This document shows, piece by piece, positions 1 through 64,000 of a stretch of DNA of 64,000 nt. The translations under genes and the position numbers were made by a program. A model generated the notes under the pieces. The model searched no databases and was not told the origin of the DNA. It saw only the letters and a program-made list of their open reading frames with translations. Source of the DNA: Emticicia sp. 21SJ11W-3 (GTDB lineage: Bacteria > Bacteroidota > Bacteroidia > Cytophagales > Spirosomataceae); contig NZ_CP092074.1 of assembly GCF_024138715.1 (NCBI RefSeq), forward strand, positions 1,178,001 through 1,242,000, read 5' to 3'. How positions within the stretch are numbered: position 1 is the first letter of the stretch; every line of letters begins with the position of its first letter.

Positions 1-171
1 GGATTTATATTCGACCGCATGCCCGTTGGCTATGCACTGTCTTTGTTTCAGTTGTCGGTTCTGGTAAATATATTTCTGGGTTACCGTATTTTTAAGGAAG
101 AAGATATTCTAAAGAAGCTGATAGGCGCCATTATAATGATTGCAGGTTCTGTACTGATAATTTTGTTCTGA
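1..171 (+). CDS. EamA/DMT-family transporter, C-terminal end (partial)
   Basis: An open frame enters from the left edge and ends in TGA. The 56 visible residues hold one hydrophobic helix containing LSVLVNIFLGYRIFKEE, a short charged turn, and a last helix rich in Ile, Ala and Gly. This is the usual end of ten-helix EamA (drug/metabolite transporter) permeases, where a charged 'FKEE' loop precedes the last membrane span. Substrate cannot be inferred. The assignment rests on only one tenth to one fifth of the protein. A hairpin at 180-213 separates it from the convergent gene downstream. Confidence 0.55.
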   Translation, partial: GFIFDRMPVGYALSLFQLSVLVNIFLGYRIFKEEDILKKLIGAIIMIAGSVLIILF

Positions 172-179
172 TATAAAAA

Positions 180-213
180 CATCAGGCTTATACGTGCTGA
201 AATAAGCCTGATG
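180..213 (-). terminator. Rho-independent terminator between convergent genes
   Basis: A perfect 12-bp inverted repeat (CATCAGGCTTAT with ATAAGCCTGATG, loop of 10). Read on the minus strand it is followed by GTTTTTAT, so it mainly serves the minus-strand gene that stops at 228. It may also stop transcription coming from the EamA-type gene. Confidence 0.75.
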
Positions 214-227
214 AAGAATAAGTAAAA

Positions 228-977
228 TTACAAGGTATCGTAGTATCTGAAAAGCTCAATGAGCCCTGCTTCGGTTTTCAGGTTAAGGTTATTCTGTTTC
301 ACAAATTGCTCCAGCACGGGTCTTTGTGTTTTGGGGAAACTCTGTAAGGCTTTTCTGCCAGTAGATACTACCTGTAGCATATCATCCTGGATGGTAAAAA
401 ATTTGTGAGATTTTCTAAATTCTCCTTCATAACCAGCATCGCCTCCTGATGGTTCATATCCGGTTTTATCCGTAAAACGTGAACTTAAAACACAATCATA
501 GCCTTTCAGTAAGATGTTCTTTCTCAGGTATAGGGTTTCCAGAAATACATTGTCATATTTGCGGAAAGTATGGCCTTCAATAGTAAATTCATCTGGTCTT
601 ATGGCCACGGCATCAGCACCGGCATTTTTTACAATATAAAGCACATTCTGCTCAATGTTATAGGCCATCAGAAAGGTTACATCCTGCCCGCTTTTGGCGC
701 TTAACTTGCCTTTATACCACCCGTTTTTAAAAAAAGGCGTACCCTTAAAAACCTTCGTAAATTCTTGTAAAGAGTTATTAAGCGAATGCTGCAATTTATA
801 ATGCGCAACAAGAGTAGTGTCGCCTTTCTCATTCACAACAATTCTTGTGTCGTTGTTGTCTGATGCTTTTGCCTCTCTGATAAAATAATTATAACTTCTG
901 GCAGGATTATATAATTCTTGTGCTGCCATACACAGTGGCGAAACCACCATAACCAACAAAAGTAGAAGTGCTTTCAT
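228..977 (-). CDS. Secreted protein of unknown function, 249 aa
   Basis: The N-terminus is a clear Sec signal peptide (MKALLLLLVMVVSPLCMAAQ, cleavage probably after AMA or thereabouts), so the product is exported to the periplasm or surface. The mature part is rich in Asn, Lys and aromatic residues, has no transmembrane span and no catalytic motif that I recognise. Residues around FYNGWYKG and LRKNILLKGYDCVLSSRF suggest a beta-rich fold. It is a single-gene unit with a matching -7 box at 1011-1018 and a terminator at 180-213. No function is proposed. Confidence 0.8.
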   Translation of the reverse strand: MKALLLLLVMVVSPLCMAAQELYNPARSYNYFIREAKASDNNDTRIVVNEKGDTTLVAHYKLQHSLNNSLQEFTKVFKGTPFFKNGWYKGKLSAKSGQDVTFLMAYNIEQNVLYIVKNAGADAVAIRPDEFTIEGHTFRKYDNVFLETLYLRKNILLKGYDCVLSSRFTDKTGYEPSGGDAGYEGEFRKSHKFFTIQDDMLQVVSTGRKALQSFPKTQRPVLEQFVKQNNLNLKTEAGLIELFRYYDTL

Positions 978-1010
978 AGTTTTGAAAAGAATACGAATAA
1001 ATATCTATAA

Positions 1011-1018
1011 CAAAAATA
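1011..1018 (-). promoter_or_regulatory. Promoter -7 box for the secreted protein at 228-977
   Basis: Reads TATTTTTG on the minus strand, an exact match to the Bacteroidota -7 consensus TAnnTTTG, with the start codon about 27 bases beyond the expected transcription start. No convincing -33 element is seen. Confidence 0.5.
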
Positions 1019-1110
1019 ACAGATAAAAAAGCATTTTTCCTAGAATCTCTTTGAGTATTTCCGGAGGTTGCTGTTGTATTCTTAAATATCTATGCGCAGA
1101 CTTCGCTCTT

Positions 1111-2247
1111 TTAGAGGGCTTCCAGATACAAAGCTTTAAAATCAGCCCTGCTTACCGGTTTCGGATTGTTAGGGTGTGCAAAGTCGGCAATGGCCAGGTC
1201 GGCTAATGTTTCTATGTGTTCATCCCGTACGCCTATGTCTCTTAAGCGATGCGGGATATTTACACGGCTGTTGAGGTCAAACAGGTAATTAACCACGGCC
1301 TCACCTGATTCATCTTTCAAGTCTAGTGTTTGTGCAATTCTACGGAATTTTCCTTCAAAGCCGGCTATATTAAAACGCATGCCATAAGGTATGTTTACAG
1401 CATTAGCTAACCCGTGGTGCGTATCAAGCAACGAAGAAAGCGGATGCGCCAGCGAATGTACTACGCCCAGCCCTTTCTGAAATGCAATGGCACCCATCAT
1501 TGAGCCTAAAAGCATTTTACTGCGGGCCTCAACATCAGGATTCTTCACTGCTTTTTCAAGCGACTGATGAATCAAAGAAATGCCTTCCAAGGCTATGCCA
1601 TCGCATATTGGATGGTACATTTTAGCCAGAAATGCCTCCATATTATGCGTGAGTGCGTCCATTCCTGTTGCTGCTGTAACAAAAGGAGGGAGGTCCATTG
1701 TCAATAATGGGTCGGCAAAAACAATTTTTGCCAGTAATTTAGGCGAAAACAATATTTTTTTCTGGTGGGTCTCGTCGTCGGCAATGATTGCGCTTCTACC
1801 TACCTCACTTCCGGTACCCGATGTAGTAGGTATGGTAATAAAGTGCGGCACATCGTTAGTAACGTAGATATCTCCTCCTATTAAATCATCATATTTAAAT
1901 AAGTCTTCTCTATGGTTAATACGTAGCACAATGGCTCTGGCTACGTCCATAGCTGCACCGCCGCCAATACCAATAATGCTGTCTCTTTCGGTGCTATGAA
2001 AAGCTTCGTCTCCTTTGTAAACGTCTGATTTCACAGGGTTTTTATGGATGTCTGAGAAAACCTCTGTACTGATACCTTTGGCATTTAGGGTTTCAACAAT
2101 TCTTTTCAGGAAGGGCAATTGCGCTACCACGGGGTCTGTTACAATAAGGGGCTTTGAAAGATTATTGTCTTTCAGGTAATCGGCAAGTTCTTCTACTGCA
2201 CCTGCTCCGAAGCGTATTTTAGTGGGGAAGTTGTAGGTTAAAATCAC
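1111..2247 (-). CDS. Iron-containing (group III) alcohol dehydrogenase
   Basis: Oxidoreductase of the Fe-ADH family that interconverts an alcohol and an aldehyde or ketone with NAD(P). The N-terminus YNFPTKIRFGAGAVEEL and the GIGGGAAMDVARAI nucleotide loop are typical, as are the metal-binding segment GMDALTHNMEAF and the two-histidine segment GLGVVHSLAHPL with the later HGLANAV. A GTG start at 2247 (378 aa) is preferred. The frame stays open to ATG at 2292, but that ATG lies in the arm of a terminator hairpin and at or before the transcription start expected from the -7 box at 2298-2305. Substrate is unknown; butanol- or lactaldehyde-type enzymes are possible. It follows the YugP-like peptidase gene but seems to have its own promoter. 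Confidence 0.88.
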   Translation of the reverse strand: MILTYNFPTKIRFGAGAVEELADYLKDNNLSKPLIVTDPVVAQLPFLKRIVETLNAKGISTEVFSDIHKNPVKSDVYKGDEAFHSTERDSIIGIGGGAAMDVARAIVLRINHREDLFKYDDLIGGDIYVTNDVPHFITIPTTSGTGSEVGRSAIIADDETHQKKILFSPKLLAKIVFADPLLTMDLPPFVTAATGMDALTHNMEAFLAKMYHPICDGIALEGISLIHQSLEKAVKNPDVEARSKMLLGSMMGAIAFQKGLGVVHSLAHPLSSLLDTHHGLANAVNIPYGMRFNIAGFEGKFRRIAQTLDLKDESGEAVVNYLFDLNSRVNIPHRLRDIGVRDEHIETLADLAIADFAHPNNPKPVSRADFKALYLEAL

Positions 2248-2282
2248 AATGAGAAAACGATTAGAATGAATAAAAAACAGAA

Positions 2283-2333
2283 AAACCATCAATCAAACAA
2301 AAGTAATTAATATGCTCGTTTGATTGATGGTTT
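2283..2333 (-). terminator. Terminator hairpin with 16-bp perfect stem
   Basis: AAACCATCAATCAAAC pairs perfectly with GTTTGATTGATGGTTT across a 19-base loop. On the minus strand the stem is followed by TTTTTCTGTTTTTTATT, the signature of rho-independent termination after the peptidase gene at 2358-3056. The loop contains a promoter -7 box (2298-2305) for the next gene. Confidence 0.8.
2298..2305 (-). promoter_or_regulatory. Promoter -7 box of the alcohol dehydrogenase gene
   Basis: TACTTTTG on the minus strand matches TAnnTTTG exactly and sits in the loop and first stem base of the terminator hairpin. Expected transcription start is near 2291, about 44 bases before the GTG start at 2247. Confidence 0.5.
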
Positions 2334-2357
2334 CGCACTATTTTTTTGCTTACAGGC

Positions 2358-3056
2358 TTAGTCTCGTCTGCCCAGAAACATGCTCAGATAATACAACAGG
2401 TTAGCTACTGCACCCGCCGCCGATACCACATACGTAAGGGCAGCCCATTTCAAGGCATCTTTGGCCATGTCGTGTTCACGAGTGTTTACCACACCCCTTG
2501 ACTCCATCCAGGCCAAAGCCCGGTTACTGGCGTCATATTCTACCGGAAGCGTAATTAAGGCAAACGTAGCAATTATAGCGTTGGCCGCAATTAAACCCAG
2601 TAACACCATTTGCGCCATTGGGGTATTTCTTGAGAATATATAAGCCATAAACATGAACCCGAACATATAGAAGAAGTTCATGGCGTTGGTGGCCACATTC
2701 ACAACAGGTACCAGTGCCGAGCGCATTTTAAGCGGTGCATAGGCCACAGAATGTTGTACGGCATGCCCGCATTCGTGAGCCGCTACGGCAGCAGAAGCTG
2801 CACTATTGCCATTGTACACATCATAGCTCAGGTTTACGGTTTTATTGAGCGGGTCGTAGTGGTCGGTAAGCTGGCCTTCTACCTGCGTAATTCGTACATC
2901 ATATATACCGTTGTCGTTAAGCATTTTGCGTGCAATTTCAGCGCCGGTCATTCCATTAGATAAGCCAATCTGAGAGTATTGGGCAAATTTGCTTTTAAGC
3001 CTCGACGAAACCGCCAGACCCAGCAACATGAAAACAATACTTATTACAAAAATCAT
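2358..3056 (-). CDS. Membrane zinc metallopeptidase, YugP family
   Basis: 232 aa, the usual length of the neutral zinc metallopeptidase family typified by Bacillus YugP. A first helix (MIFVISIVFMLLGLAVSS) is followed by a cytoplasmic or periplasmic region containing the zinc motif H94-E95-C-G-H98 (AAHECGHAVQH), then two or three membrane helices around residues 115-175 and one at the C-terminus. An NxxY-type segment (NLSYDVYNG) precedes the zinc helix as in relatives. Physiological substrates of the family are not known. It lies downstream of rfaE2 on the same strand (53-base gap) and is followed by a strong terminator. Confidence 0.9.
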   Translation of the reverse strand: MIFVISIVFMLLGLAVSSRLKSKFAQYSQIGLSNGMTGAEIARKMLNDNGIYDVRITQVEGQLTDHYDPLNKTVNLSYDVYNGNSAASAAVAAHECGHAVQHSVAYAPLKMRSALVPVVNVATNAMNFFYMFGFMFMAYIFSRNTPMAQMVLLGLIAANAIIATFALITLPVEYDASNRALAWMESRGVVNTREHDMAKDALKWAALTYVVSAAGAVANLLYYLSMFLGRRD

Positions 3057-3109
3057 AATTATAAGTTTTCGTTAATATTTAATTAAACGACTGATTTTGA
3101 ATCAAGGTA

Positions 3110-3589
3110 TCAGCCTAAATCCTTTATTTTTTTAATAATTGAGGTAGTAGAGTATCCGTCAACCAACGAAATAGTTTTTACCTCTCCTCCTCTGCCTATA
3201 ACAAAATCTGCTCCAACAATGTTCTCAATGCTGTAATCATTTCCTTTCACCAGAATATCCGGACAAAGTGTCTCAATTAACTCCTGCGGTGTTGGTTCAT
3301 CGAACAAAATGACAGCATCTACAAATGCAAGGGCCGACATCATGCGTGCTCTGGCGTATTCGTTCACAACAGGGCGGCTCGGCCCTTTTAATCTACTTAC
3401 CGATTCGTCTGTATTCAACCCAAGCACCAGCTTGTCGCCCAGATTACGCGCCTTTTCCAGATAATCGATATGCCCGAGATGAACAATATCAAAGCATCCG
3501 TTTGTAAAAACGATTTTCTGGCCTTCAGATTGCCACTCTTTTATTTGTTCTTGTGCTTCTTCTTTATTTAGTATTTTCGATTCTGTCAT
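3110..3589 (-). CDS. rfaE2: D-glycero-beta-D-manno-heptose 1-phosphate adenylyltransferase
   Basis: 159 aa, matching the stand-alone C-terminal half of HldE. It transfers AMP from ATP to heptose 1-phosphate, giving ADP-heptose for the lipopolysaccharide core. The nucleotidyltransferase signature [19 protein letters not shown] (HxGH) is intact at about residues 29-47, as are GLNTDESV and the C-terminal [14 protein letters not shown]. In Bacteroidota the kinase (RfaE1) and adenylyltransferase are often separate genes, as here. The kinase is not in this window. A 254-base spacer with a repeat lies between it and the upstream flippase-like gene, so it probably starts its own transcript with the peptidase gene. 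Confidence 0.92.
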
Positions 3590-3684
3590 GTGATTTATAA
3601 TTGCTAAATAATGATATCTAAAGGCTTGTACTTATATTTTGTATATTGAATAAAGAGAAAGTATTAATTACAGTAAAAATTTTG

Positions 3685-3797
3685 AACCACAGATTGGCAC
3701 GAAGTTGAATGCACTGAGTTCCACGAAGCAACAGTTGCAAGATTTTGAACAGAATTAGCAGTGAAACTCCGTGCTGAACCCGGTGTAACTCAGTGGT
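3685..3797. repeat. Putative dispersed intergenic repeat of the ACCAC/CACTGAGTT type
   Basis: The spacer between rfaE2 and the flippase-like gene contains AACCAC, CACTGAGTTCCACGAAG and, in the opposite orientation, CTCCGTGCTGAACCCGG and AACTCAGTGGT. The two ends are imperfect inverted copies of one another. Sequences of this style recur between genes in many environmental bacteria. Only one copy is visible here, so its repeated nature is from general knowledge and not shown by the window. Confidence 0.4.
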
Positions 3798-3843
3798 AAA
3801 ATATTGTCAATATATTAGAAAGTTAAAGAAATCTACCCTCAAA

Positions 3844-4833
3844 TCAAACAATTTGCGCCTTTTTCTTGGGCAATATAAACGTCAGTAAAAAGGCTGTAAC
3901 ACCAAAGATAACCACAAAGAACAGTCCTTGCATAGCGTGTAGAAAAGTAGCCAGCGTGATGCCGTCCTGCTCTGAAAGCCCATATAAAACTACAATACTG
4001 CCAACCAGAAAATGGTAACTGCCGATGCCTCCCTGCGTGGGTGCTGCCATACCAATAGAGCCCATCACAAAAATGGTCAATGCCGCTAATGGCGACAGGT
4101 TAGCGGTTTCAGGTAAAGCAAAACACAATACGTATGTGGTTATATAATATAGCGTCCAGATTAATACAGTATGGAACACAAATGCCCCCGGATTTTTAAG
4201 ATTGCGCACACTTAAAAAACCACTGGCTAGCCCACCAATAAACCCGCTTATTTTCTGATAAAGCGGCAGTTTCGAAATCCTGTCAATATTACGTTTAAAG
4301 GTAAAATAAGCCATAATAACCAGAATTACCAGTGCTGTTCCAATACTTGCCAACAGAACCGGATTCTTGAACTTGTTGCCAAAGAAATTAAAGAAGAATG
4401 TGCTTAATCTGTCAAATTCCAGAAACAAGTTGAGCAGGATGAGGACCAGTAAAACCAACACATCGGCAATGCGTTCTGCTACCACAGCTCCGAACGATTT
4501 TTCAAACGGTATATCCTCCAGCTTATTAAGGGTACCACAACGGGCAAATTCGCCTGCCCGCGGAAAAACCAGATTGGCCAGGTAGCCCACCAGAACTGCC
4601 AGCGTTGTTCTGAAAACCGAAGGCTTGTAGCCCAGGGGTTCAAGCATTAATACCCATCGGTATGCCCTGCTCCAATGAGCAGCCAGAGCAAGTATGGCAG
4701 ATAAACCCACCCAGCGATAATCAGCCTGTTTGATTTTTTCCCAGAGGGTGTTCAGGTCTATGTCTTTAAAAACAAACCATAATAAACCTGCGGCTACAGC
4801 CAGTGAGATAACATATTGCAGTATTTTTTTCAT
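3844..4833 (-). CDS. Flippase-like integral membrane protein (UPF0104/LPG synthase TM domain)
   Basis: 329 aa with about eight hydrophobic spans. Diagnostic segments are [13 protein letters not shown] at residues 55-67, the loop [30 protein letters not shown], and near the end [19 protein letters not shown]. These are the conserved features of the lysylphosphatidylglycerol synthetase transmembrane (UPF0104) family without the synthase domain, members of which are thought to move lipids or lipid-linked intermediates across the inner membrane. The start ATG overlaps the panD stop by four bases (ATGA), so translation is coupled to panD. The substrate is not known. Confidence 0.87.
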
Positions 4834-5180
4834 TTTACAAGACGATTATTCTCATCAGGAAAAACAACCAGTGGTTTGTGGGTTTTAGCCTCCTCTGGCG
4901 ACATCCAAGCATAAGAAATAATAATCACTATGTCTCCCACCTCGGCTTTTCTGGCCGCGGCTCCGTTCAGGCATATAATACCAGAACCCCTCTTGCCTTT
5001 AATAGCGTAAGTTTCAAGGCGTTCGCCATTATTGTTGTTCACAATCTGCACCCGTTCGTTCTCCATAATACCCGCGGCATCAAGCAAATCTTCATCAATT
5101 GTAACGCTCCCAACATAGTTGAGCTCGGCCTGGGTTACTTTTACTCTATGGATTTTCGACTTAAAAATATTAACAAGCAT
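4830..5180 (-). CDS. panD: Aspartate 1-decarboxylase
   Basis: Pyruvoyl enzyme that makes beta-alanine from aspartate for pantothenate and coenzyme A. The self-cleavage pair Gly24-Ser25 is present in [13 protein letters not shown], followed by the conserved [16 protein letters not shown] and [12 protein letters not shown]. Start at 5180 gives 116 aa, the normal size, and places Gly-Ser at the standard position; the purine-rich AAGGAAGG just upstream is a good ribosome site. The frame is open further upstream to 5270 but that extension has no family support. Four-base overlap with the flippase-like gene. panB and panC are not in this window. Confidence 0.95.
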
Positions 5181-5302
5181 ATTTACCTTCCTTTTTGAAT
5201 GTGGTGCAAAATTATAAAATTGCTCATTAAACAAACGTTGAGGGATTGAATAAAATTCCTTACGCCTCATTTAGGCCGACTGACCAGCGCGGATACAATA
5301 AA

Positions 5303-5320
5303 AGCTCCCACAGGAGCCTT
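5303..5320 (-). terminator. Possible terminator after the exported esterase
   Basis: Short hairpin AGGCTCC-TGTG-GGAGCTT on the minus strand followed by TTATTG, located 30-45 bases beyond the esterase stop. Stem is short and the T tract weak. Confidence 0.4.
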
Positions 5321-5347
5321 CATTTTTTTTATAAACATGAATAAAGG

Positions 5348-6250
5348 TTATTTTGAAGCCACTGTAACACCATTGGTTTTCAGAATCTGGTAAAAGAAAT
5401 GCACATGGTAAGGCAAAGAGTTTTGCCAGTACGGCCAGGTATGGGCACCGGGTCTTTCTGTGTAATCGTGGGGTACATTGGCATAGAGCAGCCTTCTGTG
5501 TAATTCTCGGTTGGTATCAATCAGGAAATCGTCTACACCACAATCTATAATAATAGGCATACCATTTTTCTTGATGGTTTCAACCATATTGATGATCGAG
5601 TTTTTAGTGTAAACCTCATCTTCCGGATTATCGGTACCCAATAGTTTGTTAAACCGGTCTTTAATTGACTTGGCGTAATCGGCACTGATTTTAAACTTCG
5701 TCCAGTTCATGTCCATCGCACCACTCATGGTTCCTGCGGCACAAAACAAATCAGGGTGCCGCGTTGAAAGATACATAGCGCCATGCCCACCCATTGACAG
5801 CCCCGTTATTACACGTCCTTTATTGCTTTTTACAGTACGGTAGGTAGCATCTATTTTCTGAATTACCTCTTTGGTAATATAGGTTTCAAATTTACTGGCG
5901 GCATCAAACGGGCTGTCAAGATACCACCCGAATATTTCTCCTTCAGGCATTACTATAATCATATTATATTGGTCGGCCAGGTTTCTTACGGTCATTTTGT
6001 CTGGCGTTTGGTTCAGCCAGTCGCTGAAGTGTGCCGAGGCCCCATGGAGTAAATATAAAACAGGATAAGATGCTTTGCTGCCTGCATAAGAAGACGGCAA
6101 TACCACAGCGGCTTTATAGGCTTTGTTCATAACCTTGCTGGGTACATCGAGGGTATCAACAGTTGAAGCGCTTGCATAGTAGCTTGAAATAAGCAACATC
6201 AGCAGAAAACTCCATAGCGTTGGTGTTGAAGTTTGTTTTATTATCGTCAT
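5348..6250 (-). CDS. Exported alpha/beta-hydrolase esterase (esterase D / Ag85-like family)
   Basis: 300 aa. The first 29 residues include a hydrophobic segment ending in ASA (LWSFLLMLLISSYYASAS), so the enzyme is secreted. The body shows PVLYLLHGASAHFSDWL near the start of the hydrolase fold, the nucleophile elbow GLSMGGHGAMYL (Ser in GLSMGG), a likely acid residue in IIDCGVDDFLID and the catalytic His in RPGAHTWPYW. This pattern is that of PF00756 esterases, which cleave feruloyl or acetyl esters or S-formylglutathione; being exported, polysaccharide or xenobiotic ester hydrolysis is more likely. It is divergent from the DUF5916 gene. Confidence 0.88.
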   Translation of the reverse strand: MTIIKQTSTPTLWSFLLMLLISSYYASASTVDTLDVPSKVMNKAYKAAVVLPSSYAGSKASYPVLYLLHGASAHFSDWLNQTPDKMTVRNLADQYNMIIVMPEGEIFGWYLDSPFDAASKFETYITKEVIQKIDATYRTVKSNKGRVITGLSMGGHGAMYLSTRHPDLFCAAGTMSGAMDMNWTKFKISADYAKSIKDRFNKLLGTDNPEDEVYTKNSIINMVETIKKNGMPIIIDCGVDDFLIDTNRELHRRLLYANVPHDYTERPGAHTWPYWQNSLPYHVHFFYQILKTNGVTVASK

Positions 6251-6601
6251 TATCAGGTGATTTTTATTTTCTGTAGGTACTTTGCCCGTTGTAAGGCAAG
6301 CAGACTGGTAACACTGGCAAATCTAATGAATTTATATAATTTTTCATTGAAGAAATAAAACATAAAAGTGAATATGCGCCAGTTACAGCTATATTTTTGT
6401 CGGTTTTCTGTAAGCGGGTTTATAAGAAATGTACAAATTGTAAAATTATCAAATGGTTGTTTTTACCTACTTTGGGCGGTCTGGTCTGAGGCATGTTTTT
6501 ATGTAAATAAAAACAAAAGAATATTTTTTTCTTTTGGTAATTAACCTGCTGTTGCTTACCACTTTATTGTTACTTTTGCACCCTTGTAAAGCTACACACG
6601 T
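6251..6601. other. 351-bp divergent intergenic region
   Basis: Lies between the start codons of the esterase (minus) and the DUF5916 protein (plus). It is AT-rich with no credible small gene. The only feature I can support is the -7 box at 6571-6578 for the rightward gene; the leftward promoter was not located. Confidence 0.6.
6571..6578 (+). promoter_or_regulatory. Promoter -7 box of the DUF5916 gene
   Basis: TACTTTTG, an exact TAnnTTTG match, 24 bases before the ATG at 6602, with a TTG at 6552-6554 in the region of a -33 element. Confidence 0.6.
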
Positions 6602-8809
6602 ATGATTAGAAAACTACTTCCTTTTTTGTTTATTATCACACACCTTTCTTTTGCTCAGGACGCATCGGTATTCAAGCCTGATTCAATAAAAAAGACAATT
6701 GAAGCCAAAGCTATTACCTCTTCGCTGAAAGTAGACGGCGTGATGAATGATGCCGAATGGAAACTGGCGCGGCCTGTTTCTGATTTCATTCAGATTGAGC
6801 CTTTTCAGGGCAAGCAGCCCAGTCATAAAACCGAGGTAAGGGTTTTGTATAATAAACATTACCTGTATTTTGGGATTTTTGCCCGCGATTCGCTGGGGAA
6901 AAAGGCAATCAGAGCTACTGATTTTAAAAGAGATTTCAATATCAGACAGCACGACCTGGTGGCTTTATCGTTTGATGGGTTCAATGATAAACGTAATGCC
7001 ATGGCGCTTGTAACTAACCCCTATGGTGTGCAACGAGACCTGTTGTCTTTTGATGATATTTATTATGACCTCGACTGGGACGGCCTGTGGCGCGTACGCA
7101 CTACCAGAACCGACTCTGGCTGGGTAGCTGAAATGGCAGTGCCTTGGCAAACGTTACGGTATCCGAAAACCGCTCAACAGGCTCAGGACTGGGGCTTTAA
7201 TTTCTATAGAATCCGCAGGCTTACTAACGAACATACTGCTTTTTCGCCCTATCCGCGTTCGTTCAGGTATACACGTATGGACTATGCCGGCACGCTAACC
7301 AATCTGCAGCCACCGCCACCATCAACCAATATCAGAGTGCAGCCTTATGTGCTGACCTCATTTGACAGATACCGGAATTTCAGCAACAGGCCTGATGATA
7401 ATAATTTGAAGGTTGGCGGCGAAATAAAATGGGCCATTAACCCCAATGCAATTCTTGACCTGACAGCCAATACAGATTTTGCACAGGCCGATGCCGACAG
7501 GCAGGTAAACAACGTAACACGGTTTTCTGTGTTTTTCCCTGAAAGACGGCAGTTTTTTCTTGAAAACGCTTCTTTGTTTGGGGTAGGTATAGGCCCCAGC
7601 GATGATTTGGCTGGCGGAACGATGCGGGTTCAGCCATTTTTTAGCCGCAGAATAGGCCTGGATGATAGCGGTAATCCGATTCCGATTGATGTGGGAGGCC
7701 GATTCGTGTACCGTTCGCTTAAAAGAAACTATGGTGCCATAGCTATGCGCCAGCGTGAAGTAGGTGATACCCCCGGCACAAACTATTTTGTAGGCAGGTA
7801 TTCAGAAAACTTTGGAAAGCAAAACCGTCTGGGTGGATTAATGACGGTAAAAAACAGGCCTGATGGTTCTAATATTACGGGTACCATCGACGGGTTCTTC
7901 CGGCTAGGAGAGTCTCACTCCTTAAACACAATGGCGGTTTATTCTACTTCTACTAACGGAGGTAAACAGGGTTTTTCAGGTCTGGCGCAATACTATTACA
8001 CCACCAATCAGCTGAAAGTGTGGTGGACACAGTCTGTGGTAACCAAAGATTTCAATCCTGAACTGGGCTTTGTGTCCAGAAGTAATGTTATAGGTACCAC
8101 CCCCGGAATATTTTTCTATAACAGGGGTAAGTGGATTCCGTTCAAGAAATTTGTAAGAGCCTTTGAACCCGGCATCATGACAGAGTTTTATCATCAGGCT
8201 TCTACCGGTAAACTCATTGAACGCCAGTTGAATCTGAATCCCATCTGGTTTAATTTCCAGCGCGGTGGCTTTTTTGGTTATCTGGTTAATCCCACCTATC
8301 AGCGGCTTACAGAGCCATTTCAACCGCTGGGCGTTTATATAGGGTCGGGCGAATACAATTATGTGCGCCACCAGATTTATGCCAGTACAGACCCTTCAAA
8401 GGTTATCAGTCTGAATACAGAGTTTAACTGGGGTACTTACTTTGACGGCCGGTTAAACGGGCACGATATACGTATGCAGCTGGCGCCCATACCGCATGTG
8501 TCAGTTGTGGCAAGGTATAACCGTAATCATTTCAGAAATGTAGGCGAGCAGAAGACTACCACCAACGTAGACCTTTATAGTATTGAAGGCCGGTTTGCAC
8601 TTAATCCGCGTGTACAGTTAATCGGATTTTATCAGAAAAATTCAGAGAACCGGTCGCAGAATTATAATATACGTTTGTCTTGGGAATACCAACCCTTATC
8701 GTATATTTACATTGTCTTTAATCATAGAGGGTTCGACAACCTCCAACTGAAACAAACGCAGACAGAAGACCATGTAATTGCCAAATTGAGTTATTTAAAA
8801 CAATTCTGA
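6602..8809 (+). CDS. DUF5916 outer-membrane protein with N-terminal CBM9-like domain
   Basis: 735 aa. Signal peptide MIRKLLPFLFIITHLSFAQ, then a carbohydrate-binding family 9-like (DOMON-type) domain at about residues 35-215 (KVDGVMNDAEWKLARPV, YLYFGIFARDS, EMAVPWQTLRYP), then the long DUF5916 region (FSVFFPERRQFFLENASLF at about 310) built of alternating beta strands with aromatic ends, finishing in ITYL-type last strand and a C-terminal Phe. The family is nearly restricted to Bacteroidota and related phyla and is thought to form an outer-membrane barrel; function is unknown. It forms a two-gene unit with the lipoprotein gene that starts one base after its stop. Confidence 0.87.
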   Translation: MIRKLLPFLFIITHLSFAQDASVFKPDSIKKTIEAKAITSSLKVDGVMNDAEWKLARPVSDFIQIEPFQGKQPSHKTEVRVLYNKHYLYFGIFARDSLGKKAIRATDFKRDFNIRQHDLVALSFDGFNDKRNAMALVTNPYGVQRDLLSFDDIYYDLDWDGLWRVRTTRTDSGWVAEMAVPWQTLRYPKTAQQAQDWGFNFYRIRRLTNEHTAFSPYPRSFRYTRMDYAGTLTNLQPPPPSTNIRVQPYVLTSFDRYRNFSNRPDDNNLKVGGEIKWAINPNAILDLTANTDFAQADADRQVNNVTRFSVFFPERRQFFLENASLFGVGIGPSDDLAGGTMRVQPFFSRRIGLDDSGNPIPIDVGGRFVYRSLKRNYGAIAMRQREVGDTPGTNYFVGRYSENFGKQNRLGGLMTVKNRPDGSNITGTIDGFFRLGESHSLNTMAVYSTSTNGGKQGFSGLAQYYYTTNQLKVWWTQSVVTKDFNPELGFVSRSNVIGTTPGIFFYNRGKWIPFKKFVRAFEPGIMTEFYHQASTGKLIERQLNLNPIWFNFQRGGFFGYLVNPTYQRLTEPFQPLGVYIGSGEYNYVRHQIYASTDPSKVISLNTEFNWGTYFDGRLNGHDIRMQLAPIPHVSVVARYNRNHFRNVGEQKTTTNVDLYSIEGRFALNPRVQLIGFYQKNSENRSQNYNIRLSWEYQPLSYIYIVFNHRGFDNLQLKQTQTEDHVIAKLSYLKQF

Positions 8810-8810
8810 T

Positions 8811-9515
8811 ATGAGACTTTTGCTGCTGTTAACTGTGGCTATCTGCCTGTTTAATGCCTGTTCATCAAAAAATAAGGAACAGAAACCAGATTCGGTTGCT
8901 TTGCCAACCAACACCACCGGCACTACGCCTTTGGCCAAAGAAGACTGGGAGTGTATTGCAGGCGAAAAGGCAGGAGTGATAACCGCTATTACCAGCGAAC
9001 AAGAACTGATTGAAAAACTGGGTAGCGCGAATGTAAGCGCACATGATACCGTTTTTGGGGCTGAAGGCTTTTTCTCTATTGGTACCATTCTTTTTAAAGG
9101 TACTCCAAATGAAGCCCAGATAGTATGGAAAGATACCACCCATTTCAGAAACCCCGAATACGTTGAATTAGGCTTTGCCCCAACCGGACAAGAAGGTCAA
9201 ATCAAGTGGTTTACTAATACCGGAATAAAAGTGGGCACTACCCTGAAAGAACTGGAACAGATAAACGGAGGCCGTTTCAGGTTTTCCGGGTTTGGTTGGG
9301 ACTACGGCGGAACCGTAGTTGACTGGGCGGGAGGCAAGCTGGCTGACCCTCATTCGCCCGGTTTGCTGTCTGTTATTCTGGCTTATGAGTTTGAGAATCC
9401 CGCCGTACAAACCGTGGCTGATAAACTGCTGGGTGATTCTGCCTTTGACTCAACCGACCCTAATGCCCAAAAACTGAATCCGTATGTGGCACATTTTATC
9501 ATCAGTTTTAGGTAA
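8811..9515 (+). CDS. Predicted lipoprotein of unknown function, 234 aa
   Basis: MRLLLLLTVAICLFNAC is a lipoprotein signal with the modified Cys at position 17, followed by a Ser/Lys linker. The mature domain contains EELIEKLG-type helices, VKVGTTLKELEQINGGRFRFSGFGWDYGG and a C-terminal HFIISFR. The pattern 'GTTLKELEQINGG' with later Gly-rich turns suggests a small periplasmic binding or cystatin-like domain but no named family is claimed. The ATG lies one base after the DUF5916 stop codon, so the two are co-translated and the product may be a partner of that barrel. Confidence 0.78.
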   Translation: MRLLLLLTVAICLFNACSSKNKEQKPDSVALPTNTTGTTPLAKEDWECIAGEKAGVITAITSEQELIEKLGSANVSAHDTVFGAEGFFSIGTILFKGTPNEAQIVWKDTTHFRNPEYVELGFAPTGQEGQIKWFTNTGIKVGTTLKELEQINGGRFRFSGFGWDYGGTVVDWAGGKLADPHSPGLLSVILAYEFENPAVQTVADKLLGDSAFDSTDPNAQKLNPYVAHFIISFR

Positions 9516-9636
9516 TATTACATTTTTAATAATAAAAAAATGTCTTAATGACTTAAAAATCAATTGTTTATTTTTTATTTGTAGTCTGTTTATTAAGTTC
9601 ACTATCAAACAATAATAGCTTAAACCCATTTACAAC

Positions 9637-10494
9637 ATGGCAACCAAAAAGAAAACCGAAACCGATAAGACAGAAGAATTAGAAACAACGTCTGATGCAG
9701 TATCTGATACCAAGGCTGCCATAGAAGAAAAAGTTGGAAAGGGGAAAAAGAAATTGGCGGAAGTGAAAGCTGAAATTTCAGAAAAAGTAGACGAAGCTAA
9801 AGCAAAAGTGGAAGAAGTCAAGGAGGAAGTTGTTGAAAAAGCTGAAGAGTTTAAAGCAGAGGCAGAAACCGCCGCCATAGCTTTAGAAGAAAAACTGGCT
9901 GAAGTAAAATTAGAAGCAGCAGTTGAGCTGGAAGAAATAAAATCTGATGCAAGTGATGCCATTGCAACAGCAGAGGCCAAAGCGGAAGGCGTAAAAGAAC
10001 AGCTAAGCGAGAAGGTGGAAGATATAAAAGAAGATGTGGCAACAGCTATTGGAGCCGCCAAAGAAAAAGCTAAGGAAACAGCTGCTGAGGCTGCTGATAA
10101 GTTTGAGGATTTAAAGGCAGAGGCCAAAGAAGCAGCAGCATCGGCAACTGCAAAGGCCAAAGAAGTGGCTGCCGAGGTAGCAGAGAAATTTGAAGACTTT
10201 AAGGAAGAAGCGAAAGAAACAGCTGCCAAGGCAAAAGCCAAGGTGCAGGAGTTTGCTGCTGAAGCAACCGAACAAATTGAAGAGTTAAAAAATAAGTATG
10301 CTTCAGAAGAAAAAATCAATGAGTTAAAGAATCAGGCGGCTGAAAAACTGGAAGATATCAAGGAAGATGCTGCCGATGCCATAGAAACAGCCAAGGTAAA
10401 AGCACAGGAACTGGCCAATGAAGCAACTGAAGCGGCAGATAAAGTTACCGAAAAAGCCAGAGGGTTCTGGAGCCGCTTATTTGGCAAAAAGTAA
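9637..10494 (+). CDS. Ala/Glu/Lys-rich helical protein, LEA- or apolipoprotein-like
   Basis: 285 aa almost entirely of Ala, Glu, Lys, Asp and Val, with no Cys and a single Trp near the C-terminus. The sequence is a run of amphipathic helical repeats, e.g. KFEDLKAEAKEAA and KFEDFKEEAKETAA, with 11-residue-like spacing as in late-embryogenesis-abundant or apolipoprotein helices. No signal peptide, so cytoplasmic. The tail EKARGFWSRLFGKK is basic-aromatic and may touch the membrane or bind DNA. Such proteins are often linked to desiccation or stress protection, but here that is only inference. A strong terminator follows. Confidence 0.82.
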   Translation: MATKKKTETDKTEELETTSDAVSDTKAAIEEKVGKGKKKLAEVKAEISEKVDEAKAKVEEVKEEVVEKAEEFKAEAETAAIALEEKLAEVKLEAAVELEEIKSDASDAIATAEAKAEGVKEQLSEKVEDIKEDVATAIGAAKEKAKETAAEAADKFEDLKAEAKEAAASATAKAKEVAAEVAEKFEDFKEEAKETAAKAKAKVQEFAAEATEQIEELKNKYASEEKINELKNQAAEKLEDIKEDAADAIETAKVKAQELANEATEAADKVTEKARGFWSRLFGKK

Positions 10495-10522
10495 TCGGAT
10501 GCTTTTTTACGTTTAAATACGA

Positions 10523-10560
10523 GCGTGCAATTGTAACTGATACTATTGCACGCTTTTTTT
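10523..10560 (+). terminator. Rho-independent terminator
   Basis: Nine-base perfect stem GCGTGCAAT / ATTGCACGC with a 13-base loop and a tail of eight T, directly after the helical-repeat protein. The minus-strand isochorismate synthase ends on the other side. Confidence 0.88.
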
Positions 10561-10574
10561 AAAATCCGGAAATG

Positions 10575-11783
10575 CTAAGCAAGGTATTTACCGAGGGTCT
10601 GCAATTTTAATTCGGTCTCAATCCACTCTTTTTCAGGGTTTGAATCTACGGTAATCCCGCATCCGGCATATAGTGTGGCAATGCCGTTCTGTAATTTCAT
10701 AGTACGCAGGTTAACAAAGATGTGTGACTCCTGCTGAATGTTAACCGGGCCAAGAAAACCACTGTAAAACTCGCGGTCATACTTTTCGTTATCCAGTATG
10801 AATTGTCTGGCAGGCTCTTTGGGCATGCCACAAACGGCTGATGTCGGGTGCAGTAAATCTAGCATAACCGTAGCCAGCTGTGGGAAATTGATATCAACGG
10901 TGTCAATTGTAAAGTCCATTCGCAGGTGCATCAGGTTGCCGGCAATTACGGTTTTGGGGCCGTCTTCTTCAAACTCACGCACCCTTATTTTCTTAAGGCA
11001 ATTGACAATATACCTGCTCACCAGTGCATGCTCTTCTATTTCTTTTTGTCGCCAGAGTGCTTCAGATGTTTTAATAAGGTGGCCGTCTGCATCATAGGCC
11101 GACTGAGTACCTGCAAGTGCCATCGTGCGGAACTTGCCTTCTGCGTCCTGGCTCACCAGAGTTTCCGGCGATGCCCCAATCCATATAATACCTGAACTAG
11201 GTATCGACACCACAGAGACAAAGGCGGTTGGGTAAGCAGTACAAAGTTTATCAAATAAGGTAACAACCTCAAAATCTGCAGGAATACCCATCTTTTTTGT
11301 ACGAGACAACACCACCTTCTGAAACCTGCCTTCCTCAATCTGTTTTATGGCCTCATTCACTTCGGCAATAAAATCTTCATGGGTTGTAGATGCTTCCTGT
11401 GGTTTATCGGCGTGGGTATGGGCAGGTTTTAACCCTGCTCTCTGGGCATTAATTAATTCAATAAAACCGGGGTCAACTGAAGACGGACTGATAACTTCTT
11501 CAAAACTTTCAGGATTTGAATTATCTGCAAAAACGTAATGTAAATCAGCTTTAATAAAATAGGTGTCTTTACCCTCAGGATTGATGAAAGGAGAAAACGC
11601 AAAACCCGGCCCGAACTCCTCAAAATCAATCTTTACCTGTTCCGGGCTTTTAAGAAAAGAGGTAAGAAAATGTCTGTCATTTTGTTTAGGCAAACGCCAC
11701 ATCACGGTTGGTAATCCTACTTGTAAGGCTGCATTCCAAAGTGTTTGCCTGAAACTGTTTGTCCTTGAAGTCGCTGTTGTCAT
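10575..11783 (-). CDS. menF: Isochorismate synthase
   Basis: 402 aa chorismate-utilising enzyme converting chorismate to isochorismate, the first committed step to menaquinone. The N-terminal half is variable; the conserved half contains FQKVVLSRTKKM, the GASPETLV motif, FRTMALAGTQ (family usual: GT(R/K/Q)), HLRMDFTI, LLHPTSAVCGMPKEPA and the C-terminal RTMKLQNGIATLYAGCGITVDSNPEKEWIETELKLQ in shorter form. Siderophore EntC-type use is possible, but no siderophore genes are nearby and cytochrome bd in the same window fits a menaquinone user. It is a lone gene here; menD/menH are outside the window. Confidence 0.9.
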   Translation of the reverse strand: MTTATSRTNSFRQTLWNAALQVGLPTVMWRLPKQNDRHFLTSFLKSPEQVKIDFEEFGPGFAFSPFINPEGKDTYFIKADLHYVFADNSNPESFEEVISPSSVDPGFIELINAQRAGLKPAHTHADKPQEASTTHEDFIAEVNEAIKQIEEGRFQKVVLSRTKKMGIPADFEVVTLFDKLCTAYPTAFVSVVSIPSSGIIWIGASPETLVSQDAEGKFRTMALAGTQSAYDADGHLIKTSEALWRQKEIEEHALVSRYIVNCLKKIRVREFEEDGPKTVIAGNLMHLRMDFTIDTVDINFPQLATVMLDLLHPTSAVCGMPKEPARQFILDNEKYDREFYSGFLGPVNIQQESHIFVNLRTMKLQNGIATLYAGCGITVDSNPEKEWIETELKLQTLGKYLA

Positions 11784-12207
11784 ATCCTGAAACTATACCT
11801 TAAGCAAAAGCTAAGATATGTGGTAATTAATTGTACAATTACAATATACAACAAATATGATTTGAAAACCTCTCAAAAAAAAGCAGAAGTTTTTAAGATA
11901 TAAGTTTTTTGGTTGTTTTTTGATTAAAATGTACAAAATTCGGCCGGCATTTCTTTAAAACTTCGTTCCTTTTAAGCACATTTTAACTGGCAAACCCTGA
12001 ATCTGCGGCTTGCAATTATAGGCTTCGGCCGCACCTCCATTTCAAGGCAGTTTACGCCAGATAAGCACCTGAAAGCATGGAGTAAGAGAAGAGTTATTTC
12101 TTAAAGTGCTGATTTGCCGTTTTAATTGGGCAATTTGTCGATTTCTTTGGTTAGATGCTCTACAAAGCATTATTTTTATTGAAATATATTATTTTTCAAA
12201 TAAAAAA
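11784..12207. other. 424-bp divergent intergenic region
   Basis: Separates the starts of isochorismate synthase (minus) and the haem dehydrogenase (plus). It is AT-rich near both genes and more GC-rich around 11990-12080. The frame of the rightward gene is open from 12106, but no family-like sequence precedes the lipoprotein signal that begins at 12208. Only near-matches to the -7 box are seen; no RNA or repeat is recognised. Confidence 0.5.
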
Positions 12208-15033
12208 ATGAAAGTATCTAAGAATGGCCATCGCGGAGTATTGAAAACCTGCCTGCTGATTGCTGCTTGTCTGTATATCATCAGCTCATGCAAAGTAAAA
12301 CAACCTTTGCATAGCCAGGTATCTTCAACCACCGAAACTCAGCAAGACTTAGTGCAGGGTGTAATTAAATCTTTTTCAGCCGGTCTGCCTAAAAGTACAC
12401 TGCCAGCAGGAGCAGACCCGGAAGGTGATGATTGGAAAGGAATAGATTTGGAAGAAAAACAGCCTGTTAAGCCGCTTTATGCTTCAGAAGAAGCAAAGCA
12501 TTTTCTATTGCCTCCCGGTTACAAGATTGAGCCGATTCTAACAGAGCCGGCCATTCAGCAACCCGGAGCCATTGCATTTGACGGCAACGGACGTATGTAT
12601 GTGTTAGAGTTACGGTCTTACATGCTCAACGCCGATTCTAAAGACGAACTGGAACCCACCAGCCGGATTTCGAGATGGGAAGACAAAGACAACGACGGAG
12701 TTTATGAAACAGGTACTACTTTTGTTGATAACCTGATTTTTCCCCGGTTTGTGTTACCTTACGGCAAAGACTGTGTTTTAACGATGGAGTCTGACGCCGA
12801 CAATGTCTATAAGTATACCGACACTGACGGCGACGGTAAAGCCGATAAAAAAGAGCTTTTTACTAATAAATATGGGCGTTCGGGTAATGTTGAGCATCAG
12901 CAGGCTTTTATGTACTGGGGCATGGACAACTGGCTTTACAGCACGGTTAATGCGTTCAGGGTACGTGAAACACCGGGTGGTGTGATTCGTGAAAAAACCG
13001 GATTTAACCGTGCTCAATGGGGTATAACCCATGACGACGATGGCAAACTGTGGTTTCAAGGAGGTGCCAGTGGTTTACCTTCTTATTTTCAGTTTCCGAT
13101 ACATTATGGCAATTTTGAAGTGCCGGGCGAATTTGCCAAGGGCTTTGATATACCGTATGGCGCTGCAATTAAAATATCTGATATGCAGGGTGGGATGGAC
13201 GAAATCCGCCAGCCGGATGGCTCATTGAAGCGGGTAACGGGTTCAGCCGGAAACGACGTGTTTCGTGGTGACCGTCTTCCCGAATCCTTGAAAGGCCAGT
13301 ATTTTTATGGAGAACCTGTGGCAAGGATTGTCCGCCAGATTAATCCGGTTGTAAAAGACGGTTTAACAACCCTGCATAATGTGTATCAGGACCAGCAATC
13401 AGAGTTTTTACGTTCAACTGACCCGCTTTTCAGGCCTGTTGACATGGCAACTGCACCCGATGGCACCATGTATATAGTAGATATGTATCATGGCATTATT
13501 CAGGAAGGGCAGTGGACACAAAGAGGAACGTACCTGCGTACAAAAATAGAGCAATACCAGTTAGATAAAGTGGTAGGGTTAGGGCGTATCTGGCGTATTA
13601 CCTATGAGGGCAAAGAGCGCAACAAAACCAAACCTAAAATGCTGAACGAAAAAACATCAGCATTGGTAAAGCACCTGGAGCACCCCAACGGCTGGTGGCG
13701 AGATGCCGCCCAGCAACTGATTGTTTTAAGAAAAGACCCTTCAGTAGCGCCTGCTTTAGAGAAAATGGCTTTGGGTAGCCCTAACGTTCTGGCAAGAATA
13801 CACGCCATCTGGGCGTTAGAAGGCCTGAACGCACTGAAGAAAGAAACCGTACAGAAATTGTTTAATGACAGTAATCCGCGTATCAGGATACAAGCCATGA
13901 GAGCCGGGGAAACACTCTATAAAAACGGTGAAAAAGAACTGGAAGCTAATTTTAAGGCAGCATTGGAAGATGCAAATGCTGAGGTGGCCATTCAGGCCAT
14001 GCTGAGCGCAAAGTTTCTGAAACTTCCTGAACTGGAAAACAACATTAAAGCCACCGTGGCTAAAAACAAGGCAACCGGAGTAAAACTGGTGGCAGACCAG
14101 ATTATTGCCCCTGTAAGACCCCGAAGCGGCTTGGGCGTTGCCGAATTAAGCAAAAGCCAGCAGGAATCACTGAGCCGGGGGGCGGTTATCTACAACGAAT
14201 TGTGTTCGCAGTGCCATGGTAATAATGGCATGGGTACTCCGGCAGGAGACGGCAAATTGCTGGCACCTGCACTGGCGGGTTCCGCAAGAATACAGGCACA
14301 TCCTGAATATGCGGTAAGAGTAGTGCTACATGGCATGGAAGGCGCCATAGAAGGTAAAACCTATGCCGGCGGAATGATGGCCAGTATGAAAGAGCAGTCT
14401 GATGAGTGGGTAGCCGATGTGATTTCTTTCATAAGAAACGGGCTTTCGAACGATGCTTCTTTGATTTCGGCCGATGCGGTAGCTAAAATCAGACAAAAAA
14501 CAACTGGGCAGGCAGGTATGTACCAATACGCAAGCCTGATACAGTCAGTACCGCGCGAATTACAACAACGTGAGGGATGGAAAGTAACTGCCAGCAATAC
14601 AGCCTCTACCCGTATAGGCGGTAATGTTTCGCCAACTACTGCATTTACTTATGAGGGTTGGTCAACAGGTGTAAAACAAGAGAAAGGTATGTGGTACCAG
14701 ATAGAGTTTCCTACTGAAACAGCCGTGAGCGAAATACAGTTTAATTCGGCCGCAATGGTTAAGAAAGGCTGGGTACCCAAACCCAATACATCATTCGGGC
14801 AAAGGCCAATGGTGCAAACCCACCCCAGAGTTTACAACGTAGAAACCTCATCAGACGGGGTCAACTGGCAGTCAAATCTGGTAGCAGGTAAAGGGAATGA
14901 TGGTGATAATATCATTGCTTTGAACCCCAGAAAAGCGAAGTTTATCAGAATAAAACTCGAACAGGGGCTTGAAGGCACCGAAGACGACATACCCTGGACT
15001 ATGAAACAGCTGAAAATTTTTGAACTCAATTAA
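12208..15033 (+). CDS. PVC-type haem-binding dehydrogenase lipoprotein (beta-propeller, HEAT, cytochrome c, F5/8 C)
   Basis: 941 aa from the ATG at 12208, chosen because it gives a lipoprotein signal ending at Cys (YIISSC). Order of domains: a six-bladed propeller of the membrane-bound dehydrogenase type (residues about 95-460, with EGDDWKGIDL before it and PDGTMYIVDMYHGIIQEGQW near its end), HEAT-like repeats (about 480-620), a cytochrome c domain with C666-S-Q-C-H plus downstream Met ligands (GGMMASMK), and a discoidin-type C-terminal domain (about 770-940). Such proteins oxidise sugars or alcohols outside the inner membrane. It is followed after 41 bases by a Tat-exported isomerase, suggesting joint sugar processing. 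Confidence 0.88.
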   Translation: MKVSKNGHRGVLKTCLLIAACLYIISSCKVKQPLHSQVSSTTETQQDLVQGVIKSFSAGLPKSTLPAGADPEGDDWKGIDLEEKQPVKPLYASEEAKHFLLPPGYKIEPILTEPAIQQPGAIAFDGNGRMYVLELRSYMLNADSKDELEPTSRISRWEDKDNDGVYETGTTFVDNLIFPRFVLPYGKDCVLTMESDADNVYKYTDTDGDGKADKKELFTNKYGRSGNVEHQQAFMYWGMDNWLYSTVNAFRVRETPGGVIREKTGFNRAQWGITHDDDGKLWFQGGASGLPSYFQFPIHYGNFEVPGEFAKGFDIPYGAAIKISDMQGGMDEIRQPDGSLKRVTGSAGNDVFRGDRLPESLKGQYFYGEPVARIVRQINPVVKDGLTTLHNVYQDQQSEFLRSTDPLFRPVDMATAPDGTMYIVDMYHGIIQEGQWTQRGTYLRTKIEQYQLDKVVGLGRIWRITYEGKERNKTKPKMLNEKTSALVKHLEHPNGWWRDAAQQLIVLRKDPSVAPALEKMALGSPNVLARIHAIWALEGLNALKKETVQKLFNDSNPRIRIQAMRAGETLYKNGEKELEANFKAALEDANAEVAIQAMLSAKFLKLPELENNIKATVAKNKATGVKLVADQIIAPVRPRSGLGVAELSKSQQESLSRGAVIYNELCSQCHGNNGMGTPAGDGKLLAPALAGSARIQAHPEYAVRVVLHGMEGAIEGKTYAGGMMASMKEQSDEWVADVISFIRNGLSNDASLISADAVAKIRQKTTGQAGMYQYASLIQSVPRELQQREGWKVTASNTASTRIGGNVSPTTAFTYEGWSTGVKQEKGMWYQIEFPTETAVSEIQFNSAAMVKKGWVPKPNTSFGQRPMVQTHPRVYNVETSSDGVNWQSNLVAGKGNDGDNIIALNPRKAKFIRIKLEQGLEGTEDDIPWTMKQLKIFELN

Positions 15034-15074
15034 GGATTCATTTTTGTAATATATCAAGGAAAAATAATTATTCA

Positions 15075-16124
15075 ATGGAAAAATCAAACAATCCCTCAGT
15101 ATCTCGCCGACAGTTTCTCGGTACCACCGCTGCCCTGGTGTCGGGTTCAGTATTGGCAAGCAGCCCAATTTTCGGAGCACCTGCATATATCAAAAATCTT
15201 TTCGGCCCTAATTCATTAATAAACGGAGTGCAGATTGGTGTTATTACCTACTCTTTCAGAGAAATGCCAGACCAAAGTGCTGAGGCAATTCTGCAATATG
15301 TTTTAGAGACCGGTGTAAGTGCCATAGAATTGATGGGCGACCCAGCCGAAATTTATGCAGGAAAACCTAAAAGTAGCCTTGATATGCGTTCACTTTTTCC
15401 GTTGATGAGAAAAAGAAACGAGAAGAAGGAACTAACAGAAGAAGAAAAAAAGAAACTGGAAGACGGAGAAGCGCAGATGAAATCTTATAACCAGGAAGTT
15501 GCCCAATGGAGACAAAGCGCATCAATGACCAAGTTTGAAGAGCTGGGCAAAATATATAAAAAAGCAGGTGTAAGTATCTACGGCTTCAAACCGAATGCCT
15601 TTGGTCGTAATAATACAGATGCCGAAATCGAGTTTGGTATGCGCGCTGCCAAAGCCTTAGGCGCTAATCAGGTAACGCTCGAACATCCATCGAACGACGA
15701 GCATACGCTTAAACTGGGTACTATTGCACAAAAAGTTGGTGTAAAAGTGGGGTATCATGGACATGAGCAGCAGACCTATACTTTCTGGGATACCGCTTTG
15801 GCGCAATCGCCTGCCAATTCGCTCAACCTCGATTTGGGGCATTTTGTTGCCGCAGGGAATCCGAACCCGCTGGATATCATCAAGCAAAAGCATGACCGCA
15901 TCGTAAGCATGCATATTAAAGACCGCCAGACACCGGCGCACGGCAAAGGGAATGTAGTATGGGGGCAAGGAGATACGCCTATCAAAGAGGCATTGAATCT
16001 GATAAGGGTCAATAAGTACAAATTCCCGGCAACTATTGAGCTTGAATACAAAGTACCTGAAGGTTCAACTCCGGTAGCTGAGGTAAAAAAATGCCTTGAG
16101 TTTTGTAAAAATTCATTGAGCTAA
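15075..16124 (+). CDS. Tat-exported sugar phosphate isomerase/epimerase-like TIM barrel
   Basis: 349 aa. Begins with a twin-arginine signal (SRRQFLGTTAALVSGSVL), so it is exported folded, usually with a metal. The mature part is the AP endonuclease family 2 / xylose isomerase-like barrel: IGVITYSFREMP, ALGANQVTLEHP, KVGYHGHEQQTY, NLDLGHFVAAG, and IELEYKVPEGSTP, with His, Glu and Asp metal ligands. An unusual Lys/Glu-rich stretch (ELTEEEKKKLEDGEAQ) at about 115-135 is inserted. Neighbouring PVC-type dehydrogenase suggests the pair acts on oxidised (3-keto-type) sugars; this is inference from known pairings. A terminator at 16144-16184 closes the unit. Confidence 0.87.
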   Translation: MEKSNNPSVSRRQFLGTTAALVSGSVLASSPIFGAPAYIKNLFGPNSLINGVQIGVITYSFREMPDQSAEAILQYVLETGVSAIELMGDPAEIYAGKPKSSLDMRSLFPLMRKRNEKKELTEEEKKKLEDGEAQMKSYNQEVAQWRQSASMTKFEELGKIYKKAGVSIYGFKPNAFGRNNTDAEIEFGMRAAKALGANQVTLEHPSNDEHTLKLGTIAQKVGVKVGYHGHEQQTYTFWDTALAQSPANSLNLDLGHFVAAGNPNPLDIIKQKHDRIVSMHIKDRQTPAHGKGNVVWGQGDTPIKEALNLIRVNKYKFPATIELEYKVPEGSTPVAEVKKCLEFCKNSLS

Positions 16125-16143
16125 ACAGTCTGATTTTTAAAAT

Positions 16144-16184
16144 AAAAGGTCTCTTACGTTTCTAAAAAATGTAGGAGACCTTTT
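16144..16184 (+). terminator. Terminator after the isomerase gene
   Basis: Near-perfect hairpin AAAAGGTCTC..TAC with GTA..GAGACCTTTT, loop of about 13 bases, starting some 20 bases after the stop codon; ends in TTTTATG. Confidence 0.75.
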
Positions 16185-16274
16185 ATGTATCCGCTTATCT
16201 TTTGCCTTAACGTAGCTCCAGACAGAATTATAATGGCAATTTCAGGAGCGTTAGCACATAAGGTATAAATATTA

Positions 16275-16577
16275 TTAGCCCCCTATAATAAGCATATTCT
16301 CTTTTTGCATCTCTTGCAGATACGCCAGGGTTTCAGTAGTACACACTTCGGCATCAATATCGTATTTCTCAAGCAGTTGTTCAATCAGATATTCAATAGT
16401 TACCTGCTGGGCAGTTAACTCCCATATATCGGCTGCCACAGGGTTAAGGCCAAGGAAATCTCCGGTTGCCAGATTCATCATAACTGCCTCATCTCCCAAA
16501 CCGGAAACCATAAATGCTTCGTCATTACGGTTAACTTTTGTCTGAAGATTCTCAATTGTAAAGGTTGAAGTTTGCAC
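16275..16577 (-). CDS. PqqD-like peptide-binding protein (orphan)
   Basis: 100 aa from a GTG at 16577. The core MVSGLGDEAVMMNLATGDFLGLNPVAADIWELT is the classic PqqD/RiPP recognition element pattern (hydrophobic strand, 'NLATGDFLGLN', 'A..IWELT'), followed by helices ending YDIDAEVCTTETLAYLQEMQKENML. PqqD proteins hand precursor peptides to modifying enzymes. The frame is open to ATG at 16634, but a -7 box at 16604-16611 lies inside that extension, so the GTG is preferred. There is no radical SAM enzyme, precursor peptide, peptidase or lasso cyclase beside it. It could instead be a stand-alone member of unknown use. Confidence 0.8.
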   Translation of the reverse strand: MQTSTFTIENLQTKVNRNDEAFMVSGLGDEAVMMNLATGDFLGLNPVAADIWELTAQQVTIEYLIEQLLEKYDIDAEVCTTETLAYLQEMQKENMLIIGG

Positions 16578-16603
16578 TGTAAAAATGTATTGTTTTAAGT
16601 CTG

Positions 16604-16611
16604 CAAATATA
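16604..16611 (-). promoter_or_regulatory. Promoter -7 box of the PqqD-like gene
   Basis: TATATTTG on the minus strand, exact TAnnTTTG match; expected transcription start about 20 bases before the GTG at 16577. This placement decides the start codon. Confidence 0.6.
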
Positions 16612-16793
16612 GCCCTTATATAGTAAAAAACCACATTAAAAGCCGAAAGCTATTTTGTACGTAAAACCCTGAATTGTTGGCTGACACAACCACCGGTGCG
16701 CAATTGTAATTTAGTGCATTCAGTTGAACATTTACCTGGCAGATAATGTTTTATTGATAATTATCTGTAAACTTTAGCCCTGCATTAAAAATT

Positions 16794-17357
16794 ATGATTT
16801 CACTAGAAAAAAATAAATTATTTGGCTTGCTGATAGTCTTATGTACTATTCCGGCATTGGCCAGTTGTCAGAATAAATCTCAACATAAAAGTATGTCATC
16901 GCAAGTAGAACAAGAGAAAAAGGGGAACCCCTATTATTCGCTGACCAGCAAAGAGCCTTTGCAAGTGAGCGATGTTGAATGGAAAAAAGTTTTGCCGCCT
17001 GATGTATATGCTATCATGCGTGAGAAAGATACCGAGCGCCCATTTACCGGTAAATTCTGGAACTACACAGGCAAGGGTACTTATCATTGTGCTTCTTGCG
17101 GCAATAAGCTGTTTCGTTCTGATGCTAAATTTGCCAGTATGTGTGGCTGGCCCAGCTTTTTTCAGCAGGACGATAAAAAAAGCATAGTATTCAAAGACGA
17201 TTTTACACATGGTATGCATCGTATCGAAACGCTATGCGGGCGTTGCAACGGCCACTTGGGTCATATTTTTGATGATGGCCCTGAGCCAACCGGTAAACGT
17301 TATTGTATGAACTCCATTGCGCTTGATTTCATCCCTGATGATAAATCACAATTGTAA
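16794..17357 (+). CDS. msrB: Exported peptide-methionine (R)-S-oxide reductase, lipoprotein
   Basis: 187 aa. N-terminal lipoprotein signal (LIVLCTIPALASC, Cys24), then the MsrB fold: VSDVEWKKVLPPDVYAIMR, the zinc pairs CASCG and CGRC, CGWPSFFQ, HRIETLCGRCNGHLGHIF, and the catalytic Cys in RYCMNSIAL. It reduces the R form of methionine sulfoxide in oxidised proteins. Location at the membrane on the periplasmic side implies repair of envelope proteins and needs an exported electron donor, which is not in this window. A 10-bp hairpin follows the gene just before the AraC regulator. Confidence 0.93.
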   Translation: MISLEKNKLFGLLIVLCTIPALASCQNKSQHKSMSSQVEQEKKGNPYYSLTSKEPLQVSDVEWKKVLPPDVYAIMREKDTERPFTGKFWNYTGKGTYHCASCGNKLFRSDAKFASMCGWPSFFQQDDKKSIVFKDDFTHGMHRIETLCGRCNGHLGHIFDDGPEPTGKRYCMNSIALDFIPDDKSQL

Positions 17358-17384
17358 AACAAGATTGTAAGAAATAGATTCAAT

Positions 17385-17418
17385 AAGGGCTTTTCGGTAA
17401 GAAGAGCCTTTTATTTAT
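17385..17418 (+). terminator. Terminator between msrB and the AraC gene
   Basis: AAGGGCTTTT pairs with AAGAGCCTTT-type arm over ten positions (two G-U pairs), loop of about seven, then TTATTTATTA. It ends only a few bases before the ATG at 17425, so the AraC gene may depend on readthrough or on a start site within the hairpin region. Confidence 0.6.
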
Positions 17419-17424
17419 TATAAA

Positions 17425-18234
17425 ATGAGGCACCTGCGCACAGGACAATTTCATGGGCAAACCAACCAGACTGTTAATCTGGGGGGTGTTACGCTTACTG
17501 ATACCGAATACACAGTGGATAAAGTAGACTGGCATTACCATGAAAACGCCTATTTTACTTTTATTCTGCAAGGCAATGTGATCGAAGGAAACAAGAAGGA
17601 AGTGTATAACTGCGAGGCAGGAAGCCTGTTGTTTCATCATTGGCAAGAGCCACACTATAATATTAAACCACCGGGCTTCACCCGGGGCTTTCATGTTGAA
17701 CTGGCGCATGATTGGTTCAGGCATCTTGATTTCGACATCAATCATCTTACCGGTAGTATTCATGTCTTAAACCCCGATTTGAAAATACTGCTTTATAAGA
17801 TTTTCAGGGAATCTAAATTGTCTGATATCACTACCGAATTGAGCGTGCAGACTATTCTGCTTGAATTACTGAGCAAAATGCATCAAGACCAACAAACTGC
17901 ATTGCATGGTAATCCTATTTGGGTAATAAGGCTCAGAGAATTACTGCATGACAACGTCACTGAGAATCTGAGCCTGTCTGAGCTGGCACTTCAACTCGGC
18001 ATCCACCCTGTTCATCTTTCCAGAGACTTCCCTAAGTACTTTCATTGCCGGCTGGGCGAATACATCAGAAAACTGAAAGTTGAAAAGGCCCTGTCGCTTC
18101 TAGCGCAAAAAAACAAATCTCTCACCGATATTACTTATGAATGCGGCTTTGCAGACCAAAGCCATTTTGCCCGTTGTTTCAAAGCTGTAAATGACGTTAC
18201 CCCTTTGGCTCATCGCCGTGTGCTTTTCGGCTGA
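17425..18234 (+). CDS. AraC-family transcriptional regulator
   Basis: 269 aa. The N-terminal half is a cupin-like sensing domain (WHYHENAYFTFILQGNVIEG, CEAGSLLFHHWQEPHYN) and the C-terminal 100 residues form two helix-turn-helix motifs: LSLSELALQLGIHPVHLSRDF and SLTDITYECGFADQSHFARC. This is the standard AraC layout for a regulator binding a small molecule. The adjacent serine hydrolase gene (70 bases downstream, with its own -7 box) is the simplest target, but nothing in the sequence proves that. No operator repeats were identified. Confidence 0.9.
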   Translation: MRHLRTGQFHGQTNQTVNLGGVTLTDTEYTVDKVDWHYHENAYFTFILQGNVIEGNKKEVYNCEAGSLLFHHWQEPHYNIKPPGFTRGFHVELAHDWFRHLDFDINHLTGSIHVLNPDLKILLYKIFRESKLSDITTELSVQTILLELLSKMHQDQQTALHGNPIWVIRLRELLHDNVTENLSLSELALQLGIHPVHLSRDFPKYFHCRLGEYIRKLKVEKALSLLAQKNKSLTDITYECGFADQSHFARCFKAVNDVTPLAHRRVLFG

Positions 18235-18275
18235 GGCATGTTAATTCTGTTCTATTTCAGGGCGCAGGTTTAGTG

Positions 18276-18283
18276 TATCTTTG
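18276..18283 (+). promoter_or_regulatory. Promoter -7 box of the serine hydrolase gene
   Basis: TATCTTTG, exact TAnnTTTG match, 21 bases before the ATG at 18304. Confidence 0.6.
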
Positions 18284-18303
18284 TGCTTTTAACAAATTGA
18301 ACT

Positions 18304-19947
18304 ATGAAAAAGCTAACACTGATTTTATTATTGCCTCTTTTTTATATTACAGCAAACGGGCAAAGCTCAGATTTGGTTAAAACCGATGGTATGGTTAATG
18401 CCTTGCATCAGGCCCATGTAGGCCGTATCACTTTTATGAATGGCAACATTCCGCTAGACGTGTATAAGGAAAGTGACTTCCTGACCAGTTTTGAGTTAAA
18501 GCCCGTCAGCGATTTAAACATCAGGCCTTTTCTGGCCAATTCTATCACCAATTATCTGCACCACCTGGCACCCGGGCTCAGTGAAGAAGAACTCAATAAA
18601 AAGGGAAACTATCAGTTCTCTTTTTATGTGGATGGCAGGCTCATTTATAAAGAAAACCTGCATCATGGTGCGGGTCTACGGAAGAGTACCACTACTACGT
18701 TCAGAGTGCCATTAACAACTTCGTCAGGTGAAGACTGGTGGGCGGTGTATATGTTTAACCGGTTTATGATGAATGGCGGCGAAACAGCACTTACTGATGG
18801 AGAGCACCAGTTCAGGCTTGAAATGCGCCCGTACCTAAACACAGGCGAAATAAAGGTTGGTGATTTAATAGCTCAGGGCGAGCTGAAACTGATTATAAAA
18901 ACGCCGGTGTTAACTAAAGAGCAGACTGAGATTCAGCCCATTCAACCTAATTCTGGCTGGCAGATTTCTAACGCCGCTATCGACAAACAAAAGATAGAAG
19001 GCCTGAATAAGAATATTCATCTCAATAAATTGAAAGAGATTACCGGAATTGTGGTGATAAAAGAGGGGAAACTTTTATTGGAAGAATATTTCAATAAAGA
19101 AGAACGAACCACATTGCACGACCCCCGCTCGGTCGGGAAGTCTTTTGCCTCAACCATGATTGGCATAGCCATTCATGACGGATACATTAAAAATGAATCA
19201 GAAACCCTGAAAAGCTTTTATGATTTAAAACAGTTTGCCAATTACAGCCCGGGTAAAGACAGTGTAAAAATTAGTGATTTATTGAGCATGAGTTCTGCGT
19301 TTGATGCCTCTGACAACAACAGCGATTCGCCGGGCAATGAAGAAAATATGTATCCTACTGCCAACTGGGTGAAATTTGCGCTTGATTTGCCGATGGATAA
19401 AGGCAAAGCCAATGGCAAACAATGGGATTATTTTACGGCCGGGGTAGTTGTGCTGGGGGATATACTGCATCGATCGGTACCGGGGGGCTTACAGAAATAT
19501 GCCGACACAAAACTTTTTAAACCACTTGGCATTAAAAATTACGAGTGGCAATTTACACCACAGCATGTGGCCAACACGGCAGGTGGTTTGCGTTTGTCGG
19601 CATTAGATTTTGCCAGATATGGCGAACTGTACCGGAACAAGGGCGTTTATAACGGGAAACAGATATTACCCGGGGAATGGGTTGCTAAAACTTTTACAAA
19701 GTATCTGCCTATTCCGGGTAGAACGAATGAGTACTACGGCTATTTGTTCTGGAATAAAACCTATGTTGTGAATGGCAAAAGTTACGAGGCATTTTATTGT
19801 ACCGGCAATGGCGGTAACAAGATTTATGTTTTTCAGAACATACCACTCACCATTGTTATTACTGCCAAAGCGTACGGCAGGCCTTATGCACACCCGCAGG
19901 TTGATAAAATGATGCAAGAATACATACTCCCGGCTGTGCTGAAATAA
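18304..19947 (+). CDS. Exported serine hydrolase, beta-lactamase (class C) fold
   Basis: 547 aa. Signal peptide MKKLTLILLLPLFYITANGQ. An N-terminal domain of about 200 residues of unknown type is followed by the beta-lactamase-related fold: nucleophile S276-V-G-K279 in DPRSVGKSFAST, the DLLSMSS segment, a Tyr-containing loop (QWDYFTAGVVVLGDIL, in the place of the YxN motif) and the Gly-rich strand GNGGNKIYVF near the C-terminus. Members act as esterases or D-aminopeptidases more often than as lactamases. The additional N-terminal domain is unusual for the plain family. It sits after an AraC regulator and ends at a very strong terminator. Confidence 0.86.
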   Translation: MKKLTLILLLPLFYITANGQSSDLVKTDGMVNALHQAHVGRITFMNGNIPLDVYKESDFLTSFELKPVSDLNIRPFLANSITNYLHHLAPGLSEEELNKKGNYQFSFYVDGRLIYKENLHHGAGLRKSTTTTFRVPLTTSSGEDWWAVYMFNRFMMNGGETALTDGEHQFRLEMRPYLNTGEIKVGDLIAQGELKLIIKTPVLTKEQTEIQPIQPNSGWQISNAAIDKQKIEGLNKNIHLNKLKEITGIVVIKEGKLLLEEYFNKEERTTLHDPRSVGKSFASTMIGIAIHDGYIKNESETLKSFYDLKQFANYSPGKDSVKISDLLSMSSAFDASDNNSDSPGNEENMYPTANWVKFALDLPMDKGKANGKQWDYFTAGVVVLGDILHRSVPGGLQKYADTKLFKPLGIKNYEWQFTPQHVANTAGGLRLSALDFARYGELYRNKGVYNGKQILPGEWVAKTFTKYLPIPGRTNEYYGYLFWNKTYVVNGKSYEAFYCTGNGGNKIYVFQNIPLTIVITAKAYGRPYAHPQVDKMMQEYILPAVLK

Positions 19948-19957
19948 AACAACCGGA

Positions 19958-19994
19958 AACGAAAAAAGTCGGGGAGCACCCGACTTTTTTCGTT
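19958..19994. terminator. Bidirectional terminator
   Basis: Sixteen-base perfect stem starting AACGAAAAAAGTCGGG with five-base loop GAGCA. T-runs are inside both descending arms, so it works in either direction for the serine hydrolase (plus) and the GroES-like gene (minus). Confidence 0.88.
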
Positions 19995-20014
19995 ATAAAC
20001 CTGCAAGTGAGCAA

Positions 20015-20392
20015 TCAGCCCAAGTCTTCAAATCTTTCCAGCATTAATATAGAGGCCTGCGGCAGAATTACGTATCTTTCGCCTTCATACATTACCTCAA
20101 TGGCATGTCTTTGCAGGTAAATGGCTAAATCTCCTTCTTGTGCCTGTAGCGGCATATACTTTACTTTTTCTTCAGTTTCTTTCCAGGGTTCGTCTTCGCT
20201 CTGTTGTGGTAAGGGATATCCCGGCCCTACTTTTATAATATAGCCAGACTGCACCTCTTCTTTTTCTGTTACGGTTGGGGGCAGGTATAAACCGGTATTT
20301 GTTTTATCAGCCGGATTGTTGGGCTTTACCAATACTTTGTCGCCTACGACAATCAGTCTTTTTAGTTTGTTATCTGCAGTTACGCCAATCAT
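20015..20392 (-). CDS. GroES-like co-chaperonin paralogue
   Basis: 125 aa from ATG at 20392. The cpn10 fold is visible: VVGDKVLVKPNNPADKTNTGLYLPPTV (mobile-loop region with TGLYLPP), VQSGYIIKVGPGYP, GDLAIYLQRHAIEVMYEGERYVIL and the ILMLE tail. It is longer than GroES by an inserted loop (QQSEDEPWKETEEKVKYMPL) and lacks an adjacent groEL. Bacteroidota often have such a second cpn10 besides the groESL operon. The mobile loop 'TNTGLYLPPTV' resembles the GroEL-binding loop, so interaction with GroEL is plausible but not shown. The frame is open nine codons upstream; the ATG at 20392 fits the family better. Confidence 0.85.
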   Translation of the reverse strand: MIGVTADNKLKRLIVVGDKVLVKPNNPADKTNTGLYLPPTVTEKEEVQSGYIIKVGPGYPLPQQSEDEPWKETEEKVKYMPLQAQEGDLAIYLQRHAIEVMYEGERYVILPQASILMLERFEDLG

Positions 20393-20508
20393 AAGTCGTT
20401 TATATATATAGAAGCACAAAATTAGTGGAAAATACCGGAGTGAAGCCTGGCAATTGCCCGGTTTTCATTCCGGTAGTATGTATCAAACGTTTAAGCAGAT
20501 AAAAAGGT

Positions 20509-22617
20509 TTACTTCAGAACCTGATACACAAGCAGCGCAGCTACATAAGCCAGCACCGACATGTAACCCAACTGAATAAGCGGCCATTTCCAACCTTTGG
20601 TTTCGCGATATACAGTAGCAATGGTACTCATACACATCATGGCAAATACGTAAAATATAAGCAATGAAAAAGAAGTGGCTACTGAAAACGCGGGTTGCCC
20701 GGTATTGGTGTTAATTTCATTGCGGAGCCTCTCTTTAATAGTAGATTCATCGTCAGGGTCGGCGCCTATGCTATAAATAGTAGAAACGGTACCTACAAAT
20801 ACCTCGCGCGCGGCAAAAGAAGTAATAAGTGCAATGCCTATTTTCCAATCATAGCCCAACGGGGCAATGGCAGGTTCAATAAACTTACCGAAATGGCCGG
20901 CATAAGAGTTCTCAAGGCGTACAGATGCTATTTTTGAGGCCAGGTCTTCTTGCGGAACGGTGGGGTTGTTGGCAATTACCTGTTGTTCAGCCTGAGTCAT
21001 TTCATCGCCGGGGCCATAAGATGCCAACACCCAAAGCACAATTGAAATGGCAACAATAACTTTTCCGGCTTCAAAAACAAAGGTTTTTACTTTTTCAAGA
21101 ATCATGAATCCTACCTGTTTCCATCGGGGCATTTTGTAGGTAGGCAGTTCCATAATGAAGTAACTTCTCTCTTTAGATTTCAGAATCAGCTTCATTATCC
21201 AACCGGCAATAAGCGCCGAGAAAAAGCCCAGCAGATAAAGGCCCATCAATGCTATACCCTGCAGGTTAAATATGCCCAGCACTTTGGTATCTGGCACAAC
21301 CAGCGCTATCAGTATAGTATAGATTGGTAGCCTGGCCGAGCAGCTCATTAATGGTGTAACCATAATGGTAATGAGGCGGTCTTTCCAGCTGCCGATGGTT
21401 CTGGCCGACATAATTGCCGGAACTGCACAGGCCAAACTGGATATTAATGGCACTACTGATTTGCCACTCATGCCAAAGCGGCGGATGAGCTTATCCATCA
21501 GTACTACCACACGTGCCATGTAGCCAGACTCCTCAAGAATTGAAATAAAAGCAAACAGAAAGGCAATTTGCGGAATAAAAATAACCACACCACCTATACC
21601 CGCAATCAGGCCATCGGTGAGCAGGCTTACCAGCGTGCTTTGAGGCAGAACAGATTTCAGCCATTCATTAAGGCCGGCTACTCCCTGGTCAATCATGTCC
21701 ATAGGGTATTCAGCAAACGAAAAAACAGACTGGAATATGAGGAAAAGAATGCTGAGGAAAATGACGTATCCCCAAATTTTATGCAAAAGAATTTTATCAA
21801 TTTTTTCTGAAACCGTTTCTTTCTGTTCGCCGGTTTCATCTATTACCTGTGAGAGGGTTCCGCTTATATCATGATAGCGATTGATGGTTTCGGCAGATTG
21901 AAACTCGTCTGCATTGAAATCATATCTCAAGACCAGATTTTGCAGGTCTTTCTGCTTTTCATCTCCCAGAAACATCATCTTAGGCGATTGCGCCGCGTAT
22001 TGTAAAGCCAGGTATTTGTTAGATACATTGTACTTTTTGCGCACCTCTGAAGCTATGTTTTCAGACTTTTCATCAAAGACAGGCAAATTAGCATGTATCC
22101 GTTTTACTTCCAGCTGGTTTAAGATGGTATATTTCAGCCCTTCAATACCTATACCCTGGCGGGCGTTTAGTTCTACCACCGGTACACCCAGGATTTTAGA
22201 TAGTTTTCCCGAATTGATTGATATGCCCATTTCATCGGCCACATCCAGCATATTCAGTGCCAGTATGGTTGGTATTCCCAGGTCGCTCACCTGCTCAAAA
22301 AGCAGCATATTGCGTTTCAGGTTAGACGCGTCGGCAACCACAACGGCCACATCCGGGTATTCGGGGTGGTCGGGGTTAGCCAGTACTTCTAAAACTACCT
22401 GTTCGTCGAGCGAGTTGGGGTAAATGCTGTAAGTACCCGGCAAATCAAGAATTTCAATATCGGTTTTGGAATCTAACCGGCAAAAACCCACTTTTTTATC
22501 AACCGTAACACCCGGGAAATTTCCGATTTTCTGGCGAAGTCCGGTCAGCTGATTAAAAAGAGAAGATTTACCCGCGTTAGGATTCCCCAGGAGTGCAACA
22601 ACTTTTTTATCTTTCAC
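20509..22617 (-). CDS. feoB: Ferrous iron transporter FeoB
   Basis: 702 aa inner-membrane ferrous iron importer. The N-terminal G domain has ALLGNPNAGKSSLFNQLTG (G1), the LPGTYSI of DLPGTYSI (G3) and LNMLDVADEM (G4), followed by a guanine dissociation inhibitor-like helical region to about residue 270. The membrane part has the two Gate motifs (SCSARLPIY around residue 425, and the second Gate region AAREVFVGT near 605). The C-terminus ends in a short hydrophobic helix. It follows feoA by 37 bases on the minus strand; the pair forms the feoAB unit. A Fur site was not recognised. Confidence 0.95.
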   Translation of the reverse strand: MKDKKVVALLGNPNAGKSSLFNQLTGLRQKIGNFPGVTVDKKVGFCRLDSKTDIEILDLPGTYSIYPNSLDEQVVLEVLANPDHPEYPDVAVVVADASNLKRNMLLFEQVSDLGIPTILALNMLDVADEMGISINSGKLSKILGVPVVELNARQGIGIEGLKYTILNQLEVKRIHANLPVFDEKSENIASEVRKKYNVSNKYLALQYAAQSPKMMFLGDEKQKDLQNLVLRYDFNADEFQSAETINRYHDISGTLSQVIDETGEQKETVSEKIDKILLHKIWGYVIFLSILFLIFQSVFSFAEYPMDMIDQGVAGLNEWLKSVLPQSTLVSLLTDGLIAGIGGVVIFIPQIAFLFAFISILEESGYMARVVVLMDKLIRRFGMSGKSVVPLISSLACAVPAIMSARTIGSWKDRLITIMVTPLMSCSARLPIYTILIALVVPDTKVLGIFNLQGIALMGLYLLGFFSALIAGWIMKLILKSKERSYFIMELPTYKMPRWKQVGFMILEKVKTFVFEAGKVIVAISIVLWVLASYGPGDEMTQAEQQVIANNPTVPQEDLASKIASVRLENSYAGHFGKFIEPAIAPLGYDWKIGIALITSFAAREVFVGTVSTIYSIGADPDDESTIKERLRNEINTNTGQPAFSVATSFSLLIFYVFAMMCMSTIATVYRETKGWKWPLIQLGYMSVLAYVAALLVYQVLK

Positions 22618-22654
22618 CTTACATCTAGTAATTTAGTACATCAGGCCAGCGTAC

Positions 22655-22900
22655 TTATGCCTGACTGGGTTTTAACACAATGGTTGCCGCTTCTTTTTTA
22701 CGGAGAGACAGATGGTAACCAGCAACTCTGATGCCAACAGGGCAGCCCAACGGAGCAATAAAATCAAGGGTAACCTCAGTACCGGGCAGACAACCCATCT
22801 CCAGTAATTTTAATGACATAGAGGGGTCTCTGAAGCCATTAATGATTCCTTTCTCTCCAATGTTTAGGTCTGCAACGGTTTTTTCTGAAAACTTCACCAT
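22655..22900 (-). CDS. feoA: FeoA domain protein
   Basis: 81 aa SH3-like protein that associates with FeoB and is needed for ferrous iron uptake. Family features are VADLNIGEKGIINGF, LKLLEMGCLPGTEVTLDF, APLGCPVGIRVAGYHLSLRKKEA. It starts the feoAB transcript. Upstream on the minus strand is the near -7 match TAAACTTG (one mismatch to TAnnTTTG). Confidence 0.93.
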   Translation of the reverse strand: MVKFSEKTVADLNIGEKGIINGFRDPSMSLKLLEMGCLPGTEVTLDFIAPLGCPVGIRVAGYHLSLRKKEAATIVLKPSQA

Positions 22901-23099
22901 TACTTATTTAGAATTATTTTAAATAGAACGCAAGTTTAACAGTTTTTGTTCGCAAAAAAAAATGATTTTTAGCATACTCTGCACAGGGTAAGGCCTAAGC
23001 ACCCACAGAGCGGTATTAATACTTGCAATTAATACTTTTTTAATTGGCGTATTATTGAAAAAAGTAACAAAAATCATAAAATGCTAAGCGTTTGCATAG

Positions 23100-23107
23100 T
23101 ACATTTG
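23100..23107 (+). promoter_or_regulatory. Promoter -7 box of the ccm operon
   Basis: TACATTTG, an exact TAnnTTTG match, about 42 bases before the ccmB ATG. It overlaps one of two TTTGCATA copies (23091 and 23103). Confidence 0.55.
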
Positions 23108-23148
23108 CATAACGATAACACCTCATCTGTAATTATTAGTACGGGTAC

Positions 23149-23811
23149 ATGCAAGAAATAAAAGCACTGATAGAAAAAGAAATACGTTTAGAATGGCGCC
23201 AGAAATATGCCCTTAACGGTATGCTTTTGTATATTATCAGTACAATTTTTGTTTGTTATATGAGCTTTAAGCTAAAAGTAGACGAGATAGAACCCATTAC
23301 CTGGAACACCCTGTTATGGATAATTCTGCTGTTTTCGGCGGTTAACTCAATCACCAAGAGTTTCACGCAAGAGGGCGCCGGGCGCCAACTCTATTATTAT
23401 ACGTTGGCCAGCCCACAGAGCATCATTCTGTCTAAGATTATTTACAACACCATGTTGATGCTGGTGCTGTCGTTACTGGGTTTTCTGATATACCTTGTTA
23501 TGATGGGTAATCCGGTTATGAACCTGCCGATGTATCTGGTTTGTCTTGTACTGGGGGCCATCGGTTTTGCTACTACACTTACTATGGTGGCTGGTATTGC
23601 CTCAAAGGCCGAGAATACCTCAACGCTGATGGCTATTCTGAGTTTCCCGATTATTTTGCCCATGCTGATGATGGTTATCAAGTTGTCGAAAAGTGCGATG
23701 GATGGTCTGGGCTGGGAGACAAGCTATGATGAAATTGCCATCTTACTGGCTATTGATGCCATAGTGTTGAGCATTAGTTACTTGCTTTTTCCGTATTTGT
23801 GGAGAAGCTGA
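23149..23811 (+). CDS. ccmB: Haem exporter permease CcmB
   Basis: 220 aa with six hydrophobic spans, the standard CcmB length. Typical segments are the N-terminal EIKALIEKEIRLEWRQKYALNG, LLWIILLFSAVNSITKSF, and the helix-rich C-terminal half with LVLGAIGFATTLTMVAGIASKA. It is the membrane part of the CcmAB transporter used to release haem from CcmE during cytochrome c maturation. The ATPase gene ccmA is not adjacent here. It heads the ccmB-ccmC unit, 33 bases from ccmC. Confidence 0.92.
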   Translation: MQEIKALIEKEIRLEWRQKYALNGMLLYIISTIFVCYMSFKLKVDEIEPITWNTLLWIILLFSAVNSITKSFTQEGAGRQLYYYTLASPQSIILSKIIYNTMLMLVLSLLGFLIYLVMMGNPVMNLPMYLVCLVLGAIGFATTLTMVAGIASKAENTSTLMAILSFPIILPMLMMVIKLSKSAMDGLGWETSYDEIAILLAIDAIVLSISYLLFPYLWRS

Positions 23812-23844
23812 CAAGTTTGAATTTGATAATGTTTTGATAGATTT

Positions 23845-24507
23845 ATGAGAAAATCGTGGTGGAAAATTTTATGTGTAGTGCTTTTGTTCTACACAGTTAT
23901 ACAGGGGATTGTGGGCAAAATACCACGCCAGCCTATTGTGAACGAGACTTTGAGGAATGTTTATTTTCATGTGCCTCTGTGGTTTGGTATGATGACCCTC
24001 ATGGCAGCCTCAGTATGGTTTGCTGTTAAATATCTAAGAAACGGAAACGTACAGGATGACGAATATTCGTCTGAGTTTGCCAATACTGCCATATTGTATG
24101 GCATTTTGGGCTTTCTGACAGGGGCTTTATGGGGTAACTATACCTGGGGAGACCCGATACCCAAAGACCCGAAAATTATTGCCGTTGAGGTGGGTCTGCT
24201 TATTTACTCTGCCTATTTTGTATTAAGAAGCTCTTTTGATGATGACCAAAAAAGAGGCCGGTTGTCGGCAGTTTACAATATATTTGCCTTTGCGGCCTTT
24301 ATGCCTTTGGTATGGATATTACCGCGAATGACAGACTCATTGCACCCTGGCAACGGGGGGAACCCCGCCTTTGGTAAGTATGACATGGATAACAGCGTGA
24401 GAATGGTGTTTTACCCAGCTATTATCGGCTGGACACTCCTGGGCGTATGGATGACAAGCCTGAGAATCAGACTGAGAGTTATTAAGCGGTTGAAGACTGA
24501 ACAATAG
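23845..24507 (+). CDS. ccmC: Cytochrome c maturation protein CcmC
   Basis: 220 aa integral membrane protein of the haem-handling (CcsA/CcmC) family that loads haem onto CcmE. Six spans are visible; the conserved His pair is represented by NVYFHVPLWFGMM and by a later His (SLHPGNGGNPAFG). The Trp-rich haem-handling motif is reduced: LWGNYTWGDPIPKDPK has the first WG and YTWG, but lacks the later Trp residues usual for the motif. ccmD, its normal downstream partner, is displaced by an inserted gene pair (24522-26288). Confidence 0.9.
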   Translation: MRKSWWKILCVVLLFYTVIQGIVGKIPRQPIVNETLRNVYFHVPLWFGMMTLMAASVWFAVKYLRNGNVQDDEYSSEFANTAILYGILGFLTGALWGNYTWGDPIPKDPKIIAVEVGLLIYSAYFVLRSSFDDDQKRGRLSAVYNIFAFAAFMPLVWILPRMTDSLHPGNGGNPAFGKYDMDNSVRMVFYPAIIGWTLLGVWMTSLRIRLRVIKRLKTEQ

Positions 24508-24521
24508 TAGAATAGTTTCTT

Positions 24522-25820
24522 ATGGAAAGGATAATTATCAAAAACTTCGGCCCAATAAAAGACGTTGATTTACAAATCAATGACTTTATGATTTTTATTG
24601 GGCCGCAAGCAAGTGGTAAGAGTACTATTGCGAAGTTGATATACTTCTATAAGAATTTACACAATGAAATCAGAAAGTTTTTATTTGAAAGAATTGCTAA
24701 TCTTGGAATAAGAGAGTTTTCGGAAAAGTATGAGCAAAATTATGCTTTAGGTTGTTTGGAATTTTATTTTTTTGATATTTTCCCAGATACAAAAATTTAT
24801 AAAGGATCAAATATTTATTTTTACTTTAATGCAAACTTTGCTCTTAAAATAAAAATAGATAATAATGGTGAATTGAATATTTCTTTACCAATAGAATTTG
24901 CAAATGATTTTGAGCGTACTCTTTCTGAAGCTAAAGAATTATATGATATAGACAGAGAAGACTTTAATTCCGCTGCAACTAAAGCCCAAGCTAGGATAGA
25001 TAGCTTTATCATTAAAACCTTAGATAGAACCTTTAGTGATAACCTTTATATTCCGGCGGGGAGGGGATTTATTTCCGTTATTTCAAGCCAAATTTTTAAC
25101 TTAAAAACAGAGAATTTGGACTATTTTATAAAAGAATTTGCCTATGCAATTAGATTTATAAGAAATGATATTACTCTGAGTGAATCAAATTTAATCAATC
25201 AATCAGAAGAACTAAAGGAGAAATATCTTTCAATTTATCGGATTTTAAATAGACTTCAATCGAGGATATTGAAAGGACGTTATTTATATGATAAGATAAA
25301 TCAGAAAACTGGGATTGAAATTGGAAATAATGATTTTATTCCTTTGGATAAGGTCTCATCAGGTCAGCAAGAAGCAGTTTGGGTCGTTCAATATCTAATT
25401 TACAGGATTTACCAAATCTCTTTACGTTCTTCCTTTACTGTTATTGAGGAACCAGAGGCTCACTTATACCCAGAATCTCAAAAAAGTATTACAGAATTAA
25501 TTGCAGTACTGGTGAATTTGTTAAATAATCAAGCCTTAATAACAACTCATAGCCCCTATATTTTGGCAGCAGTTAATAATTTACTTTATGCGAATAAAAT
25601 TGGTAAAACTCATGAAAAAGAAGTTTCTGAAATAGTAGATAAAAACTTATGGTTAGATTTCAATCGTGTTGATGCTTATTTTGTAGGAGGAGAAGGGAAT
25701 GAAGGGAAAATCAAAAGAATTATGGATGATGAACTAGAAATGATAGAGAATCAATATTTAGACAGTGCATCAAGCATAATTAATCAAGAGTTCGATTTAA
25801 TATATGATTTAGAAGACTAA
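24522..25820 (+). CDS. ABC/OLD-like AAA family ATPase of the ccm-embedded pair
   Basis: 432 aa. Order of motifs: IIKNFGPIKDVDL N-terminal strand typical of SMC/RecF/OLD ATPases, Walker A GPQASGKST (27-35), a helical middle with YIPAGRGFISVI (177-188), ABC-signature-like SSGQQEAVWV (279-288), Walker B VIEEPEAHLYP (307-317) and the H-switch TTHSP (341-345). There is no C-terminal Toprim domain, unlike OLD nucleases, and no membrane span. A nuclease-like small gene starts three bases after its stop, so the two are coupled. Base composition is far more AT-rich than in ccmC (12 G+C in 24841-24900 against 28 in 24361-24420). Role in anti-phage defence is inferred from similar ATPase-nuclease pairs. 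Confidence 0.85.
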   Translation: MERIIIKNFGPIKDVDLQINDFMIFIGPQASGKSTIAKLIYFYKNLHNEIRKFLFERIANLGIREFSEKYEQNYALGCLEFYFFDIFPDTKIYKGSNIYFYFNANFALKIKIDNNGELNISLPIEFANDFERTLSEAKELYDIDREDFNSAATKAQARIDSFIIKTLDRTFSDNLYIPAGRGFISVISSQIFNLKTENLDYFIKEFAYAIRFIRNDITLSESNLINQSEELKEKYLSIYRILNRLQSRILKGRYLYDKINQKTGIEIGNNDFIPLDKVSSGQQEAVWVVQYLIYRIYQISLRSSFTVIEEPEAHLYPESQKSITELIAVLVNLLNNQALITTHSPYILAAVNNLLYANKIGKTHEKEVSEIVDKNLWLDFNRVDAYFVGGEGNEGKIKRIMDDELEMIENQYLDSASSIINQEFDLIYDLED

Positions 25821-25823
25821 AAA

Positions 25824-26288
25824 ATGAGTAGAAAAAGTTTTCATCAATTTGATTCTAATTGTGAAAATCATAACAATGATAAAAGAGGAACAATTGTATT
25901 AACTGATATAGGTAAATCTCAATATAAAGTTTTTAATCCTAACAAAAAAAGAGTTTCAGAGTTAAAAGTTGATGGTTGCCTTATTAAGATTGGAGAGCGC
26001 TGTGATTATCTTTTACTCGTTTCGAATGATTCTCAATTTAAAAATAAGGATGCTTATTTCGTTGAATTAAAAGGTTCTGATTTAATGAAAGCAATAAGCC
26101 AAATAGATGCGAGTATTGAAACATTAAAAGGCAAATTAAATGACTTTAAAAGAGTATTTGGGCGAATTGTATTAACAAAAAATAATGTTCCGGATTTAAA
26201 TAATACTGCCATCATAAAACTTAGAAATAAACTAAAAAAGATGGATGGTAATTTGATATATAGAGTGAAACTTGAAGAACAAATTTAA
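25824..26288 (+). CDS. Small PD-(D/E)XK-like protein of the ccm-embedded pair
   Basis: 154 aa, no signal peptide. RCDYLLLVSN with D61, followed after 19 residues by YFVELKGSD with E81-L-K83, and Q93 in a helix right after, matches the D..ExK and helix-Gln pattern of Holliday-resolvase/restriction-type PD-(D/E)XK nucleases. The rest is Lys- and Asn-rich. Sequence family is not recognised by name, so nuclease activity is inference. The gene begins three bases after the ATPase stop and ends four bases before ccmD, so the pair is probably transcribed with the ccm genes. AT-rich like the ATPase gene and unlike the ccm genes. Confidence 0.75.
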   Translation: MSRKSFHQFDSNCENHNNDKRGTIVLTDIGKSQYKVFNPNKKRVSELKVDGCLIKIGERCDYLLLVSNDSQFKNKDAYFVELKGSDLMKAISQIDASIETLKGKLNDFKRVFGRIVLTKNNVPDLNNTAIIKLRNKLKKMDGNLIYRVKLEEQI

Positions 26289-26292
26289 AAAT

Positions 26293-26499
26293 ATGAAAAG
26301 AATATTAGCTCTGGTAATGATGACTCTGCTGTTTTCGACCAACCTTTTTGCGCAGCAGGAGGTAGAAATGGCCGATAAAATGCGCGCCGACGGCAAAATT
26401 TGGGTGGTTGTTGCTGTAATTGGCTTAGTGCTTGCAGGAATTATTACATATCTGGTTTTGTTAGATAGAAAGATTAGTAAAATAGAAAAAGGTTTATGA
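26293..26499 (+). CDS. ccmD: CcmD-like small membrane protein
   Basis: 68 aa from ATG at 26293. A signal-like first helix (RILALVMMTLLFSTNLFAQ) is followed by a short acidic stretch and one transmembrane helix (WVVVAVIGLVLAGIITYLVLLDRKISKIEK). In Bacteroidota this small protein lies between ccmC and ccmE and is thought to serve as CcmD, which helps release haem-CcmE. The start is the ATG following the nuclease-like gene; the in-frame ATG upstream at 26272 is inside that gene. ATGA overlap with ccmE. Confidence 0.82.
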   Translation: MKRILALVMMTLLFSTNLFAQQEVEMADKMRADGKIWVVVAVIGLVLAGIITYLVLLDRKISKIEKGL

Positions 26500-26948
26500 A
26501 AAAATCACATATTATTGCACTCGGAGTAATTGCGATAGCCGTTGGAATCATTATTTCTACAGTAGGCGACGCCAGTACTTATGTAGGTTTTACTGAAGCC
26601 GAATCATTGGCCAAAGAAGGCAACAATAAGTCGATACACGTTGTGGGTACTTTAAAAAAAGACAGCCAGGGTAAAATTGTAGGCATGATATATGACCCGG
26701 TAGCTGACCCGAACAGTTTTCAGTTTACGATGATTGATTCGTTGAACCGGGAAGAAAAAGTAATTTATAACCAGCCAAAACCACAAGACCTGGATAAGTC
26801 GGAGAAAGTGGTAGTAGTGGGTAGTATGGATTTACAAAACAAGGTATTCCGTGCAGACCAGATATTGCTGAAGTGCCCGTCTAAATACAATAATAACGAG
26901 TTGCAGGCAGAAGAAAGTAAGCCTGCGGTTTCTATGACAAAACCATGA
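26496..26948 (+). CDS. ccmE: Haem chaperone CcmE, cysteine type
   Basis: 150 aa periplasmic haem chaperone with an N-terminal anchor (HIIALGVIAIAVGIIISTVG), an OB-fold (KSIHVVGTLKKDSQGKIVGM, VVVVGSMDLQNKVFRADQILLKCPSKY) and a flexible tail. The residue normally forming the covalent haem bond is His in an HxxxY motif; here the position reads C-P-S-K-Y, i.e. the CxxxY variant known from some archaeal and deltaproteobacterial CcmE. Overlaps ccmD and the following gene by four bases each, so the unit is translationally coupled. Confidence 0.9.
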   Translation: MKKSHIIALGVIAIAVGIIISTVGDASTYVGFTEAESLAKEGNNKSIHVVGTLKKDSQGKIVGMIYDPVADPNSFQFTMIDSLNREEKVIYNQPKPQDLDKSEKVVVVGSMDLQNKVFRADQILLKCPSKYNNNELQAEESKPAVSMTKP

Positions 26949-27334
26949 TTATTCTATTTGATGGTGTATGTAATTTTTGTAATGCCACCATCAATTTTAT
27001 AATTGATAGAGACGCAAGCGGTGTTTTTAGATTTACCGCATTGCAGTCGGAGATAGGTCAGGGGATTCTGAAACATCATCAGATTGATAGTCAAATTGAA
27101 CCTAACAGTGTTGTACTGGAAAAAGAAGGGAAAATCTATCAGAAATCTGATGCAGCACTGGAAATAGCCCGGCACATGGACGGGCTCTGGAAGTTGTTCT
27201 ATGTCTTTAAAATTGTGCCAGGCTTTATAAGAGATGCTATTTATGACCTCGTAGCCAGGAACAGATATAAGCTAATGGGCAGAAGTGATAGTTGTAGGTT
27301 ACCCACACCTGAATTAAGAGCTAGATTTTTATAA
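26945..27334 (+). CDS. DCC-family thiol-disulfide oxidoreductase-like protein
   Basis: 129 aa protein of the DUF393/DCC family. The defining motif D-G-V-C-N-F-C is at residues 6-12, with DAALEIARHMDG and LYDLVARNRYKLMG-like C-terminal features (YDLVARNRYKLMGR). Two Cys of the thioredoxin-like site are intact, and another Cys occurs in SDSCRLP. It overlaps ccmE by ATGA, so a redox role near cytochrome c maturation or haem ligation is plausible, although the family is widespread and not bound to ccm genes. A bidirectional terminator follows at once. Confidence 0.85.
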   Translation: MIILFDGVCNFCNATINFIIDRDASGVFRFTALQSEIGQGILKHHQIDSQIEPNSVVLEKEGKIYQKSDAALEIARHMDGLWKLFYVFKIVPGFIRDAIYDLVARNRYKLMGRSDSCRLPTPELRARFL

Positions 27335-27371
27335 ACGAATATGCCCGGCCAAAAGGTCGGGCATATTCGTT
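27334..27371. terminator. Bidirectional terminator between the ccm unit and the helicase
   Basis: Long stem AACGAATATGCCCG / CGGGCATATTCGTT (extended by GCC/GGT pairs), loop AAAA. Lies between the convergent DCC gene and the UvrD-like helicase gene. Confidence 0.85.
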
Positions 27372-27396
27372 ACAGTATCATCATAAAAACCAGATA

Positions 27397-29682
27397 TTAC
27401 AGGATTCTCAACTTGGCGAAACTCAGTAGTAAAGTTTTTTCTCCCTGCCCCTCAAATACAATTGTCGCTTTTCTGTCTGACCCGTTTACATCCATTTTCT
27501 TCACTGTTCCAAACCCGAATTTTGGGTGTTCTACTTTATCACCTTCTTTCAGGTTGCTGGTATCACTTGGCGCGAAATCGCCGGACGGTGTATGTTGTGG
27601 TGGTGGAACCGCCTTCTGAACAGGTTTCAGATTAGATATAACACTTTCTTTTTTAGCAAACGATAACGTAGAGGTGGGCCTGTCAGCTTTGGCTTGCGTT
27701 GACTCATAAGTAACTGTGCGGCTTTTAGACATCTGCAAAAAACGTTTGTCTATTTCTTCCAGAAAACGGCTGGGTTCACAATAATTCAATCGGCCGTAAT
27801 TATACCGGGTTTCGGCGTAGCTCAGTGTCAGTTTCTTTTCTGCACGGGTAATAGCCACGTAAAACAAGCGGCGTTCTTCCTCCAAATCACTGCGGTTCTG
27901 CAGCATCATCTGCGACGGAAAGAGGTTCTCTTCCAAACCCACAATGTAAACATATTTAAACTCCAGACCTTTGGCTCCGTGAATAGTCATTAGGGTTACC
28001 CGGTCTGTATCGCCGTCTTCGTCTTCCTGATCTGCCGATGTCATTAACGTAACCGTCTGCAAAAAGGCGCTTAAGGTCTTTTCTTCGTTTTCAGGGTTAT
28101 CAACAAACTGTTTCACAGAGTTTAATAACTCCTGTACGTTTTCGTAGCGAGATAAGCCCTCTACTGTTTTATCTTCATATAACTCACGCAAAATGCCTGA
28201 TGCTTTGGCAATATAAGACGCCACCGTGTGGGCATCTTTGCCTTCTTCTATCATAAGCTTGAAACTCTTAATCAGAGTGGCAAAATCGTCAATAGCCTGT
28301 GCGGCGCGCCCTGCCACGTATTGATTAATACTGCTTACCACCTCCCAAACCGAGCGGTTATTCTCGGCTGCAGTTACTACTATTTTGGCTACGGTGGTGT
28401 CACCAATTCCTCTTTTGGGTAAATTAATGATACGCTTAAAGGCTTCTTCGTCATTCTGATTTATGGTAAATCTTAAATATGACAGTAAATCTTTTATCTC
28501 TTTGCGCTGATAAAAAGAAAGCCCACCCACAATGCGGTACTTGATGTTGATTTTCCGCAGTGCCTCTTCAAATGCCCTTGATTGCGCATTGGTACGATAC
28601 AATATCGAAAACTCGGTATTTTTTAAGCCATCATTATTTTTGGCTTCAAAAATACTGGTGGCAATCAGCCTTGCTTCTTCGTTGTCTGACGCCGCCTTGA
28701 TTACCTCAATCTTCGGGCCTTCTTCGTTATCTGTAAAGACATTTTTCTCCAGCTGCTCTTTATTACGTGCAATAACCGAATTAGCCGCACTTACAATCGT
28801 TTTGGTAGAGCGGTAGTTCTGCTCCAGTTTTACAACGTGCAATTCCGGGTAGTCGGTTTTAAAATTCAGAATATTCTGAATATTGGCTCCACGAAAGGCA
28901 TAGATACTCTGGGCGTCATCGCCCACTACGCAAATATTCTGATGAACGGCCGAAAGTTTTTTGGTAATCAGGTACTGCGATACGTTGGTATCCTGAAACT
29001 CATCAACCAACACATGCTTAAACTTGTGCTGGTATTTGTTCAGAATATCCAGGTGGTCACGGAACAGAACGTTGGTATTAAACAGTAAATCGTCAAAGTC
29101 CATGGCATTGGCCTGAAAGCAACGCAGTTGATACGTTTTGTACAAACGGCCAATTTCAGGCATTTTGGCAGCTTTGTCGTCTTCCATGTAAATCGGGTTG
29201 GTGGCATAAGCCTCCCATGATACCAGCGCATTTTTAGCGTTAGAAATACGATTCAGTACGTAGTTCGGGCGATACGTTTTATCGTCCAGGCCCATTTCTT
29301 TAATAATCGTTCTTATCAGAGATTTAGAATCGTCAGTATCATAAATGGTGAAATCTGAAGTATATCCCAGTCTTTTACCTTCGAAGCGTAGTATTTTTGC
29401 AAAAATTGAGTGAAATGTACCCATCCACAGATTTTTAGCATCATTGCCTATAATCTGCTCAATCCGGTGTCGCATTTCACCGGCCGCCTTATTGGTAAAC
29501 GTTAAAGACAGGATATTGAAAGGGTCAACCCCCTGCTCAATCAACCAGGCAATGCGGTAGGTAAGCACACGTGTTTTACCAGAGCCTGCACCTGCAATAA
29601 TCATCAGGGGGCCTTCGCGGTAAGTTACGGCTTCTCGTTGGGGTGGGTTAAGTTTGTCTAAATAATTGTTCTGGTTCTGCAC
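27397..29682 (-). CDS. ATP-dependent DNA helicase UvrD/PcrA family
   Basis: 761 aa superfamily 1A helicase, the usual length. Motifs: Q-region LNPPQREAVTY, Walker A AGAGSGKTRVLTYR, motif II VDEFQDTN, motif III GDDAQSIYAFRGA, motif IV YRS (NYRSTKTI), motif V LMTIHGAKGLEFKYV and motif VI VAITRAEKKLTLSYAE. The last 50 residues form the PcrA-type Tudor-like domain (KVEHPKFGFGTV). Roles in excision repair, replication restart and removal of recombinase are those of the family. It is a single gene with a matching -7 box at 29708-29715. Confidence 0.93.
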   Translation of the reverse strand: MQNQNNYLDKLNPPQREAVTYREGPLMIIAGAGSGKTRVLTYRIAWLIEQGVDPFNILSLTFTNKAAGEMRHRIEQIIGNDAKNLWMGTFHSIFAKILRFEGKRLGYTSDFTIYDTDDSKSLIRTIIKEMGLDDKTYRPNYVLNRISNAKNALVSWEAYATNPIYMEDDKAAKMPEIGRLYKTYQLRCFQANAMDFDDLLFNTNVLFRDHLDILNKYQHKFKHVLVDEFQDTNVSQYLITKKLSAVHQNICVVGDDAQSIYAFRGANIQNILNFKTDYPELHVVKLEQNYRSTKTIVSAANSVIARNKEQLEKNVFTDNEEGPKIEVIKAASDNEEARLIATSIFEAKNNDGLKNTEFSILYRTNAQSRAFEEALRKINIKYRIVGGLSFYQRKEIKDLLSYLRFTINQNDEEAFKRIINLPKRGIGDTTVAKIVVTAAENNRSVWEVVSSINQYVAGRAAQAIDDFATLIKSFKLMIEEGKDAHTVASYIAKASGILRELYEDKTVEGLSRYENVQELLNSVKQFVDNPENEEKTLSAFLQTVTLMTSADQEDEDGDTDRVTLMTIHGAKGLEFKYVYIVGLEENLFPSQMMLQNRSDLEEERRLFYVAITRAEKKLTLSYAETRYNYGRLNYCEPSRFLEEIDKRFLQMSKSRTVTYESTQAKADRPTSTLSFAKKESVISNLKPVQKAVPPPQHTPSGDFAPSDTSNLKEGDKVEHPKFGFGTVKKMDVNGSDRKATIVFEGQGEKTLLLSFAKLRIL

Positions 29683-29707
29683 GGAATCAAATTCATTAAA
29701 TTTGGTG

Positions 29708-29715
29708 CAAATATA
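29708..29715 (-). promoter_or_regulatory. Promoter -7 box of the helicase gene
   Basis: TATATTTG on the minus strand, exact consensus match, with the expected start near 29701 and the ATG at 29682. Confidence 0.6.
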
Positions 29716-29889
29716 GCTATATCGTGGCTATAAATCTGTATCATTTTTTTTCTGTTGTTCGTTGCATGTGGTATGTATCCGTTTCATCAGCAGCAGGTTA
29801 ATTGCTTTTTGCGATACGTACGCTCAAAACCAAGATTGTCATTCATCTCAAAAAATGCCATTTTAAGGCAGATTTTCATCAATAAGAAC

Positions 29890-29897
29890 TATTTTTG
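29890..29897 (+). promoter_or_regulatory. Promoter -7 box of the hexosaminidase gene
   Basis: TATTTTTG, exact consensus match, 30 bases before the ATG at 29927. Confidence 0.6.
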
Positions 29898-29926
29898 TCC
29901 GGAAATAAATAAAACAATCAGTTTGT

Positions 29927-32278
29927 ATGAAAAAAATATCAGGCTACTTATGGCTGCTCATGCTTTCGTTTTCAGCTATTGCGCAAAACAAATATGCCAT
30001 AATACCAAAGCCTCTGGAATTAACTCCCGTGAACGGAACATTTGTGATTGATGCCCAAACCAAAATCATTATTCCGAAGGGAGGCTCAGAGCAACGCCTT
30101 TTGGCAGAAATGCTGGCAGAGCGCTTCACAGAAGCAGGAGGGGTAACTCTGAAAATTGAAGAAGCAGATGTGCCGGATAACCTGATTCCTGCCCATAAGG
30201 CGATTGTGTTTGCGCCTTTCAAAGAGCAGATATATAACAAAATGCTGGGCAACGAAGATTATATTCTGAAAACTGATGCCAAAGGAATTATACTGGCGGG
30301 GGCATCCAGTCAGGGGGAGTTTTATGCCTTGCAAAGCCTTTTGCAATTGTTGCCCCCTCAAATTTTCAGCAGCACCCTTACTAAAGATGTGAAGTGGACA
30401 GTACCAGGCTGCACCGTTTTCGACCGTCCGCGGTATAAACACCGCGGAAGTATGCTGGATGTAAGCCGCCATTTCTTTCCGGCATCTTTTGTGAAGCGTT
30501 ATATAGATTTACTGGCTTTGCATAAAATGAACCGTTTTCACTGGCATTTAACCGACGACCAGGGCTGGAGAATTGAGATTAAGAAATATCCGAAATTAAC
30601 CGAAATTGGCTCGAAGCGTAAGGAGAGTATGAAAGGCCACTATACCGACTGGAAGTTTGACGGTACACCTCATGGCGGTTTTTATACCCAGGAAGAGATT
30701 AAAGATGTGGTGGCCTATGCAAAAAAGAAATTCATTACCATTATTCCTGAAATTGAAATGCCTGGCCATGCATTGGCAGCATTGGCTTCATATCCTGAAC
30801 TGGGCTGCACAGCAAAATCATTGAAAGGTACACCTTATGAAGTAACCGGAATATGGGGCGTGCATGATGATGTTTTCTGTCCGAGCGAAAAAACCTTTAG
30901 TTTTCTGGAAGATGTTCTGACAGAAGTAATAGCGTTGTTCCCGGGCGAATATGTACATATAGGTGGTGACGAATGCCCGAAAACTGCCTGGAAACAAAGT
31001 CAGTTTTGTCAGGACCTGATGAAGAAAGAGGGTCTGAAAGACGAGCATGAATTGCAAAGCTATTTTATTAAGCATTTTGATAAATTCCTGACAGCAAAAG
31101 GCAAGAAAATAATAGGTTGGGATGAGATTCTGGAAGGAGGGATATCGCCCAATGCTACCATTATGTCTTGGCGCGGAGTAGAAGGAGGAACGGCTGCTGC
31201 CCAGCAAAACCATGACGCCATTATGACGCCTACCGGCTTTTGTTATCTTGATTATTACCAGTCAGACCCTACAACTGAGCCGTTGGCCATTGGCGGATAT
31301 TTGCCTTTAGACAAGGTTTATTCTTATGAGCCTACACCGAAGTCGCTAACACCAGAACAGGCAAAGCATATTCTGGGTGTGCAGGCTAACGTATGGACAG
31401 AATATATGCAAACACCTGAATATGTTGAGTACATGGTTTACCCCAGGGCTTGTGCCATTGCCGAAATAGGGTGGACATCGGCCCGGCAGAAAGATTATGA
31501 GGATTTCACGGCCCGTTTGAAAACACATTTTGAGCGATTGAAATACCTTGGTGTTAATTATGCCAGAAGTTATTATGATATTTCGGCCTCATCGGCAATG
31601 AATGAAAAAAAACAGGTGGTTGTAAAACTGAAAACGGCCGATAAAGAAGCAATAATCAGATATACTTTAGATAACTCTGAACCTACTGCCCAATCGCCTC
31701 AATATCAACCATCCGGAGTGGTGATTACCCAGGATGGCAGCATCAGTGCTGCGGCGTTTTCTCAAAAAGGCGAACGACTCGGCAAGGTGCTTACCAAATA
31801 TTTTTACATTAATAAAGCTACAGGGCGCAAATATACTTTGGTGAACCAACCTAAAAACTATACAGGTGGTGAAACCTACGGCCTGACAAACGGTGTAAAA
31901 GGCGAAGCGGCCAACAGTGCCACCTGGGTAGGTTTTGAAGGAAAAGATCTGGATTTAACCATTGATCTGGGCCAGCCAACAACTCTGAATAAAATTTCAT
32001 TTGCTTTTCTGAGAGCCAGCGCCTCATGGATTATGCTGCCAAAAGAAGCGGAAGTGTCGGTTTCCAACGACGGTAAAACATTTATCAGCTTACAGAAAAT
32101 AACTATGGGAAATACTGACGAACAAAGCCGGGCGGTTCAACAAATTGGTGTAGCAGCCAATGGCAAGAAAGCCAGATACGTAAGGGTGTTTGCCAGAAAC
32201 TATGGAAAACTACCCGAAAATCACCCGGGGCACGGTAATCCGGCATGGTTATTTGTTGATGAAATTGCAATTGAATAG
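29927..32278 (+). CDS. Secreted beta-N-acetylhexosaminidase, GH20
   Basis: 783 aa. Signal peptide MKKISGYLWLLMLSFSAIAQ; GH20b-like N-terminal domain to about residue 150; catalytic barrel with RGSMLDVSRHFFP, NRFHWHLTDDQGWR, PEIEMPGHALAAL and the catalytic pair D348-E349 in HIGGDECPKTAW; then WTEYMQTPEYVEYM; a chitobiase-type C-terminal domain (IRYTLDNSEPTA); and a discoidin-like domain at the end (LDLTIDLGQP). It removes terminal GlcNAc or GalNAc from chito-oligosaccharides or glycans in the periplasm or outside the cell. Single gene, with a hairpin at 32342-32373 beyond the stop. Confidence 0.94.
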   Translation: MKKISGYLWLLMLSFSAIAQNKYAIIPKPLELTPVNGTFVIDAQTKIIIPKGGSEQRLLAEMLAERFTEAGGVTLKIEEADVPDNLIPAHKAIVFAPFKEQIYNKMLGNEDYILKTDAKGIILAGASSQGEFYALQSLLQLLPPQIFSSTLTKDVKWTVPGCTVFDRPRYKHRGSMLDVSRHFFPASFVKRYIDLLALHKMNRFHWHLTDDQGWRIEIKKYPKLTEIGSKRKESMKGHYTDWKFDGTPHGGFYTQEEIKDVVAYAKKKFITIIPEIEMPGHALAALASYPELGCTAKSLKGTPYEVTGIWGVHDDVFCPSEKTFSFLEDVLTEVIALFPGEYVHIGGDECPKTAWKQSQFCQDLMKKEGLKDEHELQSYFIKHFDKFLTAKGKKIIGWDEILEGGISPNATIMSWRGVEGGTAAAQQNHDAIMTPTGFCYLDYYQSDPTTEPLAIGGYLPLDKVYSYEPTPKSLTPEQAKHILGVQANVWTEYMQTPEYVEYMVYPRACAIAEIGWTSARQKDYEDFTARLKTHFERLKYLGVNYARSYYDISASSAMNEKKQVVVKLKTADKEAIIRYTLDNSEPTAQSPQYQPSGVVITQDGSISAAAFSQKGERLGKVLTKYFYINKATGRKYTLVNQPKNYTGGETYGLTNGVKGEAANSATWVGFEGKDLDLTIDLGQPTTLNKISFAFLRASASWIMLPKEAEVSVSNDGKTFISLQKITMGNTDEQSRAVQQIGVAANGKKARYVRVFARNYGKLPENHPGHGNPAWLFVDEIAIE

Positions 32279-32341
32279 ATGTTTTTGAATAATTTTTGTG
32301 TTTTGAAACAAAAAAATGCTGAAATTTGTATTCAAGAAAGT

Positions 32342-32373
32342 ACGAAGATGGCTCAATACCGAACCATCTTCGT
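32342..32373. terminator. Hairpin after the hexosaminidase gene
   Basis: Ten-base perfect stem ACGAAGATGG / CCATCTTCGT with a 12-base loop. No T-tract follows on the plus strand, so termination is only probable. It lies just before the tRNA remnant. Confidence 0.5.
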
Positions 32374-32382
32374 AAATTATAA

Positions 32383-32442
32383 GACCACGTAGTTCAACGG
32401 ATAGAGCGAACGTCGCACCGATAGAAGTTTCCTAAACTTTAG
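32383..32442 (+). pseudogene. Truncated tandem copy of tRNA-Arg(CCU)
   Basis: Starts exactly 77 bases before the intact copy. Identical for 23 bases (GACCACGTAGTTCAACGG.. through GATAGA), then a 15-base insertion relative to the second copy (GCGAACGTCGCACCG), then identical through the anticodon arm (ATAGAAGTTTCCTAAACTTT, AGA). The T arm and acceptor 3' strand are missing and replaced by GCTATAAAAATATAAA. It cannot fold as a tRNA. Its D-stem half (GTTC..GAGC) pairs better than in the second copy, which suggests that this copy preserves part of the ancestral gene. Confidence 0.7.
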
Positions 32443-32459
32443 AGCTATAAAAATATAAA

Positions 32460-32531
32460 GACCACGTAGTTCAACGGATAGAATAGAAGTTTCCTAAACT
32501 TTAGATCCGGGTTCGATTCCCGGCGAGGTCA
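32460..32531 (+). tRNA. tRNA-Arg (anticodon CCU), with weakened arms
   Basis: Cloverleaf by eye: acceptor GACCACG with CGAGGTC (six pairs, one A-A mismatch at pair 5), D-stem GTTC with GAAT (G-T at the base), anticodon arm GAAGT-TTCCTAA-ACTTT with anticodon CCT, four-base variable loop AGAT, T arm CCGGG-TTCGATT-CCCGG, discriminator A. CCA is not encoded. It reads AGG codons. A terminator-like hairpin follows at 32555-32595. Loss of one acceptor pair and the wobble D-stem are unusual in a gene that might be the only CCU tRNA. Confidence 0.82.
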
Positions 32532-32554
32532 CTCTTCAAATCAGTATTGCATTA

Positions 32555-32595
32555 AAACAAAGTGGCTAGGAGATAAATTCTCAGCCACTTTGTTT
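32555..32595. terminator. Bidirectional terminator after the tRNA
   Basis: Thirteen-base perfect stem AAACAAAGTGGCT / AGCCACTTTGTTT with TGTTTT tail on the plus strand. Serves the tRNA and, on the minus strand, the NmrA-like gene ending at 32615. Confidence 0.82.
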
Positions 32596-32614
32596 GTTTT
32601 AGACCTACACAAAT

Positions 32615-33484
32615 CTAAGCTAATGTTGATTCTATGTATTGTCTGAAAGTCTTTGTCTTTCTACCTAATAAGCGTTCTAAATCACCTGATTGATATTCAA
32701 ATTCGCCTCCTTCAATTGCCTCTACCCAACCCGTTAAAAATTCAGCAACATTACGAGGGACTCCCTTGGAAACAATCGCCTCAATATATTCTTCTACTGT
32801 AATGGTGGTGAAAGGAACAGGTTGCGCTTTTATTTCTGCAAGTATTTTGGCAATGTCAGAAAACGAAACAGAATCACTGCCACCTAATGAATAGGTTTTG
32901 TTTTCGTGTCCCGGTGCAGACAATATTTCTGCATGCGCCTCTGCCAATTCATCTCTTGTGGCTGGTGCCATTTTCCCATGGTCTGCAGGTACTTGTATTC
33001 CATTTTCATAAGCATTGGAACCATAGTAGAACGATAAAAGGTCCAGAAAAGGCGGGTGGTATACAATAGTATAATCAAGCCCTGAAGATTTAAGTAGCTG
33101 CTCTGTAAAAAGGTCTGATTCTGTAATTCCCTGCATAACACGTCCTGAACCTTCTTTACGCATGATTGACATATACACTACGTGCTTAACACCAGCCTGG
33201 CGGGCAGCAGTAATGGCATTATAATGTTGGGTAGACCGGTCTGTGAAAGCCACCGCACTTGTAAGCATTACTTTATCAACACCTTCAAATGCACGCAGTA
33301 ACGAATCATAATCAAAATAATCGCCAGAACGAACCTCAATGCCTTCGGCAGCTAAGTCTTCCAGCCCTTCTTTTTTTCGTGAGAGCCCGATAATCTGGCT
33401 TGCAGGAACTCCTTTTTTTAGCAGGTGTTCAACCGTACGTTTTCCAATTACTCCTGTTGCCCCTGTTACAAGTATTTTTGCCAT
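32615..33484 (-). CDS. NmrA/QOR2-like NAD(P)-binding oxidoreductase
   Basis: 289 aa Rossmann-fold protein. The glycine-rich motif GATGVIGKRTVEHLLKKG is at residues 7-24, followed by SGDYFDYDSLLRAFEGVDKV, VKHVVYMSIMRK and LDYTIVYHPPFL. This is the atypical short-chain dehydrogenase (NmrA-like, quinone oxidoreductase 2) pattern; the catalytic YxxxK of classical SDRs is absent, as is normal for NmrA-like proteins. Divergent from an HxlR regulator with three shared operators (33524-33611), so it is very likely the regulated target, perhaps a response to quinones or aldehydes. Confidence 0.86.
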   Translation of the reverse strand: MAKILVTGATGVIGKRTVEHLLKKGVPASQIIGLSRKKEGLEDLAAEGIEVRSGDYFDYDSLLRAFEGVDKVMLTSAVAFTDRSTQHYNAITAARQAGVKHVVYMSIMRKEGSGRVMQGITESDLFTEQLLKSSGLDYTIVYHPPFLDLLSFYYGSNAYENGIQVPADHGKMAPATRDELAEAHAEILSAPGHENKTYSLGGSDSVSFSDIAKILAEIKAQPVPFTTITVEEYIEAIVSKGVPRNVAEFLTGWVEAIEGGEFEYQSGDLERLLGRKTKTFRQYIESTLA

Positions 33485-33523
33485 AACGTAATATCTTTTT
33501 TTTAATTTAAATGATTAAGTTTG

Positions 33524-33611
33524 CTTTCTATTTGCAAGTGTAAAGCGAAAATATTACTTTTAATTTGCAAGTGCAAAGTTATGTAATTACTTTCAATATG
33601 CAAGTGAAAAG
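33524..33611. promoter_or_regulatory. Three 22-bp dyad operators spaced exactly 33 bp
   Basis: The divergent region holds three copies of CTTT-N4-TTGCAA-N4-AAAG starting at 33524, 33557 and 33590 (the third has ATGCAA). Each is a near-palindrome; the start-to-start distance is 33 bp both times, three helical turns, so all three face the same side of DNA. Near-matches of -7 boxes for both genes lie within them. The natural reading is cooperative binding by the HxlR protein encoded at 33621. Confidence 0.75.
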
Positions 33612-33620
33612 ATAGAATAT

Positions 33621-34043
33621 ATGAAATCAAATGAAAGGCGCTCCGATTGCCCAATCAGTTTATCATTAGATATTTTCGGAGACAGATGGTCGCTCTTAAT
33701 TGTAAGAGAATTAATGCTTTATGAAACCCGTACTTATGGTGATTTTACAAAGTCTGAAGAAAAAATAGCAACCAATATATTAGCGAATAGATTACAGATA
33801 TTGGAGGAGAATGGGATAATCGTAAAATTGCCATATCCGGACAATAAGGTAAAAGGCCTTTATAAACTTAGCCCAAAAGGTGTTGATTTGATACCTGCTT
33901 TAATTGAAATAGCCCTTTGGGGTGATAAATATTTGTCTAACTCTACTGAATCTTCACCTTTTTTGAAAGAGGTAAAAAAGAACAAACCGAAATTTCTGAA
34001 AAATATTATGGAGAAGCTCTGCAAGGACGATAAGGTTAATTAG
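33621..34043 (+). CDS. HxlR-family transcriptional regulator
   Basis: 140 aa winged-helix protein. It contains CPISLSLDIFGDRWSLLIVRELMLYETRTYGDF (with the leading Cys of this family at residue 9-11), EEKIATNILANRLQILEENGIIVK and YKLSPKGVDLIPALIEIALWGDKY. HxlR proteins respond to aldehydes, quinones or redox changes through the conserved N-terminal Cys. It is divergent from the NmrA-like gene across three regularly spaced operators. The C-terminal Lys-rich tail (EVKKNKPKFLKNIMEKLCK) adds a second Cys. Confidence 0.92.
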   Translation: MKSNERRSDCPISLSLDIFGDRWSLLIVRELMLYETRTYGDFTKSEEKIATNILANRLQILEENGIIVKLPYPDNKVKGLYKLSPKGVDLIPALIEIALWGDKYLSNSTESSPFLKEVKKNKPKFLKNIMEKLCKDDKVN

Positions 34044-34160
34044 CTGCGGGCTTGTTTATAAATTGCTTTGTCTATTTTCTTTAAAAGCCAATTTTGGCTC
34101 TTTTCTAAGAAAGAATTACCATCTCTGCTGCGAAAACTACAAATCTGGACAATACTGTCA

Positions 34161-34209
34161 AAAACACGAAAGCCTTCAAAATCTGCGGTTTTGAAGGCTT
34201 TCGTGTTTT
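34161..34209 (+). terminator. Strong terminator after the HxlR gene
   Basis: Perfect 21-bp stem (starts AAAACACGAAAGCC, ends GGCTTTCGTGTTTT) with a short loop TCTGCGG; T-run at the end. Located 118 bases past the HxlR stop. Confidence 0.85.
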
Positions 34210-34275
34210 ATTTAGCTGTTGTATTCAGATAATATTTTTCTGTTTGCAGCAGAAAAATAAAAAAAAACAAGCTTA

Positions 34276-34308
34276 TTGTTGTCGCGTATATTATATTTGC
34301 GACAACAA
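34276..34308 (+). promoter_or_regulatory. MarR-type operator enclosing the -7 box of the VOC-EVE-MarR operon
   Basis: Ten-base perfect inverted repeat TTGTTGTCGC / GCGACAACAA separated by 13 bases. The -7 box TATATTTG (34292-34299) lies in that spacer, sharing its last G with the right arm. Binding would block RNA polymerase. The operon's third gene encodes a MarR protein, the obvious candidate repressor. The VOC gene ATG is at 34320, about 14 bases beyond the expected transcription start. Confidence 0.7.
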
Positions 34309-34319
34309 AAATAAGCGCA

Positions 34320-34703
34320 ATGAGAAAATTAAATTTTGCATCTCTTCAGGTTAGAGATTTAGAAGCCTCAAAAGTCTTTTACACCGACTATTTAGGGTTT
34401 GAGTTATCGGAAATGACTAATCCGGGAGCTTATGTTTTCAGATACAACAAAGGCGATGCAAGTTTTGCGATCAGAAAACCCATTGGAAATTTAGACGGAA
34501 AAGAACAGGGCGTTGGTGTGTCTCTTTGGTTTGCTATTGATGAGAAAATCGAAGCATTTCAAAGCCGACTGGCCCATAAAGGAATAGCAATCGTAGACAC
34601 TATAAATAACACTCCTTTCGGTAAAACTCTAATAGTTACAGACCCGGACGGCTACTTTATTACGTTTTTAGAAGAAACTAAAATTATTAACGATGGCAAA
34701 TAG
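34320..34703 (+). CDS. VOC-family protein (glyoxalase/bleomycin resistance fold)
   Basis: 127 aa. Two beta-alpha-beta-beta-beta modules are visible: LNFASLQVRDLEASKVFYTDYLGFEL and VSLWFAIDEKIEAFQSRLAHKGIA, followed by TPFGKTLIVTDPDGYFITFLEE, where DPDG and the last Glu are typical of metal-binding VOC members. It may bind or break down a toxic small molecule. First gene of a three-gene operon with EVE-domain and MarR genes; the MarR operator overlaps its promoter, so its ligand may be the inducer. Confidence 0.88.
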   Translation: MRKLNFASLQVRDLEASKVFYTDYLGFELSEMTNPGAYVFRYNKGDASFAIRKPIGNLDGKEQGVGVSLWFAIDEKIEAFQSRLAHKGIAIVDTINNTPFGKTLIVTDPDGYFITFLEETKIINDGK

Positions 34704-35133
34704 AGAGGTAAAATACTGGGTAATTGTGGCATCAAAAGACCACGTAAAACGAGGCATTGCCGATGGAATTGCACAAGCCTGCCACGGAAAGGCTGCACCA
34801 TTAAAGAGAATGAAGAAAGGAGATTTTGTAATTTATTATTCAGGCAAACAAACTTTTGGAAAACCCGATAAATGCCAGCAGTTTACAGCATTAGGAATTG
34901 TAATAGATGATGAAACCTATCAGTTTCAGGTTTCTGAAGACTTTTGTGCTGCCAGACGCAACATTGAGTTTTCTGAGTGCCAAGACACCTCTATTCTTCC
35001 TTTAATAAATGATTTAGATTTTATTCAGAACAAAAAAAGCTGGGGGTATCCGTTCAGATTTGGATTCTTTGAAATTAACCAGCATGATTTTAATTTGATT
35101 TCATCACAAATGCTTCAACATCATCATGTCTAA
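34693..35133 (+). CDS. EVE-domain protein (PUA-like)
   Basis: 146 aa. KYWVIVASKDHVKRGIADGIAQACHGKAAPLKRMKKGDFVIYYSG is the start of the EVE domain, with GKQTFGKPDKCQQFTALGIVID and later WGYPFRFGFFEIN. EVE proteins recognise modified bases in DNA or RNA; some belong to restriction modules. Overlaps the VOC gene by 11 bases and the MarR gene by eight, so the three are co-translated. In this operon a role in sensing or signalling is possible but unproven. Confidence 0.85.
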   Translation: MANREVKYWVIVASKDHVKRGIADGIAQACHGKAAPLKRMKKGDFVIYYSGKQTFGKPDKCQQFTALGIVIDDETYQFQVSEDFCAARRNIEFSECQDTSILPLINDLDFIQNKKSWGYPFRFGFFEINQHDFNLISSQMLQHHHV

Positions 35134-35599
35134 AGAAATTGAATTTCACTTTAAAAGTCCCAATGATAGCCCAGGTTATTTGCTAGGCCAGGTAACTATG
35201 CTTTGGCAACGGAAGCTAAAAAAGGTATTAGACCCTTTAGACCTGACGCAGACACAATTTGTGTTGTTGGCCACATTAGGGTGGCTTTCAAAAAAAAGTA
35301 AGTCGGTAACACAAATAGACATTGCCAACCAAAGTAATGCCGACAGAATGATGGTGTCGAAAGTCCTGCGTACATTAGAAGACAAGCAGTTTATAACACG
35401 GCAGGCGCATGAAACCGACACAAGGGCAAAAACAATTCGATTGACATCAGATGGTGAAGTGGTTTTGCAGAAAGCGATTATTGAGATAGAAAATGCTGAT
35501 TTAGCCTTTTTTGCTCCATTAGGTATTGAACTAGCTTCATTCAATAAAAACATGGTACAACTTATTGAAATGAATAATGAGCAAAATAAAAGCCACTAA
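35126..35599 (+). CDS. MarR-family transcriptional regulator
   Basis: 157 aa winged-helix dimer. LGQVTMLWQRKLKKVLDPLDLTQTQFVLLATLGW, TQIDIANQSNADRMMVSKVLRTLEDKQFITRQ (recognition helix and wing) and DTRAKTIRLTSDGEVVL are the hallmarks. It is the last gene of the VOC-EVE-MarR operon and probably represses it through the inverted repeat at 34276-34308. Eight-base overlap with the EVE gene. Confidence 0.92.
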   Translation: MSKEIEFHFKSPNDSPGYLLGQVTMLWQRKLKKVLDPLDLTQTQFVLLATLGWLSKKSKSVTQIDIANQSNADRMMVSKVLRTLEDKQFITRQAHETDTRAKTIRLTSDGEVVLQKAIIEIENADLAFFAPLGIELASFNKNMVQLIEMNNEQNKSH

Positions 35600-35608
35600 T
35601 AAGGTTTT

Positions 35609-35681
35609 GACGTTACCGGCGGTATGTACTTACAATGTCAATACTTCGCACCACGCGAAGTATTCAATTTCCGGTAACGTC
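35609..35681. repeat. Nested inverted repeat between convergent marR and cydB
   Basis: Outer arms GACGTTACCGG and CCGGTAACGTC (perfect, 11 bp) enclose an inner hairpin AATACTTCGC-ACCAC-GCGAAGTATT (perfect, 10 bp). The element is 73 bp. No T-tract follows either arm, so it is not a classical terminator, although it occupies the place of one. Confidence 0.7.
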
Positions 35682-35686
35682 CCTTA

Positions 35687-36721
35687 TCAATAACTTGTCT
35701 CATCCAGCTTCACTTTTCCTCTGAATGTCCAGAATACAAAGCCTGTATATGTGGCTACCAGTGGTACGCCTATCAAGGCAAATAAAAGCATTATTTTCAG
35801 AGATTTATCAGTTGAAGAACCATTATGAACCGTGATGCTATAGGCCTCGTTGATACTTGATAAAATGATGTTAGGAAATAAGCCAACCGCTACCAATACC
35901 ATCAGCATGGCTGTTACAAATGCCGACGACAAAAAGGCGTACATATATTTTCGACGTGAAATCTGTCGTGTAATATTAGCTACGGCTAAAATAGCCAGTA
36001 TCGGGAACGCAAATATATAGGGTACCTCCTGATAACGATGTGCCATGTGTGGCACATAAAGCAAAGTAACTACTGAAGTAACGGCAAACATCAGCACAAA
36101 AAATATTGTCGTGTTTTTTACCAGTATAGTCAGCTTGGCATATAGCCTGTTTTCGGTTTTCATAACCAGATAAATGGCGCCATGCATCATAAACAAAGCA
36201 AGGGTTGTAAAAGCAACCAGAATGGAGTAGGGGTTAAAAAAATCACTCAGAGTGCCTTTGTAAACGTAGTTCTGGTCTAGTGGCAGGCCTTGTATAATAT
36301 TGCCTAATATAAGACCTAAAGAAAGAGCCAGCACAATGCTGGAAACACAATAACTGATGTCTCATAGGTTTCTCCACCACCGCATACTTTCCTTAGACCT
36401 GAACTCTATGGATATTGCCCTGAAAATAAGCATTACAAGAAATATCATAAATGGCTCATAAAAAGCAGATAAAATAGTGGCATATACAACAGGGAAGCCC
36501 GCAAACAGGGCTCCTCCGCCAATAACCAGCCAGACCTCGTTTCCGTCCCAAACGGGGCCAATGGCATTGAGTGCCTTACGGCGGCTTTCTTCTTTGTTAA
36601 AAAACAAGTGCAAGGCTCCGGCGCCTAAATCAAAACCATCCAGAATGGCGTATCCGCTGAAAACCCCACCAACTACTAAAAACCACCATGTGGCCGGATT
36701 AAGTCCTAATATCGTTTCCAT
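35687..36721 (-). pseudogene. cydB: Cytochrome bd oxidase subunit II, interrupted by an in-frame TGA
   Basis: One reading frame of 344 codons covers the whole of subunit II (N-terminal [58 protein letters not shown]-terminal VATYTGFVFWTF), but codon 120 at 36364-36362 is TGA. The context WWRNL-stop-DISYCVSS matches the family's W-R-x-x-W-D segment, so a conserved Trp codon (TGG) has become TGA. No frameshift exists; reading resumes at once and a GTG at 36334 could start a fragment. It overlaps cydA by one base (TAATG). Either a broken gene, two split peptides, or a sequence error. Confidence 0.88.
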
Positions 36722-38091
36722 TACTTTAAAATCGGGTTATCTCGTTTAGAAAATTCAGGCATCAGTTCATCGTTTTCTTCGGGGCCATGCTTTATTTTTT
36801 TATTGAGCAGATACAAAAACAAAACAAACAACAGGGCATAAACCAATGTAAATAATATAAGAGAGAACATGACCTGCTCAGCTTTTAACGATTGCGAAAG
36901 CGCGTCTGAGGTCCGTAGTAAATTATACACTACCCAGGGTTGCCGGCCTACTTCTGCCGAATACCAGCCCACCTGATTGGCCATTTGCGGTAATAAAACA
37001 GACCAGGCAAAAATATGCAATAACCATTTATGCTGAAACAACTTGCCCCGCCACCACAGAAAAGTGGCTAATAGTGTAAGCCCAATGAGTATCATCCCAA
37101 TGGTTACCATCAGATGGTAGGTCTGAAATACAAAATTAACAGCCGAAGGGCGGTCTTCTTTTTTGTAGGCATTAAGGCCTTTAACCGGTTTGTTGGTATC
37201 CTGATGTATCAGATAGCTCAATCCGGCAGGAATGCTGATGCCTGATACCTGCTGCTTTTTGTTATCTACCCACCCCGCCAGATACATGTCGGCCACTGAC
37301 AGAGAATCATAATGGCCTTCAAAAGCTGCCAGTTTTGCAGGTTGATTTTTGGCCACTCCATTTGCCGAATGATGGCCCGTGAATAATTGCAATAAGGAAG
37401 CAACTGTAGCAACCACCAGGGCAATTTTAAAGCCCGGTTTGGCAATCTGCAAATGCCTGCCGCGTAAAATGTAATAAGCGTTAACACTCAACACCAGAAA
37501 CGAACCAGCCAGAAATGCCCCGATGATTACATGCGAAAGCCTGTCTATGCTTGACGGATTAAAAACCATTTCCCAAAAATCGGTTATTACGGCCCGGGCT
37601 TTCATACCTTCGCCTTCTATTCTATAGCCAGCAGGGGTTTGCTGCCATGAGTTGGCCACTACTATCCAGATAGCCGAAAACATGGAGCCTAGCGCCACCA
37701 TTAAAGTTGCAAAGAAATGGACTCTCGGACTAACCCTGTTCCAGCCAAAGATAAGAATACCCAGAAAGCCAGACTCCAGCGCAAAGGCAAAGATGCCCTC
37801 TGCTGCCAGTGCGCTACCAAAAATATCACCCACATAACGCGAATAAACCGCCCAGTTGGTGCCAAACTCAAATTCCATTACTATGCCGGTAGCCACGCCT
37901 ATACCAAAAATAAGGGCAAATATTTTTATCCAGAACCGGGTCATTTGCTCATAAAATGGCTTGCCGGTTCTTAAATACAGGCCTTCCATAATTACCATTA
38001 CAACGCCTAAACCAATACTTAAAGGAGGATATATGTAGTGAAATGCTACAGTAAATGCAAACTGTATTCGCGAAAGTAGTTCGGTATTCAT
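36721..38091 (-). CDS. cydA: Cytochrome bd oxidase subunit I
   Basis: 456 aa from ATG at 38091 ([29 protein letters not shown]). Holds haem ligands and proton path of the bd-type quinol oxidase: the His in [35 protein letters not shown], and [15 protein letters not shown] near the C-terminus. The Q-loop is short. It oxidises menaquinol or ubiquinol and reduces oxygen with high affinity. The frame is open upstream to 38142 but the N-terminus at 38091 is the family start. cydB directly downstream is interrupted, so the oxidase may be inactive. Confidence 0.95.
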
Positions 38092-38450
38092 AAACGACTT
38101 GTTAGATGTGGCTAATTTCAATGCCAGATGAATAGGAACCAAGAAAAAAATACTTTATTTCTGTAAAGCAGGCCGGTAGCCCAAAAACCTCAGAATAACA
38201 GAATTTTAATGGCTTTTGATTTGTTTTAGAAGATTGTGGGGTAAGCAATGGTAATATTTAAGCCATTAATTTACCTCGCGCCATATTCTTCTTTTTTTCA
38301 ATAAACCACTGTTACAGCCTTAAATATTCAGTGAAATGCGGCCATCGGCGTTATTCTAATTTGTTCTCCTTAATTTTGCGACGCAAATTTTTTTTCGCCA
38401 ATGCCGGGATACACTGCCTGAAAGTGGAAATCCTGACCCCGAAATAGCCG
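38092..38450. other. 359-bp divergent intergenic region
   Basis: Lies between cydA (minus) and the LytTR regulator (plus). Apart from the -7 box at 38371-38378, no feature is recognised. Any CydA promoter was not located. Confidence 0.55.
38371..38378 (+). promoter_or_regulatory. Promoter -7 box of the LytTR-TonB receptor unit
   Basis: TAATTTTG, exact consensus match; expected start near 38385, some 65 bases before the ATG at 38451. Confidence 0.5.
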
Positions 38451-39200
38451 ATGACAATTCTTATAGTAGAAAAAACAGAGGATAATTTTAAACTGATAGC
38501 AGATACGCTTGCAGAATATTACCCTATGTCTACCCTTGGCCATTGCCGTAGTGTTCAGGAAACACTGGCCTGGCTGGCCGTTAACGATGGTGTGAGTATT
38601 GGTTTTTTTGAGGTTGAACTGGCAGACGGACTAAGTTTTGAGGTTTTTCAAGAAATAAACCCGGGCTTCCCGGTTGTGTTTATGTCGGCTTATGACAAGT
38701 ATTTGTCTCAGGCCATGCCATATCAAGCCATTGATTATCTACGAAAACCCATTGAAAAGGCAGAGTTAGTCAGGATTCTGGATAAATACGAGGCCCTCAG
38801 TAAGCATTTTGTAATGCAGGCCAGAAATAATGAAGCTCTAAGTAACAACAACGGTAACCCAGCTAAAGAAAGGCTGATTGTTAAAAAAGGAACAAATTAT
38901 TATGTAATGCCTGCGATTGATATTGCCTTTATTTATACCGAAGCGCGAGTAGTTTTTTTGATTGATAAAACCGGAGATAGATACATTGTAGAAAAAAACC
39001 TGAGCGAACTTGAATTAGAATTATCAGGCAGGCAGTTTTTCAGGGCTAACCGCAAGTTCATTGTCAGCATTGATGCTATAAAGAGCTTCAAGCCCTCATT
39101 TAAGGGCAAGATTGCCATAGAATTAATGCACTTGTCAAAAGCTGAGGTGAGTATCAGTCAGGAAAATGCCGCACAATTCAAGCGGTGGATTGAAGGATAA
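38451..39200 (+). CDS. LytTR regulator with atypical receiver domain
   Basis: 249 aa. An N-terminal receiver-like domain (1-120) is followed by a LytTR DNA-binding domain (about 145-245: RLIVKKGTNYYVMPAIDIAFIYTEARVVFLI, SELELELSGRQFFRANRKFIVS). The receiver is atypical: the acidic pocket, normally ILIVDDE, reads ILIVEKTED, and the phosphoacceptor is E54 in GFFEVELADG where Asp is expected. The conserved Ser (MSAYDKY) and Lys (YLRKPIEK) are kept. Glu there could mimic the phosphorylated state. No histidine kinase gene adjoins. Thirty bases upstream of the TonB receptor gene, which it probably regulates. Confidence 0.87.
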   Translation: MTILIVEKTEDNFKLIADTLAEYYPMSTLGHCRSVQETLAWLAVNDGVSIGFFEVELADGLSFEVFQEINPGFPVVFMSAYDKYLSQAMPYQAIDYLRKPIEKAELVRILDKYEALSKHFVMQARNNEALSNNNGNPAKERLIVKKGTNYYVMPAIDIAFIYTEARVVFLIDKTGDRYIVEKNLSELELELSGRQFFRANRKFIVSIDAIKSFKPSFKGKIAIELMHLSKAEVSISQENAAQFKRWIEG

Positions 39201-39229
39201 AAAAACAAAACCAAATAAAACCAAAGAAC

Positions 39230-41863
39230 ATGAGAAGAAAACTTTACTTACTGGCTTGTCTGGCAACTAACATGGCATGGGGGCAGAATGTGCCGGCCGA
39301 TAGTGCCCGGGCTTTAAATGAAGTAGTGGTGTCGGCATCCAGAATTGAGGAAAGTATTTTTAAAGCCCCCGTTTCTGTTACCAAAGTTTCGGCTTTGCAA
39401 CTGCAGCAGTCGCCGGGTATTGAGTTAATTTCGTCTTTGTCAAGATACAAGGGTATTGATGTAAGCCAATCGAGCTGGTTTGTAACAAGTTTAAGTACCC
39501 GTGGTTTTAACAGTTCTAAAGCCGAAAGGATTTTACAACTGGCAGATTATGTCGATTTTATGTCGCCTACGTCGTCGCTATATGGTGGAAACTGGATGGG
39601 TACGCCAGACCTGGATATTGATAACATTGAAGTAATATACGGTGCCAATTCGGCACTTTATGGTTCAGGTGCATTTAACGGAGTAATACTGATGCACTCA
39701 AAAGACCCTTTCAGGCATCAGGGATTGGCTGCATCTATCCGTGGCGGCTCGCGATCCTTAATGGACGGACAACTAAGATATGCACAGGTATTTGCCGGGC
39801 GTTTTGCCTTTAAGCTCAACGCCAATTTTACACAAGGGCAAGAGTTTATGGGTAATTCAGACGCTGCCATCAAGGCTACCACAGCCGGTGGGTTGGCCGG
39901 GTCTGATGCAGCCAATAATGCCTATGGCTCACCTTTTGGCTGGAACAAGCTCAACTATTTTGGCGATGCAGGGCTAACTGTTACAGACCCCCGGTATACT
40001 CAATACAACAATAACCAGCCTTACCGCATTTACATGCCGGGCTTTAAAGAGGCTGATGTTATAGGGGCAAATGACGGGAGCAAATTCCTGAACATGAAAG
40101 GCTTTCAGGCCGGGAGCATCCGTCTTAATCCGTCTTTGCATTACAAAATCAATGAAAATACACAGGCGTCTTATGAGTATCGCTGGTCGTTGGGTAATGG
40201 GATTTTTCAGAGTACCAGCCGGTTTGCGTGGCGTGAAATGCAATATGATTTACACAAGTTTGAAATAAAAAACAGCAAATGGTTTATACGTGCTTACACT
40301 ATGTTTGATTATGGCGGTAAAGCCTATGAAGTAGGGGGTGTAGCCAATGCTTTGCAGAACGTAAGACTCACAGACCCTAAAAATGGGGTGTATCCAACCG
40401 TGTCAGGTAATTATTTTAATGCCTGGAACCAGATATTTGCTGCTGCACGTGGCAGTGGTTTTGGTGGAGGGAGCCTTTCAGGTGTGTATGCACCCGATAT
40501 GATAAATGGTGGCGTACCCGGTGCGTTTTCAATACCATCCATACAGGGCGGGCAATCTATTCAGGATGCCGCCAGGCTTGCGTTTAATCTGACCCAATCG
40601 CTGCAGTTAGGTGCCGGGTCTCCACTTTTTAATCAGATTACCCAAAAAGTTGCGGACGGCGTTGGCGACCTGACAATCAATGGCTCAACCATTAAAGGTG
40701 CTGCCTTCTCTAACACAGCCCGTTATACTGATTTTTCAGCACAGAGAGAATTTAAGCTGGCCACAACCAACATTGTAGTTGGAGGAGCTTACAGAACTTA
40801 TTTGCTGAAATCAAACGGTACTTTACTATCAGATGGTAATTTCTCGCCTCTTTCAAAAGAAAAACGGAATAGCATTGTCAATTGGGAATCAGGCATATAC
40901 GGACAGGTACAGCAAAAACTGCTTAATGAAAAACTTACGCTGGCAGCCGCAGGCAGGGTAGACTTCTTTCAGAATTTTGATGCCAGGTTTTCTCCGCGCA
41001 TCTCGGCTGTTTATTCAGTTGGCAGGCATAATTTCAGAGCTAACTTTGCTACGGCTTACAGAGCCCCCGCACAGCTTGACCAGTATATTTACCTTGATTA
41101 CGGCAGTATTTTGCTGATTGGTAATGTTGAAAACGGTTTCAAGGGGTTAAACTCAACAGGTACACAGCCTTTTGAAGTAAAGAAGCTGGCGCCTGAAAAA
41201 ATGAATAGCTGGGAGTTGGGTTATAAAGCCTTACTTACCAAAGACTTACAACTTGACCTGAGTTATTACCGTAGTTTATACAACGGCTTTATAGGTATTG
41301 TGCGTTTTCAGGGGCGTGAAGACGGCAAAATGCCAGAGGGCAACTATCAGCAAAAAACCGGCGACTGGGCCAAAACAGCACCAGACCGTACCAGAGGCAG
41401 GTTTATTCAGACCTGGGCTAATTTTGATAAACAGGTTACCACACAAGGCGCGTTTATTAGCCTTGATTACCGCGTAAACAACAAACTGAGTGTTTATGGT
41501 AATTATACCTGGGCAAAAATATCAGACATCAAAAACCTGATTGCCGGTTTTAATACGCCTGAGCATAAATTTAATATCGGCGCAAATGGCCTTATCACTA
41601 AAAACTTTTCATATTCAGTTAATTATCGGCACAGCAGCACTTATATGTACTTTATGCCTTTTGATGAGGGAGAGATTAAAGCCTTTGGAACACTTGATGC
41701 GCAGTTAAATTATTTTATAAAAGACCTCAGCAGCACTGTTAAGCTGGGAGGTACAAATCTTACCAATGCCAATGCTATCAGTGTTTATGGCTCGGCACCT
41801 ATCAGCCGCATTGTTTATCTTGGGATAGTTTGCGACCTGAATTTCAATAAAACCAAAAAGTAA
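39230..41863 (+). CDS. TonB-dependent outer-membrane receptor
   Basis: 877 aa. Signal peptide MRRKLYLLACLATNMAWGQ, a TonB-box-like stretch ALNEVVVSASR, plug domain from about 35 to 165 (VSVTKVSALQLQQSPGIELI, VIYGANSALYGSGAFNGVI), then a beta-barrel with YRAPAQLDQY and AAAGRVDFFQNFDARFSPRISA, ending in FNKTKK after a last strand of GIVCDLNF. It lacks the CarboxypepD-like N-terminal domain and SusD partner of glycan receptors, so a siderophore, vitamin or peptide-type substrate is more likely. Directly downstream of the atypical LytTR regulator (30 bases). Confidence 0.9.
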   Translation: MRRKLYLLACLATNMAWGQNVPADSARALNEVVVSASRIEESIFKAPVSVTKVSALQLQQSPGIELISSLSRYKGIDVSQSSWFVTSLSTRGFNSSKAERILQLADYVDFMSPTSSLYGGNWMGTPDLDIDNIEVIYGANSALYGSGAFNGVILMHSKDPFRHQGLAASIRGGSRSLMDGQLRYAQVFAGRFAFKLNANFTQGQEFMGNSDAAIKATTAGGLAGSDAANNAYGSPFGWNKLNYFGDAGLTVTDPRYTQYNNNQPYRIYMPGFKEADVIGANDGSKFLNMKGFQAGSIRLNPSLHYKINENTQASYEYRWSLGNGIFQSTSRFAWREMQYDLHKFEIKNSKWFIRAYTMFDYGGKAYEVGGVANALQNVRLTDPKNGVYPTVSGNYFNAWNQIFAAARGSGFGGGSLSGVYAPDMINGGVPGAFSIPSIQGGQSIQDAARLAFNLTQSLQLGAGSPLFNQITQKVADGVGDLTINGSTIKGAAFSNTARYTDFSAQREFKLATTNIVVGGAYRTYLLKSNGTLLSDGNFSPLSKEKRNSIVNWESGIYGQVQQKLLNEKLTLAAAGRVDFFQNFDARFSPRISAVYSVGRHNFRANFATAYRAPAQLDQYIYLDYGSILLIGNVENGFKGLNSTGTQPFEVKKLAPEKMNSWELGYKALLTKDLQLDLSYYRSLYNGFIGIVRFQGREDGKMPEGNYQQKTGDWAKTAPDRTRGRFIQTWANFDKQVTTQGAFISLDYRVNNKLSVYGNYTWAKISDIKNLIAGFNTPEHKFNIGANGLITKNFSYSVNYRHSSTYMYFMPFDEGEIKAFGTLDAQLNYFIKDLSSTVKLGGTNLTNANAISVYGSAPISRIVYLGIVCDLNFNKTKK

Positions 41864-41878
41864 TCGTTGGTAGATAGA

Positions 41879-41920
41879 AATCTGCATAGGGGCTCTGTGC
41901 CGCTATGCAGATTTTTTTTT
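41879..41920 (+). terminator. Terminator after the TonB receptor gene
   Basis: Perfect 11-bp stem AATCTGCATAG / CTATGCAGATT with a 13-base loop and nine T. Closes the LytTR-TonB unit. Confidence 0.92.
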
Positions 41921-41985
41921 AAAGGCTTTTTAATTATAAATAAACGCTCTAATTTTTGCATATTTGGTAAAATAAGGTGTAACAA

Positions 41986-43062
41986 ATGCGAAGAATCATT
42001 GATACATTAATGATATTTTATTGTTGCTGTGTGGCTCAGACTGCAATTGCACAGTATGTGATTACACTGAAAGACACTCAGATTGATGTAAAACCAATAG
42101 ATTATTACATTGCCGATGTAAAAGACGGCAGGGTGCAAAAAAATGGTTTGGGTACTATTATTACGCCTGCTGACACCAAAGCAGGTATTACCATAGCCGG
42201 CGGAGTAAAAAATGGATTGCAAAGATTTATATCCGGAAATTTGCCAAAAAATACCGCAACAACCCCTGTTCTTTATAATCTTACTCAACTGAATGTGCAC
42301 GAAACCAGAAATGCCCAGGGCGGGATTAATGGAAAAATGACAATGTCGGTTAGTTATGAAAGAATCGGCAGGAATGATACAATAAAGTTGGTTGACTCTC
42401 AGGTGTACCTGGACTACAAGCGTTCTGGTGGTGCACCCAACATGAATAACTATGAGTCGGTTTTACGCAGGTTGGTTTTGCAGACATTGCAGTATTTTAC
42501 CGACTGGCTGAAATTGAATAAGGGCAAGCATGAAGCATTGGCCAGAGGTATTGAGATAAAGCTCATGCCTGATTACAAACTAAATGATAAAGACACCATA
42601 TATTATGAAACCAAAAAAGTTACCTGGGACGATTTCAGAGGCAGCCCGTCAGGCTTAAATAGATATGGCGCAGCTATTTTCAGCAATTTTGGGTATGTGT
42701 CGTCATTTAATGTGTCGGGAGGAATTATACGTGCCAATATTCAGACCAAAACCTATATGGTCAGGGGGATGTCGTGGGTGAATGAAAGTGCCAGGACGGC
42801 TTATGCACTGGCGCACGAACAACTGCATTTTGATATTACCAAACTGGTTGTGGAGCGATTCAAGAAAAAAGTAAGTGCCTTGCAGGCAGAAAGCATTGAT
42901 GACCTGAACAGCATGATACAGTTTGAGTATCTGGAATCTTATAGAGAGATGAACAGCTTGCAACGAGCCTATGACGACGAAACAAGCCACAGCCAGGATA
43001 CCTTTAAACAAGCGGAATGGGCAGAAAAAATAAAAACATGGCTAAATGAATTGGCCGGATAA
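41986..43062 (+). CDS. DUF922-type predicted secreted zinc protease-like protein
   Basis: 358 aa, with a short signal region (IFYCCCVAQTAIAQ). An HExxH-like metal site H277-E278-Q-L-H281 (AHEQLHFDITKL) lies in the C-terminal third, preceded by YETKKVTWDDFRGSPSG and SWVNESARTAYALAHEQ, which match the DUF922 family of predicted secreted zinc-dependent proteases. The N-terminal 190 residues are a beta-rich domain of unknown family. Activity is not demonstrated for the family. Single gene; a terminator closes it and the convergent NTF2-like gene. Confidence 0.8.
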   Translation: MRRIIDTLMIFYCCCVAQTAIAQYVITLKDTQIDVKPIDYYIADVKDGRVQKNGLGTIITPADTKAGITIAGGVKNGLQRFISGNLPKNTATTPVLYNLTQLNVHETRNAQGGINGKMTMSVSYERIGRNDTIKLVDSQVYLDYKRSGGAPNMNNYESVLRRLVLQTLQYFTDWLKLNKGKHEALARGIEIKLMPDYKLNDKDTIYYETKKVTWDDFRGSPSGLNRYGAAIFSNFGYVSSFNVSGGIIRANIQTKTYMVRGMSWVNESARTAYALAHEQLHFDITKLVVERFKKKVSALQAESIDDLNSMIQFEYLESYREMNSLQRAYDDETSHSQDTFKQAEWAEKIKTWLNELAG

Positions 43063-43100
43063 AAGCAGAGGCCTCACCGGAACGCGAGGCCTCTGCTTTT
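43061..43100. terminator. Bidirectional terminator
   Basis: Fifteen-base perfect stem AAAAGCAGAGGCCTC / GAGGCCTCTGCTTTT with ten-base loop, between convergent genes; begins at the stop codon of the DUF922 gene. Confidence 0.9.
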
Positions 43101-43101
43101 A

Positions 43102-43635
43102 TCACCAGCCATCATCAGATGGTTTGGGTTTAGCTGCCGGTTTCTTAACCGGGGCATTGCCTGCTTTCAGATTGCCTGTTGAAGGCGCAGCAGCGCCGGA
43201 TGATGAGGAGGTCACCGCGATGGTTTTGTCAACCTTAGAGAACACGCGGCTCACAATTTTCCACTCCCCATTTATTTTTAGCAGATTCAGGAAATCAACA
43301 TATTTAAAATTCTCAAATTCTTCTTCGGTTACAGCGGTTCCGGCGGTTCCGGCAAAGCTATAACTTACCACATTACTCTTCCATTTTGCGCCTCCTGCCG
43401 GTACAGACGCAATGAATTTTTTTACCGGAATCTCCGATATACGTCCGTTTGACTGGCTACGTAGATTGGCAGCAGGATGAAACGCGCGATTCAATCTGGC
43501 CGAATCGCCGGTGGCTCCACCATCCAGATAATTATAAAGCGTTGCTTTAATCGCTTCGTCGTCGGTCTGGGCACTGGCTTCTGCTGCAAAGCCCATCACC
43601 CCTATAAATGCAAGTAATAAAGTATTAAATTTCAT
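43102..43635 (-). CDS. Secreted NTF2-like (lumazine-binding-type) protein
   Basis: 177 aa. Signal peptide MKFNTLLLAFIGVMGFAAEASAQ; the mature domain has the cystatin/NTF2-like pattern of the putative lumazine-binding family: AIKATLYNYLDGGATGDSARLNRAFHP, NGRISEIPVKKFIASVP, and YVDFLNLLKINGEWKIVSRVF. A Pro/Lys/Ala tail (NAPVKKPAAKPKPSDDGW) follows. Such domains bind small ligands or act as scaffolds; the function is unknown. The last stretch may be a flexible linker to the cell surface. Confidence 0.82.
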   Translation of the reverse strand: MKFNTLLLAFIGVMGFAAEASAQTDDEAIKATLYNYLDGGATGDSARLNRAFHPAANLRSQSNGRISEIPVKKFIASVPAGGAKWKSNVVSYSFAGTAGTAVTEEEFENFKYVDFLNLLKINGEWKIVSRVFSKVDKTIAVTSSSSGAAAPSTGNLKAGNAPVKKPAAKPKPSDDGW

Positions 43636-43709
43636 GTGTTTAATTGTTTAATCGCCTGTTCAAATTAACGAAAATAATATGGGAGTATTGCAAATTTTTA
43701 ATTCATTAA

Positions 43710-46700
43710 TCAAGACAAAACCTGCCTGTAAGTTTCCTTAAATCTGGTAAATTCATCTTCTAAAACGGCCATTCTTTCATTGAAACAGGTTAAATCTCCT
43801 GTTTTAGACGGCACTTCAATTTCTTTGGTAATTTCATGAATACGCGCCAGCCCGATGGTTCCTGAGTTACCTTTCAAGGTATGCAGTTCGCTTTGAATGG
43901 TTTTTACATGGTCAGGGTAGGCTTCTTTGGTATTGCGTATCTGTTCCTGAGCCTCTTGTTCAAAATCCTCAAATACGGTCAGCAGCATTTCTTCTCCTAC
44001 CATTTCTTTCAGCTGGTTTACTACTTCCATATCAAACATGGGTATACCGGCAGCCACACTGAAATCTGTAGTAGCGGCAGACCCTTTAACATCTATAACA
44101 GGCTGGTTGTTTTTTGCAGATGGTGTTCTGGTGATTGGTTCTTTGGCAGCCCCGCTTCTGGCCGTGGCTGCGGTTTCTTCTGTTCTGCCTTCGGTTCTTA
44201 CCAGTTCGTTTACTTTTTGAACCAGAATAGCGGCTCTGATGGGCTTGGGTACGTAGTCGTCCATCCCTTCGCTCAGGAAACGTTCCCGGTCATGCTGCAT
44301 GGAGTAGGCGGTCATGGCTACTATTTTGGGTAGTGACGACCCATAGATGTCACGCATGCGGTGGGTGGTTTCTATGCCATCCATTTCCGGCATCTGAATA
44401 TCCATAAAAATGAGGTCAAAGAACGGATTATCACCAAATATCTCAATGGCTTTGGCGCCGCTTTCGGCAGTTGTTACAGTACAGCCCGACTTATTCAGTA
44501 TTTCTGAAGCTACCTTGCGGTTTACCTGATTGTCGTCAACCAATAGAATTTTAGGTGAATACTGACTGAAAAAGTTAGTTAGCTGAATCTCCCCTGCATC
44601 ATTATCAGAAACACTCGGGCTGATGCTGGTAGAACGAACCTCAATCGTGAACCAGAAAGTGCTTCCTTGGCCTTCGCCCGAAACTACCCCCATGTCGCCT
44701 TTCATCAGGCGGCATAGCTCACGTGAAATGGCCAGGCCAAGGCCTGTTCCGCCAAATGATTTTTTGGTTGAATTATCCACCTGCTGAAAAGCCCCGAACA
44801 GTAGTTTCTGATCCTCTTCTGATATACCAATGCCTGAATCTTTGATTTCGCCTTTCAGAATATGAATTTTCCCGTTAGATGATACCTTAGACAGCGAAAC
44901 CGTTACACTGCCATTCTCTGTAAACTTCAGTGCATTAGAAGTCAGGTTCGAGAAAATCTGTAACAATCGTGTCTGGTCAGCAATCAGGTAGGCGGGTACG
45001 TCTTCGGCTATATGATAGGTAAGGGCATTGTTTTTTTCGATAGCCCGCTGACGGAACAAGCCCACCAGTCGTTCTAATAACTCACGTATATCAAGCGGGG
45101 CATTGTGCAAGTCCATTTTGCCGGCCTCAATTTTAGACAGGTCAAGTATGTCATTCAGAATGGTCAGCAGGGTTTCTGACGATTTCTTGATGGTTTGAAC
45201 ATAATCTCTTTGCTCCGGATTCAGCGGCGTTTCGTACATCAGGTCAATCATCCCAATTACACCATTCATTGGTGTACGAATCTCATGGCTCATATTGGCC
45301 AGGAAGCGTTCTTTTACTTTAAGCGACCGCTCGGCCTCGTCTTTGGCAACAATTAAGTCTTCGTTGGCGTGTTTCAGCTCTGATATATCACGTGCTACCC
45401 CTTCTACCTCAACAGGAATACCCTTGGCATCTTTAATCATTCTGATATTGAGCATAAACTGCCGTAACTCTCCGTCTTTGCGCTTTACTACTACCTCAAA
45501 GTTGGTAATACTGCCCGACTTCAACAGCCCTTTGATATTCTTTGAACTGTCAATGGCGTTTTCAAAGAACTTATCCACCTTGTTGCCCATTACCTCTTCA
45601 ACAGAATACCCTGTGTGGGTAAGTACCGACGGTGATATCATACTAATATTTCCGGCCAGATCAGTTCGGTAATAGATATCGATGAACGACTCAATGGTAT
45701 CGCGGAATTTCTGTTCACTTTTTTGCAGCCTGATGGTAGAGTTTTTCTTTTCGGTAATGTTTTGGGCAATGCCCGAAATCTCTTCTATTTGCCCGGTTGA
45801 AGATGAAAGAATGGGGTTCAGGTAAAACTCATACCAATCGTCGCCACCATCTATGTGTCCCCAGTGCATTTCAAAATTCTGAGGTTTGCCTTTAAAGGCT
45901 TCATTGTATCTTTCGCGAAGCACCGGGCGGTCTTCAGGGGCAATCAGGCGCCAGCCGATTTTCTCGGTACTTGAGTTGATTTCAGGCGGATACCCGAGGT
46001 TTTTTCTGATTAATTCTTCATAATTTTTATTGAAAGAGCTTAGCTGGCGTTTCAGGTTCACTGTCCAGATTACGTGCGAACTGCTGTCAAACACAGCATT
46101 GAGGCGAGATGTTTGCCTTAGTAAATCTTCTTCTTTCTGTTTTCTTACCAGCGCCACAGCTACCTGGCCCGAAACGAATTCAAGCAATTCAAGGTCGCGG
46201 ATGGTAAATTTATTACGGTCACTGTAAGACTGCACGCCAATTACCCCGGTAGTTTTGGTATCTACTTTTAAGGGTACACAAAGCATTACTTCAGGTTTGG
46301 AAGAACCGTATAAGGTTAACCTTTCGGTTTCTGAAAGACGTTCAATGTCTTCTTTATAAAGAAAAAGAGGCTTGTTTTGCACCATTGAATATTCAATAAT
46401 GCCGTTCCCCAGTTTTCGGCGCAGGAAATTCTCGCTCGTGTCTGAATACTCATCTACAACATAAGGGTAATAGATGGTACCGTCTTCAGGTTCAAAGAGC
46501 GCTACAAAGAAATTATTGGCCTGAATCTGTTTCTGTAGCTCTACATGTACCTGTGTTAAAAAATCTTTCAGGTTCAGGGTATTCAGATTCAGCTGGGCAA
46601 TGGTGTAATATAGTTGCTGGGCTCGTTCGGCGCGTCGGCGCAGGGTAATATCACGAAACAGGCAGCGGAAAGCCGTAGGTACTCCGTTTTCAAACCTACA

Positions 46701-47069
46701 GCTGATGTCGCCAAGCAGATACACACGTTTACCCTCTTTATTACGCATAACAGTCTGGTAATCTACCACCTGTCTTTCGGTTTTTATCTGCTGCAATGTA
46801 ACCAGCATATCTTCGGCAAACTGCGGGTGAAGAATATCCTGAAGTGTCAGTCTTGAAAGCTCATCGTTGGTATAGCCTAAAACTTCTCTTGAGGCCTTGT
46901 TGACAAAAAGGAACCGCCCGTCCAGCGAAAGTAGCATGATAATCTCAGACGTATTATCAACTAAATCCTGTAGCTGGTCAATGGCATCACTGTGTTCAGC
47001 TTCTTCAAGTTTGCGTTTGAGCTTTTCAATCTCATACAACAAGTCGTCATTCGATTTTTCGGCCGTCAT
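43710..47069 (-). CDS. Hybrid sensor histidine kinase with PAS, GAF, receiver and Hpt domains
   Basis: 1119 aa, no transmembrane helix, thus cytoplasmic. Order: PAS (about 15-140, IIMLLSLDGRFLFVN), GAF (155-310), PAS (325-445), PAS (460-570, IDIYYRTDLAGNISMI), HisKA with LANMSHEIRTPMNGVIG (about 600), HATPase with FSNLTSNALKFTENG and GTGLGLAISREL, receiver with LLVDDNQVNRKV and the Asp in LIFMDIQMPEMDG, and a C-terminal Hpt domain with LHTLKGNSGTIGL. It is thus a complete phosphorelay of His-Asp-His. No response regulator or regulated operon adjoins, so its output must be encoded elsewhere. Confidence 0.92.
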   Translation of the reverse strand: MTAEKSNDDLLYEIEKLKRKLEEAEHSDAIDQLQDLVDNTSEIIMLLSLDGRFLFVNKASREVLGYTNDELSRLTLQDILHPQFAEDMLVTLQQIKTERQVVDYQTVMRNKEGKRVYLLGDISCRFENGVPTAFRCLFRDITLRRRAERAQQLYYTIAQLNLNTLNLKDFLTQVHVELQKQIQANNFFVALFEPEDGTIYYPYVVDEYSDTSENFLRRKLGNGIIEYSMVQNKPLFLYKEDIERLSETERLTLYGSSKPEVMLCVPLKVDTKTTGVIGVQSYSDRNKFTIRDLELLEFVSGQVAVALVRKQKEEDLLRQTSRLNAVFDSSSHVIWTVNLKRQLSSFNKNYEELIRKNLGYPPEINSSTEKIGWRLIAPEDRPVLRERYNEAFKGKPQNFEMHWGHIDGGDDWYEFYLNPILSSSTGQIEEISGIAQNITEKKNSTIRLQKSEQKFRDTIESFIDIYYRTDLAGNISMISPSVLTHTGYSVEEVMGNKVDKFFENAIDSSKNIKGLLKSGSITNFEVVVKRKDGELRQFMLNIRMIKDAKGIPVEVEGVARDISELKHANEDLIVAKDEAERSLKVKERFLANMSHEIRTPMNGVIGMIDLMYETPLNPEQRDYVQTIKKSSETLLTILNDILDLSKIEAGKMDLHNAPLDIRELLERLVGLFRQRAIEKNNALTYHIAEDVPAYLIADQTRLLQIFSNLTSNALKFTENGSVTVSLSKVSSNGKIHILKGEIKDSGIGISEEDQKLLFGAFQQVDNSTKKSFGGTGLGLAISRELCRLMKGDMGVVSGEGQGSTFWFTIEVRSTSISPSVSDNDAGEIQLTNFFSQYSPKILLVDDNQVNRKVASEILNKSGCTVTTAESGAKAIEIFGDNPFFDLIFMDIQMPEMDGIETTHRMRDIYGSSLPKIVAMTAYSMQHDRERFLSEGMDDYVPKPIRAAILVQKVNELVRTEGRTEETAATARSGAAKEPITRTPSAKNNQPVIDVKGSAATTDFSVAAGIPMFDMEVVNQLKEMVGEEMLLTVFEDFEQEAQEQIRNTKEAYPDHVKTIQSELHTLKGNSGTIGLARIHEITKEIEVPSKTGDLTCFNERMAVLEDEFTRFKETYRQVLS

Positions 47070-47160
47070 CTTTCTCTTAATAGGTATATTTTAAGAGGTA
47101 AATCTACAAATAAAGATGAAGATTTTAAACCCTAATTTATGGCCCTGTTTTTGAAGCTCA

Positions 47161-48024
47161 TTATTCGCTAATTACCACCGCCAGTTTTGTATTGGCTTTG
47201 TTTACTGCCATGCGTGTAATTTTGCCAGACCCGGGCAGGTGAGCAGTATTTATTTCCTGCCACACCGAACCCGACCCGGGCTTGAAGGCAAAGAGTTTTT
47301 CGCCATCACTGGTAAGTATGTAGCCATTGGGTGTCCAGGTAATGTCTTCAGACTTGCCCATTGTAGCAACAATAGGTGTTACTTCTCCGGTTGCAGGGTT
47401 AAACTCCTTAATCAGCCATGTTTCTGCTGTTTTATCGATAAAGCTAAATGTATTGCCTCCCGGAATTTTGTGCAGCGAACGGCCAGGCTTTGAACCAAGA
47501 ATTACGCTTTTTTTAGTATCAAGGTCATAGTAATGCAAATGGTTGGTGGTATCTGCCAGAACAAATAAAAGCAGATGCGTAGGGTCTGTCCAGGTATGAT
47601 ACCCGACTTTCAGATGATTGATTAGAGTTACAGACTGCCCGCCATTTACCGGATACTTACCCAAATCCTGATTCCCGTTGTCTCTCTGAATAATATATGA
47701 AATGAATCGCCCATCAGGCGTGATGGTAGGAGAGTATTCGTGTTCTGTTGTGGTGGTTATCTGCCTGCTGATGCCCTTTTTGTAATTGTAAGATTTAATA
47801 TCGGTGCGGCCGCTATCTTTGGCAGATGCATAATAAACCAGCGGAAGGGTCGGGTGAAAAGACGGCTGGTTATCATACCCTTTGTGTAAGGTAATGTTAG
47901 CAGGGTTAGATAAGCTAAAGCTATTATTTTTGTATTGGAGGTCAAACAGGTAAATTTCTGTTCCCGTCTGTGCCTGCAATGAAAAGTGAATCGAAAAGAG
48001 CAGAAGCGAAAAAAAGTGTTTCAT
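47161..48024 (-). CDS. Exported TolB-like beta-propeller protein
   Basis: 287 aa from ATG at 48024 (MKHFFSLLLFSIHFSLQAQ is the signal peptide). Repeats such as HPTLPLVYYASAKDSGRTDIKSY, YSPTITPDGRFISYIIQ and DITWTPNGYILTSDG are WD40/PD40 (TolB-type) blades. These propellers bind proteins in the periplasm or outer membrane. Here no tol or pal partner adjoins, although an OmpA-like lipoprotein is next on the same strand (26 bases from its stop to a hairpin). Start upstream at 48075 would not give a signal peptide. Confidence 0.83.
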   Translation of the reverse strand: MKHFFSLLLFSIHFSLQAQTGTEIYLFDLQYKNNSFSLSNPANITLHKGYDNQPSFHPTLPLVYYASAKDSGRTDIKSYNYKKGISRQITTTTEHEYSPTITPDGRFISYIIQRDNGNQDLGKYPVNGGQSVTLINHLKVGYHTWTDPTHLLLFVLADTTNHLHYYDLDTKKSVILGSKPGRSLHKIPGGNTFSFIDKTAETWLIKEFNPATGEVTPIVATMGKSEDITWTPNGYILTSDGEKLFAFKPGSGSVWQEINTAHLPGSGKITRMAVNKANTKLAVVISE

Positions 48025-48081
48025 GAGTTTTGGTTTATTTGCCCAATATAGCCAAAAACCTGATTCGTATAACATAAAAAA

Positions 48082-48108
48082 ACCGGAGTAACGATGAGCT
48101 ACTCCGGT
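48082..48108 (-). terminator. Terminator after the OmpA-like gene
   Basis: Nine-base perfect stem ACCGGAGTA / TACTCCGGT, loop of nine, followed on the minus strand by TTTTTTTATG. Confidence 0.88.
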
Positions 48109-48133
48109 CGGATGTTTAAAGGAAGTAATTAAT

Positions 48134-48808
48134 TTATCTTCCGCCTGTATTATTAACTACACTTTCACGTATAGAATTGTCAGCCACAATTAAGAAATCA
48201 ACTCTGCGGTTTTTGTTTCTACCCGCCAGATATTTGTTTGAGCGAACCGGTACCTTTTCGCCAAAGCCATCAACCAGTAATCTGTTTTCTTCTACCCCTG
48301 CCGAACGCAGATAGTTAGCAACCTGAACCGCTCTTTTTCTTGAAAGTTTTTCGTTGTATGCGTTTTTACCTGTGGCATCGGCATGGCCACCTACCAAAAC
48401 AAATGTATTTGGTATTTGTTTTAATGAATAGGCAATTCTGAGAAGGTCTTGTTTGGCGTTCTCGTTTATCATATAAGAGTCAACTTTAAAGATGTTTCCT
48501 TTAGTCATGGTAACCAGCAGACCTTCATCGTATGCTTCAACCGAGGCTATGCCCATCAGGTTTTCGTTCATGGCCGGCACATAGTCTGCCATAATTCTTT
48601 TGAGTTCATCGCCATTGGCGCCACCCATCGAAACCGTAGTGATGGTGGCTTTCTCGGCATTGGCAGGTGGCATATTAGCTACCTTATTGTTGTCTTTTGA
48701 ATTTGATTTTGTAACTGAGTTGCTTGATTTACAACTCATATTAGTATAGCCTACAAGCATCAGAGCAGAAGCTAAAACTATTGATTTTGAAATAAGATTG
48801 CGTTTCAT
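48134..48808 (-). CDS. OmpA-family peptidoglycan-binding lipoprotein
   Basis: 224 aa. Lipoprotein signal ending at Cys26 (VGYTNMSC), a Ser/Asn/Lys linker, and a C-terminal OmpA domain with VLVGGHADATGKNAYNEKLSRKRAVQVANYL, ENRLLVDGFGEKVPV and NRRVDFLIV. The Asp and Arg residues that hold meso-diaminopimelate (ADATG, SRKRA, NRRVDF) are intact. It links the outer membrane to the cell wall. Its own terminator stands at 48082-48108. Confidence 0.9.
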   Translation of the reverse strand: MKRNLISKSIVLASALMLVGYTNMSCKSSNSVTKSNSKDNNKVANMPPANAEKATITTVSMGGANGDELKRIMADYVPAMNENLMGIASVEAYDEGLLVTMTKGNIFKVDSYMINENAKQDLLRIAYSLKQIPNTFVLVGGHADATGKNAYNEKLSRKRAVQVANYLRSAGVEENRLLVDGFGEKVPVRSNKYLAGRNKNRRVDFLIVADNSIRESVVNNTGGR

Positions 48809-48971
48809 GAGTTTTGGTATTTTTTGGTATAATACAATAAAAAACTGTACCCGAGTAGCCAGAATAGCTTAATTGGGGTTTATGGAGTAAATCTTTATAC
48901 AAAATGTGGAAGATGCGCAACAAAATCAGAACCTTTGAGTACTTTCTGAGTAGAAAGAACTAATTTTGAGC

Positions 48972-49751
48972 ATGCAAAAAGTTAAGCCTAAAAAACATCT
49001 CGGACAGCACTTTCTGAAAGACCTGAATGCCGCCGAAAGAATAGTAAATTTGTTAGCGCTCCATAAAGGATATACGAAGGTGCTTGAAATTGGCCCGGGT
49101 ATGGGCGTGCTAACCCAGTTTTTGCTGAAGAAGACAGAATACCAGACATCGGTAGTTGAAATTGATAGAGAGTCGGTTGAATACCTGAAAACGAACTATC
49201 CGGAACTGAGTGACAGGATTTTCTCTGAAGATTTTCTAAGAATGAACCTGTCTGAATTAAAAGGGTTTGAGGGTTCTGAAACTTTTGGTATCATCGGCAA
49301 TTTCCCCTACAATATTTCTTCGCAGATTTTCTTCAAGGTTCTTGAACATACAGATACTGTGGCAGAGGTTGTTTGTATGCTGCAAAAAGAGGTAGCTAAA
49401 AGGATTGCCTCACCACCGGGCAATAAAGATTATGGTATTCTTAGCGTGCTTTTGCAGGCTTATTATGATATTAAGTATGAATTTACTGTTTTGCCCGGGG
49501 CCTTTAACCCGCCGCCTAAAGTAGATTCGGGTGTGATAAGTCTGAAAAGAAATGCAGTTGGTAAACTGGATTGCGACGAGCGAAAGTTTTTTCAGGTGGT
49601 AAAAGCCGGATTTAACCAGAGAAGAAAAACGCTTCGTAATGCTTTAAAGCCTATTGGCCTGAATTTTGAACATGAGCTGTTAAATAAACGCGCCGAACAA
49701 TTGGGCGTTGCCGAATTTATACTGTTGACAAAGGCCTTTACTGAAAACTAA
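48972..49751 (+). CDS. rsmA: 16S rRNA adenine dimethyltransferase RsmA/KsgA
   Basis: 259 aa from ATG at 48972. S-adenosylmethionine-dependent enzyme that dimethylates two adjacent adenines near the 3' end of 16S rRNA. Motif I LEIGPGMGVLTQFL, motif II VVEIDRES, and the catalytic loop NFPYNISSQIFFK (family N-L/F-P-Y) are intact, as are the Lys-rich N-terminus KPKKHLGQHFLKD and the C-terminal FRQRRKTLRNAL-like segment (FNQRRKTLRNALKP). A TTG six bases upstream is in frame, but the ATG is better. It begins a three-gene plus-strand run with mgtE and dtd. Confidence 0.95.
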   Translation: MQKVKPKKHLGQHFLKDLNAAERIVNLLALHKGYTKVLEIGPGMGVLTQFLLKKTEYQTSVVEIDRESVEYLKTNYPELSDRIFSEDFLRMNLSELKGFEGSETFGIIGNFPYNISSQIFFKVLEHTDTVAEVVCMLQKEVAKRIASPPGNKDYGILSVLLQAYYDIKYEFTVLPGAFNPPPKVDSGVISLKRNAVGKLDCDERKFFQVVKAGFNQRRKTLRNALKPIGLNFEHELLNKRAEQLGVAEFILLTKAFTEN

Positions 49752-49761
49752 CTGAGTAGAT

Positions 49762-51117
49762 ATGAGTACTTTTGAGCTAACCAGAGAGTACATTGAAAAG
49801 CTGGAGACGGCCATTGAGCAGAAAGATCATGAACTGCTGAAAGCCGAAATGGAAGAGCTGTATCCGGCGGATATAGCCGGTATTTTGCTTGAACTGGACG
49901 GCGAACAGGGCCATTATCTGCTTACATTGGTTGATATTGAAACAGGTGCCGAAATACTGGCGCACATTGAGCCGGATACGCGCAAGAGCTTTATAAAAGA
50001 GCGGTTTACGGTAGAAGAAATTGCCAAGTATGTAGATTTGCTGGATTCGGATGATGCTGCTGATTTGCTGAACGAGCAGTCAATAGAGGTAAGGGAGAAG
50101 GTAATTGCGATGCTTGATGACCGCGAGCAGGCCAGGTTCATTATTGACCTGATGTATTACCCCAAAGATATTGCCGGAGGCTTGATGCAGAAAGAGTTGG
50201 TAAAGGTTAATTCGAGCTGGACAGTGAGCGAGTGCGTGGAGGAAATCAGGAGACAGGCGGAGGATGTTGAGAAAGTATTTGCCATTTATGTAGTTGATGA
50301 TGAGCAGAAATTGCAAGGAATTGTTTCTCTGAAACAAATTGTGCTGGCCCGTAAAAACACCAGAATAGAGAATATTCTGGATGATGACATTGTCTTTGTT
50401 GAAACTACAGCCAAAGCCGAAGAAGTAGCCGACCTGATGCAGAAATATGACCTGGAGGCTATTCCGGTAGTGAACACCCTGGGGAGATTGCTGGGGAGAA
50501 TCACCATCGATGACGTAGTTGACTTTATTACCGATAAAGCCGAAGAAGATATTCAGGTAATGGCGGGTATTACTGGCGAAGCAGAGGAGGACGACAGCGT
50601 ATGGCAACTGGCCAAGGCGCGTTTACCCTGGTTGGTAGTAGGAGTAGCGGGTAGCTTACTGGCTGCCACAGTTATTAAAGGCTTTGAGGCTGAGTTTCAG
50701 AAAGTAGCCGCTCTGGCTGCGTTCATACCCATTATGGGGTCAACGGGGGGCAATGTAGGTATACAGACATCGTCTCTTATTGTGCAGAGTCTGGCAGAAA
50801 AAACGGGTATTGTTACAAGTTTATGGCAGCGGCTTTTCAAGATTATTCTGGTAGCTTTGGTGAACGGGCTGATTATCGGGGCATTGGCAGGTACCTATAT
50901 TTATGTTATTGGTGAGGCAGAGCTTTTTCTGGTAGTTTGTTTTTCTTTGCTGGCAGTGGTTGTGCTGGCGTCGTTTATGGGTACGGTAACCCCCCTCTTA
51001 TTGAACAGGCTCGGCATAAACCCCGCAATAGCCTCCGGACCATTTATTACAACCGCCAACGACATCATCGGTATAGGTACTTATCTATTAATTGCGCATT
51101 TATTGCTCCGAATTTAA
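49762..51117 (+). CDS. mgtE: Magnesium transporter MgtE
   Basis: 451 aa, canonical length. N-terminal helical domain (to about 130; LYPADIAGILLELDGEQG), two CBS domains (130-255; IRQ-type segments such as VKVNSSWTVSECVEEI and LGRLLGRITIDDVVDFI) and five membrane helices with the pore motif GNVGIQTSSLIV (cytoplasmic side) and GPFITTANDIIG at the end. It imports magnesium and is gated by Mg2+ binding to the N and CBS domains. Located 10 bases after rsmA and 7 bases before dtd, so likely co-transcribed. Confidence 0.95.
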   Translation: MSTFELTREYIEKLETAIEQKDHELLKAEMEELYPADIAGILLELDGEQGHYLLTLVDIETGAEILAHIEPDTRKSFIKERFTVEEIAKYVDLLDSDDAADLLNEQSIEVREKVIAMLDDREQARFIIDLMYYPKDIAGGLMQKELVKVNSSWTVSECVEEIRRQAEDVEKVFAIYVVDDEQKLQGIVSLKQIVLARKNTRIENILDDDIVFVETTAKAEEVADLMQKYDLEAIPVVNTLGRLLGRITIDDVVDFITDKAEEDIQVMAGITGEAEEDDSVWQLAKARLPWLVVGVAGSLLAATVIKGFEAEFQKVAALAAFIPIMGSTGGNVGIQTSSLIVQSLAEKTGIVTSLWQRLFKIILVALVNGLIIGALAGTYIYVIGEAELFLVVCFSLLAVVVLASFMGTVTPLLLNRLGINPAIASGPFITTANDIIGIGTYLLIAHLLLRI

Positions 51118-51123
51118 CAAATC

Positions 51124-51576
51124 ATGATTGCTGTTATTCAAAGGGTAACTCAGGCTTCTGTATCCATTGACCATGCCGTAAAAGGGCAAATCGGTTTAGG
51201 TTTTTTGGTTCTGCTTGGTATTACACATACCGATACAGAGGAGGATATTGATTGGCTTTCAAAAAAAATTACAGGCTTACGGGTGTTTGGCGACGAAGAA
51301 GGAAAGATGAATCTGGATATAACCGCCGTTAATGGAGATATACTGTTAATCAGCCAGTTTACTTTACATGCCAGTACTAAGAAGGGTAACAGACCCTCGT
51401 TCATTGAAGCCGCTCGGCCAGAGGTAGCCATACCGCTTTATGAAAAAATGATTGCCCGGTTGACTACTGATTTAGGTAAGCCCATAGAAACCGGACAGTT
51501 TGGAGCAGATATGAAAGTGTCTCTACTGAACGATGGCCCCGTAACCATAATAATTGATTCGAAGAATAAGATTTAG
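51124..51576 (+). CDS. dtd: D-aminoacyl-tRNA deacylase
   Basis: 150 aa DTD enzyme that hydrolyses D-amino acids from tRNA. The two active-site motifs SQFTLHAS (family SQxTL) and NDGPVTIIIDS (family NxGPVT) are intact, as is the N-terminus MIAVIQRVTQASVSID. It ends the rsmA-mgtE-dtd run, and a terminator follows at once. Confidence 0.95.
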   Translation: MIAVIQRVTQASVSIDHAVKGQIGLGFLVLLGITHTDTEEDIDWLSKKITGLRVFGDEEGKMNLDITAVNGDILLISQFTLHASTKKGNRPSFIEAARPEVAIPLYEKMIARLTTDLGKPIETGQFGADMKVSLLNDGPVTIIIDSKNKI

Positions 51577-51614
51577 CAGAAGAGAGCAACTGGTTTTTCA
51601 GGCGCTCTCTTCTG
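51577..51614. terminator. Terminator between dtd and the convergent dehydrogenase gene
   Basis: Perfect 11-bp stem CAGAAGAGAGC / GCTCTCTTCTG, loop of 16, then TTAAAA. T-tract is poor on the plus strand. Confidence 0.6.
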
Positions 51615-51626
51615 TTAAAAAAGGCA

Positions 51627-52991
51627 TTAACCTCTCAAATGCCATGCCTTGGGTTTTACAAATGCCCTGATACCCGGATGCGAAAGCGTAGCGCCAAAAC
51701 CAGAGTTTTTTCGTCCGCTCCACGGAAGAGGCGCCGAGACACGGTCGCAGCAATTCCAGTAGCTGGTTCCTGCATTAATTTGTTGCAATATTTTCTCAGC
51801 ACGTTTTTTGTCTGCAGTATAAACCGCAGCAGTTAAACCATATTCAGTGTCCTGCATCAGTTTAGTGGCTTCTGCATCGTCTTTCACTTTCATTATACCA
51901 ATAATTGGCCCGAACGACTCATCCTTCATCACAGCCATTTGGTGTGTAACGCCGGTTAAAACAGTTGGCTCAAAGAAATACCCCTTACCTGTTACGCTTT
52001 TACCACCAGTTAGCAGATTGGCGCCTTTTTCGGTGGCATCCTTCACCTGATTCGCCAGAAATCCTAGCTGAGACTGGCGGCTTAACGCGCCAATATATAC
52101 GCCTTCTTCATCAGGCTGCCCAATTTTGTAAGACTGCACTTCTTTTACAAAGGCATCAACGTACTGGTCGTATACTTTTTCGTGCACGTAAATTCGCTCT
52201 ACTGCACAACAACTCTGGCCGTTGTTATAAAAAGCGCCATCAGCAGTACCTGCCGCTACCGATGCAATGTCTGCCACATCTTCGGCCACATAAAGGGGGT
52301 CTTTACCGCCCAATTCCAGCTGGCACGGCACCATTTTGTTGGCCACTTTTTCGTAAATATATAGGCCGGTTTTGTAAGAGCCTGTAAAGAAATAACCGTC
52401 CAGAGGCATATCAAGTAATTGTTCACCTACTTCTCTGGCACCAATAGCCACCTGAAACACATCATCGGGTACACCTGCTTTTTTCAGGTACTTCTCAATG
52501 TTTAGTCCCGTCAATGTCGAAAACTCAGATGGTTTATAGAAAACGGCATTGCCCCCGATAAGCGCCGGAATAAACACATTTACCCCAACCAGAAAAGGGT
52601 AGTTCCAGGCAGATATATTACAAATAACCCCCAGTGGTTCATAAGAAATCTTTTCTGTTAACCCTTCCTGACGTGTAACCGTTTCGTCTTTCAGATACTT
52701 CTGCGAGTTATCTACAAAGTATTTAATTCTGGCTCTGGCTCCGTTTACTTCGTTGCGCGCCTGCTGCAGAGGTTTGCCCATTTCAGCCGTTAAGGTAGCG
52801 GCAAGCGCTTCAATGTTTTCTGCCAGTAAATCCGAAAACCTGGCGATTATTCCGATACGCTTTTTTAGTGAAACTTTTGCCCAGGATTTTTGTCCTTTTT
52901 GAAGCGTTTTTAATTTACTTTGAAGACTCTCGGGGGAGTCTTCCACAAGGGTTGTAATAATTTCTTCGGTGGCCGGATTGACAATCTGCAT
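51627..52991 (-). CDS. Aldehyde dehydrogenase (succinate-semialdehyde dehydrogenase type)
   Basis: 454 aa from ATG at 52991. NAD(P)-dependent oxidation of an aldehyde to an acid. The Glu loop is CQLELGGKDPLYV, the catalytic Cys lies in YNNGQSCCAVERIYV, and the C-terminal PW(S/N)GRKNSGFG is present as PWSGRKNSGFG. N-terminus MQIVNPATEEIITTLVED and the LQKGQKSWAKVSLKKRI segment fit short SSADH-type members. Substrate choice is inference. It is a single minus-strand gene; no GABA transaminase adjoins. Confidence 0.9.
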   Translation of the reverse strand: MQIVNPATEEIITTLVEDSPESLQSKLKTLQKGQKSWAKVSLKKRIGIIARFSDLLAENIEALAATLTAEMGKPLQQARNEVNGARARIKYFVDNSQKYLKDETVTRQEGLTEKISYEPLGVICNISAWNYPFLVGVNVFIPALIGGNAVFYKPSEFSTLTGLNIEKYLKKAGVPDDVFQVAIGAREVGEQLLDMPLDGYFFTGSYKTGLYIYEKVANKMVPCQLELGGKDPLYVAEDVADIASVAAGTADGAFYNNGQSCCAVERIYVHEKVYDQYVDAFVKEVQSYKIGQPDEEGVYIGALSRQSQLGFLANQVKDATEKGANLLTGGKSVTGKGYFFEPTVLTGVTHQMAVMKDESFGPIIGIMKVKDDAEATKLMQDTEYGLTAAVYTADKKRAEKILQQINAGTSYWNCCDRVSAPLPWSGRKNSGFGATLSHPGIRAFVKPKAWHLRG

Positions 52992-53094
52992 GAGTATATA
53001 ACGAATAAAAAAACCTTTTTCTGTAATAATTATTTGCTGAAGCAAAACTACAAAATTATACAGAAAAAGATAGTATTCGGGCTATTAACAGCAA

Positions 53095-53131
53095 AGCGTA
53101 AATAAATGTTATTGACAACATTATTTACGCT
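53095..53131 (-). terminator. Terminator hairpin after the azoreductase gene
   Basis: Stem AGCGTAAATAA..GTT pairs with AACA..TTATTTACGCT with one bulged base; on the minus strand it stands about 67 bases past the azoreductase stop and is followed by TTGCTGTT. Confidence 0.55.
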
Positions 53132-53197
53132 TTTAGTCAATAACTTGGCTGACATCAAACTTTCAGGTAACCAACAATAATAAATGCTTTACAAAAA

Positions 53198-53803
53198 TCA
53201 GTCAATTGCAATGCTTTCTACTCCTTTTTCAAAAGCTGTTTCTTTTATACCATCAAATCTCAGGCCTTCAACTCTTACAAAGGTAACATCTGTAATCCCC
53301 AGAAGGCCCAATAAGAATTTCAGATACGGACTCACATAATCAAACGATTTAAATTCACCTTCAGAATAAACACCGCTTGAAGAAATGGCAATATAGGCCT
53401 TTTTGTTCTTCAAAAAGCCTTCCGGTCTGCCTTCTTCGTTATATCTGAAAGTAATTCCGGGTCTTACGATGTGGTCTAAATAAGCCTTCAACGTAGAAGG
53501 AATGGCAAAGTTATAGAAAGGGGCACCAATGACGTAAATATCGGCTTCCTGCATTTCAGCAATGGCTTCGTTAGATATTTTAATAGCATTTGCCTGGTCA
53601 GCAGAATGGTTTTCGGCAGGGGTAAACCATGCACCGATTTGTAGCTGATCAAGATGTGGAAATGCCTTGGTTGTCAGGTTTCTTTCCTTTACACTAATGT
53701 TAGTATACTTGTCTTTAATCTTGTCAATAATAGCGTTGCTGAGTTTTTTACTAATCGATTCTTCGCCTTGCGGGCTTGATATAATGTGAAGTACTTTTTT
53801 CAT
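53198..53803 (-). CDS. azoR: FMN-dependent NADH azoreductase/quinone reductase
   Basis: 201 aa from ATG at 53803 (MKKVLHIISSPQGEESISKKLS). Flavodoxin-fold enzyme: the FMN-binding loop HIISSPQGEES, then ADIYVIGAPFYNFAIPSTLKAYLDHIVRPGITF and KAYIAISSSGVYSEG. Reduces azo dyes and quinones with NADH, thereby limiting redox cycling. It is divergent from an HxlR regulator over a 40-bp perfect palindrome, which is the classic arrangement for HxlR or MarR control of azoreductases. In-frame sequence upstream to 53884 is not part of the family. Confidence 0.92.
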   Translation of the reverse strand: MKKVLHIISSPQGEESISKKLSNAIIDKIKDKYTNISVKERNLTTKAFPHLDQLQIGAWFTPAENHSADQANAIKISNEAIAEMQEADIYVIGAPFYNFAIPSTLKAYLDHIVRPGITFRYNEEGRPEGFLKNKKAYIAISSSGVYSEGEFKSFDYVSPYLKFLLGLLGITDVTFVRVEGLRFDGIKETAFEKGVESIAID

Positions 53804-53841
53804 GATTTTCTTTTTGATGTTTAAGATTTTTTTTGATGTCG

Positions 53842-53849
53842 CAAACTTA
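53842..53849 (-). promoter_or_regulatory. Promoter -7 box of azoR
   Basis: TAAGTTTG on the minus strand, exact TAnnTTTG match; the palindrome at 53874-53913 lies just upstream over the -33 region. Confidence 0.6.
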
Positions 53850-53851
53850 TG

Positions 53852-53859
53852 TATATTTG
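53852..53859 (+). promoter_or_regulatory. Promoter -7 box of the HxlR gene
   Basis: TATATTTG on the plus strand, exact match. The expected transcription start is near 53866, so the palindrome lies in the leader just after it. Confidence 0.6.
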
Positions 53860-53873
53860 CTAATAAAAAGTTA

Positions 53874-53913
53874 GTAGTAAACAAAAGGTTAGTACTAACC
53901 TTTTGTTTACTAC
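53874..53913. promoter_or_regulatory. Perfect 40-bp palindrome shared by azoR and its HxlR gene
   Basis: GTAGTAAACAAAAGGTTAGT is followed directly by its exact reverse complement, with no spacer. It covers the upstream edge of the azoR promoter and the start of the HxlR transcript, so one bound protein could control both. The core AGTACT is flanked by the AACC/GGTT arms. Confidence 0.85.
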
Positions 53914-53923
53914 GTCAAGCAAA

Positions 53924-54295
53924 ATGGGGGAATCATCAGACAGAAGACCGGTTTTTACCGAAGTACAATGCAACAAGCATTTGTCGGCAACAGAAGATGC
54001 TTTGTATGTAATTGGCGGTAAATGGACCTTACGCGTAATGATTGCTATACTAAGCGGACAAACGCGTTTCAATGAATTGCAACGCACCTTAAATGGTATA
54101 TCAGCAAGGGTGCTTTCAGGCGAGCTGAAAGATTTGGAAATAAACGGCTTAGTTAAAAGAGTAGTTCATGCTGGCCAAAAACCCGTGGTGGTAGAGTATG
54201 TGTCTACAGAGTATAGCGCAACACTAAAAGGCATTATTGCCTGTTTGGCAGATTGGGGTACACAACACAAAAAGAAGATTACTTCTGAAAAGTAA
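53924..54295 (+). CDS. HxlR-family transcriptional regulator
   Basis: 123 aa from ATG at 53924; a TTG at 53903 would lie inside the palindrome and is unlikely. Winged helix with CNKHLSATEDALYVIGGKWTLRVMIAILSG, RFNELQRTLNGISARVLSGELKDLEINGLVKR and VEYVSTEYSATLKGIIACLADW. The Cys at the start of CNKH is the typical redox or thiol-reactive residue. Divergent from azoR across the palindrome, thus expected to respond to quinone or diamide-type stress. Confidence 0.92.
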   Translation: MGESSDRRPVFTEVQCNKHLSATEDALYVIGGKWTLRVMIAILSGQTRFNELQRTLNGISARVLSGELKDLEINGLVKRVVHAGQKPVVVEYVSTEYSATLKGIIACLADWGTQHKKKITSEK

Positions 54296-54310
54296 TGTTT
54301 TATAGCAGCA

Positions 54311-54340
54311 AATCGGTACCAATGGGTTTGGATACCGATT
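54311..54340 (+). terminator. Weak terminator after the HxlR gene
   Basis: Perfect eight-base stem AATCGGTA / TACCGATT with a 14-base loop; followed by TATGAG, no T-run. Confidence 0.4.
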
Positions 54341-54361
54341 TATGAGTGGAGTTTCTCTTCT

Positions 54362-54484
54362 TTATTCGCTCTTCAATACATTAACAGGGTTACTCTGTGC
54401 GGCTTTCATGGTTTGCGAGCCTATCATCATTATCGCAATAAGCAATACAGCCAGCAAACCAATAAACAATTCAGTAAATTCATT
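54362..54484 (-). pseudogene. C-terminal remnant of an FtsX/MacB-type ABC permease
   Basis: On the minus strand a frame bounded by a stop at each end reads NEFTELFIGLLAVLLIA followed by IMMIGSQTMKAAQSNPVNVLKSE. The last membrane helix and the terminal KAAxxNPVxxLKxE motif are those at the very end of FtsX/MacB-type permeases. There is no start codon and the sequence before the remnant has no similarity to such proteins, so about 95 percent of the gene has been lost. It lies between the HxlR gene and the IS630-like fragment. Confidence 0.78.
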
Positions 54485-54721
54485 TTATCTGGCGTTTATA
54501 TTTTTTTGTTAATGTTTATAGCACAACCGGATTGCCTGAACAGGTAGTTTAAGCGCTTCAAAATAATTTTCATAATTTCCACAGCGTTATTAAATCTTTT
54601 GTCGTCTTCCATTTTAGAGACACTCTACACCCAGGCATTGGTTAAATTGAGTTATTTGCCTGCCAAGAATGAAGGTCAGATATCGAAAAAGCTATTCATT
54701 ATTAATTTAAACGTTTTGCTT

Positions 54722-55024
54722 ATGAGGTATGTAAGGAAAATAACTCCTGAACAGGTTAAGCATCTGCGCGAAGTTTCAAGGCATAGTAGAAACTACCGTG
54801 AGCGCGAACGAGCCAAAGCAATACTTTTAAGTTTTAAAGGATACAATGTTACTACCTTGTCTGACATCTTTGAGGTAAGCAGGGCAACGATAACCAATTG
54901 GTTAGATGCCTGGGAAGAACGAGGTATTCAAGCACTGAAAGACTTGCCAAAACAATCACATAATGTTCCTTTGGTTGAAGTAAACAATAGTGGGCTGGGA
55001 GCCAAGGAGCTTGTTTATCAATAA
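54722..55024 (+). mobile_element. IS630-family transposase N-terminal fragment
   Basis: 100 aa from ATG at 54722. It has the helix-turn-helix part of IS630-type transposases: KITPEQVKHLREVSRHSRNYRERERAKAILLSFKGYNVTTLSDIF, VSRATITNWLDAWEERGIQALKDLP. The catalytic DDE domain, normally another 200 residues, is missing; the frame ends in VNNSGLGAKELVYQ and a terminator follows. It may be a truncated insertion sequence or a stand-alone helix-turn-helix gene. No terminal inverted repeats were found. Confidence 0.72.
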
Positions 55025-55062
55025 CGAAAACTTTTTGAAACAAATCTACTTCTATTTTTATG

Positions 55063-55096
55063 AAAGTTTGTCTCTTCTGGGGGCAAACTTTTTTTG
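55063..55096 (+). terminator. Terminator after the IS630-like fragment
   Basis: Stem AAAGTTTG / CAAACTTT with a 13-base loop and a long T tail. Confidence 0.8.
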
Positions 55097-55202
55097 TTTC
55101 CGGCCAGAGTAAAATTGAGAAATTGGATTGGTTTGTGTATAAAAAAAGAAGATATTTACCTGTGAATTGTATCACGATTTTGTAAATCGTTAGAGATAAA
55201 CT

Positions 55203-57350
55203 ATGAAGCCGGATTTTTCGAACATAAAGCTTTTTGAAAAAAAAGAAGAAGTAAAGGATGCTAAAACCGATGAGGCGGCGCCTGTTTTCAAAACAGCAGA
55301 AGGGATTCCCGTAAAGCCTCTTATTACGGCTAAAGATATTGCTCAGGCAGAACACCTGCGTTTTTCTGCAGGTTTACCCCCTTATTTAAGAGGGCCTTAT
55401 AGCACTATGTATGTTATGCAACCCTGGACAATCCGTCAGTATGCCGGTTTTTCAACGGCTGAAGAATCGAACGCGTTTTATTGCAGAAATCTGGCCGCCG
55501 GGCAAAAAGGGCTCTCGGTTGCATTTGACCTGGCAACCCATCGCGGTTACGATTCTGACCACCCCCGCGTGGTAGGAGACGTAGGCAAAGCCGGTGTAGC
55601 CATAGACTCTGTTGAAGATATGAAGATTCTCTTCGATCAGATTCCGCTTAACGAAATGTCAGTATCTATGACCATGAACGGCGCAGTGCTGCCAATTATG
55701 GCCTTTTATATTGTAGCAGCTGAAGAACAAGGCGTAGCACCTGCACAACTTTCAGGAACCATCCAGAACGACATTCTGAAAGAATTCATGGTGCGTAATA
55801 CCTACATATATCCACCAGAATTTTCAATGCGCATAGTAGGAGATATTTTCTCTTACACCTCCCGGCTTATGCCCAGGTTTAATTCAATCTCTATATCGGG
55901 CTATCATATTCATGAGGCGGGGGCTCCGGCGCATCTGGAGCTGGCCTATACCCTGGCTGATGGGCTGGAGTATATCAGAACCGGAATAGCAGCCGGTATG
56001 GATATTGATGATTTTGCCCCCAGGCTTTCGTTCTTCTGGGGTATAGGCATGAACCATTTTATGGAAATTGCCAAAATGAGAGCAGGACGATTGCTGTGGG
56101 CTAAAATTGTGAAACAGTTTAATCCTAAAAATGCTAAATCGCTGGCTTTAAGAACGCATTGCCAGACCTCGGGCTGGTCGCTTACCGAACAAGATCCATA
56201 CAATAATGTAGCCCGCACCACTATTGAGGCAATGGCTGCTGCTTTAGGGCACACGCAATCATTACATACCAATTCGCTGGATGAGGCCATTGCCTTGCCT
56301 ACCGATTTTTCGGCACGCATTGCCCGGAATACGCAATTGTTTATTCAGCATGAAACCGAGATTTGCCGCGTGGTTGACCCCTGGGGCGGCTCCTATTATG
56401 TAGAGTATCTAACCAAAGAACTGGTAGAAAAAGCCTGGGCTTTAATAGAAGAAGTTGAACAGCTGGGTGGCATGACCAAAGCCATTGAAACGGGCTTGCC
56501 TAAAATGCGTATTGAAGAAGCTGCCGCACGTAAACAGGCGCGAATTGACTCAGCGAAAGATATAATAGTTGGGGTGAATAAGTATAAGACTACCACCGAA
56601 ACAAAAATTGAGCTGCTTGAGGTTGATAATCAGGATGTACGCAGAAAGCAGATTGAAAGGCTTGAAAAAATTAAAGCCGAGCGAAACAATGAAGAAGTTG
56701 AGCGAATTTTAAACAAAATAACTGAGGTAACAGCGCATGCCAGCGGCTCATTTGATGATAATCTGCTGGCAATTGCCGTTGAAGCTGCGCGTAGGCGGGC
56801 TACCCTTGGAGAGATATCTTATGCTATGGAAAAGATTGCAGGGCGCCACAAGGCAACTATCCGCTCTATTTCAGGTGTGTATCAGTCTGAGGTTTCAGAC
56901 GATGAAAACTTCAGGATTGCTAAAGAAATGGCAGATAAATTTGCTGAATTAGAAGGCAGAAGGCCACGAATTATGGTTGCCAAAATGGGTCAGGATGGCC
57001 ACGACCGCGGCGCCAAAGTAATTGCCACCAGTTTTGCTGATTTAGGTTTTGATGTAGACATCGGGCCGCTTTTTCAGACCCCCGAAGAAACGGCCAGGCA
57101 GGCAGTTGAAAATGATGTACACATTGTAGGTGCATCAAGCCTGGCAGCAGGTCATAAAACCCTGGTGCCACAGTTAATTGAAGAGCTGAAAAAGCTGGGC
57201 CGTGGAGACATCATGGTTATTGCAGGTGGAGTGATTCCGCCGCAGGACTACCAGTTTCTGTACGATGCCGGTGTAAAAGGTGTATTTGGCCCGGGTACGG
57301 TAATTTCAATTGCCGCACAAAAGATATTGAAAGAGTTGATGGGGGAGTAG
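55203..57350 (+). CDS. scpA: Methylmalonyl-CoA mutase, large (catalytic) subunit
   Basis: 715 aa B12-dependent enzyme interconverting methylmalonyl-CoA and succinyl-CoA. The barrel shows [56 protein letters not shown] and [13 protein letters not shown]; the C-terminal cobalamin-binding domain has D598-G-H600 in [20 protein letters not shown], with H600 the axial ligand. The small subunit, when separate, is normally next to this gene; it is absent here. Length fits the catalytic chain. A short hairpin, ACGATTT-TGT-AAATCGT (55174-55190), precedes the start. Convergent with the TolC-like gene 15 bases after the stop. Confidence 0.94.
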
Positions 57351-57365
57351 GAATTGCTCATTTTT

Positions 57366-58670
57366 CTACAAATTCCCACTAGCCTTCTTATATCTTACAC
57401 TAGCTATCAGAAAGTTATAAATGCTCGAGAGATACTGGGTTTCGGCGTTTTGAAGCGCGTATTCAGTATTTTTAAGGTCTGAAAGCAATATAACGCCTTT
57501 TTCGAAACGAAACTTATCAGTTTCCAGAATCCTGTGTGCCAGGTCAATATTTTTACGGGCTTCTTCCAGATTCAATTTCGATTGCTGCAAGGTATTCCAG
57601 GTGCTTTTTGATTCATAACTGAAATCGTTTCTCAGCCGCTCGGCATTCAAAACATTTATTTGCTGCCTTACCCTGAAGTCGTTAGCGGTTAATCTCGCCT
57701 GCCGACCGTCAAAAATAGGCACATTGGCTCTGATACCGATATAATTGGCCGGGAACCAGGTGTTTTTTTCAAACGGATTAAGGGTTTCAGATAATTGGAA
57801 ATACGAGTAATTGCCATAAACCGAAACCATCGGCCTGTTACGGGCCAGTTGCTTTTGTGCATTCAGTTCATTCAAATGCCTGCTCAATTGTTCTGCCTTT
57901 ATTTCAGCCCGGTTTTCTATGTTCAATTGCCCCTGCACAACTTGCGAATAGCCAAATATGGCTTGCAGGTCTTCACCAGGCTCTACCGTTTCAGAAGTAT
58001 TCAGCTGGTATTGCAATGCTATCAGGCTAAGGTCATAGTCTTGCTGATTCTTGGTTTGTGCCAATTGGGCGTTGCTGGCATCCAGTTCAAGTTTGTCCAG
58101 GTCATTTTTCAGAATAGCTCCCTGATCAAAACGCGCTTTGCCTACTTCCAGATAACTTTTAGCTCTCTCTAAAGCCAAAACCGACAGATTTAGCCGCTCT
58201 TTTGCAAATACACAATTATAATAAGCTTCAGTAATAGCCTGTTTCAGATTCACCCTTAATTGCTCCAGATTATTCTTCTGTGCATCCAGTTGTGTATTAT
58301 TCAGTTGAAGGTCAATTTTTCTGTTGGCATCATATACCTTCTGTTCTGCCTGCACCAGAAACGAATTATTAAAGGGTCGGCCAAGTCTTACCTCTGTCTG
58401 GGTTTCTGCAGAACCGGGCAGGGCAAAGGGTAAAATAGTAGTTTGTAACTGGGTATTCCAACGGATATCCGCATTACCGCTTATCTGTGGCAGCCATCTG
58501 GCTTTTATCTTTTCATTTTCAGTGCCGGCTACCTGAATATTCAGATTCTGAGCCTTTAGTTCCAGGCGGTTCGCTAACCCTTTCTGTACGGCTTCATTCA
58601 GGCTAATCTTTTGGGCAAGGGCGTTTCCTGTGGCAAAGCAGAATATAAAAGCGTAAATAGTCGGTTTCAT
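57366..58670 (-). CDS. TolC-family outer-membrane efflux protein
   Basis: 434 aa. Signal peptide MKPTIYAFIFCFATGNALAQ, then the two repeats of long helices characteristic of TolC-type channels: KISLNEAVQKGLANRLELKAQNLNIQ near the start, QAITEAYYNCVFAKERLNLSVLALERAKSYLEVGKARFDQGAILKNDL, and RILETDKFRFEKGVILLSDLKNTEYALQNAETQYLSSIYNFL at the end. It would form the outer-membrane exit of an efflux or secretion pump, but no pump or adaptor gene is adjacent on this strand. Own -7 box at 58686-58693. Confidence 0.92.
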   Translation of the reverse strand: MKPTIYAFIFCFATGNALAQKISLNEAVQKGLANRLELKAQNLNIQVAGTENEKIKARWLPQISGNADIRWNTQLQTTILPFALPGSAETQTEVRLGRPFNNSFLVQAEQKVYDANRKIDLQLNNTQLDAQKNNLEQLRVNLKQAITEAYYNCVFAKERLNLSVLALERAKSYLEVGKARFDQGAILKNDLDKLELDASNAQLAQTKNQQDYDLSLIALQYQLNTSETVEPGEDLQAIFGYSQVVQGQLNIENRAEIKAEQLSRHLNELNAQKQLARNRPMVSVYGNYSYFQLSETLNPFEKNTWFPANYIGIRANVPIFDGRQARLTANDFRVRQQINVLNAERLRNDFSYESKSTWNTLQQSKLNLEEARKNIDLAHRILETDKFRFEKGVILLSDLKNTEYALQNAETQYLSSIYNFLIASVRYKKASGNL

Positions 58671-58685
58671 AGATCAATTTTTTTT

Positions 58686-58693
58686 CAAAAGTA
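58686..58693 (-). promoter_or_regulatory. Promoter -7 box of the TolC-like gene
   Basis: TACTTTTG on the minus strand, exact match, with the expected start a few bases before the ATG at 58670. Confidence 0.55.
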
Positions 58694-58966
58694 AATACAT
58701 ATAAAAAAGCTGGCGTATTTATTTTGATAAGACGGAAAAAAAGTGGCATTAAACTTATGTATGACAATATAATCAAAATAAACATAAAGGTTGCTGTTAT
58801 TGATTTGTGTTGTTGTAAAATGTTCATTGATAGGTTCTTATCTCTCTTAACGAATCATTAACAAATGGCTGATAAACTTTGAGCCTGTAATTCTCATCTA
58901 AGAATCAAATAACAAAAACAAAGATTCAATCATAAAACAAGAAGAATTAATAACCCGATTTTTACT

Positions 58967-59371
58967 ATGAGAAAGTTAATGTTTGTAGCAATGTTGGTGG
59001 CTGGAGCCATCTCTGCTAATGCGCAAAGAGGATATGACAGACCCGGCCGTTTTGATAATGGTTATGACAGAATAGACAGCTACCAGCGTGAGGCCCGCCG
59101 CCAGATTGCTTTTGGTATTGAAGGCGGCAGAATTACCTCTAATGAAGCCAAACGTTTGCTGAGAGAGGCAGAAAGAATTGAAATGAAAGAGAACAGATTT
59201 AAACGTGATGGAAGACTGGATGGCTTTGAACGCCGCGAATTAGCGCAGGACCTGGCCATGCTGAACAACTGGATAGCTCGCGAAAAAAGAGACAGAGATC
59301 GTATAACCTATGATGAATATAGCCGTGGCTATGCAGGAGGCAGATACCACGACCGCTATGGAAGATATTAG
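58967..59371 (+). CDS. Small basic secreted protein, 134 aa
   Basis: Signal peptide MRKLMFVAMLVAGAISANAQ, then a mature region very rich in Arg, Asp, Tyr and Gly (RGYDRPGRFDNGYDRIDSYQREARRQ). A central helical part has EGGRITSNEAKRLLREAERIEMKENRFKRDGRLDGFERRELAQDL, resembling small periplasmic proteins with internal EF-hand-like or four-helix patterns, though no named family is claimed. The C-terminal segment SRGYAGGRYHDRYGRY is unstructured. A strong terminator follows, so it is a single-gene unit. Confidence 0.78.
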   Translation: MRKLMFVAMLVAGAISANAQRGYDRPGRFDNGYDRIDSYQREARRQIAFGIEGGRITSNEAKRLLREAERIEMKENRFKRDGRLDGFERRELAQDLAMLNNWIAREKRDRDRITYDEYSRGYAGGRYHDRYGRY

Positions 59372-59408
59372 TAAATGAGTTTTATTAATAATGCTTTTTC
59401 GTAATAAC

Positions 59409-59445
59409 AGGGTGAGGCCTTTGGCCTTGCCCTTTGTTTTTTTGG
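59409..59445 (+). terminator. Terminator after the small secreted protein gene
   Basis: Eleven-base stem AGGGTGAGGCC / GGCCTTGCCCT (two G-U pairs), three-base loop, then TTGTTTTTTT. Confidence 0.88.
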
Positions 59446-59546
59446 TTTTTGCCCGTTGATAAATTTATAGAAATAGTGCTCTTTTTTTTGTCAGACAATT
59501 GCCAGAGATATGTAACTTGCGAACCGATATTTTAAGTACAAATTGT

Positions 59547-60422
59547 ATGATAACCATTCAGAACGAAATCTTAAGTGCCACCATCAATCCTAAAGGAGCT
59601 GAGTTGGTAAGTTTAATAGATAAACCTACAAATACCGAGTATATGTGGTCTGCCGACCCTAAATACTGGGGTAAGTCGTCTCCGGTATTGTTTCCTGTTA
59701 TCGGGTCATTAAAAGGCAATTCTTTTATTTATGATAATAAGGAATATGCTCTGCCAAGGCATGGCTTTGCGCGCGACAGGGTATTTGAAATCGAAAAACT
59801 ATCAGAAAGCAGTGTGGTGTTTCTGTTGACTGATGATGATTCTTCTTTACAGGTTTTTCCATTCACTTTTGAGCTGCGTTTGCATTATTCAGCAGAAGCC
59901 AATCAGTTAAAACTGAAGTATGAAGTAAAAAATACTGGCAATAGTGCTATGTTTTTTTCTATTGGAGGTCATCCGGCTTTTAAGGTCCCTTTTGCAGAAG
60001 GTACAACCTATAATGATTATTTCTTAGAATTTAACAAGGTTGAAGATTTGAAAAAATGGCCTTTGGATAAAGATGGGTTGATAGAATCAGAGCCGGAAAC
60101 AATTGCGGGCGATTCAGGTATCCTGCCATTAACTAAAGAATTATTTTATCAGGATGCTCTGGTATTTAAACATTTACAGTCTGACTCCGTTACACTTAAA
60201 TCAGCCAAAACTGATAACCAGCTTAAATTCCATTTTGAAGGATTCCCTTTTCTGGGTATCTGGGCAGCTAAAGATGCCGATTTCGTTTGTATTGAGCCCT
60301 GGTGTGGCATTGCAGACAGCGTTGCTCATAATCGGAATCTGGAAGAAAAAGAAGGAATTAACGCACTGGCGCCAACAGAAACCTTTGAAAGAACCTGGAA
60401 GGTTGAGATTGGGAATGAGTGA
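59547..60422 (+). CDS. Aldose 1-epimerase family protein (LacX-like)
   Basis: 291 aa from ATG at 59547. Galactose mutarotase-like fold: NEILSATINPKGAELVSLIDK, YMWSADPKYWGKSSPVLFPVIG, the Arg-His motif in YALPRHGFARDR, and FSIGGHPAFKVPF with the catalytic-type His. This subgroup acts on unknown sugars (it is not a classical GalM). The stop codon is the start of an octamer repeat (60417-60496), which does not change the protein. A frame extension to 59499 is not supported. Confidence 0.88.
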   Translation: MITIQNEILSATINPKGAELVSLIDKPTNTEYMWSADPKYWGKSSPVLFPVIGSLKGNSFIYDNKEYALPRHGFARDRVFEIEKLSESSVVFLLTDDDSSLQVFPFTFELRLHYSAEANQLKLKYEVKNTGNSAMFFSIGGHPAFKVPFAEGTTYNDYFLEFNKVEDLKKWPLDKDGLIESEPETIAGDSGILPLTKELFYQDALVFKHLQSDSVTLKSAKTDNQLKFHFEGFPFLGIWAAKDADFVCIEPWCGIADSVAHNRNLEEKEGINALAPTETFERTWKVEIGNE

Positions 60423-60496
60423 TTGAGTGATTGAGTGAATGAGTGAATGAGTGAATGAGTTAATTAGTGATTTAGTGAGTTAGTGAATGAATTATT
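60417..60496 (+). repeat. Octamer tandem repeat, left array (about ten units)
   Basis: Units GAGTGATT, GAGTGATT, GAGTGAAT three times, GAGTTAAT, TAGTGATT, TAGTGAGT, TAGTGAAT and GAATTATT, period eight. The first unit overlaps the stop codon of the epimerase gene. Inverted counterpart at 60584-60639. Confidence 0.9.
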
Positions 60497-60583
60497 GCTC
60501 TTACAATTAGAAATTAGAATAATTGAGTATCTGAGTTGCGCCTCTTATTCACTAACCAGCTCTTAGACCCAAAATATAACAAC

Positions 60584-60639
60584 CACTCAATCACTAATTC
60601 ACTCAATCACTAACTCACTCAATTGCTCATTCACTAAAT
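60584..60639 (-). repeat. Octamer tandem repeat, right array (seven units, inverted)
   Basis: CACTCAAT, CACTAATT, CACTCAAT, CACTAACT, CACTCAAT, TGCTCATT, CACTAAAT, period eight and complementary to the left array, so the two could pair across the 87 bases between them. Ends just upstream of the promoter of the next gene. Confidence 0.9.
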
Positions 60640-60657
60640 CCGTATACAATAAAATCC

Positions 60658-60665
60658 TATCTTTG
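60658..60665 (+). promoter_or_regulatory. Promoter -7 box of the hydrolase gene
   Basis: TATCTTTG, exact match, directly after the right octamer array, so that array occupies the position of the -33 element; ATG at 60696. Confidence 0.6.
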
Positions 60666-60695
60666 CCGCCGGATAGATTAAATGATTACCATCAG

Positions 60696-61460
60696 ATGAA
60701 ACTTTTCTTTAGAAAAACAGGCGAAGGACAGCCTGTCTTGATACTACATGGCGTTTTTGGTTCGTCAGATAATTGGTTTACCATCAGTAAAATGATAGCC
60801 GATAAAGGCTTTGCTGTGTATGCCCTCGATGCCCGCAATCATGGTCAGTCGCCACGAAGTGAAGATTTTAGTTATGAACTGATGGCCCAGGACTTGAATG
60901 AGTTCATTGACGACCACCAACTGGATAAACCAATTATTATAGGTCATTCAATGGGTGGCAAAACCGTGATGCATTTTGCCATGCAGCATGAGGGGAAATT
61001 CAGTAAATTAATCGTTGTTGACATTGCCCCCAAGTTCTATCCGTCGCATCATGGCCACATCATTCAGGGGTTAAATTCTATTGATTTAGACAAACTCACT
61101 AACAGAAAAGAAGCAGAGTTACAGTTAGACAGATACGTTACCAGCGTTGGTGAACGTCAGTTTCTTTTGAAGAACCTTTACCGGAATGAAATGGGCAAGT
61201 TCGACTGGCGCATTAATCTGCCGGTGTTAAGTAAAGAGATATACCAGATAGGCGGAGATTTTACCGATACTCACGAAATCTCAGAACCCGTACTATTTAT
61301 GCGGGGTAGTGAGTCTGGCTATATCTACGATGAAGATATACCTGCCATTAAGAAGATTTTTCCGAATGCCGTGGTAGAGACCATCGAAGGAGCCAGCCAC
61401 TGGATTCAAGCTGATAAACCTAATGAGTTTGTAGAGGCCGTGGTTCAATTTATTGGCTAA
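60696..61460 (+). CDS. Alpha/beta hydrolase (YbfF-like esterase family)
   Basis: 254 aa from ATG at 60696; a TTG at 60663 overlaps the -7 box and is not the start. QPVLILHGVFGSSDNWF (oxyanion region), LDARNHGQSPRSEDFSYELMAQDL, nucleophile elbow in GHSMGGKTVMHFAM, and the C-terminal His in GASHWIQADKP. The segments match the esterase YbfF / abhydrolase family. It ends in convergent overlap of four bases with the crtI gene. Substrate unknown. Confidence 0.9.
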   Translation: MKLFFRKTGEGQPVLILHGVFGSSDNWFTISKMIADKGFAVYALDARNHGQSPRSEDFSYELMAQDLNEFIDDHQLDKPIIIGHSMGGKTVMHFAMQHEGKFSKLIVVDIAPKFYPSHHGHIIQGLNSIDLDKLTNRKEAELQLDRYVTSVGERQFLLKNLYRNEMGKFDWRINLPVLSKEIYQIGGDFTDTHEISEPVLFMRGSESGYIYDEDIPAIKKIFPNAVVETIEGASHWIQADKPNEFVEAVVQFIG

Positions 61461-62932
61461 ACCTTCTTTATCATCTCACCAACAATTTTAGCCGAGGAAA
61501 GCGCCAGTGGAATGCCTCCGCCCGGATGCACGCTACCACCTACAAAATATAGATTATTGATTTGCGATGAGAAGTTGGCATGGCGCAAAAACGCTGCAAA
61601 TTTATTGTTTGAACTATTGCCATACAATGCCCCCTGTACTGATGATGTTCTGAGTTCAATTGTCCGAGGGTCAAGCACCGATTCTGATTCAATCAGGGGT
61701 TCAATATCGGTTTTCAGGTTTCTGCTCAGCTTTTCTATCACGTTACGCCGGGCTTCTTCAATAATTTTATCCCAATCCTGCCCATCATTGGCAGGTGCAT
61801 TCAGCAAAATAAACCAGTTTTCGCATCCGGCGGGGGCATCATCTTTCTTGTATTTGGAGGTGATGTTCAGGTAGATAGTGGGGTCTCTGTAAATGATTTT
61901 TTTCTGAAACTGGTGCTCAAATTCAGTTTGGTAATCATCAGAAAAGAAAATGTTATGCAATCCTAGCTCATTAAATTCTTTTCTGATGCCCCAGTAAAAA
62001 ATGAGACCCGAACCACTTTTGGGCTGGCTAAGCAGTTTCTCCGGGTGTTTAGCATTGGGTAGTAGTTTTCTGTAAGTCGGGGTAACGTCCATATTGCTCA
62101 CGAGCACATCAAACATACGCAACTCTTCAGTATTATCTGTCTTTAACTTTAGTCCCATAGCCTTTTTATCTTTTACAAGAATTTCTTCTACTCGGCAGTT
62201 AAAATGAAACTGCACGCCCAGGTCTTTCGCCAAAGCTACCAGGCTTTCTGTTATGCCATACATACCATTTTTTGGGAAAAAAGCCCCGATGTTATACTCC
62301 AGATGCGGAATGATATTCATCGTTGCCGGTGTCTGGTATGGGTCAGACCCATTGTAGGTAGCGTAACGATTAAATAACTGAACGGCCTTGGATGTTGAAA
62401 AAAACTGCACGTTGGCATCGTTCATGGTATTAAAAATGCCCATTTTGGGCAGATTCAGATAGCCTCTTAAAGCCTTTGCGGAGGTCCAGGTTGATAACTT
62501 ATGGAGCGAGTCTTCAAGAAAAAGGCCGCTTAGCACTTCATACTTAAAGGCACTGTCTTTCAATGCCTTTGTTATTTTTGCTGCCGGTTCGCCCAATTGT
62601 TTTTCGGCCTCCCTGGCAAATGCAGAAGTGTCGGCAGGTACATTAAGTCTGGTGCCGTCTTCCCAGAAATACCGGCATACTTCCGGAAGGCGGATATACT
62701 CAAAATAATCGCCTGCCAATTTACCAGACAATTCAAATAACTCATCTACCAATTGAGGCATTGTAAATAAAGATGGCCCTGCATCAAACCTGTATGGGCC
62801 TTGCTCAAAGCTGCTTAGCTTACCACCGGGGTAGTCATTGGCCTCAAAAACTTCTACATCATAACCTTTGTTTTTCAGCCTGATAGCCGTGGCTATACCC
62901 CCGATACCGGCCCCAATAATACCTGCTTTCAT
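61457..62932 (-). CDS. crtI: Phytoene desaturase-type FAD oxidoreductase
   Basis: 491 aa from ATG at 62932. Dinucleotide-binding start KAGIIGAGIGGIATAIRLKNKGYDVEVFEANDYPGGKLSSF, MPQLVDELFELSGKL-type substrate domain, and the C-terminal FVGGSVHPGGGIPLALSSAKIVGEMI, which is the carotenoid desaturase signature. It likely adds double bonds to phytoene on the way to lycopene or to flexirubin-like or carotenoid pigments. crtB is not in this window. The frame is open upstream but the family start is at 62932. Convergent with the hydrolase gene, 4-bp overlap. Confidence 0.92.
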   Translation of the reverse strand: MKAGIIGAGIGGIATAIRLKNKGYDVEVFEANDYPGGKLSSFEQGPYRFDAGPSLFTMPQLVDELFELSGKLAGDYFEYIRLPEVCRYFWEDGTRLNVPADTSAFAREAEKQLGEPAAKITKALKDSAFKYEVLSGLFLEDSLHKLSTWTSAKALRGYLNLPKMGIFNTMNDANVQFFSTSKAVQLFNRYATYNGSDPYQTPATMNIIPHLEYNIGAFFPKNGMYGITESLVALAKDLGVQFHFNCRVEEILVKDKKAMGLKLKTDNTEELRMFDVLVSNMDVTPTYRKLLPNAKHPEKLLSQPKSGSGLIFYWGIRKEFNELGLHNIFFSDDYQTEFEHQFQKKIIYRDPTIYLNITSKYKKDDAPAGCENWFILLNAPANDGQDWDKIIEEARRNVIEKLSRNLKTDIEPLIESESVLDPRTIELRTSSVQGALYGNSSNNKFAAFLRHANFSSQINNLYFVGGSVHPGGGIPLALSSAKIVGEMIKKV

Positions 62933-63145
62933 TGATAGAATCTGTCTTTTTAGGATAGTAAAAAAATAACAAATGTGCCGCCGGATTGTTTGAAAATGTA
63001 AGCTGATGGCAGGGTACGACACCAACTATTAATCCAACTTTACCATAATTTCATAAGGGCTTTTGCTATTTTTTCACTATTTTGCGGCGTAAAATTAAAC
63101 AATTCGGATAGACTAAGTTATATTGGTTACCCTAATAAATCTGTA

Positions 63146-64000
63146 ATGGCAAAATTGTTAATTGTTGATGATGAAAAGAGTATTCGTGATGCCCTGAGAG
63201 ACATTCTTGAATATGAGCAATACGAGGTAGACGAGGCCAAAGATGGAGAAGAAGGGTTGGCGATGGTGTTAAAAACACATTATGATGTAGCCCTATGCGA
63301 TATAAAGATGCCCAAGCTCAATGGCCTTGATATGCTGCTGAAAGCCAAAGAAGAAGGCGTAATAACACAGTTTGTTATGATTTCGGCATTTGGTAATGTT
63401 GAAAACGCCGTTGAGGCCACCAAACGCGGAGCTTATGATTTTATAACCAAACCACCTGATTTAAACCGGTTGCTGATTACGGTTAGGAACGCCATAGAAA
63501 AGAGCAAAGACGTAGAGGTGATAAAAACGCTGAAAAGACGAATTTATAAAATAAATGAGATAGTTGGGGAGTCTGACCTGATTAAACGTGTAAAAGATAC
63601 CATAGACCGCGTAGCCCCTACCGAAGCCCGTGTGTTAATTACCGGGCCCAACGGCTCTGGTAAAGAGATGGTTGCCAAACAGATTCACGAGAAGAGTAAT
63701 CGCCGGAATCAGTCTTTGGTAGAGGTAAACTGTGCGGCTATTCCATCTGAGCTGATTGAGAGCGAACTCTTCGGGCATGAAAAAGGCGCTTTTACATCGG
63801 CCATCAAACAAAGAATAGGCAAGTTTGAACAGGCAGATAACGGTACGCTTTTTCTGGACGAGATTGGAGACATGAGTCTTTCTGCACAAGCTAAAGTACT
63901 TAGGGCTTTACAGGAAAATAAGATTACCCGTGTTGGCGGAGAAAAGGAAATAAAGGTGAATGTAAGGGTAATAGCAGCTACCAATAAAGATTTAAAAAAG
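63146..64000 (+). CDS. Sigma-54-dependent response regulator, NtrC family (partial)
   Basis: 285 aa visible, running off the right edge. N-terminal receiver ([19 protein letters not shown], phosphoacceptor Asp in [10 protein letters not shown], Lys in FITKPPD) followed by the AAA+ domain: Walker [17 protein letters not shown], the loop GAFTSAI where sigma-54 activators normally have GAFTGA, Walker [11 protein letters not shown], and [11 protein letters not shown] near the end. The DNA-binding domain must lie beyond 64000. No kinase gene is on this side. The Ser in GAFTSA is noteworthy. Confidence 0.93.

Follow-up and report, generated by a model that had tools for sequence, protein, structure and literature searches.

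A WonAB-like ATPase and nuclease pair between ccmC and ccmD of an Emticicia genome, and the separate histories of ATPase segments in related loci

The cytochrome c maturation operon of the Cytophagales member Emticicia sp. 21SJ11W-3 holds, between ccmC and ccmD, a two-gene unit (24522-26288) that is probably an intact phage-defence pair like WonAB, acquired by horizontal transfer, with an ATPase that would serve as sensor and a PD-(D/E)XK nuclease that would be the effector of abortive infection. The kind of pair has been described before. What is new here is that the segments of the ATPase have separate histories in related loci. All positions are those of the window, by which we mean the whole 64,000 nt stretch of contig NZ_CP092074.1 that was analysed.

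Results

The insertion in the ccm operon

Open reading frames and Pfam matches give the following order of genes.

23149..23811, plus strand, ccmB (PF03379, 2.3e-13)
23845..24507, plus strand, ccmC, left flank of the insertion (PF01578, 4.6e-12)
24522..25820, plus strand, gene of an OLD-type ABC ATPase, WonA-like and PDC-M29A-like, 432 aa (Pfam AAA_15 1.8e-32, AAA_21 2.2e-16)
25824..26288, plus strand, gene of a small PD-(D/E)XK-type nuclease, WonB-like, 154 aa (AF2 model and alignment)
26293..26499, plus strand, ccmD (CcmD_alt), right flank (PF20077, 1.3e-23; ATG at 26293)
26496..26948, plus strand, ccmE (PF03100, 8.6e-12)

Both genes of the unit lie where the initial annotation had put them, 14 nt downstream of ccmC and 4 nt upstream of ccmD (26289-26292), the latter gap having been given as three bases. 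The AT-richness that had been pointed out is real: the counts of 12 G+C in 60 bases at 24841-24900 and 28 in 60 at 24361-24420 are exact, 0.09% of window stretches of this length have a G+C content as low as the 28.6% of the unit, and the stretch with the lowest value begins at 24554, inside the unit. The suggestion that a TTGAAGA direct repeat at the two edges is an insertion scar had to be given up. The window holds 29 copies of TTGAAGA (16 on the plus and 13 on the minus strand), and the right-hand one of the supposed repeat encodes the nuclease's own C-terminal LEEQI, an end that is alike in many of 40 relatives (LEEQL, IEEKI, LEENI and similar). Neither edge of the unit showed a conspicuous terminal repeat.

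A survey of ccmC took in 30 of the 57 places found, one of them the window's own. The pair was present at none of the 29 other loci, and at 26 of these ccmD follows directly 3' of ccmC. Since the pair is missing there and its relatives stand beside unrelated genes (see below), the unit is supported as an inserted, conserved two-gene system without a role in haem delivery, as was first proposed. Neither of the two outcomes that had been named as fatal to this proposal, a conserved place of the pair in the ccm operons of related species or a predicted structure lacking the PD-(D/E)XK fold, came up.

The -33/-7 pattern, which we take to be the Bacteroidota-type promoter, was found nowhere in the pair and twice in the window, neither time nearby, with 4.5 expected by chance. 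Between 22900 and 27400 there were 13 sigma-70-like sites against 18.5 in shuffles, and no terminator-like sites against 2.6 in shuffles. This is an absence of pattern and not evidence of read-through.

The nuclease

26004..26006, plus strand, D61, predicted active site (invariant in 65/65)
26064..26072, plus strand, E81-L82-K83, predicted active site (invariant in 65/65)
26100..26102, plus strand, Q93, on the helix that follows the ExK strand (invariant in 65/65; helix 87-105 in the model)

The initial annotation had recognised D61, E81-x-K83 and Q93 as a nuclease pattern, and the pattern stands up in the alignment of 65 sequences, made up of the window's nuclease and 64 of 71 others, where D50, D61, E81, L82, K83 and Q93 are all invariant. 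The seven most diverged nucleases were aligned apart together with the window's and three others, and D50, D61, E81, K83 and Q93 are invariant in these 11 sequences as well. In the AF2 model (pLDDT 91.5, pTM 0.89) the conserved D and the (D/E)xK lie on neighbouring strands of an alpha-beta core, the arrangement used to recognise PD-(D/E)XK nucleases, and the predicted fold resembles these enzymes at modest scores, all Z being below 8. Its neighbours by VIA-align are largely members of the PD-(D/E)XK superfamily, among them Card1/Can2, EndoMS, EcoT38I, FokI and BamHI at Z 4-6, and the top match, also below 8, is an unrelated enzyme, yeast acetyl-CoA carboxylase. Profile and structure searches with the nuclease gave little: Foldseek gave no hit at E<=0.001, no match went below E 1.6 in the PDB or E 0.034 in PHROGs, and Pfam and PADLOC had none (0 PADLOC families at E<=10).

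The ATPase

24600..24626, plus strand, Walker A region GPQASGKST, residues 27-35 (G27, G32, K33, S34 invariant in 68/68)
24657..25043, plus strand, residues 46-174, candidate sensor module (replaced by another sequence or extremely diverged in related alleles of other genomes)
25047..25064, plus strand, YIPAGR motif, residues 176-181 (R181 invariant in 68/68; matches WonA R182 by motif position)
25356..25370, plus strand, ABC signature SSGQQ, residues 279-283 (S279, S280, G281, Q282 invariant in 68/68)
25443..25457, plus strand, Walker B end IEEPE, residues 308-312 (E309, E310, P311, E312 invariant)
25542..25559, plus strand, H-switch TTHSPY, residues 341-346 (invariant; H343 in 68/68)
25575..25817, plus strand, C-terminal extension, residues 352-432 (outside the AAA_15 match, which covers 2-347)

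Walker A, SSGQQ, EEPE and TTHS are all present, and the key residues are the same in the 68 aligned ATPases, so that the description of these motifs as intact was right. The AF2 model (pLDDT 87.1) matches PtuA, SMC/Rad50 heads and AriA by VIA-align at Z of about 15-18.5, and a PDB search with the ATPase profile gave OLD, PtuA, AriA and Rad50. The C-terminal extension is probably the docking site of the nuclease, judging from sequence and by analogy: from allele to allele its identity rises and falls with that of the nuclease, and the published model of WonAB places WonB on the C-terminal extensions of its ATPase (PMC12137116).

Relatives of the pair

The pair is found in Bacteroidota, Firmicutes, cyanobacteria and others, and its two genes are conserved together. 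Searching from the nuclease, a homologous ATPase was directly upstream in 14 of 14 related loci (10 places in the order, spread over 9 other genomes, and 4 phage or plasmid records), and an ATPase is directly 5' of the nuclease in 39 of 39 places of the order, at L207 with a broken frame. Searching from the ATPase, the nuclease was downstream in 71 of 80 named loci, always within 136 nt; of the remaining nine, two are cut off by the end of the contig, the copy is diverged in two and a remnant in one (by eye), and four have no recognised copy. ATPase and nuclease distances correlate over 68 loci, the window included and L070, L073, L117 and L133 left out of both the alignment and the test (Mantel r 0.89, 0 of 2000 permutations). 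A 518-aa frame at L052, considered as a natural fusion of ATPase and nuclease, is another protein (by eye), and among viral contigs 68 pattern matches to the nuclease were obtained, none of which was confirmed.

Relatives mostly stand among core genes and not in recognisable defence islands (by eye), with recJ, radA, ftsK-like, pyrH, hisD-uvrC, mutB, clpB, glyA and dnaE as neighbours, a setting that is also compatible with a role other than defence. The pair lies within other core operons too, pyrH-frr and, as judged by N-termini, lpxC-lpxA, and at pyrH-frr in one genus it is present in 2 of 9 genomes and missing from 7. That it would always be inside operons is not the case: at the 38 places of the order (L207 not counted) both neighbours are co-directional at 17, are not so at 17, and a flank is missing at 4, and five places lie within 30 nt on both sides. 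By eye, the pair also seems to be often beside DNA-repair genes (recJ, radA, uvrC, dinB, dnaE).

Segments of the ATPase

When sister species carry the pair at a common core-gene site, the flanking core genes and both ends of the ATPase remain similar, but the ATPase residues in between, about 46-174 in window numbering, have been replaced or are hyper-diverged. Between sister alleles the C-terminal extension and the nuclease vary in concert, the identities of the two having a Pearson correlation of 0.85 over 46 pairs. These pairs are drawn from a small number of sites and are not independent of each other, as is also the case for a set of 25 pairs. The limits of the low block were taken from 12 pairs picked for a low middle and 3 picked as controls. 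L207, for its broken ATPase frame, and L068, the same record as L017, were left out of the pairwise comparisons; L250 was kept with a partial ATPase only (136 aa), and L205 and L209 are at different sites.

As the middle of the ATPase differs between alleles that have kept their ends and flanks, it is singled out as a candidate phage-sensing module, and residues 46-174 (24657-25043) could be where the phage is recognised. We find it an evenly balanced question whether the whole family is an allelic immune receptor, with an ATPase chassis fixed at core-gene sites, a stretch of some 130 residues, from Walker A to YIPAGR, that is recombined, and the extension with the nuclease as a second cassette. 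The first cassette (24657-25043 in the window) would then be the phage-recognition module and the second the effector plus its docking surface, and the conserved stretches at Walker A, YIPAGR and the signature could supply the homology for crossovers.

The other way to read the same comparisons, which we regard as somewhat unlikely, is that the middle is not exchanged and only evolves very fast, by weak constraint or strong diversifying selection. Some alleles do keep an identity of 0.54-0.64 in the middle (L217/L249, L024/L239, L024/L241), three close pairs lack the low block, and a search of 380 genomes of the order with window residues 42-150 turned up no donor for the window's segment: it matched 40 genomes at E<=0.1, the window's own included, and gave no convincing relative, the next best being at E 0.0037. 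Against fast evolution, however, the middle keeps step with the nuclease outside Cytophagales (Pearson 0.98, 21 pairs) but not within them (0.33, over the 46 non-independent pairs), the DNA similarity across it breaks off and then returns between similar stretches, and L241 is a mosaic with a middle like that of L024/L239 and a nuclease like that of L199/L240.

Discussion

How the unit could work

In the reading of the unit as a defence pair, the ATPase would dimerise like other OLD/Rad50-type ABC ATPases and hold the small nuclease by its C-terminal extension. On sensing an infection it would activate the nuclease, which would stop the infected cell. Going by what is known of WonB, the nuclease may have as its target an RNA of the translation machinery. 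For the place of the unit between ccmC and ccmD we propose that the tight co-directional gap provides transcription, and the operon would stay unbroken.

A recognition module would be expected to look like this, wholly different between sister alleles with its surroundings kept, and the candidate here may bear on how systems of the WonAB kind sense infection. Among the papers listed for a variable sensor or a swapped domain, 18 in one case and 15 of 2,216 in the other, no title or beginning of an abstract describes one for this ATPase and nuclease family; the nearest idea among them is reportedly a targeted hypermutation of putative antigen sensors (PMC10907252). The position of the unit has a consequence of its own. 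Bare two-gene, defence-like units can live inside core operons (ccm, pyrH-frr, lpxC-lpxA), where searches based on islands would not look.

Other explanations

The pair could instead be a toxin and antitoxin, or a selfish pair, in which the nuclease is a toxin checked by the ATPase and is kept by addiction in core operons. Two closely spaced genes, with some copies in operons that are not easily lost such as pyrH-frr, would suit this, but we consider it improbable. Overproduction of WonB is reported to be toxic only with a working WonA, and the authors regard simple sequestration as ruled out (PMC12137116); in addition, the catalytic residues of the ATPase are invariant, and seven of the nine genomes at pyrH-frr do without the pair.

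It is very improbable that the pair belongs to another named system of ATPase and nuclease, namely PARIS, Septu, Gabija or PD-T4-4. The top PADLOC match of the ATPase is AriA (3.3e-36), and PtuA, GajA and PD-T4-4_A match as well. We nevertheless reject PARIS, since the AriA models (373 and 304 positions) come so near to Pfam AAA_15 and AAA_21 (374 and 304) in length that they look generic, and since the partner differs. The nature of the nuclease partner speaks against PARIS, Septu and Gabija, as it has no match to AriB, HNH or any other PADLOC or Pfam model, and neither an OLD TOPRIM nor a helicase was found. PARIS does share an AAA_15/OLD-type ATPase with a separate effector nuclease, and the AriA fold matches at Z 15.4, but its effector AriB is a TOPRIM/DUF4435 protein, and the predicted fold of the window's partner is PD-(D/E)XK-like. 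PtuA of Septu and of retron PtuAB is the best fold match of the window's ATPase (Z 18.5), but PtuB is an HNH nuclease, and the partner here has the ExK pattern. In Gabija, GajA is reported with a C-terminal TOPRIM and an adjoining GajB helicase, and PD-T4-4 as an ATPase plus a PD-(D/E)XK nuclease (PMC10952713). The 432-aa ATPase of the window is free of a TOPRIM match, and its neighbours are ccmC and the small protein. PD-T4-4 has the same make-up, and there are weak profile matches: PD-T4-4_B matches 4 of the 65 aligned nucleases (best 9e-4), and for the relative L080 PD-T4-4_A scores slightly above PDC-M29A. On the window's ATPase, however, PD-T4-4_A (1.2e-17) is below PDC-M29A, and PD-T4-4_B does not match the window's nuclease.

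A part for the pair in cytochrome c maturation, as regulator or accessory, is suggested by its place inside the operon and is hardly credible with the other ccmC loci lacking it and its relatives adjoining such different genes.

Comparison with WonAB and PDC-M29

The initial annotation found no named system for the pair, but it can be matched to WonAB, to the "OLD-ABC ATPase + novel REase" operon and to PADLOC PDC-M29. Of the two PDC-M29 models, PDC-M29A matches the ATPase (1.2e-28, 98.5 bits; PADLOC's own cut-off is not shown). PDC-M29B matches 29 of the 65 aligned nucleases at E<=0.1 (best 1.6e-16), but not that of the window, and a literature search found no paper naming PDC-M29. The "OLD-ABC ATPase + novel REase" operon, an in silico prediction of Krishnan et al. 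2020 with an example in Anaerovibrio, as cited in PMC12137116, likewise joins an OLD-ABC ATPase to a novel partner of restriction-enzyme fold. Selenomonadaceae are among the relatives of the window's pair that we found (L130, L134).

WonAB, from the WASA-1 prophage of Vibrio cholerae, is reported to protect against ICP1, and protection to need K34, R182, E300 and H333 of WonA and K71 of WonB, the R182A change of WonA abolishing it; homologues are reported mainly from Gram-negative bacteria (PMC12137116). Its phage recognition is described as still under study, with no escape phages isolated (PMC12409358). The window's pair has the same two-gene operon, an OLD-type ABC ATPase with a C-terminal extension followed by a small PD-(D/E)xK nuclease, and by motif order K33, R181, E310, H343 and K83 stand in the corresponding motifs. 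WonAB belongs to a prophage, whereas the pair described here is chromosomal, inside a core operon of a member of Bacteroidota.

The unit inserted in the ccm operon

The two genes lie inside the operon, in the wider order ccmB, ccmC, ATPase, small protein, ccmD, ccmE:

23845-24507, ccmC, left of the unit
24522-25820, ATPase ORF, co-directional with the second ORF, 432 aa
25824-26288, small-protein ORF, co-directional with the ATPase ORF, 154 aa
26293-26499, ccmD, right of the unit

The spacing is 14 nt from the stop codon of ccmC and 4 nt to the start codon of ccmD. The initial annotation had described it as AT-richer than the ccm genes, and this held: its G+C is 28.6% against 42-44% for ccmB and ccmC, the third codon positions have 23% (ATPase gene) and 16% (nuclease gene), and only 0.09% of window stretches of equal length are as low. 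A search of the own genome with the ATPase found a single match, itself. Of 58 related genomes searched for CcmC, 56 gave a match; 30 of the loci were fetched, the window's own included. In the survey of ccmC-ccmD spacing suggested with the initial annotation, all 29 other loci, from 29 different genomes, were free of both genes (tblastn, E<=1e-3), and a cut-off of E<=1 gave just two chance-level matches to the small protein (E 0.17 and 0.51). In 26 of the 29 ccmD adjoins ccmC, and at L160 and L161 a ccmD match was not found; within the genus it lies 28-75 nt behind ccmC at 9 of 10 loci. At the tenth and closest, L136, ccmC is 90% identical and is followed by a transposase-like ORF (by eye) and the contig end, so the ccmC gap has been struck by another element too.

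The sequence TTGAAGA..ACAA at both edges, once proposed as an insertion scar, was dropped, since the right-hand copy codes for the end of the nuclease and many nucleases of relatives end alike. Close to the 5' end of the ATPase gene (24548-24605), 13 nt are repeated in inverted orientation without a mismatch and are predicted to form a strong hairpin (RNA z-score -4.5), partly because of the GPI..IGP codons; the repeat is at most 9 nt in 113 other alleles scanned. The hairpin may be chance or translation control.

Distribution and neighbours of the pair

No Pfam, NCBIfam or PADLOC family matched the small protein. Used as a query, it was found at 10 places in 9 other genomes (390 genomes of the order were searched), on two plasmids and in two phage-like records; at all of these a homologous ATPase gene immediately precedes it. 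The order is Cytophagales, since one of its genomes holds the 13,302-base locus of Raineya orbicola without a single difference. By profile it is present in 36/390 genomes of the order (E<=1e-6) and 27/395 of the phylum (E<=0.001), own genome counted in both. A survey for the pair in other locations had also been suggested, and it found the ATPase directly 5' at 39 of 39 places of the order and, from the ATPase side, the small protein at 71 of 80 named loci. Judged from record titles, the latter belong to Bacteroidota, Firmicutes, cyanobacteria, Nitrospirae, Planctomycetes, Desulfobacterota-type bacteria and Brachyspira. The distances of the two proteins are correlated (r 0.89).

Elsewhere the neighbours are core genes (20 chosen by eye, scanned), with Frr, LpxC/LpxA, Dxs and AccA further recognised by eye from N-termini.

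Neighbours of the pair at loci of relatives
L056: RecJ before, LptB a little after
L058: RadA
L055: FtsK-like protein, match under curated cut-off
L017: UMP kinase
L018: HisD and UvrC
L020: YggS
L021, L024: methylmalonyl-CoA mutase
L022: ClpB
L123: GlyA
L120: DNA polymerase IV
L025: DNA polymerase III alpha

In one genus pyrH was recovered in 9 of 10 genomes; the pair sits between pyrH and frr in 2 (spacing 6/1 nt and 2/2 nt), and frr follows pyrH directly, the pair being absent, in 7. Both flanking genes are co-directional with the pair in 17 of the 34 places with two known flanks, gene starts and neighbours being taken from simple ORF calls. Insertion into core operons is recurrent, not the rule.

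By eye, DNA repair or replication genes adjoin the pair at L055, L056, L058, L018, L120 and L025 (ftsK-like, recJ, radA, uvrC, dinB, dnaE), and three tandem small gene pairs resembling PIN-type toxin-antitoxin modules lie 5' of it in L022. A related pair on the Bacteroides finegoldii plasmid NZ_OY725969.1 (L016) lies between glycosyltransferase genes of a polysaccharide cluster.

The probable nuclease

The PD-(D/E)XK pattern first noticed as D61, E81-x-K83 and Q93 is borne out by the alignment: D50, D61, E81, L82, K83 and Q93 are invariant in 65/65 small proteins, and D50, D61, E81, K83 and Q93 also in an 11-member set with diverged sequences. In the structure model (pLDDT 91.5) the order is as expected, with D61 preceding strand 62-67, E81 and K83 on the next strand (75-84), and Q93 within the helix (87-105) after the ExK strand. 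Foldseek gave no strong match to the model (best E 0.008, Mus81-Eme1). The VIA comparison, with all Z <8 and yeast acetyl-CoA carboxylase in first place, included many enzymes of the PD-(D/E)XK superfamily: Card1, Can2, EndoMS, EcoT38I, FokI, CdiA-CT, BamHI, PspGI, Avs4 and Cap4. The small protein is likely such a nuclease, as conserved residues and predicted fold suggest jointly, neither alone being proof.

In a diverged branch (L116, L117, L119, L120, L122, L123, L124, L127, L128, L132) the nucleases are longer, about 180-230 aa, and still keep D, ExK and Q.

Separate histories within the ATPase

Between the two sister alleles at pyrH-frr, identity is 97% in the N-terminal part of the ATPase, 90% in its C-terminal extension (residues 352-432 in window numbering), 74% in the nuclease and only 17-21% in the ATPase middle. 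At the DNA level two stretches can be aligned (77-78%), the first running from pyrH up to ATPase nt 118, the second starting at nt 828 and extending through frr; the part between them does not align. Breaks were also found at other loci.

Alignment breaks in the ATPase gene between loci of relatives
mutB, L199/L202: nt 147 to 758
dxs, L211/L213: nt 135 to 495
accA, L204/L210: nt 135 to 705
accA, L210/L217: nt 181 to 768
recJ-lptB, L056/L057: nt 165 to 831, most of the nuclease unaligned too

The alignment extends into the genes on both sides at pyrH-frr, at dxs, at recJ-lptB and in L204/L210; in L199/L202 it was seen for the left flank only, and L210/L217 have the left flank alone in common. 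Block limits were taken from 12 pairs chosen for their low middle: there the low-identity block lies at about residues 46-174 (window numbering) and ends at or just before YIPAGR (176-181), and in several of them a further block reaches to about 274. The block is absent in three control pairs (L025/L197, L023/L201, L024/L239). Among 25 pairs whose mean identity of N, C and nuclease is at least 0.75, the middle has 0.19-0.42 identity in 9, all Cytophagales, and 0.59-0.98 in 16, two of them Cytophagales.

A second set, like the first not made up of independent pairs, was limited to N-termini at least 0.85 identical. In it, nuclease and C-terminal extension identities are well correlated in Cytophagales (Pearson 0.85; 46 pairs, 26 sequences); the middle is poorly correlated with nuclease and extension (0.33 and 0.36) and better with the part from signature to H-switch (0.61). 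In other taxa all parts are correlated (0.88-0.98; 21 pairs, 15 sequences). We take the comparisons to show that, in Cytophagales, the middle has a history separate from that of the C-terminal extension and nuclease. L241, with a middle like that of L024/L239 (0.64) and a nuclease like that of L199 (0.78; reverse comparisons 0.20 and 0.38-0.39), is by its sequence a mosaic. It is likely that the middle has been exchanged, beyond mere divergence, and it is a candidate sensor.

Comparison with known systems

The ATPase matches AAA_15/AAA_21 of Pfam, and its structure model (pLDDT 87.1) is closest in fold to PtuA (Septu, retrons), followed by SMC/Rad50 heads and AriA. The proposed search against defence models succeeded for one protein of the two: PADLOC PDC-M29A matches the ATPase at 1.2e-28, and the window nuclease had no match in PADLOC, PDC-M29B included, a model that matches 29 of the 65 aligned nucleases at E<=0.1. 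The invariant ATPase residues include K33, R181, E310 and H343, by motif the counterparts of K34, R182, E300 and H333 of WonA. According to PMC12137116, each of these four is required for the function of WonAB, a tested example from Vibrio cholerae in which both genes and residues of both nuclease and ATPase are needed, infection is aborted and translation inhibited. Given the PDC-M29 matches, and with WonAB as the tested example, we place the pair of the window in the WonAB/PDC-M29 kind as a further member, set beside WonAB by its motif counterparts.
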